A stretch of 26,624 nt of DNA from a virus, in IMG/VR virus record IMGVR_UViG_3300025671_000424, positions 1-26,624 of that record; one strand, given 5' to 3'. This document shows, in pieces, positions 1 to 26,624 of this stretch. The position numbers were made by a program, and so were the translations under genes. Positions within the stretch are counted from its first letter, which is position 1. Every line of letters begins with the position of its first letter. The notes under the pieces were generated by a model. The model was given only the letters and a program-made list of their open reading frames with translations. It was not told the origin of the DNA and made no database searches.

Positions 1-2
1 TT

Positions 3-191
3 GAACCTAGATTGCAAGTAGGGCAATTGGCGGAGGTACAATCAAAATTTAACCCAAAGTTTGACGGTCAATATAAAATAATGGGCTTGAGACATAGCGG
101 CATAATATCTGGTGCAGTAGGTGGAAAATGCACTACTTCACTAAACTTATTCATTGGATATAAATTATTAGGAGGTTTAAAAGGAGTATGA
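3..191 (+). CDS. Baseplate hub protein, C-terminal fragment
   Basis: The window opens inside this gene; only the last 62 codons are visible, ending at a TGA that overlaps the next ATG (ATGA). The residues around 'IMGLRHSGIISGAVGGKCTT' resemble the C-terminus of phage baseplate hub proteins of the Mu gp44 / T4 gp27 kind, where a 'GxxHxGxxSGxxGG' turn is followed by a threonine-rich strand. The position directly before a spike gene is where a hub gene sits in contractile-tail phages. The fragment is short, so the family call leans on context. Confidence 0.5.
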   Translation, partial: EPRLQVGQLAEVQSKFNPKFDGQYKIMGLRHSGIISGAVGGKCTTSLNLFIGYKLLGGLKGV

Positions 192-886
192 AGGGAAGAA
201 GAACAGAACCAGATTTAGAAGATATAATGGAAGGCTTAAAAGAAGATGTATTTTTTGAGTTTAATTGCCATAGGGTAGGTATTATAAAAGCTTTTTATCC
301 AAGCGACCAAACCGCAGATATTAGATTGGTTGATAAATCTGTTAGACAAACAACGGATGGGGAGGTTTTAACTAACTTTTCTTTACTTGAGAAATGCCCA
401 GTTATTGTAAATAAAGGAATTAATGGAGGTTTAACAATTCCAATTAATGCAGGTGATACTTGTTTAGTTTTGTTCAATGATAGAGACTTAGACAGTTGGC
501 TAGTTGATGGATTGGTTCAACGCCCTAACACGCTAAGAACTCACGACTTTTCAGATGCTATTTGCTTAGTAGGAATAAGAAGCCAAGTAAACCAAATTGC
601 AGGCTATAATAACGTAGCAACGGAATTAAATTACTTAGATAATAAAATTTCTCTTGACAATGAAAAAATAAGCTTGCTAAATTCTAGTGGTGGTTCTATT
701 GTTATAGATGATAAGTTGGAGCTAAAAAACACAGCAGAGAATCTAAAGACTTTGGTTGATGATTTTATTACCATAGTAACTAATCTTAAAACGGTTGATC
801 CGTTAAGTGGGGAGTTACCTATTGATGGTGCTACTTCGAGTGCCTTATCAGCTTTATCAATTAGAGTTGGAGCTTTATTAAAATGA
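188..886 (+). CDS. Baseplate central spike protein, Gp138 N-terminal-domain type
   Basis: A 232-residue protein that probably forms the membrane-piercing spike under the tail tube. Residues about 20-130 look like the OB-fold of Gp138/gpV-type spikes: a 'GIIKAFYPSDQTADIRLVD' opening, 'GDTCLVLFNDRDLDSWL', and the characteristic 'HDFSDAICLVGIR' near residue 120-130. The C-terminal half is short and lacks an obvious beta-helix repeat or terminal HxH iron site, so the spike would be small. The start overlaps the hub stop, and AAAGGAG lies just upstream. It is the second gene of the baseplate run and is probably co-translated with its neighbours. Confidence 0.8.
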   Translation: MKGRRTEPDLEDIMEGLKEDVFFEFNCHRVGIIKAFYPSDQTADIRLVDKSVRQTTDGEVLTNFSLLEKCPVIVNKGINGGLTIPINAGDTCLVLFNDRDLDSWLVDGLVQRPNTLRTHDFSDAICLVGIRSQVNQIAGYNNVATELNYLDNKISLDNEKISLLNSSGGSIVIDDKLELKNTAENLKTLVDDFITIVTNLKTVDPLSGELPIDGATSSALSALSIRVGALLK

Positions 887-1239
887 TAATAAGAGCAGTA
901 GACAGTAATAATGACTGGACGTTTGGAAAGGGCAAAGCTTCTTACAAAACAGCTCAATTAGCACTTAATCAAAATCTAAAAACAAAACTCCAAGAATGGA
1001 AAGGAGATTGTTTTTTTGATATTAATGCAGGCGTTGACTGGAAAAATAGACTGGCCAAAAGATCACAAGCTGCACCACTAAGAGAAGAGATAAGAACAGT
1101 TATATTAAAAGTTGATGGAGTTACAGAGGTTGTAAATTTAGACCTCAATTTTAATTCCAACAGCAGAAATTTAAAATTAAATTACAGCGTAAAAACTATT
1201 TACTCAACTAATACTATTAATGATAGCGTTAGTATTTAG
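883..1239 (+). CDS. gp25/GPW-like baseplate wedge protein (Mu gp46-like)
   Basis: A 118-residue protein of the T4 gp25 / P2 gpW / Mu gp46 group, a core baseplate wedge subunit thought to help nucleate the sheath. The visible signatures are 'DWTFGKGKASY' at residues 11-21, 'LQEWKGDCFFDINAGVDW' at about 37-54, and a C-terminal strand region 'VILKVDGVTEVVNLDLNF'. Length is normal for the family. It overlaps the spike gene by 4 bases. Unlike the other junctions in this operon, it is followed by a 95-base gap holding several palindromes. Confidence 0.85.
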   Translation: MIIRAVDSNNDWTFGKGKASYKTAQLALNQNLKTKLQEWKGDCFFDINAGVDWKNRLAKRSQAAPLREEIRTVILKVDGVTEVVNLDLNFNSNSRNLKLNYSVKTIYSTNTINDSVSI

Positions 1240-1334
1240 GGCGTACCCACAATTTCTTGTGGGATACTAGGACAAACAACATTTTACACAGGCTTTTTTA
1301 TATGTCAAGTAAAATGTAAAAACTTTTTACATAA
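1240..1334 (+). repeat. Intergenic stretch with three inverted repeats
   Basis: This gap interrupts an otherwise tightly overlapping tail operon. It holds a perfect hairpin CCCACAA-TTTC-TTGTGGG (1246-1263), extendable by GTA/TAC around one bulged A. It also holds the 9-bp inverted repeat ACATTTTAC (1279-1287) / GTAAAATGT (1309-1317), and a perfect palindrome ATGTAAAAA-C-TTTTTACAT (1314-1332) ending two bases before the next ATG. The second and third structures share bases and so exclude each other. No U-tract directly follows the first hairpin, so it is not a classic terminator. No Shine-Dalgarno sequence is visible before the next gene. Confidence 0.7.
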
Positions 1335-2531
1335 ATGAGTACTTTAGATGCCACTGGTTTAACCATTGACACAATACAAGAAATAATAACGCAACTAGAA
1401 GATGGCTACAAGCTTATCTATGGCAATGATATAATCATAGATAGCAACACGCCAGATGGACAGTTGATAAATCTTTATGCTCAAAGCGTAAGAGATTTAT
1501 TAGAAGTTATACAACAAATTAATTCTGGTTTTGATATTGAGCAAGCTATCGGTGTTGTTTTAGATCAGAGAGTTTCTTTGTTGGGTATTCAAAGACAGGG
1601 TGCAACATTCACGCAGCAACAGGTACAGATTACGGTTAATAATGCAGTAACTCTTGAGGGTTTAGATGCTGATGCCAATAATCCAGATGGCACAGGCTAC
1701 ACCGTCGTAGATGACACAGGAACAGAATTTATTTTATTAGATACTTTCAACGCTCCAAGTGCAGGGGTTTATAATTTAACTTTTAGAGCTAAGGATTTAG
1801 GGTCAATTACCACTATTCCAAATACAATAACTAATCCAGTTACTATTATTTTAGAAGTTACAGACATAAACAATTCAACAGGAGCTTTAGAAATTGGCTT
1901 AGATGGGGAGCTAGACGCAACTTTAAGATTAAGAGCAACTCAATCAACAGCTAATAGAGCTAAAGGTTTTATAGATTCCTTAACTGGTAATTTACTAAAT
2001 ATTGATGGCGTAACAGATGCTAGAGTTTTTGAAAATTACACAGATGTAATAGATGTTGACGGAATACCAGCACATGGGATTTGGGCTATTGTTGAAGGTG
2101 GTGCAAATACGGATATAGCAGACACTATATATTTTACAAAAAATGCAGGCTGCGATATGAAAGGGGCTATTGCAATAGATATTACAACAGTCAATGGCAG
2201 TATATTTACTATTTTGTTTGATCGTCCAGCATCAAAAGAGCTTTATATTAGGTTTGATATTCAAAAACTAAATCCAACACAGGGTTTTGATGAGGACGGA
2301 ATAAAACAATATATAACTGATAATCTATCTTTTACTATTGGTGAGTCAGCTAACACAGCGGCGATAACATGCATAGCTCAAGATGGAATTAATACAACTG
2401 GTGGTGGTGGCGTGCCTTTAAATGTTGAGATTTCTAACGATGGCATAAATTATGTAGATTTCTTAAATACTGATACTAAAGATGAAAAGTGGATTGTTGA
2501 TAATGCTAGAATAGATATAACTATATTATGA
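1335..2531 (+). CDS. Baseplate J-like protein (gp47/gp6 wedge family)
   Basis: A 398-residue protein matching the baseplate J family (P2 gpJ, Mu gp47, T4 gp6), which forms the wedge ring of the baseplate. Evidence includes the N-terminal 'DSNTPDGQLINLYAQSVRDL' region, the 'LDQRVSLLGIQRQGATFT' segment, and the central 'LNIDGVTDARVFENYTD ... GIPAHGIWAIVEGG' block near residues 215-260 that is diagnostic for the family. The C-terminal 'GFDEDGIKQYITDNL' also fits. The ATG at 1335 follows a palindrome and has no clear ribosome binding site. The next gene overlaps by 4 bases. Confidence 0.85.
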   Translation: MSTLDATGLTIDTIQEIITQLEDGYKLIYGNDIIIDSNTPDGQLINLYAQSVRDLLEVIQQINSGFDIEQAIGVVLDQRVSLLGIQRQGATFTQQQVQITVNNAVTLEGLDADANNPDGTGYTVVDDTGTEFILLDTFNAPSAGVYNLTFRAKDLGSITTIPNTITNPVTIILEVTDINNSTGALEIGLDGELDATLRLRATQSTANRAKGFIDSLTGNLLNIDGVTDARVFENYTDVIDVDGIPAHGIWAIVEGGANTDIADTIYFTKNAGCDMKGAIAIDITTVNGSIFTILFDRPASKELYIRFDIQKLNPTQGFDEDGIKQYITDNLSFTIGESANTAAITCIAQDGINTTGGGGVPLNVEISNDGINYVDFLNTDTKDEKWIVDNARIDITIL

Positions 2532-3280
2532 GTATAGACTTAAACAGTACAATAGAATATTATACTAATTTACTTATAATTCAGTATAATCAACTTGAGA
2601 AAGCTAAGGCCACTATTGATTTACATGTAAGAACTTTACTAAGTGATAATATTGCTTCTCAAGTTCAAGATGGTTATGATTTAGAAACTGCGGTCGGTGC
2701 TCAGTTAGATGTTTTGGGCAAATATATTGGCACTGATAGATTCTTTAACACTATAGAAGCGGTTGGAGATTTTTTTGGCATGACCTCTTATGAAACGTTA
2801 GGAAGTGATACTACCGTTGGCTTTACGGATTATGCTAACTATTTAACTGACTCGGGGGGGTTCTTAAGCTATAATTCAATATTCCAAGCAGGCGTACTGG
2901 ATGATGAGGATTATAGATTTATGCTAAAGCTTAGAATCGTTCAGAATAATTCTAACCATAGCAACGGAGAAATTGATGAGGGTCTATTTGGTTTTTTTGG
3001 TACTGATTTAATATTATCAGACACAAAAAAGATGAAAATATTTTATTTTGTAACTGGTGCTAGTCTCAATCTGGCTGTAATAGCTTTTGGAAAGAATTTA
3101 TTGCCAAGGCCAATGGGGGTTGGGTTAGGAGGATTGATAAAAAGAGATAAAAAAATGTTTGGATTTACTAATTATAATGCAACAGCAATTCCAAGCACAA
3201 TAACAGGTTTTACAAATTATACAGAAGGCTTCACTAAAGAAGGCGAGATGTTAAATTATAATAAAGTAATTAGTATATAA
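2528..3280 (+). CDS. DUF2612-type tail protein, probable wedge/fibre-connector
   Basis: A 250-residue protein with the DUF2612 opening: residues 5-75 hold 'YYTNLLIIQYNQLEKAKATI' and 'YDLETAVGAQLDVLGKYIG'. In related phages this protein sits between baseplate J and the fibres, in the slot of P2 gpI / Mu gp48, so a role linking wedge to fibre is likely by position. Two aromatic 'GFTxYxN' motifs recur (about residues 96-106 and near 211-232). It overlaps baseplate J by 4 bases and the following fibre gene by one (TAATG). Confidence 0.75.
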   Translation: MSIDLNSTIEYYTNLLIIQYNQLEKAKATIDLHVRTLLSDNIASQVQDGYDLETAVGAQLDVLGKYIGTDRFFNTIEAVGDFFGMTSYETLGSDTTVGFTDYANYLTDSGGFLSYNSIFQAGVLDDEDYRFMLKLRIVQNNSNHSNGEIDEGLFGFFGTDLILSDTKKMKIFYFVTGASLNLAVIAFGKNLLPRPMGVGLGGLIKRDKKMFGFTNYNATAIPSTITGFTNYTEGFTKEGEMLNYNKVISI

Positions 3281-5151
3281 TGGCAAAAATAGAAAGAAAG
3301 ACACAAAAGATATTTTCAGGCTTAAATGCTTCTAAATTAGGAGTTTTTGGATCTGCTCAATTACTAGCTCCAACAACTTCAACTGATTTAGATGTTTTAC
3401 AAAGTAACGCTTATGAACAAGGCTGGAATGATGCGACCATCTCTGGAGATAAGAGACCACCTCTTGAGGAATTTAACGGAATTAATTTTGTAAACACAAG
3501 GCAGCTTTCATATTTATTTCAAGAAGGCATTGCAGTTTGGGATATTGCAACAGAATATCACAAAGACAGCTTAGTCAAAGAAGATGGAACAACAAATATT
3601 TATAAATCAATAACAAATACTAATATTGGCAACGCTTTAACTGATACTAATAACTGGGAGCTTTTAACAAGCTTAAGAGGCGAACAAAACAAGGTAGTAA
3701 TAAATAAATTATCTGACTTTCCTATTCCTGTAGCAGGTGTAATAACTTTAGAAGATGGCAAAGATTACAGGATTAGCGGTTCAGTAAATATAGGAACTAA
3801 TAGAATAGTTTTTGGTAATAATTGCGGAATAACTGGTGACAATCCACAAAATGATATTTTGGTTTATGAAGGAACTGACGCAATGTTTACTGCTAACGAT
3901 GCTAATTTAGTATTGTTAAGACTTGGTGTTAGCTGCGATTCTGGAACTTTATTTGATGCAACTGACATTGATTATACTATTGACCCTTTAGTTGATGGCT
4001 TTCAAGGCAGAAATAAAAGATTTTATGTATTTAATTGTAATTTAATCGGCGGAGTTGCTGGCAATGGTAGCAGTCTTGGAGCTATTGAAGGTTACGGAAC
4101 AATAAATTTTAACGCCAATTTTGTTAGAGGTTGGGATAGTGGCTTAGAAGTATCCAATGGGCTATCTTTTGAGGGATTAAATAATAAGGTTGTTTTATGG
4201 AATGGTCAAGGAACGACAATGCTAACCTTAAGAGATAATAACTGGTCAGGACAAACAGGAGGAGTTGGAAGCTATATACCAACAGGAATAAACGCCTTGA
4301 ATTTTAACGGGAATATTTTGCACCCTAGAACGATTGATTATGCTTTAAATATTGAACCAGGAGCAACTGCAAAAGAGGCTAATATATCAGGTAATATATT
4401 TATAGCAACAGGAATCACAGCAGGCGGTATTTTTAATCCTGCTAGCTTGGGTTATAATGATTTGCCAACATATAATATACAAGGTAATCAGGGCATTGCT
4501 GATAATACGCCAACCATTCAAATGACAATGGATAATGTTTTTCCATTCAATGGAGCTACAACAGCTTTAGCCGCTAGCACTCCTGCAAAAATGGATTTTA
4601 ATAATATTGTTAAAACTTCGGAAAATCTTTTATTTTCTAGTAGAATATTGGTTGCAAGTGCTGCTAACTTTGAAGAAGGGCAAATTATAACAGGCGCAAC
4701 AAGCACTTACACAGCTAAAATTGAGTCAATAGACTTGCCTAATAATTATATTTATGTTGAATATGTCCAAGACGGCGCAGGGGATAATCAATATTTTACA
4801 GTAGGCGAAACAATAACAAGCGCAACAGCAAGCACGACTTACAACGGAGTTGATGGAACTTTGAAATATTATGGCAATAAAACTATTTCATCAAGATTAT
4901 TAGCAACTATAACCTTAGAAAAATCACAAGCAGGCGCGGATATTTTTAGAACATTATTTAGAATCAATGGCATTAATGATGACATTACTTCTGCTTTTGT
5001 AGAAGCTGATGCTGGCACGCCTTTACAAATATCTTTACAAGCTTTAAAAAACTTTGAAAAAGATGACATTATAGAAATTTATGTTGAAAATACAGGCTCA
5101 GCAGATGATATAGTTTGTCAGGCGATTGTATGGAATATCACAGGCTCGTAA
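3280..5151 (+). CDS. Tail fibre protein 1, long, with beta-rich C-terminal region
   Basis: A 623-residue protein. Residues 1-130 form an attachment module with 'EQGWNDATISGDKRPPLEEFNG' and 'IYKSITNTNIGNALTDTNNWELL', closely paralleled in the next gene. Residues about 140-400 alternate short hydrophobic strands with Asn/Gly turns, the look of a right-handed beta-helix as in receptor-binding or polysaccharide-degrading tailspikes; I see no certain catalytic residues. The last 200 residues are beta-rich and may form the distal tip. It probably fixes host range. Whether it cleaves surface sugars cannot be told from sequence. Confidence 0.75.
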   Translation: MAKIERKTQKIFSGLNASKLGVFGSAQLLAPTTSTDLDVLQSNAYEQGWNDATISGDKRPPLEEFNGINFVNTRQLSYLFQEGIAVWDIATEYHKDSLVKEDGTTNIYKSITNTNIGNALTDTNNWELLTSLRGEQNKVVINKLSDFPIPVAGVITLEDGKDYRISGSVNIGTNRIVFGNNCGITGDNPQNDILVYEGTDAMFTANDANLVLLRLGVSCDSGTLFDATDIDYTIDPLVDGFQGRNKRFYVFNCNLIGGVAGNGSSLGAIEGYGTINFNANFVRGWDSGLEVSNGLSFEGLNNKVVLWNGQGTTMLTLRDNNWSGQTGGVGSYIPTGINALNFNGNILHPRTIDYALNIEPGATAKEANISGNIFIATGITAGGIFNPASLGYNDLPTYNIQGNQGIADNTPTIQMTMDNVFPFNGATTALAASTPAKMDFNNIVKTSENLLFSSRILVASAANFEEGQIITGATSTYTAKIESIDLPNNYIYVEYVQDGAGDNQYFTVGETITSATASTTYNGVDGTLKYYGNKTISSRLLATITLEKSQAGADIFRTLFRINGINDDITSAFVEADAGTPLQISLQALKNFEKDDIIEIYVENTGSADDIVCQAIVWNITGS

Positions 5152-5178
5152 TAACTAATAAATAAATTATATAAAATT

Positions 5179-5982
5179 ATGGCAAATCCTAATTTAACAA
5201 GAAGGCATCAAAAAATATTTTCAGAAAATGCGACTAATAATGGCCAATTCGGAAGCTTACAAACTGGGGCAAAAGTTGAAACTCCAGATATTTCAGTTTT
5301 ACAAGCCTTAGCAGCTTATCAAGAAGGCTGGAGCGATGCAGTTATATCTGGCGAAGAATTGCCATCTTTAGAGGAATTTAACGGCCTGCACAAAATAGAA
5401 ACAGAGCAATTGCAATATCTTTTAAACAAAGGAATACCAGAATATTCAGCAGACGCAGAATATTATATAGACGATATTCAAAGAGAAGTAGGAGGCACTA
5501 AATTATATAAATCAATAACAGATAATAATATTGGTAATGCTTTAACTGATGTTGTTAATTGGCAGTTGTTAGGAGATCTAGCAAACCTTGACAATGGAAC
5601 GGTAGCAGCCTCACAAGCGGAGGTTAATGCAGGCGTTGTAGCTGATAAATATGTTGCTCCTAATACATTGTTGGGATTGTTTGGAGCAAGTAATCAAGCA
5701 ACTAATGGCTATGCAAAAATACCAATTAATGTTGGCGGCGCTTTTGATGAAATAATATTACAATGGGGAGATGTTTTAAATACAACAACTTCTGGCACAG
5801 TAACCTATCCTATTGTTTTTCCTAATGCAATTTCTCAAGTCATAGTTGGTAATGGTTCCACTCCCACTGACACGGGAGGAACAGCTGCAGCCGCGGCATT
5901 GAGGCAGGGTACAGCAACAGCCTCGCAGTTTCAATATTCCAAGACTGTTGACTTTATGTATTGGTTTGCAATTGGTTATTAA
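5179..5982 (+). CDS. Tail fibre protein 2, short, gp53-like C-terminal tip
   Basis: A 267-residue fibre whose first 130 residues parallel fibre 1: 'QEGWSDAVISGEELPSLEEFNG', 'LYKSITDNNIGNALTD'. After an Ala/Asn-rich linker the C-terminal 90 residues switch to a different tip: 'GYAKIPINVGGAFDEIILQWGD', then 'TVTYPIVFPNAISQVIVGN' and a final 'DFMYWFAIGY'. The 'ILQWG ... FPxAF/I' pattern is seen in many fibre tips of the gp53-like C-terminal family. Two fibres with a shared base and different tips suggest two receptors, or duplication followed by tip replacement. A 27-base gap without a terminator separates the two fibre genes. Confidence 0.75.
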   Translation: MANPNLTRRHQKIFSENATNNGQFGSLQTGAKVETPDISVLQALAAYQEGWSDAVISGEELPSLEEFNGLHKIETEQLQYLLNKGIPEYSADAEYYIDDIQREVGGTKLYKSITDNNIGNALTDVVNWQLLGDLANLDNGTVAASQAEVNAGVVADKYVAPNTLLGLFGASNQATNGYAKIPINVGGAFDEIILQWGDVLNTTTSGTVTYPIVFPNAISQVIVGNGSTPTDTGGTAAAAALRQGTATASQFQYSKTVDFMYWFAIGY

Positions 5983-5999
5983 TTTTTAAGGAAACAAAA

Positions 6000-6578
6000 A
6001 TGAGAGAAGATAAAGCAAAATTTACAGTAAAATATAATAAATCAGATAATATTGTTATTGGCTATTTTCCAAACGATATTAACTATGCAAACGAGTCATT
6101 TATTGATACTAATGATATAGGTTATATTGAGATCTCAAAAGAAGAATGGGAAGACAGACCAAAGAAAGCAATTGTAAATGGAGATATCCTTGAGGAGTAT
6201 GTAAAGCCAGATAGTGAGTTATTACAAGAAGCTAAAGACAATACAATAGCTAAAATTCTAATAAATAGAAACAATTGGATGCATCAATTTGTTACTTATA
6301 AAATAGGCTCTAAAGATACAGAGTTTAAAGCAACACAAATAGCTGGTTTAAATCTAATAGCAGCAGCAAGAAGCCCAAGAAATATGAGTACAGGCACTAT
6401 TAATTGGTTAGACAATAATGATAATCCAATTTTATTGACAATAGCGCAGGCGGAAGGAATAATTGATTTGATTGAAGATCAAAGATCTTATTCTTATTTC
6501 CGCCAAGCCACCCTTAATAAAGAAATAGAAAGTTGTAATTCTATTTCAGAGATTGAACAAATTGACATAAGTTTTTAA
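6000..6578 (+). CDS. DUF4376-like tail-fibre-associated protein
   Basis: A 192-residue protein read from the ATG at 6000, which follows AAGGAA at good spacing; an in-frame ATG at 5961 lies inside the fibre gene and has no such site. The N-terminal 65 residues resemble the variable part of fibre-associated chaperone-like proteins. The remainder has the DUF4376 pattern: 'FKATQIAGLNLIAAAR', 'INWLDNNDNPILLTIAQAEGIIDLIEDQ'. Such proteins often follow fibre genes and may help them fold or assemble. The position directly after fibre 2 fits. The stop overlaps the next ATG by one base. Confidence 0.6.
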   Translation: MREDKAKFTVKYNKSDNIVIGYFPNDINYANESFIDTNDIGYIEISKEEWEDRPKKAIVNGDILEEYVKPDSELLQEAKDNTIAKILINRNNWMHQFVTYKIGSKDTEFKATQIAGLNLIAAARSPRNMSTGTINWLDNNDNPILLTIAQAEGIIDLIEDQRSYSYFRQATLNKEIESCNSISEIEQIDISF

Positions 6579-7192
6579 TGAAAACAAACCAAATAACCCT
6601 ACAAGATCTATTTGACAACCTAAAAGATGGTGATTTCTTAGCTTTCTACGCTAAAAAGTGGTGGCAGTATTTCGCTAAGTTAATATTTTGGGTAACTGGT
6701 GTTAAAGTTAGTCATATCGCAGCTGTTTTTGATGTAAAAAGAAAAGATAATATATTAACCTTTAGCGTTGGCGAGCAGTTAGTAGAAGAAGGTAGGGTAA
6801 CTAATACTTATATGATAGTACATACAATGGGCGATTATCTAATAGATTCTAGATTCAAAGATGATTCAAATGATTTCTATTACCTGCCAAATAAGTTTAA
6901 GATAAACCGCAGCCAGAACAAAAAATTAAGGGAGTTTTGGAATACTAAAGATGATTATAATTTTAGCGAATTATTACTAACTCCTAATTTTGTTTGTAAA
7001 GGCTATAACTGGCTTAGGGAGAAACTAAAAAAAGAGCCTAAAGATTTTTATGATGGTGTTTGCTCAAGTGCAGCAGCTCAATCAATGCGGGCGGTAGGAA
7101 TAACAGATAGCAAGTTTAATGATAAAGTTCCAAATCCAAGAGAATTTATTAGTTTTAGCTATATAGAGTCAATAAATAAGGTTAATATATGA
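6578..7192 (+). CDS. Permuted papain-fold (NlpC/P60, YiiX-like) amidase
   Basis: A 204-residue protein with the layout of circularly permuted papain-fold enzymes of the YiiX/DUF830 type. 'LKDGDFLAFY' starts the core, 'TGVKVSHIAAVFD' carries the probable catalytic His46, and 'YDGVCSSAAAQSM' carries the probable nucleophile Cys162. This order (His before Cys) marks the permuted group. Members hydrolyse amide bonds in peptidoglycan or other substrates. Lying between fibre and lysis genes, it could be the endolysin or a cell-wall enzyme used on entry. No signal peptide or membrane segment is visible, so a holin would be needed for a lysin role. Confidence 0.65.
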   Translation: MKTNQITLQDLFDNLKDGDFLAFYAKKWWQYFAKLIFWVTGVKVSHIAAVFDVKRKDNILTFSVGEQLVEEGRVTNTYMIVHTMGDYLIDSRFKDDSNDFYYLPNKFKINRSQNKKLREFWNTKDDYNFSELLLTPNFVCKGYNWLREKLKKEPKDFYDGVCSSAAAQSMRAVGITDSKFNDKVPNPREFISFSYIESINKVNI

Positions 7193-7917
7193 ACTGGCTT
7201 TTATTTCTAAACATCTTTAAATCATTGAAGAATACAAAAGGCTTAATAAATGCTTGCATAGAAAATAAGGCAAAATCAAGCACAATTATATTAGGATTAT
7301 TATTATTTACTTATTGTTTTGTTGAGTTGTCAGGGGTGCATAGATATCAAGCTAGACATAAGGTTGTAGGAGATATTAACAAGCTTGTAAAATATGTTGA
7401 CAATATCTTAAAAGGGTGCGGAGATATGGCAGCGATATCAATTAGTAGTGTTGATATTGTAAAAAATGTCAATGGTGAGTGGTTGGCTAATTTTGAAGTT
7501 GCCCAAGCTTGCGATAAAAGAGAAAAGAAGAATAATTGTATAATTCCATTAAAAGAGCGCAACAAGTCATTATATGGCGAATCACATTCAATAAAATATA
7601 ATACTTATGAATTATTTGTAAATCTTGGAACTAATACTTTCAATTCAAGAAAATTTAACTTGCGAGATGGTCAAAAACAGAGTCTAGAGGAATTATATAA
7701 TTACCCGTCCATGTTAGGAATAGTTAAGCGTACTGAATGGTACCAGGAGGAGAAATTACATAATCTATGGACAACTGCAATTATTAAAGATATTCTAAAT
7801 AAGAAATATGTATTATATATCATAACATTTATTTCTGGTAAGCCAACTAAAGATCTATCATGCTTTGACCAAGATGCTATATTAAATAATATTAAAAATT
7901 TTATTATCCACAACTGA
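7189..7917 (+). CDS. Membrane-anchored protein of unknown function
   Basis: A 242-residue protein I do not recognise. Residues about 30-46 ('SSTIILGLLLFTYCFVEL') form one likely transmembrane segment with a basic N-terminal side, leaving a C-terminal domain of about 190 residues on the far side. That domain is mixed alpha/beta, with several cysteines ('KGCGDMAAISI', 'AQACDKREKKNNCII', 'DLSCFDQDA') and a 'WYQEEKLHNLWTTAIIKDI' helix. The strand-helix pattern near the C-terminus faintly recalls GAF-like sensor folds, which is a guess. It overlaps the amidase gene by 4 bases, so it is probably co-expressed with lysis functions. Confidence 0.6.
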   Translation: MNWLLFLNIFKSLKNTKGLINACIENKAKSSTIILGLLLFTYCFVELSGVHRYQARHKVVGDINKLVKYVDNILKGCGDMAAISISSVDIVKNVNGEWLANFEVAQACDKREKKNNCIIPLKERNKSLYGESHSIKYNTYELFVNLGTNTFNSRKFNLRDGQKQSLEELYNYPSMLGIVKRTEWYQEEKLHNLWTTAIIKDILNKKYVLYIITFISGKPTKDLSCFDQDAILNNIKNFIIHN

Positions 7918-8192
7918 TGTATTTAATTGCTTATTTATTCATATTATCTATAATTTTACTTATAGTAGCTCTAAATAATATATTTGGTAGCGCAAGAGTA
8001 AAGAAATTAGAAAAAGAATTGTATTCTATAAAGAATCACGAAAAGAGGCATTCTAAAGAGCAAATTAGATTATTAAATAAATTATTAAAGGTTCTAGAAA
8101 AAAGCCACCCAAAAATACTTGAAGAAATCGCAAATGAGAATATTAATAATACTGTTGTTGATAATGACAAGCAAGGCTCATGCAGGGCTTAG
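7917..8192 (+). CDS. Small membrane protein with coiled coil
   Basis: A 91-residue protein with an N-terminal hydrophobic helix (residues 2-24, 'YLIAYLFILSIILLIVALNN') followed by a charged helix about 30-70 rich in Lys/Glu with leucine spacing typical of a coiled coil. The topology resembles inner-membrane spanins or holin accessory proteins, but a better spanin pair lies downstream. Its last 59 bases overlap the start of the next gene in another frame. Start and upstream stop share one base. Confidence 0.55.
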   Translation: MYLIAYLFILSIILLIVALNNIFGSARVKKLEKELYSIKNHEKRHSKEQIRLLNKLLKVLEKSHPKILEEIANENINNTVVDNDKQGSCRA

Positions 8193-8610
8193 CATAGGAA
8201 TATCAACACTAGCTTTTAAAAATGAGCTAAATTATAATAGTGATAAATTTAGACCAAAAGTAACTATTGGTTGGTTAGAGAACTTTAATAAATGGAACAT
8301 AGGGCTTCACACAACTAGGTTAAATCATAGTCAAAAAAGAAGCTTAGAAAATGGTTTAGATGTTAAGAACAAAGTAATTAGTGATATATTAAAGTTAGGT
8401 TATAGAGTAAATAGATTTTCTCCTAACGTATTTATAGCGAACAGTATCGTAAAAACAACTGTATCAAATCGAGTCAATAAGGAAACTTTTATTGCCTATG
8501 GATTTGGAGTTGATTATTTGGTAACTAAAAATATTTCTATTGGGATATCTGCCATAATGCCTAATAAAATTGGTCATGGCGCTAGTGTTAATTTAAATTA
8601 TAATTTTTGA
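8134..8610 (+). CDS. Exported outer-membrane beta-barrel-like protein
   Basis: A 158-residue protein from the ATG at 8134; a TTG 15 bases upstream is also possible but makes a poorer signal peptide. The N-terminus 'MRILIILLLIMTSKAHA' is a good Sec signal peptide with an AxA cleavage site. The mature part alternates strands and ends '...VNLNYNF', with the terminal phenylalanine that outer-membrane barrels use for Bam-dependent insertion. Phages such as lambda carry barrel proteins (Lom) that alter the surface of lysogens; a similar role is possible. The gene starts inside the preceding one, so both must be translated from one message in different frames. Confidence 0.6.
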   Translation: MRILIILLLIMTSKAHAGLSIGISTLAFKNELNYNSDKFRPKVTIGWLENFNKWNIGLHTTRLNHSQKRSLENGLDVKNKVISDILKLGYRVNRFSPNVFIANSIVKTTVSNRVNKETFIAYGFGVDYLVTKNISIGISAIMPNKIGHGASVNLNYNF

Positions 8611-8753
8611 TGCAAGATAAATGTAAGGTTGCTAATTCTATTATTAGTAAAATTTTTAAGCATAAATGGACAAGAAGGGCTTTAGCTGTTAGTATAGTTC
8701 TTTGCAGTATAACAGCTACAATTATCGTAATGTATGAATATGTTATAAAATGA
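8610..8753 (+). CDS. 47-residue single-span membrane protein, holin-like candidate
   Basis: The ATG at 8610 shares its A with the previous stop, and the stop at 8751-8753 overlaps the next ATG (ATGA), so this small frame fits the operon exactly. The protein has a basic N-terminus ('KIFKHKWTRRALA') and one strong transmembrane helix at about residues 24-45 ('ALAVSIVLCSITATIIVMYE'). Size, single span and location next to spanins suggest a holin or antiholin, by context only. Confidence 0.5.
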   Translation: MQDKCKVANSIISKIFKHKWTRRALAVSIVLCSITATIIVMYEYVIK

Positions 8754-8935
8754 TTAAGAAGATAGGAGCAATTATATTATTTATTATTGGAATTTTTACA
8801 TTTGGTAAGTTTAAAGGAAAACAGGATGAAAGAAATAGACAAAAAGATAAAGCGATCAATGCGGTTAAAGATGCTAAAAGGATTTATAATCGTAACAGTA
8901 AGCTTAGTCGTACTGATAAGCTTAAACGCCTGTAG
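8750..8935 (+). CDS. Small inner-membrane spanin (Rz-like)
   Basis: A 61-residue protein with a transmembrane segment at residues 4-19 ('KIGAIILFIIGIFTFG'). It is followed by a charged helix 'GKQDERNRQKDKAINAVKDAKRIYNRNSKL' matching the compact i-spanin type, where a 'KDA..I.N....L' stretch precedes a short 'D.L..RL' end. Spanins fuse inner and outer membranes in the last step of lysis of Gram-negative hosts. A lipoprotein gene starts within it in another frame, as with lambda Rz/Rz1. Confidence 0.65.
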   Translation: MIKKIGAIILFIIGIFTFGKFKGKQDERNRQKDKAINAVKDAKRIYNRNSKLSRTDKLKRL

Positions 8936-9071
8936 TACTACAACAGATAACTTTGAGCTATGGGGGGAGCCTATTTGCTTAAACAAGAGAGAGAAGGAAA
9001 TAATAAGCAATAAGCATGTTGATTATTTTCTATTACATAATGAAAAATTAGGAGTTAAAAAATGCCAGTAG
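8826..9071 (+). CDS. Outer-membrane lipoprotein spanin (Rz1-like)
   Basis: An 81-residue protein that begins inside the i-spanin frame at the ATG at 8826, preceded by AAAGGA at 7-base spacing. Residues 15-36 form a lipoprotein signal ending in the lipobox L-N-A-C, with Cys36 as the lipidated residue. The mature part 'ELWGEPICLNKREKEIISNKH...NEKLGVKKC' fits the common o-spanin pattern: W/C, then P-I, a charged helix, then H/N-N-E-K and a terminal Cys. Together with the upstream i-spanin it would span the periplasm. The overlap of the two frames (8826-8935) is a hallmark of embedded spanin pairs. Confidence 0.7.
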   Translation: MKEIDKKIKRSMRLKMLKGFIIVTVSLVVLISLNACSTTTDNFELWGEPICLNKREKEIISNKHVDYFLLHNEKLGVKKCQ

Positions 9072-9139
9072 GTTACAGCGACGAATACGGAGATATGATA
9101 TTAAGTTTAATGGATTTGTTAGAGTATGCAGAAACTTAA
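9062..9139 (+). CDS. 25-residue micro-ORF
   Basis: A short frame beginning at an ATG inside the end of the o-spanin gene and preceded by AGGAG seven bases upstream, one of the better ribosome binding sites in this operon. It encodes an acidic peptide containing 'GDMILSLMDLLEYAE' and overlaps the following gene's start by 14 bases. It may be a real microprotein or a translational coupler for the DUF5675 gene. Confidence 0.4.
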   Translation: MPVGYSDEYGDMILSLMDLLEYAET

Positions 9140-9515
9140 ACTAAAAAGAGAAATAATCAGCAATAAAGCTGTGTTGGGAAGCTTAGAGCTAGAGAGTAAA
9201 GAAATTGCCAAAACACTTGAAAACCCGTGGCTCAATAATCAGCCTTTCATTTCATGCATTCCGTTAGGAGAATATATAGTGAAGACATATTCAAGTAATA
9301 AATATCCAAATGTTTGGGAGCTTCAAGATGTAGAAGGTAGATCTTATATATTAATTCATAGTGGTAACATCGAGGAGCATACACAAGGTTGTATTTTAGT
9401 TGGTAGAAAGTGGGGCTTTTTAGGTGAAAATATAGCTGTGTTAGATTCAAGAAATACTCTAGAAAAATTACGATCAATTCTTGATGATGAATTTTTATTA
9501 AATATAACAGAATAA
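9126..9515 (+). CDS. DUF5675 family protein
   Basis: A 129-residue protein with the DUF5675 landmarks in order: 'KTLENPWLNNQPFISCIPLGEY' (residues 30-51), 'VWELQDVEGRSYILIHSGN' (about 63-81) and 'HTQGCILVGRKWGF' (about 85-98). The family occurs in phages and bacteria. The conserved His and the His-x-x-Gly-Cys element give it the look of an L,D-transpeptidase-like or cell-wall-active fold, but activity is unproven. It follows the spanins and may act with lysis or cell-wall genes. The start ATG overlaps the micro-ORF. Confidence 0.75.
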   Translation: MQKLKLKREIISNKAVLGSLELESKEIAKTLENPWLNNQPFISCIPLGEYIVKTYSSNKYPNVWELQDVEGRSYILIHSGNIEEHTQGCILVGRKWGFLGENIAVLDSRNTLEKLRSILDDEFLLNITE

Positions 9516-9519
9516 AGCT

Positions 9520-11283
9520 ATGATCACAGGAGGAATAACTAAAGAAATAACTAAAGAAATAACAAGAGACATATTGGCTAGCGATGCTTCTGTTGCGCAA
9601 ACTAAGTTTATATCAACTTGGCTTACAACAAATGCAGGTATATCAGCCAATGATGAAATAGCTTTACCTGTAGAAGCAACTTCAACATTTCCTTTTGATG
9701 TTATTTATAATGGATCTGTAATTAAGACAGTTACTGCTGTTGGTGATAATGTAGTTATTTTTCCAGATGGTTCGGGTTCAAAAACAATAGAAATAGACGC
9801 TCCAATAAATGGTTTTACTTTTAATAATGGTGGAGATAAACTAAAAATTACTTCTGTTAGTAATTGTGGTCAATTAAAAGTAGGTAATAGCGGTGGATAT
9901 TTCCGTGGTTGTACTAATTTAGATTGGGCGGCTACTGATAACTTAGATCTCAGCGCAACAACTAGCTTTAGTCGTGCTTTTGCTGGCATATTATCAGTGT
10001 CTGGCAGTATGAACGGATGGAACACCTCAACAATTATTACTTTAGAAGCTTGTTTTGCAGACTCTAAGGCAAATCCTTTAATAAATGGTTGGGATGTTAG
10101 TAATGTTACCACAATTCAGTCCATGGCTCTTAATGCTATTAATTTCAATAGTCCTCTTGGTAATTGGGTTACTACTAGCCTATTAGATTGTTCGTTAGCG
10201 TTTGCAAACTCCGCATTTAATCAGCCAATAAATTCTTGGAATGTTGGCCTTGTTACACAAATGGATCAAATGTTTTTTGACTCACCTTTCAATCAAGATT
10301 TAGATTTATGGGATGTTAGCAGCGTAACAACTTTCGCAAATATGTTTGCATTATCATCATTTAATTCAAGTGTTGCTAACTGGATACTGTCAAGTGCAAC
10401 CACAATTGAATTTATATTTAGCTCATCATCATTTAATGATTCATCGATCACAACTTGGGATGTTGGTAATGTGGAGAATTTCTCAGAGGCATTTAGTGGC
10501 ACGAGCATGAACCAGAATATTTCTGTATGGAATATGATTTCAGCAACTAATTTATCCGGAATGTTCTTAACGAACGCGGTTTTCAATCAGCCTGTGGGAG
10601 TTTGGAATGTTAGCAATGTGACTAATTTAAATAGCACTTTCAAAAATGCAACAGCGTTTAATCAAGCCTTAAATGCCTGGGATACTTCAAGTGTAGTTGA
10701 TATGGGTGAGACTTTCTCTAATTCTGGCTTTAATCAGCCTTTGAATTTATGGGATACTTCATCAGTTACTGATATGAATAGTATGTTCAGCAACACCTCG
10801 TTTAATCAAGCAATAGGGGTTTGGGATGTTCAACTCGTAGTAAATATGAGTGGTATGTTCTTTGGATCAGCATTCAATCAGCCTATTAATACTTGGGTTA
10901 CAACAGCCCTTGAGAACATGCAAAGCATGTTTCAGAATTCAGCATTCAATCAGCCTATTAATTTATTTGATACTTCAAGCGTTACAAATATGAGTGCTAC
11001 TTTTGATTCAAACACTGTATTTAATCAAGATATAAGTGCCTTAGATTATAGCCAAGTAACATCTTTCGATTTTTTCGGCATTGTTGGCTTCTTGAAAGGA
11101 GCAACGGCGTTCTCAACAGCAAATTATGATTTATTATTAATTGCTTTGGATGCTCAAACTGTTCAAAGTGGTTTAACTTTTGATGTCGCTTCTCAATACT
11201 CTGTGGGAGCAGCCACAACAGCAAGAGCTAATCTGATAGCTAATGATTCATGGGTTATTAATGACCTTGGTCAAGCTCCTTAA
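9520..11283 (+). CDS. BspA-like (DUF285) repeat protein
   Basis: A 587-residue protein. After about 160 N-terminal residues ('ISTWLTTNAGISANDEIALP', 'FPFDVIYNGSVIKTV') it carries some 15 repeats of about 25 residues with the pattern 'FNQPLNxWDxSSVTxMxxMF', the signature of DUF285 / BspA-like leucine-rich-type domains (residues about 165-545). These form solenoids and are known from adhesins and surface proteins. No signal peptide or anchor is seen. Being last in the late operon, it may be a virion accessory, an adhesion factor or a cargo protein. The ATG at 9520 lacks a clear upstream Shine-Dalgarno; an AGGAGG lies just inside the gene. Its stop overlaps that of the convergent SSB gene. Confidence 0.85.
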   Translation: MITGGITKEITKEITRDILASDASVAQTKFISTWLTTNAGISANDEIALPVEATSTFPFDVIYNGSVIKTVTAVGDNVVIFPDGSGSKTIEIDAPINGFTFNNGGDKLKITSVSNCGQLKVGNSGGYFRGCTNLDWAATDNLDLSATTSFSRAFAGILSVSGSMNGWNTSTIITLEACFADSKANPLINGWDVSNVTTIQSMALNAINFNSPLGNWVTTSLLDCSLAFANSAFNQPINSWNVGLVTQMDQMFFDSPFNQDLDLWDVSSVTTFANMFALSSFNSSVANWILSSATTIEFIFSSSSFNDSSITTWDVGNVENFSEAFSGTSMNQNISVWNMISATNLSGMFLTNAVFNQPVGVWNVSNVTNLNSTFKNATAFNQALNAWDTSSVVDMGETFSNSGFNQPLNLWDTSSVTDMNSMFSNTSFNQAIGVWDVQLVVNMSGMFFGSAFNQPINTWVTTALENMQSMFQNSAFNQPINLFDTSSVTNMSATFDSNTVFNQDISALDYSQVTSFDFFGIVGFLKGATAFSTANYDLLLIALDAQTVQSGLTFDVASQYSVGAATTARANLIANDSWVINDLGQAP

Positions 11284-11720
11284 AAAGGAATATCATCATC
11301 TAATTCAACCTCTTTAGCACCTTGAAACTCATTTTTTATAGTATCCTCAATACCTTGAGAAGAATCTTGAGAATTTCTAGAATCAAGCATTTGTAAGTTT
11401 GAGTTATAGTTTTGTAGAATTATTTCAGTTGTGTATTTTTCAATACCGCTCTTATCAGTCCATTTTCTAGTTTGTAAAGCACCTTCAATATAAAGTTTAG
11501 AGCCTTTTTTAACATAATTTTTAATTACGCCAACTAAACCTTGAGAAAATACAACTATTCTATGCCATTCGGTTTTTGACTGTCTCTCACCTGTATTTTT
11601 ATCTTTCCAATTTTCTGTAGTAGCAAGTGAAAAGTTGGCAATTTCTCTACCATCTTGTGTTGCTCTTATTTCTGGATCTTGGCCCACATTACCAATTAAT
11701 GTAACTTTATTTAATGACAT
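11280..11720 (-). CDS. ssb: Single-stranded DNA-binding protein
   Basis: A 146-residue SSB. The OB-fold covers residues 1-110 with 'MSLNKVTLIGNVGQDPEIR', 'IANFSLATTENWKDKNTGE', 'TEWHRIVVFSQGLVGVIKNYVKKGSKLYIEGALQTRKW'. A short low-complexity linker leads to the acidic tip 'DDDIPF', the peptide that recruits replication and repair partners. It coats single strands during phage replication and recombination, alongside YqaJ, RecT and RusA. It has its own upstream region of about 160 bases with a promoter-like element. It is the last gene on the minus strand and runs head-on into the DUF285 gene with overlapping stops. Confidence 0.97.
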   Translation of the reverse strand: MSLNKVTLIGNVGQDPEIRATQDGREIANFSLATTENWKDKNTGERQSKTEWHRIVVFSQGLVGVIKNYVKKGSKLYIEGALQTRKWTDKSGIEKYTTEIILQNYNSNLQMLDSRNSQDSSQGIEDTIKNEFQGAKEVELDDDIPF

Positions 11721-11739
11721 ATTTTATTTATTTTGATTA

Positions 11740-11839
11740 TTATTATTTAATTAAAAAAACATGTTCAACACATACACAGGCTAAACATATTCTAAACATA
11801 TTAGCAGAACCAAATCTATTCTGACTTATCAAATAGATT
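11740..11839 (-). promoter_or_regulatory. Putative ssb promoter and operator-like repeats
   Basis: On the minus strand TTGAAC (11768-11763) is followed after 17 bases by TAATAA (11745-11740), a fair sigma70-like pair about 20 bases before the ssb start. The -35 box overlaps the palindrome AACATGTT (11758-11765). Further upstream are two adjacent copies of CTAAACATAT (11781-11790 and 11792-11801, written on +) and an 8-bp perfect inverted repeat AATCTATT/AATAGATT (11813-11820, 11832-11839). These look like protein-binding sites. The rest of the 11721-11881 gap is plain AT-rich sequence. Confidence 0.4.
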
Positions 11840-11881
11840 AAGTAAAATATATTTCCATTTTATAATCTTGTTTAATTATTA

Positions 11882-13015
11882 TTATCCGCCTTGTGTAAAA
11901 TCAACAAACTCGCCAGCTTGTAATTGTTCAACCATTGGAGGGGTTACATCACTATCTTTATTTTGACTAACTCTTAGGACGTGTCTTTTATCAAATTTCG
12001 CTATGTAATGAAATCCTTTTGCACAAATAGCCTTATCCATTTTCTGAATTATCTTGCAATTAGTTTGTTCTAATTCTGTTTTTAAGATAGTAAACTGATT
12101 GTTTATAATTCCTCTCTCGTTTAAAAGCTCGTTAAGCTCGTTATCTGCCATAATTTCACCATATTTATTTGGGTACATTTTAGCTAACATTTTCTTTTCA
12201 CGCATTAATTTATCTTTGTTATCACTTAGGTTAGGCAATATTACCTTATCCATTGCCTCTTGGAAGCGTTTTAAAGCTAGTTTGCAGATGTTTTGAATTG
12301 TTTTATTAGCTTTGTAGGTGTAGGTGTAGAGGTTGTAGTATTTATCAATATCAGAATCAATTATATATTTTTCAGATATATCACCCAGTTCATCATCAAT
12401 TTTATCAAGCATTTCTAGCTTACCAAGAATCTTACCCTTAAAAAAATCATTATCAAACTCTTTTTCTTTTGGTGTTAAACAAGCTAACAATCCCCAGTCA
12501 TGACCACAAACTAACATATTGTATTGGAGTTGGAAAATGTAAGCCCAGCGAGTGCCTGCCTCTGCCTCAAAATTAAACTGATAAGGCGTTGTTTTGACTT
12601 CCAACATACCTTTGCTAGCCTTTATTTCCTTTTTATCATAATCAATAAAATCTTCTTTAGCTTCAACAAATCCATCAGGAGAACAAGCCGCCAACTCGTC
12701 AATATCAGAATTAATTATAAAATCTTTTGATCCAGTTGCAACAAAATTCTTGTTTTCTTGGTTAAATCTGTTTATAATGAAATCTTCCATTCCAAGCCCA
12801 AATTCACTGTAAACAGGATTAATTGGATCTGGTTTTACATCAAATTTCTTTTCAAGGTAAGTCTCAAGAGCAGTTTTAAAGCTTGTCTCATTCTCAATAC
12901 CTATTTGAGCAAGTTCTTTTTTGCAATAGTGTAGGGCGATTGAAAATATTTCTGAACCACCAATATATTTACGCTTTTCTGTTAGCCACTCTTGGCTTTG
13001 TTGTTTAATTGTCAT
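11882..13015 (-). CDS. YqaJ-type viral recombinase exonuclease
   Basis: A 377-residue nuclease of the YqaJ / lambda-exonuclease fold. The active-site set is visible: 'YIGGSE' (17-22), 'FGLGMED' with Glu77 (72-78), 'CSPDGF' with Asp114 (111-116), 'LEVKT' with Glu139 and Lys141, and 'FQLQYNML' (161-168). It would chew double-stranded ends 5' to 3', giving 3' tails for the RecT annealase encoded upstream. The C-terminal 150 residues are helical and charged, longer than the minimal domain. The next gene upstream ends 3 bases before its start, so it is part of a multi-gene transcript. Confidence 0.88.
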   Translation of the reverse strand: MTIKQQSQEWLTEKRKYIGGSEIFSIALHYCKKELAQIGIENETSFKTALETYLEKKFDVKPDPINPVYSEFGLGMEDFIINRFNQENKNFVATGSKDFIINSDIDELAACSPDGFVEAKEDFIDYDKKEIKASKGMLEVKTTPYQFNFEAEAGTRWAYIFQLQYNMLVCGHDWGLLACLTPKEKEFDNDFFKGKILGKLEMLDKIDDELGDISEKYIIDSDIDKYYNLYTYTYKANKTIQNICKLALKRFQEAMDKVILPNLSDNKDKLMREKKMLAKMYPNKYGEIMADNELNELLNERGIINNQFTILKTELEQTNCKIIQKMDKAICAKGFHYIAKFDKRHVLRVSQNKDSDVTPPMVEQLQAGEFVDFTQGG

Positions 13016-13018
13016 CTT

Positions 13019-13249
13019 TTAACTATATTCTGTTTTCATTCTTTCAAATTCACATAGAGTTTCTTTTAATGTAAGATAAACACCCTCAACCGATTCTTTT
13101 CCTCCATATTGAGGTATTGACATTATTTCAAATCCACCTCCACAGATAAGCTCTCTTATATAAATGCCATCTTCTATATAAGAAGATTCTTGAATTACTA
13201 ACCTTTTATCTGCATCTAGACCTATGTACATTGACTCTAATTTACTCAT
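13019..13249 (-). CDS. Small protein of unknown function
   Basis: A 76-residue protein I do not recognise: beta-rich N-terminal half ('MYIGLDADKRLVIQESSYIEDGIYIRELI', a glycine cluster 'CGGGFE') and a helical C-terminus. AGGAG six bases before the ATG supports this start. It lies between the duplicated XRE tail and the exonuclease gene. Confidence 0.6.
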   Translation of the reverse strand: MSKLESMYIGLDADKRLVIQESSYIEDGIYIRELICGGGFEIMSIPQYGGKESVEGVYLTLKETLCEFERMKTEYS

Positions 13250-13260
13250 ACATTACTCCT

Positions 13261-13369
13261 ATTAATATTATTTACTTATCCAATCCAATAAACTTAAACT
13301 ACTCTTTGTTAAGAGCTTTTTAGCCTTACTCTTCAAATCTTCTTTATTATCAAAATTTTCAGCAAATAA
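13261..13369 (-). pseudogene. Orphan C-terminal copy of the XRE regulator gene
   Basis: This 109-base stretch matches bases 14254-14362 without gaps and with 7 mismatches by my count. On the minus strand it still reads as the last 33 residues of the XRE protein ('FAENFDNKEDLKSKAKKLL' through 'DWISK' and stop). It has no start codon, and an in-frame stop lies just before it. It is a remnant of duplication or recombination; the coiled-coil gene sits between the two copies. Confidence 0.85.
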
Positions 13370-13377
13370 TCGTCATT

Positions 13378-14238
13378 TTAATACTTTATATATAAATGAG
13401 GAATTTCTCCTTTTACTACCGCCTTAATTAAATCCTTTAAATATCCATCAGCTGTCATAACTACTGGAATCATGGCTTTAAAAATTTCATTATGCACCTT
13501 TCGTTTATGTTCAATATTATTAGCTTTTCTTTCCTCTTCTTCTTTTAATTTTCCAGCTTGTAATTCTTCTTGTTGCTTCTGAAGTTGTAAGGATCTTTCT
13601 TTTTCTTCTAGCTCTCTTTTTATTCTATTATCCGCCTCAATTCTTGCTTTTTCTTCTGCTTCTTTTCTTATCGCATCTTCTCTTTCTTTTCTAGCTCGCT
13701 CTTCTTCTTTTAATCTTTCTTCCTCTTCTTTTTGTAATGTTTGTTTTTTCAGCAATGCAGTTTCTTTGAGTGAGTTTAAAATATTTATAGCTTCATCTTT
13801 TAAAGCTAACCAGTTAAAATTATAAAGCTCTTCAAATTCTTTTAATTTATAATCAATGACTTGTATGTTTGGAAAAGTAATATCTGTATGCTTAATTTCT
13901 TTTAATTTTTTCTCTGCATCATTTATTGGCTTTAATATTTGATCTATTATGTTGTCTTTACCAGTAGAAAGTGTTGTTGATATTTTGCTTCTAATATTAG
14001 CAATCTTCTTGCCTTCTGCCTCATAAGGCTCACAAATTTCTTTTAATAACTTTACGGATTTATTTGCTTGTGTCTTTAATTCTTTTGCTTTCTTTATATC
14101 ATCGGCATTATTAAAATCAAAAACTATATCTTTTAAGCTATTTATCTCTTCCAAAAAATTATTAACAGATTCCTCATTGGTGATAAAGTCTTTATTTAAA
14201 GTCGTTTTTATATTATAAATTTGTATTTCATTTGTCAT
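13378..14238 (-). CDS. Coiled-coil protein of the recombination cassette
   Basis: A 286-residue protein, mostly helical. The N-terminal third has 'DDIKKAKELKTQANKSVKLLKEICEPYEAEGKKI', typical of DUF1351-like phage proteins. Residues about 165-240 are an almost uninterrupted Glu/Lys/Arg coiled coil. The end, 'RKVHNEIFKAMIPVVMTADGYLKDLIKAVVKGEIPHLYIKY', is a compact domain often seen at the C-terminus of phage proteins encoded beside RecT and exonucleases. A helper role in recombination or nuclease control is inferred from position. The gene is bracketed by the two copies of the 109-base duplication, so it may have arrived or been rearranged as a unit. Confidence 0.65.
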   Translation of the reverse strand: MTNEIQIYNIKTTLNKDFITNEESVNNFLEEINSLKDIVFDFNNADDIKKAKELKTQANKSVKLLKEICEPYEAEGKKIANIRSKISTTLSTGKDNIIDQILKPINDAEKKLKEIKHTDITFPNIQVIDYKLKEFEELYNFNWLALKDEAINILNSLKETALLKKQTLQKEEEERLKEEERARKEREDAIRKEAEEKARIEADNRIKRELEEKERSLQLQKQQEELQAGKLKEEEERKANNIEHKRKVHNEIFKAMIPVVMTADGYLKDLIKAVVKGEIPHLYIKY

Positions 14239-14253
14239 AATGTTTTAATTTTA

Positions 14254-14362
14254 ATTAATATTATTTACTTATCCAATCCAATAAACTTAAACTACTCTTT
14301 GTTAAAAGCTTTTTAGCCTTGCTTTTAAAGTCCTCTTTATTATCCAAATTTTCAGCAAATAA
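14254..14362 (-). repeat. Full-gene copy of the 109-base duplication
   Basis: This is the partner of 13261-13369. It comprises the 3' end of the XRE gene plus 7 bases beyond its stop. The offset is a constant 993 bases with no gaps, so the two copies are recent relative to the divergence of the phage. Confidence 0.85.
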
Positions 14363-14548
14363 ATAAATTACTGATAAAGGAATACCAAAAGCCTCTGAAT
14401 ATTTTTGCAAAGTTTCATTAGTTGGGTTTTTAATTCCTTTTTCAATTTGTGAAATATAAGAGCGACTTATGTTTAACTTTTCGCTTAATTCTAATTGAGT
14501 CAGTTTATTGAAAGTTCTTGTATGTTTTAATATTTTTGGTAAGTTCAT
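14261..14548 (-). CDS. XRE-family transcriptional regulator
   Basis: A 95-residue protein with a Cro/CI-type helix-turn-helix at about residues 8-62: 'HTRTFNKLTQLELSEKLNISRSYISQIEKGIKNPTNETLQKYSEAFGIPLSVIYLF'. The C-terminal 30 residues are basic. No dimerisation or peptidase domain is present, so it is a Cro-like or accessory regulator rather than a full CI repressor. It overlaps the upstream gene by 4 bases. Its 3' end is duplicated about 1 kb downstream as an untranslatable fragment. Confidence 0.9.
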   Translation of the reverse strand: MNLPKILKHTRTFNKLTQLELSEKLNISRSYISQIEKGIKNPTNETLQKYSEAFGIPLSVIYLFAENLDNKEDFKSKAKKLLTKSSLSLLDWISK

Positions 14549-14763
14549 GCTACTGCCTCCACTATTTTTCCGTGTAATCTATCAAAAACATCATCCCTTT
14601 CCTTCTTACTTTTAAAAGAAATTAAAGTAAATTCTGTTTTAGTGCCATTCTTTAAATAAAATTTAATGCAATAATCTTTGTAACTTTCGCATTCATCAAT
14701 CATTTTAATGATTTTATGATAATGATTTAAGTTTAAAATTCTATTTTTAATATCTACCCACAT
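14545..14763 (-). CDS. Small protein of unknown function
   Basis: A 72-residue protein with 'ILNLNHYHKIIKMIDECESYKDYCIKFYLKNGTKTEFTLISFKSKKERDDVFDRL'. The beta-strand series followed by a C-terminal helix looks like a tiny PH-like or single-barrel fold. I do not know its function. It overlaps both neighbours (4 bases with the XRE gene, one with the upstream gene), so the three are probably translated together. Confidence 0.6.
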   Translation of the reverse strand: MWVDIKNRILNLNHYHKIIKMIDECESYKDYCIKFYLKNGTKTEFTLISFKSKKERDDVFDRLHGKIVEAVA

Positions 14764-15194
14764 TACTCAATTTCTATTGTTTCTTTTTTATAAATATATT
14801 CCAAAGCATAAACTAAATTTTTAATACTTTTCTTTAATTCTTCGTCGGTTAAATCACTTAATATTTCTGATAGTTCGCTAATATCCAAAGAAGAGTATTT
14901 ATAATCATATATTTCTTGAATATCTTTGATAATTTCTTGCTCGAAAGTTTCTAGATCAGTATCCCAGATATAATTTTGAAAGTTCTTTGACTTTTCTAAC
15001 CATTTCCTTTTTTGTGATTTGGTAAATAACTTTAAATATTTATAGCAATTTTCCCAGTTAGGAAAAATGGCTATTGGATCTTCAAAAAAGATTAATTCTA
15101 AAGAGTGCCTTTTTCCTTGAACTTCTCTAACAATAAACTTTTTATTTAGTTTATTTTTGATGTGGTATAATGTTTTTTCTTTGTAGTTACACAT
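14763..15194 (-). CDS. Hypothetical protein
   Basis: A 143-residue charged protein with no family I can name. 'PNWENCYKYLKLFTKSQKRKWLEKSKNFQNYIWDTDLETFEQEI' suggests a helical middle, and the C-terminus ('LSEILSDLTDEELKKSIKNLVYALEYIY') is a helical hairpin. The start lies 4 bases after the upstream stop. Confidence 0.6.
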   Translation of the reverse strand: MCNYKEKTLYHIKNKLNKKFIVREVQGKRHSLELIFFEDPIAIFPNWENCYKYLKLFTKSQKRKWLEKSKNFQNYIWDTDLETFEQEIIKDIQEIYDYKYSSLDISELSEILSDLTDEELKKSIKNLVYALEYIYKKETIEIE

Positions 15195-15197
15195 TTT

Positions 15198-15335
15198 CTA
15201 GTGGTAGTAATTATTAAATTCATCTAAACTTAAAAAATGACTCTTGTTATTTTCTTTTTTATATAAATTCTTTAGATTATTTATATTTTTTCTATTTTTC
15301 ATAAAAAAGAAGATATTTTTAATTAAATTTCTCAT
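15198..15335 (-). CDS. Small basic protein
   Basis: Read from the ATG at 15335, this gives 45 residues ('MRNLIKNIFFFMKNRKNINN...'). An ATG at 15398 would make it longer but lies upstream of the likely promoter's start site (15368-15395). The N-terminus is hydrophobic and basic and might touch a membrane. Unknown function; base composition is low-complexity, so it could be non-coding. Confidence 0.4.
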   Translation of the reverse strand: MRNLIKNIFFFMKNRKNINNLKNLYKKENNKSHFLSLDEFNNYYH

Positions 15336-15367
15336 ATTCTTTATAATTAAATTAATAATGTAACTAC

Positions 15368-15395
15368 ATATTAACATAATGTCTTTATATGTCAA
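15368..15395 (-). promoter_or_regulatory. Sigma70-like promoter TTGACA-16-TAATAT
   Basis: On the minus strand TTGACA (15395-15390) overlaps the stop of the upstream gene and is followed after 16 bases by TAATAT (15373-15368). It would drive the block running from the small basic gene through the XRE regulator. Confidence 0.5.
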
Positions 15396-15625
15396 CAATT
15401 AATTTCATATTTTTTAAGAATTTTATTTAATCTTTTTTCACTAATAGTTTTAGTGGCGGAATAAAAAGCCTCCTGCCTCTCTTGCTCGTCATCTAAATAT
15501 AAAGCAGTCCTTGCAGCCCCTAATATGTAGCACATTCCAGTTAATTTACCTTGCAACTCCAATATATCAGAATCCATCTTGTTTATTATTTTTAATAAAT
15601 CATATCGCTTTATATTCCTACTCAT
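15392..15625 (-). CDS. Small helical protein next to RecT
   Basis: A 77-residue protein starting at the ATG at 15625 that overlaps the RecT stop. It has 'DSDILELQGKLTGMCYILGAARTALYLDDEQERQEAFYSATKTISEKRL', predicted as two or three helices. A role linked to RecT is suggested only by the overlap. Confidence 0.55.
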   Translation of the reverse strand: MSRNIKRYDLLKIINKMDSDILELQGKLTGMCYILGAARTALYLDDEQERQEAFYSATKTISEKRLNKILKKYEINC

Positions 15626-16346
15626 CACCCTCAAATTCTAAATTATCAGGAATATTAGCGGTTTTACTAACATCTTTTAATTCAAAATCTTTATTATCAT
15701 GTTGTTCTAAATTAGATAATTGTTGAATAGAGCTAAAATGTATCTTGCAAGCTCTTCTAATTAAAGCCACTTTTGCCTTTTCTTCAAACCAAGCATTCCA
15801 AATAAAGGCTTGTTTTGCACAACCTTTAATCTTGTTAATCTCATCAATATTCATCACGTCACAAAAACTTAACTTCTTTTCGCCTAGTGAGTACGAGATA
15901 TAACAAAAACCCCCTATAATTTTATCTCTTTTTGCAAAAGGATTTTCAACATCTAAACTATAAGTAGTAATATCACCCTCTTTTTTTAGAGTAAATTTAT
16001 CACCTTCATAAACTAATCTACAATCAATATTAGCATCTGGATACGCTCTTTTAATGGCATAGATAAAACCACGATAACCAACCTGTAATTGAGCTTCATT
16101 TTTATATTTTACTAAATGGCAATGCTGTCTCCCATCTATTTCTAAACCTAAATCATGAGCTTGCTTGATGCAACTTACTATACTATTAACTGTACACTCT
16201 GTTAAATCTTGTTTACTTCCTTTTGTTTTCTGAATCTCATTCAAAATACTAGTGATATATTTATCTTTACTGTTGGCAAAGATATTACCTATTACACTAG
16301 ATTGAGACAATCCATCTTTAATTATCAATATTCTGTCTTTACTCAT
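15618..16346 (-). CDS. recT: RecT-family single-strand annealing protein
   Basis: A 242-residue protein with RecT features in order: 'CIKQAHDLGLEIDGRQHCHLVKYKNEAQLQVGYRGFIYAIKRA' (59-101), a central 'DVENPFAKRDKIIGGFCYISYS', and the typical 'FIWNAWFEEKAKVALIRRACK' helix near residues 186-206. It anneals complementary strands exposed by an exonuclease; the YqaJ protein encoded about 2.6 kb downstream is the expected partner. A variable acidic C-terminal tail follows. Overlap with small genes on both sides indicates one operon. Confidence 0.92.
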   Translation of the reverse strand: MSKDRILIIKDGLSQSSVIGNIFANSKDKYITSILNEIQKTKGSKQDLTECTVNSIVSCIKQAHDLGLEIDGRQHCHLVKYKNEAQLQVGYRGFIYAIKRAYPDANIDCRLVYEGDKFTLKKEGDITTYSLDVENPFAKRDKIIGGFCYISYSLGEKKLSFCDVMNIDEINKIKGCAKQAFIWNAWFEEKAKVALIRRACKIHFSSIQQLSNLEQHDNKDFELKDVSKTANIPDNLEFEGDE

Positions 16347-16500
16347 TTTCTTTTTTATTTAGATTAATATTAGTAATTAACTTCTTAAACTCCTCAACCC
16401 CTTGTTTAGAAGTCTCAAGCTCAACATTATTTCCAAATTTACCAGCAGAAGTATGCAATAGCATTACTGCCTCTTGCTTAGGTTTTGTTTGTGGTTCCAT
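16339..16500 (-). CDS. 53-residue protein upstream of recT
   Basis: The ATG at 16500 opens a 53-residue frame whose TAA lies inside the first codons of recT (overlap of 8 bases). It contains 'MLLHTSAGKFGNNVELETSKQGVEEFKKLI', a plausible strand-helix unit. Function unknown; the overlap favours a real, coupled gene. Confidence 0.55.
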   Translation of the reverse strand: MEPQTKPKQEAVMLLHTSAGKFGNNVELETSKQGVEEFKKLITNINLNKKENE

Positions 16501-16507
16501 TGTTTAT

Positions 16508-16618
16508 TTATTTTGTATTTAATAATTTCTTAATGCTCTCAGCATTAGCACTTTTACCAAAAGCATTTTTGCGTTTTCTTTTAAAGAATTTCTTGATTGC
16601 ATTAATTAGCTTTCTCAT
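16508..16618 (-). CDS. 36-residue very basic protein
   Basis: A short frame that begins within the RHH gene's last codons (17-base overlap). It encodes 'MRKLINAIKKFFKRKRKNAF...', a lysine/arginine-rich peptide that could bind nucleic acid or membrane. Support comes from the coupled start and from its filling the only gap between genes. Confidence 0.45.
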   Translation of the reverse strand: MRKLINAIKKFFKRKRKNAFGKSANAESIKKLLNTK

Positions 16619-16763
16619 TTTTCTCTAAATTCTTAACAAAAAGCACAATAGCCTCATTAACAAGATAATTTAATGATCTATTTTCCTTTTTAGCTTGATT
16701 AACGAGCGAATTGTAGTAATATTCTGGTATTCTTAACGAGGTTGGTATTTGTTTTTTAGTCAT
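16602..16763 (-). CDS. Arc/CopG-like ribbon-helix-helix regulator
   Basis: A 53-residue protein with the RHH layout: N-terminal strand 'QIPTSLRIPEYY' (5-16), helix A 'YYNSLVNQAKKENR' (16-29), then 'SLNYLVNEAIVLFVKNLEKN' (helix B). This matches Arc-type DNA-binding proteins, which work as dimers on palindromic operators. A perfect palindrome overlapping its probable promoter lies 20 bases upstream, so self-control is likely. It leads the transcript that includes recT. Confidence 0.75.
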   Translation of the reverse strand: MTKKQIPTSLRIPEYYYNSLVNQAKKENRSLNYLVNEAIVLFVKNLEKNEKAN

Positions 16764-16770
16764 GTTATTT

Positions 16771-16828
16771 TTAATAGTTAGTGTTTAAATTCATTTAAAC
16801 TGATTTAAATATTAAAGTCAACTATTAA
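16771..16828 (-). promoter_or_regulatory. Promoter with palindromic operator for the RHH-recT unit
   Basis: On the minus strand TTGACT (16821-16816), a 17-base spacer, then TTAAAT (16798-16793). The -10 box lies inside a perfect palindrome GTTTAAAT-TC-ATTTAAAC (16783-16800 on +). A wider 9-bp inverted repeat TTAATAGTT (16771-16779) / AACTATTAA (16820-16828) encloses the whole promoter. Confidence 0.55.
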
Positions 16829-16840
16829 TTTCAACTTTCT

Positions 16841-17200
16841 TTAAAAATTCTGAATTATTATTTTACCTTTATCACCCCACCACTTAGAGGCTTCAAATCT
16901 ATAAACTACACTATCATCTTTTAAAAGTGCATCATTGATAGATTTTATTAAATTGTCTAAATCTGGTTTTTGTTGGTGTGGCGTGCCTTTCATATATTCC
17001 TTTTTTTTCTTGCTCCAACTTTTTGGCATTGGCAGATAAAAGCATATTTTATAATTTCCTCCTAATTCAAAATTTCTTGATTGTAACCTTAATTCATCGC
17101 AAAAAGCTCTATAAACTAAAACACACTTTCTTTTTTTCCACTTGTCAGATTGTGTCATTCTAGGTTTTGCGACTGGATTTATTTTCATTACTATTGGCAT
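16841..17200 (-). CDS. rusA: RusA-family Holliday junction resolvase
   Basis: A 119-residue nuclease. It shows the RusA opening 'INPVAKPRMTQSDKWKKR' and the metal-binding helix 'KPDLDNLIKSINDALLKDDS' (78-97, with Asp80, Asp82, Asp90 and Asp95/96), followed by a W-rich strand. It cuts four-way junctions made during phage recombination and replication. Length is normal. It is preceded by a small GAGRP protein and the PAPS-reductase-like gene. Confidence 0.92.
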   Translation of the reverse strand: MPIVMKINPVAKPRMTQSDKWKKRKCVLVYRAFCDELRLQSRNFELGGNYKICFYLPMPKSWSKKKKEYMKGTPHQQKPDLDNLIKSINDALLKDDSVVYRFEASKWWGDKGKIIIQNF

Positions 17201-17210
17201 TAGAATAGAG

Positions 17211-17351
17211 TTAGTTGCTCCTTTTATAGTTATTGATTAAAGACTTTACTTTATCTATTAACTGGAAAGGAACTGAAATTCTTTTTGAATTAAGGTTTTT
17301 TTTTGTGTTTTTTGGTCGTCCTGCACCAGTTCTTTTTCCTCCTTTAGGCAT
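17211..17351 (-). CDS. 46-residue GAGRP-type small DNA-binding-like protein
   Basis: The ATG at 17351 overlaps the end of the PAPS-reductase-like gene by 8 bases and is preceded by purine-rich sequence. The protein begins 'MPKGGKRTGAGRPKNTKK', the GAGRPK motif common at the N-terminus of small phage and plasmid proteins. 'RISVPFQLIDKVKSLI' follows, resembling a short ribbon-helix segment. It might bind DNA. It is joined by overlap to the upstream gene. Confidence 0.6.
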   Translation of the reverse strand: MPKGGKRTGAGRPKNTKKNLNSKRISVPFQLIDKVKSLINNYKRSN

Positions 17352-18552
17352 TTTCTTTTAGTTTCTGTAAGGTTTTTATTTGTTTATATTTCTCATAAGC
17401 TTCTGATTTTGGCTGCGTTTGACCAAGACCTTTACAGTAATAGTCATTTCTTAATATGCATCGAGCCATTCTTTTCCAAGATGGAGCCCATTGCTTAACT
17501 TCTAAATCGTGGGGAGCTTGATCTGGAATAAATTTATAACCTCTTTTTTTCCATCCAACTATAAATTTCTTAAATCTTTCTTTATAGTGGTTTTGCATTT
17601 TTGTTGGCAATGATTTTAATAAATAATTTACATAAGACTCCCAAGTATGATTATCTGGTTTTGTGATATTGTTGTAACCGTTAATATTACCTTTTTCTTG
17701 AATGTACAAAGCTCCACTGTTAACTCCGCTAACCCTATTTAATAGTTTATACCAAGTATCTGGCTCAAGTATATGATATAGCCATAAACCTTTTTTTTGA
17801 TCATCTCCAAACGGCTGGCAAAGTCTTTGATTGCTTAGTTTAACGCCTGCCATAGTCATCATATCATATATTTTATTATGTTGCAATGATTTATTTTTAG
17901 AATGAAAAATCCATATATCTTCCGTTCTCCAATCGTATATAGGATATACATTATATAAAAAATTAGATAATTTTGTAGTCCATTTCCACCCTTTATATGT
18001 TAATCCTTTTTTTGTAGATGTAATAGCCTTATAACGATGCAAGCTTTCATCTGCTCTAATACCTATAAACCCAGCGGTTAATTTGTCGCTAGCGTACCAT
18101 TTGCCAAATATAACCATAAATTCTTCAAATTCCATTTTTGGAATATAAAAATCATATTGATTTAAATCTGCGGCCTCTTTTGGTTTTTCTCTAATCCAAA
18201 TATTTTTATTGTTTTCATCCCAACAAACCCATTTTGGCTGATAATCACTAACTGCATTTCTTAATTGCAATTCCCCACAAAACCAGTGCAAATCTATATT
18301 TTCTTTATATTCTTCAATTATTTCCCTTAAATGATTAATGGTTTCTTTATATTGAGCTTCAAGATCAATAATCAACAGTCCTACTTTTTTATTTCTTTTT
18401 TTTGCCTCGTCTAAAACTAAATGAGTCATTACTGAGCTGTCTTTACCCCCACTAAAACTAATATAATATTTTTCAAAATTATCAAAAACATTGCTTATTC
18501 TTTTTTTAGATGCCTCTAAAACATTTTCTTGTAAATAAATTTTATTTGTCAT
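17344..18552 (-). CDS. PAPS-reductase-family protein, IbrA-like (DUF3440)
   Basis: A 402-residue member of the adenine-nucleotide alpha-hydrolase/PAPS reductase group. The PP-loop 'SGGKDSS' is at residues 34-40. Further matches to IbrA/DUF3440 are 'AGFIGIRADESLHRY' (about 160-175), 'VYPIYDWRTEDIWIFH', 'LCQPFGDDQKKGLWLYH' and the C-terminal 'WKRMARCILRNDYYCKGLGQTQPKSEAYEKYK'. IbrA of E. coli prophages acts with IbrB to switch surface-protein genes; the chemistry is unknown. In DNA phosphorothioation the related DndC uses this fold for sulphur transfer. Here it follows a ParB-like gene by 5 bases, the same pairing as ibrB/ibrA. Confidence 0.8.
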   Translation of the reverse strand: MTNKIYLQENVLEASKKRISNVFDNFEKYYISFSGGKDSSVMTHLVLDEAKKRNKKVGLLIIDLEAQYKETINHLREIIEEYKENIDLHWFCGELQLRNAVSDYQPKWVCWDENNKNIWIREKPKEAADLNQYDFYIPKMEFEEFMVIFGKWYASDKLTAGFIGIRADESLHRYKAITSTKKGLTYKGWKWTTKLSNFLYNVYPIYDWRTEDIWIFHSKNKSLQHNKIYDMMTMAGVKLSNQRLCQPFGDDQKKGLWLYHILEPDTWYKLLNRVSGVNSGALYIQEKGNINGYNNITKPDNHTWESYVNYLLKSLPTKMQNHYKERFKKFIVGWKKRGYKFIPDQAPHDLEVKQWAPSWKRMARCILRNDYYCKGLGQTQPKSEAYEKYKQIKTLQKLKENA

Positions 18553-18557
18553 TTTTT

Positions 18558-19691
18558 TTAATATAAATCAATTTGTCTGTCAATGCACAAAGCGTCATCT
18601 AAAGAGACGTTTTCTCTATCGTTTTTTTTTAACCATATATTTAAATATTCTAACGCTATAGAATTGGCTTTATTCTGTTGTTCTTTTGATAATTTAAACC
18701 AAGCACCACTATAAGAAGAGGGAACGCCAGAAACTATGCAAACAGAAGCTTGACCAAGCCAAGCTATTCTATTCATAGCTCTATTACTTAAATAATGCTC
18801 ACAACTGTATTTCCATTCATTAATAACCCTGTTCAAAGCGTTTCTAAATAAATCTTCATTTGTTAAAATTCTAATATATTCTTGTTCACATTGTTCGTGC
18901 GTTAAATTTTCTTTTACACTCTGATAAAAACCGGCTTTGTGACATTCCCATTTATCGTAGGTGTGAAAAATTCTAGTTGAGTCATTTTCGTTTGGTATTT
19001 TATATAAATTCATTTCTTTCTCAACTTCGTCAGTTAAAATTTCATAATCATTATCTAGATAGTCAGAAGATTCCCAAGATTTTGAAAAATCATCATCGCT
19101 AAACAAATGCTCCAAACCAGACACTTGACAAAGCCTCAAAACTTCTTCTTCATCCATTCCTAATTGCTTAGCAATTCTTTTATTTGCCCAATTACGATTT
19201 TTTAATTCGATAACTATTTCGCTCATAGCGTTGATTTGATGCTTACCTCTCGCTCTATTATGCCTAATCGTTGAAGCAATACGGTCATTTTTATCTTGCT
19301 GCTCTTTCCTTATTCCAACAATAGGTAGATAGCCACTAACTTTTTTTCTTACAATATCAGATTCTCTACCAACTCTATTTCTATGAAAACCATCTATAAC
19401 TTCTACTTTTTCTTTTTCTGGATTTTCCCATGTTACAATTGGTTGAGTATAACCATCATTGATAATCGAAAGCTCTAAAAGCTGCATTTCTGGGGGAGCT
19501 ACTTTATTTGGGTTATAATCGTTAGCAACCACATCATTATTAACAATCCACTTAACAAAGTCTACTGGCTCACTTTTAAAAGGGCATAAATTATGTATAT
19601 GCTCTCTTATATCGTTAATAATTTCTATTTTCTCTTTTAGCTCTTTATTTTCCAACAAATCACTTATCATTTTTTTTATTTCGTTTTTCAT
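18558..19691 (-). CDS. ParB-like protein (IbrB-like) with an added C-terminal domain
   Basis: A 377-residue protein. Residues 45-155 carry a ParB/Srx-type domain: 'LELSIINDGYTQPIVTW', 'VEVIDGFHRNRVGRE' (96-110) and 'STIRHNRARGKH' (140-151), with GFHR in place of the usual GEHR. A helix-turn-helix-like stretch follows ('NRNWANKRIAKQLGMDEEEV'). IbrB of E. coli is a shorter ParB-like protein. Here about 150 extra residues follow, with 'EWKYSCEHYLSNRAMNRIAWLGQASVC' and 'GAWFKLSKEQQNKANSIALEYLNIW', which I recall as a stand-alone phage protein type. The pair with the PAPS-reductase-like gene implies a joint function. Confidence 0.75.
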   Translation of the reverse strand: MKNEIKKMISDLLENKELKEKIEIINDIREHIHNLCPFKSEPVDFVKWIVNNDVVANDYNPNKVAPPEMQLLELSIINDGYTQPIVTWENPEKEKVEVIDGFHRNRVGRESDIVRKKVSGYLPIVGIRKEQQDKNDRIASTIRHNRARGKHQINAMSEIVIELKNRNWANKRIAKQLGMDEEEVLRLCQVSGLEHLFSDDDFSKSWESSDYLDNDYEILTDEVEKEMNLYKIPNENDSTRIFHTYDKWECHKAGFYQSVKENLTHEQCEQEYIRILTNEDLFRNALNRVINEWKYSCEHYLSNRAMNRIAWLGQASVCIVSGVPSSYSGAWFKLSKEQQNKANSIALEYLNIWLKKNDRENVSLDDALCIDRQIDLY

Positions 19692-19699
19692 TTTATAAA

Positions 19700-19749
19700 A
19701 ATTGGTTAATAACTTTTGATTAAATTAACCAATTAATTCAAAGAGTCAA
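19700..19749 (-). promoter_or_regulatory. Promoter/operator before the ParB-PAPS pair
   Basis: On the minus strand TTGACT (19749-19744) is a -35-like box with an AT-rich -10 (TAATTT at 16 or AATTTA at 17 bases). An 11-bp perfect inverted repeat AATTGGTTAAT (19700-19710) / ATTAACCAATT (19724-19734), 13 bases apart, covers the -10 and start site. The ParB-like gene starts about 10 bases downstream. The rest of 19750-19851 shows nothing but AT-rich sequence. Confidence 0.5.
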
Positions 19750-19851
19750 GTATTTTTTAATAAATAGTGTTTTTTCTAAAAACAAAACCAACCAGTAATT
19801 ATTGTTAATAAAAGTAAGTGTATGTTATAATTCATCTTCTCCTATTTTGAT

Positions 19852-20169
19852 TTATTTAGCATCTCTGTAATCCATATATTTAATAATATCATCAACATTT
19901 CTAATTGGAAATTTCTTATTTTCTTTTAACTGATAATAATAGCTATCACTACCATCAGTTTCAAATAAAAGATAGCTAGCCAATTCATCGCCTAATATTT
20001 CATCAAGTAATTTTGTAACCCCTGTCAAATAATCATCATCTATTGATTGAACGTAGGGCGTAAATTCTGGGATTAGATTTCTAATTTTATCGTTTAGCTT
20101 TTCGTACTTCTTTTGTTTGGCGTGTAAAAGTTTAAGTAGTGCTAAAGCTTCTTTTTTTATCTTATTCAT
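19852..20169 (-). CDS. Hypothetical protein
   Basis: A 105-residue protein, helical N-terminus ('KKEALALLKLLHAKQKKYEKLNDKIRNLI') and acidic C-terminus with 'DELASYLLFETDGSDSYYYQLKENKKFPI'. I see no known family. It follows the 39-residue gene by one base. Confidence 0.55.
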   Translation of the reverse strand: MNKIKKEALALLKLLHAKQKKYEKLNDKIRNLIPEFTPYVQSIDDDYLTGVTKLLDEILGDELASYLLFETDGSDSYYYQLKENKKFPIRNVDDIIKYMDYRDAK

Positions 20170-20170
20170 A

Positions 20171-20290
20171 TTATTTTATTAATTTTGGATATTTCTTCCT
20201 TAAGTATTTGCGAGCTTCTCTAATTTCTTTAGTCTGTTTTTTTAGAAATTCTTTTATCATTTCTAAAGGCTCTTTTTCTTTCATATCCAT
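20171..20290 (-). CDS. 39-residue basic helical protein
   Basis: The ATG at 20290 lies inside the end of the small membrane-protein gene. The product, 'MDMKEKEPLEMIKEFLKKQ...', is a single charged helix ending in a basic 'RKYLRKKYPKLIK'. The stop falls 2 bases before the next start. Function unknown. Confidence 0.45.
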   Translation of the reverse strand: MDMKEKEPLEMIKEFLKKQTKEIREARKYLRKKYPKLIK

Positions 20291-20394
20291 TTACTAAAAT
20301 TAATTACTATTTCCTTTTGTTGTGAAAACCACAATAAAAATGCTCCTATTGCCATTACTCCCAGGATTGATAGTATTATTATTGCTTGTGTCAT
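20281..20394 (-). CDS. 37-residue single-span membrane protein
   Basis: A short frame with one clear transmembrane helix ('AIIILSILGVMAIGAFLLWF', residues 4-23) and a short polar tail. The ATG at 20394 lies 4 bases after the upstream stop, and its end overlaps the next start by 10 bases. Such microproteins in early phage regions often modulate host membrane proteins or superinfection, which is inference here. Confidence 0.5.
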   Translation of the reverse strand: MTQAIIILSILGVMAIGAFLLWFSQQKEIVINFSKWI

Positions 20395-20398
20395 AATT

Positions 20399-20575
20399 TT
20401 ATTTATTTATTAATATATCGTAAATATCTTCAATATGTTCTAGTTCAATTTTTAAAGATTGTTCGCTTTGCTCTGCTTTGATTCCTAGCTCTAATCTTTG
20501 CTTGTGGTTTTGTTCCGCTCTTTCAATTCTAAGCTTGCGAGCTTCTAATATTTCTTCTTGTGTTAATTTTGTCAT
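20399..20575 (-). CDS. 58-residue coiled-coil protein
   Basis: A charged helix throughout ('LTQEEILEARKLRIERAEQNHKQRLELGIKAEQSEQSL...'), a short coiled coil of unknown function. The ATG at 20575 is the only plausible start. It is encoded just downstream of the methyltransferase-headed chimera. Confidence 0.5.
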   Translation of the reverse strand: MTKLTQEEILEARKLRIERAEQNHKQRLELGIKAEQSEQSLKIELEHIEDIYDILINK

Positions 20576-20586
20576 AATTTTTTTAA

Positions 20587-20625
20587 TTTAATTTAAGTTA
20601 ATAAAAGTGGTTGTTTTACTCTTGC
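20587..20625 (-). repeat. 39-bp direct repeat, copy 1
   Basis: A perfect 39-base match to 21172-21210, 585 bases apart, same orientation. Copy 2 is the end of the gene at 21178-21741; copy 1 is fused to a methyltransferase-like start. Confidence 0.95.
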
Positions 20626-20655
20626 TATACCATCAAAAAGGCTTAATACTTTCAT
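20593..20655 (-). pseudogene. Chimeric remnant: cytosine methyltransferase head joined to a foreign tail
   Basis: A 20-codon frame on the minus strand. Its first 11 residues, 'MKVLSLFDGIA', are the canonical start of phage and bacterial C5-cytosine DNA methyltransferases, where this loop binds S-adenosylmethionine. From there it continues 'RVKQPLLLT' and stop, exactly the C-terminus of the protein encoded at 21178-21741. The join falls at a shared GCA codon, at the edge of the 39-bp repeat. It reads as the scar of a recombination that removed a methyltransferase gene body. The motif-like start could be chance, but the coincidence with the repeat edge argues otherwise. Confidence 0.7.
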
Positions 20656-20686
20656 AGCTCATTATTCTTCTTTTGTGTTTTACTTA

Positions 20687-20708
20687 CGCTTTCTCTCAAA
20701 GCGGTGGT
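20687..20708 (-). repeat. Hairpin and 16-bp repeat, copy 1
   Basis: CTCTCAAAGCGGTGGT at 20693-20708 recurs perfectly at 20897-20912; the two copies flank the zinc-finger-like gene. Copy 1 also forms a perfect hairpin CGCTTT-5-AAAGCG (20687-20703). No U-tract follows on either strand. Confidence 0.85.
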
Positions 20709-20712
20709 CAAA

Positions 20713-20871
20713 TTATTTAATAATCTTAAAATGCTTATCACACTTCTTGCATCCAATATAAGTATAAACAACACATCTTTGATCTGGGTTTTTAAAATTA
20801 GCACCAAAAGTTTTAGTTACTTTCTCGTGCCTACAGAGTAATTCTTTTAAAAAGTCTTTTATCTCACTCAT
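20713..20871 (-). CDS. 52-residue zinc-finger-like protein
   Basis: Read from the ATG at 20871, preceded by a perfect AGGAGG at 5-base spacing, the best ribosome site on this strand. The protein has 'CRHEKV' near the N-terminus and 'YTYIGCKKCDKHFKII' near the C-terminus, giving a Cys-His / Cys-x2-Cys-x2-His set that could bind zinc. It is flanked by 16-bp repeats. Function unknown; a small DNA-binding or adaptor protein is plausible. Confidence 0.65.
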   Translation of the reverse strand: MSEIKDFLKELLCRHEKVTKTFGANFKNPDQRCVVYTYIGCKKCDKHFKIIK

Positions 20872-20896
20872 TCAATCCTCCTTATTTATTGTTGCG

Positions 20897-20912
20897 CTCT
20901 CAAAGCGGTGGT
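20897..20912 (-). repeat. 16-bp direct repeat, copy 2
   Basis: Second perfect copy of the 16-base repeat, abutting the stop of the 84-residue gene. It could form a weaker 4-bp hairpin with neighbouring GCG. Confidence 0.85.
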
Positions 20913-21166
20913 TAAAATTTCTTTCTAGTTATTTCTTCCACCTTTTCCAGAACTTCATTTTGATCTAACAAGTCAATCTCTGAATAAAATTGTCTTGTTG
21001 CATCTCCATTATCTAGGCTCATGACTACATAATCCCCTTTTGATAGATCCTCGCTCTTATCACTGATAACCCTAGTAATTCTGTAAGCGTTTATTGTTAA
21101 GCCTCCTTTTCCGTAGGGTTGATGCTCATAAACGGTATATACTCTTTGTTTTACTTTGTATTTCAT
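20912..21166 (-). CDS. Hypothetical protein
   Basis: An 84-residue, mostly beta protein: 'MKYKVKQRVYTVYEHQPYGKGGLTINAYRITRVISDKSEDLSKGDYVVMSLDNGD', the look of a small barrel. A helical tail follows. The gene lies inside the block bounded by the 39-bp repeats and starts 11 bases after the upstream gene's stop. Confidence 0.6.
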   Translation of the reverse strand: MKYKVKQRVYTVYEHQPYGKGGLTINAYRITRVISDKSEDLSKGDYVVMSLDNGDATRQFYSEIDLLDQNEVLEKVEEITRKKF

Positions 21167-21171
21167 TTCGT

Positions 21172-21210
21172 TTTAATTTAAGTTAATAAAAGTGGTTGTT
21201 TTACTCTTGC
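21172..21210 (-). repeat. 39-bp direct repeat, copy 2
   Basis: The native copy: it covers the last 10 codons plus stop of the gene at 21178-21741 and 6 bases beyond. Confidence 0.95.
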
Positions 21211-21741
21211 AATGCCCTTTAGAGTATCATAGAATAAGGCTTTATCTTGATCTAGTTTTTCTTTTAGATAGACAGCCATTTTTTTTATTCTGTCATCTGA
21301 TAGATTTTCTTTAACTTTACAATAGGTGTCCAACATCAACTTAATATCAACATAAAGGGGGCATTTATAGCGACTACAGAACAATCTTTCATAATAAGGT
21401 GCATTGAGCCACACACCAACAGTTTTCGCTTGTATGGTTAAATTTTCCTCATATTCTTTCTTTTTCTTCTCAATCTCTTCATCTGTTAATGGTTTTTCAA
21501 CTAAAATTTCTAACCATTGGGCAAGCGAAGGGTAACCTCCCCATTGTAAATTAAATTTTTTATGCCATTCGTCATTTGTTAAAAGCCAAAGTTCCTGAAA
21601 TTTCTTTTTAATAACTTCATCTGGTACTTTTTCAGTTTGAGATTGAATTATGTTTAAGAGATTTTCAAAGCCTTTGTTTAGCTTAAAGTTAAAATTCTCC
21701 GCCGTTGTTTCAAAAAATGACTCTAGTTTTAATTTTTCCAT
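21178..21741 (-). CDS. Probable replication-accessory protein, unrecognised family
   Basis: A 187-residue helical protein. 'VIKKKFQELWLLTNDEWHKKFNLQWGGYPSLAQWLEILV' (about 43-82) is a tryptophan-rich block, and 'CSRYKCPLYVDIKLMLDTYCKV' follows. I cannot assign a family. The gene overlaps the end of the DUF6291-like replication gene by 13 bases, so it is probably a partner in replication, for example in helicase loading, by position only. Its last codons form one copy of the 39-bp repeat. Confidence 0.6.
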   Translation of the reverse strand: MEKLKLESFFETTAENFNFKLNKGFENLLNIIQSQTEKVPDEVIKKKFQELWLLTNDEWHKKFNLQWGGYPSLAQWLEILVEKPLTDEEIEKKKKEYEENLTIQAKTVGVWLNAPYYERLFCSRYKCPLYVDIKLMLDTYCKVKENLSDDRIKKMAVYLKEKLDQDKALFYDTLKGIARVKQPLLLT

Positions 21742-22358
21742 GCTAACCTCGATATTTCTTTCTTAAAGTTATTTTTAGGCTCAAATACACCCGTGTAATT
21801 GCTTTCGATAGAGTTTTCCAAAGCCTCATTAGCTGCACCTATTTTGTTATTTTCAAATTTTACTAATTTTTTAATTACCAACTCAACAGCTTTTTCCGTT
21901 GGTAATGCTTTTTTCTTTTTTCTCATATTCAAATATTCATTCCATAATTCAACATCAACAAAATTTGGAATTTGAATTTCTTTTTTTTCTAATTTTTTTT
22001 CTTCTTCTTCATTATCATTAACATTTACATTAACATTATCATTAACATTTACATTATAGGCTTTTTTGGGTTTTTCTAAACCCAATGGGTTTTTTGGGTT
22101 TTTATCTTTTTTAGGTCTTCCACCCTTTAGTCCGTTAGATCTATTGGCATTTGCTTTCTTTTCGTATTTTAGGTTATCTAGTCTAAATTGGTTCTTAAAG
22201 AACAAGAAAAAAGGATAAATTGTTGAGGTGGGTTTTGGTTCTTTTTTAGTAATTTGATACTGAAAAATTGCATCATAAAGCTTACCTTTATCTTGACTAG
22301 ATAAATGACTAGTTGGCTCATAAAATGATTTAAAAAGTAGAAATGATTCTTTTGACAT
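21729..22358 (-). CDS. DUF6291-like replication initiation protein
   Basis: A 209-residue protein. The N-terminus, 'ESFLLFKSFYEPTSHLSSQDKGKLYDAIFQYQ', is the DUF6291-type winged-helix-like domain found in phage replication organisers. A basic 'GLKGGRPKKDKNPKNP' linker and an Asn/Val run encoded by an ATTAAC-like microsatellite follow. The C-terminal part, 'ELWNEYLNMRKKKKAL' through 'ALENSIESNYTGVFEPKN', is the DnaD-like end common in such proteins. It probably binds the phage origin and recruits helicase. A structured leader of about 100 bases lies upstream. The AAGG before the ATG is only 2 bases away, an unusual spacing. Confidence 0.75.
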   Translation of the reverse strand: MSKESFLLFKSFYEPTSHLSSQDKGKLYDAIFQYQITKKEPKPTSTIYPFFLFFKNQFRLDNLKYEKKANANRSNGLKGGRPKKDKNPKNPLGLEKPKKAYNVNVNDNVNVNVNDNEEEEKKLEKKEIQIPNFVDVELWNEYLNMRKKKKALPTEKAVELVIKKLVKFENNKIGAANEALENSIESNYTGVFEPKNNFKKEISRLAWKN

Positions 22359-22465
22359 AACCTTAATATATTAATATTGTAAGAGCAAGGTCGGAGGAAG
22401 GCTCTTACAACTTCCCCCTAGATTCGTTGTTGTAATCTAGAAAAGAGTATAAAATACTATGTCAA
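22359..22465 (-). promoter_or_regulatory. Structured leader and promoter of the replication gene
   Basis: On the minus strand TTGACA (22465-22460) is followed by a palindrome AGTAT-3-ATACT (22446-22458). Then comes a 7-bp hairpin CTAGATT/AATCTAG (22418-22424, 22434-22440) and a perfect 10-bp hairpin TTGTAAGAGC/GCTCTTACAA (22377-22386, 22401-22410). The loop of the second hairpin contains CTTCCTCC and ACCTT; ACCTT can pair with AAGGT next to the ATG (22360-22364), and CTTCCTCC with the upstream GGGGGAAG. No good -10 box is seen at the standard distance. The 22466-22516 stretch upstream is plain AT-rich sequence. Confidence 0.6.
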
Positions 22466-22516
22466 TAATTAATATTTATTTCTATTTATTTTGTTAAAAT
22501 GATACAGCGGATTGTA

Positions 22517-22753
22517 CTATTTTGAGGATAGCCTTTTAGAGCTTTTATCTTTGTTAGGTTTTCTGATGTAATTTTTCCCAATTTTGTATTGAGTCTTGAA
22601 TAATAGCTTGTTCTCTCTGATTTTTTTCATTTTTTGGGTGTGTTTATCTATACAATCCCAGCACTCGTAATCATCTTCTTTTGCTTCATTCTTTAGGCAA
22701 GTAATGCAGACATTTTTAAGTTGTGGTTTTTCGTAAAATATCTGACCTGTCAT
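22517..22753 (-). CDS. Zinc-ribbon-like small protein
   Basis: A 78-residue protein from the ATG at 22753, which overlaps the previous stop (ATGA); a longer in-frame start at 22786 overlaps too far. 'KNVCITCLKNEAKEDDYECWDCIDKH' holds two CxxC pairs 16 residues apart, a probable zinc ribbon. The C-terminus is strongly basic ('KNYIRKPNKDKSSKRLSSK'), which fits nucleic-acid binding. Confidence 0.65.
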   Translation of the reverse strand: MTGQIFYEKPQLKNVCITCLKNEAKEDDYECWDCIDKHTQKMKKIRENKLLFKTQYKIGKNYIRKPNKDKSSKRLSSK

Positions 22754-22938
22754 TTTAATACAATATCTTTTAAGTTTGATAAACATTGTTCATAATCTGC
22801 TAAGTCATAGGAGTTAGTTTTTATCAAGATTTCCGCAAAATCTAATTCTCCTCTTTGAAAATAATCTAACTTATCTCTTGATAATTTTAGTCTATTTAAT
22901 TGATCTTTAAGAGCTTTAATGTGTAATTCTCTATTCAT
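22750..22938 (-). CDS. 62-residue helical protein
   Basis: Read from the ATG at 22938, which follows AAGGAAAT and lies inside the end of the upstream gene. The protein is helical and charged ('LHIKALKDQLNRLKLSRDKLDYFQRGELDFAEILI'). Function unknown. Its stop overlaps the next start. Confidence 0.55.
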   Translation of the reverse strand: MNRELHIKALKDQLNRLKLSRDKLDYFQRGELDFAEILIKTNSYDLADYEQCLSNLKDIVLK

Positions 22939-23071
22939 ATTTCCTTGATAATTCAATTAATTCAATTTCCATTTTATGCAATCTTTCTTTTACAATGTCT
23001 GGCTTGTAAAATTCTTTTTTATCATCTAACCTAATGATTTCAATTGCTTTTATCAAATCTTTTATTCTCAT
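22931..23071 (-). CDS. 46-residue protein, paralogue of the 85-residue gene
   Basis: The ATG at 23071 lies 3 bases after the stop of the next upstream gene. The C-terminal half, 'EFYKPDIVKERLHKMEIELIELSRKYE', matches the end of the protein at 23436-23693 ('FYEPDITKEELHNLELELYDLAKKYN') at about half its positions. It is a short duplicated helix-hairpin module of unknown role. Confidence 0.55.
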   Translation of the reverse strand: MRIKDLIKAIEIIRLDDKKEFYKPDIVKERLHKMEIELIELSRKYE

Positions 23072-23073
23072 TT

Positions 23074-23430
23074 TTATTCTTCTTCGAATTTTCTGTGGTC
23101 ACAAATTAATTCAGGATGGTTTTTCTTGAAAAATTTACGACATTTATCAATTAATAAATTGTAATAATACTTGTAATTCCTTCCTCTATGTTTAGAATCT
23201 ATAAAATGCAACGATGTGTTTAATAAATAATTACAATCATGCAGTTGTTTTTTTCTCAAACGATTTTTATTAGCCAAAAGTTGAATTAAAATAGTATCAA
23301 TAGAATAATCAAGTTTAGCCAACTCTTCTATTATTAAATCAAGCTTCTGCTTATCCGTAGAATCTACCTTCAAGATTAAACTTAAATTAGAAAAAAACTG
23401 TGCCAGTTCTATTTTTTCTTGATCTGTCAT
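23074..23430 (-). CDS. Hypothetical protein
   Basis: A 118-residue helical protein with 'LILKVDSTDKQKLDLIIEELAKLDYSIDTILIQLLANKNRLRKKQLHDCNYLL' and a basic 'RKFFKKNHPELICDHRKF' end. The two His/Cys clusters could bind metal, but I cannot name a family. It lies between the two paralogous small genes. Confidence 0.55.
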   Translation of the reverse strand: MTDQEKIELAQFFSNLSLILKVDSTDKQKLDLIIEELAKLDYSIDTILIQLLANKNRLRKKQLHDCNYLLNTSLHFIDSKHRGRNYKYYYNLLIDKCRKFFKKNHPELICDHRKFEEE

Positions 23431-23435
23431 AATTT

Positions 23436-23693
23436 TTAATTATATTTCTTTGCTAAATCATAAAGCTCAAGCTCTAAATTATGTAATTCCTCCTTAGTGA
23501 TATCAGGCTCGTAAAAGCTATTTCTCAAATCACTTAAAACCTCCTCATCATCCCAATTATCCACACAATCCTCAAGCGATATGATTAAATTTTCGCAACT
23601 AGAATTAATATCGTCAAAAGAAGTTAATTCTCTTCTTTGCTTGTTCTGTAATTGCATTATTGTTATTGATTCAATAATTTCTTCTTCAATCAT
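23436..23693 (-). CDS. 85-residue acidic protein, paralogue of the 46-residue gene
   Basis: The N-terminal 45 residues are acidic and variable; the C-terminal 26 share the 'FYxPDIxKExLHxxExEL' pattern with the gene at 22931-23071. Its start lies just before the stop of the broken DUF551-like gene. Function unknown. Confidence 0.55.
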   Translation of the reverse strand: MIEEEIIESITIMQLQNKQRRELTSFDDINSSCENLIISLEDCVDNWDDEEVLSDLRNSFYEPDITKEELHNLELELYDLAKKYN

Positions 23694-23695
23694 AA

Positions 23696-23913
23696 CTATT
23701 TAACTAATGGTTTAGGTAAAGGCATCCAATGAGTCGCTTCAATTGGATCATTTTTCAACTTATATGAGTTATTCAACACTTCTTTGACGAGGTCAATATC
23801 ATCACTACTATTTAGATTTTTATATACATAATCTGAAATGGTTTAGTAGTAACTTGTGATAAATCTTTTAAAGAATCTTTGAGTTCTAGTTTTATTTCTC
23901 TTTGCGTAATCAT
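23696..23913 (-). pseudogene. DUF551-like gene broken by a frameshift
   Basis: The ATG at 23913 opens 'MITQREIKLELKDSLKDLSQ...' but the frame stops after 33 codons. In a second frame the sequence continues 'SDYVYKNLNSSDDIDLVKEVL' and ends 'PIEATHWMPLPKPLVK', where 'ATHWMPLPxP' is the mark of DUF551. Reading one frame into the other near 'AAACCATTTCAG' would give an intact protein of about 72 residues. The gene span is not a multiple of three. No canonical slippery heptamer is seen, so a mutation or sequencing error is likelier than programmed shifting. Confidence 0.65.
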
Positions 23914-24005
23914 GATGTTATTATGTTATAAATTATAAAAATACTACTCGCATATAAGCAAAGCAGCGGTAAAATATATTCTTTATATTTTTCTAAAAAT
24001 TTCAT
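23910..24005 (-). CDS. 31-residue single-span membrane protein
   Basis: A short frame 'MKFLEKYKEYILPLLCLYASSIFIIYNIITS' split here as a charged head (1-9) and a hydrophobic helix (10-28). Its stop overlaps the DUF551-like start (ATGA), which supports it. Function unknown. Confidence 0.45.
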   Translation of the reverse strand: MKFLEKYKEYILPLLCLYASSIFIIYNIITS

Positions 24006-24055
24006 AGCGGTTATAATATATTTTAAATCCAAATTGGTTAAGATAGTATTTTAAT

Positions 24056-24562
24056 CTATTTAGCATCTTCCTCCTTAATTTTTAACTCTCCATCTAATAC
24101 GAAGTGTTTGCTATTTGTTCTTTGCCCCTTAATTGATTTGCAAATTATGGAATTGTAAGCATAACAGGCAGCGTAATATTCAATATCCCCTGCGTTAATA
24201 TTCCTTGCGTTAATATCCCCTGCTTTAATATCCACTGCGTTAATATTCCTTGCGTTAATATCCCCTGCGTTAATATCCCCTGCGTTAATATCCCCTGCGT
24301 TAATATCCCATGCGTTAATATTCCTTGCGTTAATATTCCTTGCGTTAATATCCCATGCGTTAATATCCCCTGCGTTAATATCCCATGCGTTAATATTCCT
24401 TGCGTTAATACCCATTGCTTTAATATTCCTTGCGTTAATATTCCTTGCGTTAATATTTGTATCAATGTTAATATCACATCTTATTATTAAATCATCTTCA
24501 ATGATTATATCGTTGTTAGAGTCAATTAATGCTTCTAGTTCTTCTTGTTTATTTATTATCAT
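24056..24562 (-). CDS. Pentapeptide-repeat-like protein
   Basis: A 168-residue protein. After a 35-residue acidic start, about 18 pentads of the form [R/W/G]-[N/D]-I-N-A run to about residue 127, with a short Tyr/Cys-rich end. The I at the centre with N/D before it fits the pentapeptide-repeat pattern, which makes a square beta-helix; some such proteins mimic DNA and inhibit gyrase, but that role is not shown here. DNA repeats every 15 bases, so repeat number could change by slippage. It overlaps the upstream gene by 4 bases. Confidence 0.65.
   Translation of the reverse strand: MIINKQEELEALIDSNNDIIIEDDLIIRCDINIDTNINARNINARNIKAMGINARNINAWDINAGDINAWDINARNINARNINAWDINAGDINAGDINAGDINARNINAVDIKAGDINARNINAGDIEYYAACYAYNSIICKSIKGQRTNSKHFVLDGELKIKEEDAK
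24185..24455 (-). repeat. 15-bp tandem array, about 18 units
   Basis: Units differ mainly at two adjacent codons: AGG AAT, GGG GAT or TGG GAT on the minus strand. The array also stays open in another frame because each unit is 15 bases with no stop, which explains a shadow frame there. Confidence 0.9.
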
Positions 24563-24711
24563 TTTGCCTCTTTATTTAATCTGTTAATAACTTTGTAAAG
24601 CCTTTTTATTCCAGCAGCACGAGCAACCCTAAGAACTTTAAGGATATTTGAATCACTTAGTTCAATCCTTTTCAGTAGTATTTTTATAGATATTGAATTT
24701 TCTACTCTCAT
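24559..24711 (-). CDS. 50-residue basic protein, first gene of the leftward operon
   Basis: The ATG at 24711 opens 'MRVENSISIKILLKRIELSDSNILKVLRVARAAGIKRLYKVINRLNKEAK' (given here in parts: strand-like head, basic helical tail). It overlaps the repeat-protein gene (ATGA) and is the first gene behind the leftward promoter at 24859-24886. Its size and charge fit a small nucleic-acid-binding protein; unproven. Confidence 0.55.
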   Translation of the reverse strand: MRVENSISIKILLKRIELSDSNILKVLRVARAAGIKRLYKVINRLNKEAK

Positions 24712-25029
24712 AATTAAAAAATTAAAATTGATAAAATAAAAAAAGAAGTAAGTTGAGTTAAAATTAATTTACTAAGTAATATCTCTTTCATAAAAAATTA
24801 AATTTATTACTAACATTAGGTTTACCACGCCTTTTAGAGTTTACCACTCCCAAAACCAGTATTACATTTATAATTTAATATGTCAAATAAATGTTTTACA
24901 ATTCTATTAATATCGTAAAAAGTGTACAAAAATGACAAGGTATGATTTACATATTAATGTATAATAAATGTTTGACAAATATAATTTAATATATTAACAT
25001 GTCTTTTACTAATCTTAATTAAATAAAAA
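24712..25029. promoter_or_regulatory. Divergent early promoter region
   Basis: No gene is seen in these 318 bases. Leftward: TTGACA (24886-24881), 16 bases, TAATAC (24864-24859). Rightward: TTGACA (24972-24977), 17 bases, TAACAT (24995-25000), about 30 bases before the HTH gene. The 13-mer TATAATTTAATAT occurs inside both promoter spacers (24869-24881, 24980-24992). Two copies of GTTTACCAC (24820-24828, 24839-24847) lie 19 bases apart in the leftward leader. TACAT-ATTA-ATGTA is a small palindrome at 24948-24961. The layout is that of a phage switch with operators shared by both promoters. Confidence 0.6.
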
Positions 25030-25230
25030 ATGCGAAAAGAACAATTAATAACTTTAAAGGTAAATACTGTAAAAAGTTGGAAAGCCAAGATGAGAAATAA
25101 AAATATAAATATTTCAGAACTTGCTAAAGTGGCTAGAGTCTCCAGGGCAACTATTCATAATGCTTTAAAGGGTAGTAATATTCCTAATGTAAATACTATT
25201 AATAAAATTGAAGAGGCTTTAAATAATTAA
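25030..25230 (+). CDS. Small HTH regulator (Cro/CI or LacI-type fold)
   Basis: A 66-residue protein, nearly all helix-turn-helix: 'NINISELAKVARVSRATIHNALKGSNIPNVNTINKIEEAL' (26-65), with recognition helix around 'SRATIHNALKG'. It sits alone behind the rightward promoter and is the best candidate to bind the shared 13-mers. No peptidase or oligomer domain is present. AAAAAATG start with no strong Shine-Dalgarno. Confidence 0.85.
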   Translation: MRKEQLITLKVNTVKSWKAKMRNKNINISELAKVARVSRATIHNALKGSNIPNVNTINKIEEALNN

Positions 25231-25236
25231 TAAGTT

Positions 25237-25257
25237 TATTAACAAAAACAAATAAGC

Positions 25258-25258
<1 letters not shown>
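25237..25258 (+). repeat. 22-bp direct repeat, copy 1
   Basis: A perfect match to 25823-25844. It ends at the A of the alanine-rich gene's ATG. It begins TATTAACAAAAACAAATAAG. Confidence 0.95.
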
Positions 25259-25821
<563 letters not shown>

Positions 25822-25822
25822 A

Positions 25823-25844
25823 TATTAACAAAAACAAATAAGCA
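25823..25844 (+). repeat. 22-bp direct repeat, copy 2
   Basis: Perfect second copy, immediately after the alanine-rich gene's stop codon and about 23 bases before the next gene. Confidence 0.95.
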
Positions 25845-25866
25845 ATTTTTTCAACCAGAGGTAGGA

Positions 25867-26058
25867 ATGTTAAAATATATAAAAAATAGTTGGAATATAT
25901 TTATTTCAAATAAAGAAATTATAAAAAGGCTAGAAACTAGAAATTTAATTCTCAAGAAGCAAAACCAAGAGCTAAGAAAAGAAAATCTTAAATATGTTAT
26001 TAGACAAGGAGAGCTAATTAACTATGCTAACGAATTGAGTGTAAGTGATAAGCGTTAA
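25867..26058 (+). CDS. 63-residue coiled-coil protein
   Basis: A charged helix throughout ('KEIIKRLETRNLILKKQNQELRKENLKYVIRQGELI'), probably a short parallel coiled coil. AGAGGTAGG precedes the ATG. The first 14 residues ('MLKYIKNSWNIFIS') are aromatic and may be an amphipathic anchor. Function unknown. Confidence 0.6.
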   Translation: MLKYIKNSWNIFISNKEIIKRLETRNLILKKQNQELRKENLKYVIRQGELINYANELSVSDKR

Positions 26059-26099
26059 AAATAACATAAGAAAAAGATTAAAAAAAGTTAAAAAAAGTG

Positions 26100-26166
26100 T
26101 TGACATATAGGAAATGAGTTCCTATAATATATTTAACAACTTAAGGTTGTAAGGCCAAATAGGGCC
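26100..26166 (+). promoter_or_regulatory. Consensus promoter with palindromic spacer and hairpin leader
   Basis: TTGACA (26100-26105), exactly 17 bases, TATAAT (26123-26128): a full match to the sigma70 consensus. The spacer and part of the -10 form a perfect palindrome TATAGGAA-ATGAG-TTCCTATA (26106-26126), an operator placed to block polymerase. The leader then has two small hairpins, ACAAC-TTAAG-GTTGT (26136-26150) and GGCC-6-GGCC (26153-26166). The 26059-26099 stretch before it is A-rich with nothing else visible. Confidence 0.85.
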
Positions 26167-26193
26167 ACTTTATTAATTTAATTAAAGGAAAAA

Positions 26194-26520
26194 ATGAAAA
26201 CAGGACATATTTTATTAAAAAATCCAATTGAAGCAATTAAAACCCCTTTTAAAGATTATGCATTACCAGATGGCTCTTTCATTGGTAAAACTCATTTAAC
26301 AATAAGAAAGGGTTTTATAGTAGCTATGCACTACTATCTTGCAAGACATCTTCTTTTAGAAACTATAGGCGAAATAAAATATCCAACAGAATCAGAGATA
26401 ATCGAAGATATTGATAAATATAACAAAATATCTGAACAAAAATTAGCTATTACAAGGCAGGCTAAGTTGGCGGTTGCAATTTTAACTAAAAATAGCGACC
26501 TATTAAATGCCAACTTATAA
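26194..26520 (+). CDS. Hypothetical protein behind the consensus promoter
   Basis: A 108-residue protein with no family I recognise. It has 'KDYALPDGSFIGKTHLTIRKGFIVAMHYYLARHLLLETIGEIKYPTESEIIEDIDKY', a strand-helix start and a helical end ('QAKLAVAILTKNSDLL'). AAAGGA precedes the ATG. It should be strongly expressed when its operator is free, for example just after infection. Its end overlaps the next HTH gene by 14 bases, so that gene's product may control it. Confidence 0.6.
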   Translation: MKTGHILLKNPIEAIKTPFKDYALPDGSFIGKTHLTIRKGFIVAMHYYLARHLLLETIGEIKYPTESEIIEDIDKYNKISEQKLAITRQAKLAVAILTKNSDLLNANL

Positions 26521-26624
26521 AATGACTCCGCAAAAATTTAAACAAATAAGAAAAGAACTAAACCTAACTCAAAAGCAACTAGCCAAAGAGTTAGGTTTAG
26601 AAGGTGATAGACATATCAGATACA
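26507..26624 (+). CDS. HTH (XRE-type) regulator, 5' part only
   Basis: The frame opens at the ATG at 26507 inside the previous gene and runs off the window after 39 codons. 'TPQKFKQIRKELNLTQKQLAKELGLEGDRHIRY' is the start of a Cro/CI-type domain of the kind continuing 'R.WE.G'. It shares a transcript with the gene before it and is a candidate to bind the palindrome at 26106-26126. Confidence 0.75.
   Translation, partial: MPTYKMTPQKFKQIRKELNLTQKQLAKELGLEGDRHIRY

Follow-up and report, generated by a model that had tools for sequence, protein, structure and literature searches.

A cytosine methyltransferase gene start fused to a duplicated gene end at the probable border of a small phage cassette

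Morons are accessory gene cassettes inserted between phage genes. Phages also carry orphan C5-cytosine methyltransferases (MTases; Pfam family PF00145). Mosaicism through illegitimate or short-homology recombination of the Red/RecET type involves module exchange at gene edges, a RecT-type protein with an exonuclease and joints of a few bases (PMC2327257), and that paper states, citing an earlier study, that RecET, a related pair, joins matches of 5-13 bp at about 1e-8. The promoter early stem-loop (PeSL) cassettes of T4-like phages have recurring border sequences tied to gene shuffling (PMC4503421). Here we describe a locus in the IMG/VR virus record IMGVR_UViG_3300025671_000424 (positions 1 to 26,624, the whole stretch that was analysed and is called the window below) that resembles each of these and departs from each. 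It shares with Red/RecET-type mosaicism the exchange at gene edges, the protein pair and the few-base joint, and differs from it by a displaced copy of a gene end, a truncated gene and later gene conversion between the copies. The recurring border sequences are reminiscent of PeSL cassettes, whereas most of the repeats in this phage are gene-end copies and each site has a different one. As with morons and other accessory cassettes, extra genes lie between neighbours inferred to be ancestral and the content of the slot varies among relatives, but the cassettes here are flanked by direct repeats of 16-56 bp, several of them made from the end of the flanking gene. Finally, the stub at the centre of this analysis has its first 11 residues and a DNA-level similarity (to contigs L011-L013) in common with orphan PF00145 enzymes; unlike them it is without the catalytic PC motif and the body, and is no longer an MTase. 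No matching case of a phage MTase remnant or of an insertion between repeats was seen among the listings of open-access text searches. As a product of phage mosaicism the scar is ordinary, but its detail is unusually legible.

The stub and the genes around it are arranged as follows.

20399 to 20575, minus strand: 58-aa gene, presumed to have come next after geneX in the ancestor; a homologue lies beyond the acetyltransferase gene of contig L003
20587 to 20625, direct repeat: 39 bp, displaced copy of the geneX 3' end, directly upstream of the 58-aa gene
20593 to 20655, minus strand: chimeric frame of 20 codons, MTase head plus geneX tail, identical in contigs L001 and L002
20623 to 20655, minus strand: MTase head, 33 nt encoding MKVLSLFDGIA, with 29/33 and 27/33 nt identity to the intact MTase starts of L013 and L012
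20713 to 20871, minus strand: 52-aa zinc-ribbon-like cassette gene with a strong ribosome-binding site, AAGGAGG
20912 to 21166, minus strand: 84-aa cassette gene, with a 55% identical relative in contig L009 beside RusA-like and HNH-like genes
21172 to 21210, direct repeat: 39 bp, the copy in the geneX 3' end, two bases of which differ in L002
21178 to 21741, minus strand: geneX, 187 aa, function unknown, no Pfam or PHROGs family, 3' end duplicated

The chimeric frame reads MKVLSLFDGIARVKQPLLLT followed by a stop codon (translation of 20655-20590, minus strand). A loosened DNA pattern of its head, searched across the 2.9 million viral contigs of IMG/VR, was found outside the phage's own relatives in three contigs (L011-L013), all three of which encode full PF00145 proteins, as the first-pass annotation had led one to expect when it likened the frame's beginning to a C5-MTase N-terminus. 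Two of the three contigs share one protein, which leaves two independent cases. The proteins are 278-279 aa long, start with MKVLSLFDGIACG and align to PF00145 from the first position of the profile; residues 1-11 of the head are the same as theirs up to GIA, and the C-G that follows GIA is missing. The stub thus holds the start of the N-terminal SAM-binding motif I (VLSLFDGIA.G), while catalytic motif IV (PC) and the remaining PF00145 fold are absent, the frame stopping after 20 codons. A PF00145 profile search of the window record gave no match, and tblastn of the intact MTases against the window returned the head as the only credible match and no other MTase part.

That the head resembles an MTase start by chance is a reading to which we give next to no credence. 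Searches with the 20-mer against Pfam, PHROGs and PDB did come back empty, an expected null for a query too short for the filters, and the DNA pattern had no match in a collection of 84,980 species genomes. Against chance, the head scores 11/11 residues, while the best matches in simulated six-frame translations reach only 5-7/11, and 29 of its 33 nucleotides are identical to an intact MTase start. Blastn of the head against the three loci gave an E of 5e-6, although these loci had been picked by the head's own pattern. Two observations had been named in advance as contrary to an MTase origin, a head without profile similarity and relatives with the frame and no MTase; both were technically made, and the head pattern still ties the stub to MTases. 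From these alignments we take the head to be a real C5-MTase start, and a frame lacking all of the catalytic motifs is predicted to give no active enzyme, so that the MTase would be dead. It is very improbable that the frame is instead a functional small peptide under selection: it is identical in L001 and L002, but this identity is uninformative because the window and L002 differ at so few positions (see below), and the peptide would be half MTase motif I and half geneX end.

The two copies of the 39-bp repeat are exact in the window and lie 585 bp apart, and in 30 Markov simulations built from the window's dinucleotide frequencies the longest exact direct repeat arising by chance was 14-18 bp. 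GeneX (21741-21178, minus strand) ends in LKGIARVKQPLLLT before its stop codon, and the last 9 codons of the chimeric frame sit within the repeat of its 3' end. Translation and repeat therefore bear out the earlier statements that the frame's tail is the geneX C-terminus and that the switch lies at the GCA codon, on the edge of the repeat (20587-20625/21172-21210). At the amino-acid level the match between the chimera and the geneX tail extends to 12 residues (GIARVKQPLLLT), since the codons at the joint happened to read G-I-A in both parents (GGTATAGCA versus GGCATTGCA). When the chimera (GATGGTATAGCAAGAG) is aligned with the intact MTase of L013 (GATGGAATAGCATGTG) and geneX of L003 (AAGGGTATTGCAAGGG), the switch from MTase to geneX falls in a microhomology, GG.AT.GCA, of 3-9 bases that is in frame in both genes. 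The repeat had also been proposed as the deletion's own ends, which does not hold, the joint being at GG.AT.GCA and the L002 copies differing at two bases within the 39 bp. We read the repeat as a duplicated geneX 3' end, not a pair of deletion ends, and the microhomology as the apparent point of deletion or truncation. These data support the joint as a recombination product, and its presence in three contigs makes an assembly error unlikely. The GTA of the displaced copy is absent from geneX of both L003 and L002 and therefore arose during or after the joint. An 18-bp core of the repeat, TTATTAACTTAAATTAAA, was also considered as a genome-wide spacer; this was ruled out, as its only exact matches in the genome are the two repeat copies.

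Comparison with L002 suggests that the copies did not stay independent. In the 3,648 bp from position 20053 to position 23700, only two bases, at 21203 and 21196, set the window apart from L002. Both belong to the repeat copy inside geneX, and at each of them the window agrees with the displaced copy and L002 geneX does not. The geneX of L003 has the L002 base at 21203, which is therefore the older state there, and the window base at 21196. The chance that both differences fall within the 39 bp is about 1e-4 by position alone and about 1e-5 with base identity. That the two copies have recombined with each other since the joint is well supported by this comparison, and the simplest reading is that the geneX end was converted once by the displaced copy in the lineage of the window and L001. 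Homogenisation by gene conversion would be why the repeat is perfect in the window and not in L002. Two separate point mutations, one per lineage, are a possible but less likely account of 21203 and 21196.

Three relatives of geneX were found in IMG/VR: L001 (99.7% DNA identity over 7.6 kb), L002 (97%) and L003 (81% protein identity). The near-identical phage contigs L001 and L002 carry exactly the same MTase/geneX joint and resemble the window too closely to reveal in which order the events took place. In L003, an intact acetyltransferase gene stands in place of the stub and the two cassette genes (84 and 52 aa), so that a close relative lacks the cassette in this slot, as with a moron. The sequence TTTTATTAACTTAAAT ends geneX in L003 and, a second time, ends the acetyltransferase gene; since L003 thus holds a different cassette in the slot between two TTTTATTAACTTAAAT copies, the shared background would be geneX followed by the 58-aa gene. 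We infer that the slot between these two genes took different cassettes, each with a copy of the geneX end on its far side. The uninserted allele, with geneX directly before the 58-aa gene, was not found, and no match was obtained for geneX in the collection of 84,980 species genomes, for the DNA of 19700-22400 in the phage collection, or for the 84-aa, 52-aa, geneX, L003 acetyltransferase and chimera proteins in the same phage collection. Two further features of L003 were observed. At 11560-11760, after a Sak4-like ATPase gene, a 66-aa frame corresponds to the window's 286-aa protein, but only to its C-terminal part, and appears to be another truncated gene at a mosaic joint; the putative Sak4-like ATPase, recognised by eye, stands where the window has RecT.

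Taken together, the stub is probably the end of a dead MTase gene, marking the right-hand edge of a small cassette (the 84-aa and 52-aa genes and the MTase start) that was inserted by short-homology recombination. In the ancestor the 58-aa gene would have stood directly after geneX. The left end of the incoming fragment would have joined at or after the geneX end, and its right end, within the first codons of the MTase, would have recombined at GG.AT.GCA with the 3' end of the recipient's geneX, so that geneX stayed whole and its 3' end came to stand a second time past the cassette. The MTase may have been truncated as the cassette was captured, or it may have been whole at first and lost its body later, and either order would do; the copies would later have recombined and been made identical by gene conversion in this genome. 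Where two joints overlap, both neighbours should stay intact and the bases between should be duplicated, while gapped joints would break a gene. We propose that surviving insertions carry duplicated gene ends because, with almost no spare DNA, only overlapping joints spare the genes. The window encodes a single-strand binding protein (SSB) and the following two proteins; these two are the likely machinery.

11882 to 13015, minus strand: YqaJ-type recombination exonuclease (PF09588, E 5e-9)
15618 to 16346, minus strand: RecT-like single-strand annealing protein (phrog_148, E 5e-36)

Whole 84-aa and 52-aa ORFs lie between the 39-bp copies, which places the locus in our working class of repeat-flanked cassettes, defined as one or more whole ORFs between two long direct repeats of which one is the end of a flanking gene. 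No donor was found in which the 84-aa gene, the 52-aa gene and a full MTase follow one another. Contig L009 was rejected as the cassette donor, as RusA-like and HNH-like genes stand beside its relative of the 84-aa gene and an MTase is absent from the record. Within the cassette, a 20-bp near-perfect repeat, TTTGACCACCGCTTTGAGAG (minus strand), occurs at 20693-20712 and 20897-20916, ahead of the 52-aa gene and of the MTase stub, and may be a leader common to both or a recombination joint of earlier date.

A stricter version of this scenario is that a complete MTase was once resident between the 52-aa gene and a pre-existing second geneX end, and that its body was lost afterwards in a deletion running from the GIA codons to that copy. 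We regard this as possible, if somewhat doubtful. An intact MTase between direct repeats does exist (contig L012, genome G006), PF00145 proteins with the same start exist in other phages, and the L003 cassette, with its geneX-end copy beyond it, makes the required ancestor plausible; but it needs one event more than truncation on arrival, and a full MTase was found in the slot between geneX and the 58-aa gene in none of the relatives examined (L001, L002 and L003). Of the original proposal that recombination removed the body of an MTase, then, the MTase head and the recombination joint stand; a prior full gene in this lineage lacks an intact relative at the locus, and the expectation that related phages would have the full gene there was not borne out, L001 and L002 having the same joint and L003 the acetyltransferase gene. 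The stub may record a change in the phage's protection against restriction, and a past loss of methylation-based protection is possible.

Islands integrate at tRNA genes, repairing the gene and displacing its old end. A comparable site-specific integration at the geneX 3' end, by a recombinase acting on the 16-bp core (TTTTATTAACTTAAAT), would likewise repair the gene and displace its old end. The core is present at all four junctions in the window and L003, and the gene ends are restored; we nevertheless consider this unlikely, as tyrosine integrase (PF00589) and serine resolvase (PF00239) domains are absent from G000-G003 (records that may be fragments), the repeats at the other cassettes are unrelated and differ in length, with one of them at a gene's 5' end, and the joint is inside the MTase gene and not at the end of an element.

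Insertion of the cassette by short-homology recombination gains wider interest from a scan for exact direct repeats, 19 bp or longer, spaced 250-2,500 bp apart. In the window, all three long repeats (39, 52 and 22 bp) enclose whole genes at gene edges. The other two cases are these.

13261 to 13369, minus strand: displaced copy of the 3' end (last ~34 codons) of a 95-aa HTH regulator gene (14261-14548), 102/109 identical to 14254-14362, with 52 bp perfect
25237 to 25844, plus strand: third case, a 187-aa Ala-repeat gene (25258-25821) within a cassette between perfect 22-bp direct repeats (25237-25258 and 25823-25844)

The 52-bp pair encloses a 286-aa gene (13378-14238), its far copy being the displaced end of the regulator gene, and from its layout we take 13261-13369 to be a second gene-end duplication of the same architecture as the geneX case. 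The same layout was seen for 1/1 repeats in the L003 contig, 3/3 in G004, 1/1 in G006 and 3/4 in the L002 contig, where two of the three are the window's own 39-bp and 22-bp cassettes and thus not independent. The sole repeat of G006, a phage unrelated to the window's, is 31 bp long and perfect (L012 2042-2072 and 2930-2960; IMGVR_UViG_3300047473_000009), encloses the intact 278-aa MTase of L012 and consists of the first codons (5' end) of the gene after the MTase, polymerase-like by eye. No such repeats were found in simulated sequences or in lambda, phiAQ113, Mwe-JY13 and G005, and CV-1-33 has 15, nearly all within or between neighbouring related genes and one enclosing a whole gene; these control phages are a small set of differing base composition, which bears on any comparison of enrichment with phages in general.

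Since the cassette repeats range from 16 to 56 bp in length, and one of them duplicates a 5' end, it is not proven that all cassettes share one mechanism. Tentatively, and with more doubt than belief, we suggest that insertion with duplication of a gene end, by two overlapping short-homology joints that leave both neighbours intact, might be a common transposase-free route of gene gain in tightly packed RecT-bearing phages. If so, the gain and loss of genes could be read from displaced gene ends like the MTase stub, and any cassette could easily be lost again through its repeats. As a lead, the recurring cassettes between repeats are more interesting than the scar, itself a small fossil of phage gene exchange from whose sequence the donor family, the joint, the duplicated end and later gene conversion can be read; together they point to a testable route of phage gene gain.

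Some further features of the window were observed. The gene at 25258-25821 holds an alanine-rich repeat array (25540-25746), with a 9-bp insertion in L001 and a 203-aa version of the protein in L002. An 18-copy array of a 15-bp unit, AATATCCCTTGCGTT, lies at 24182-24456 inside the gene 24056-24562, and its length differs from that in L002. At 17344-19691, adjacent PAPS-reductase/DUF3440 and ParB-like genes form an IbrA/IbrB-like pair, which is also present in Microcystis phage Mwe-JY13, beside RecT and YqaJ.
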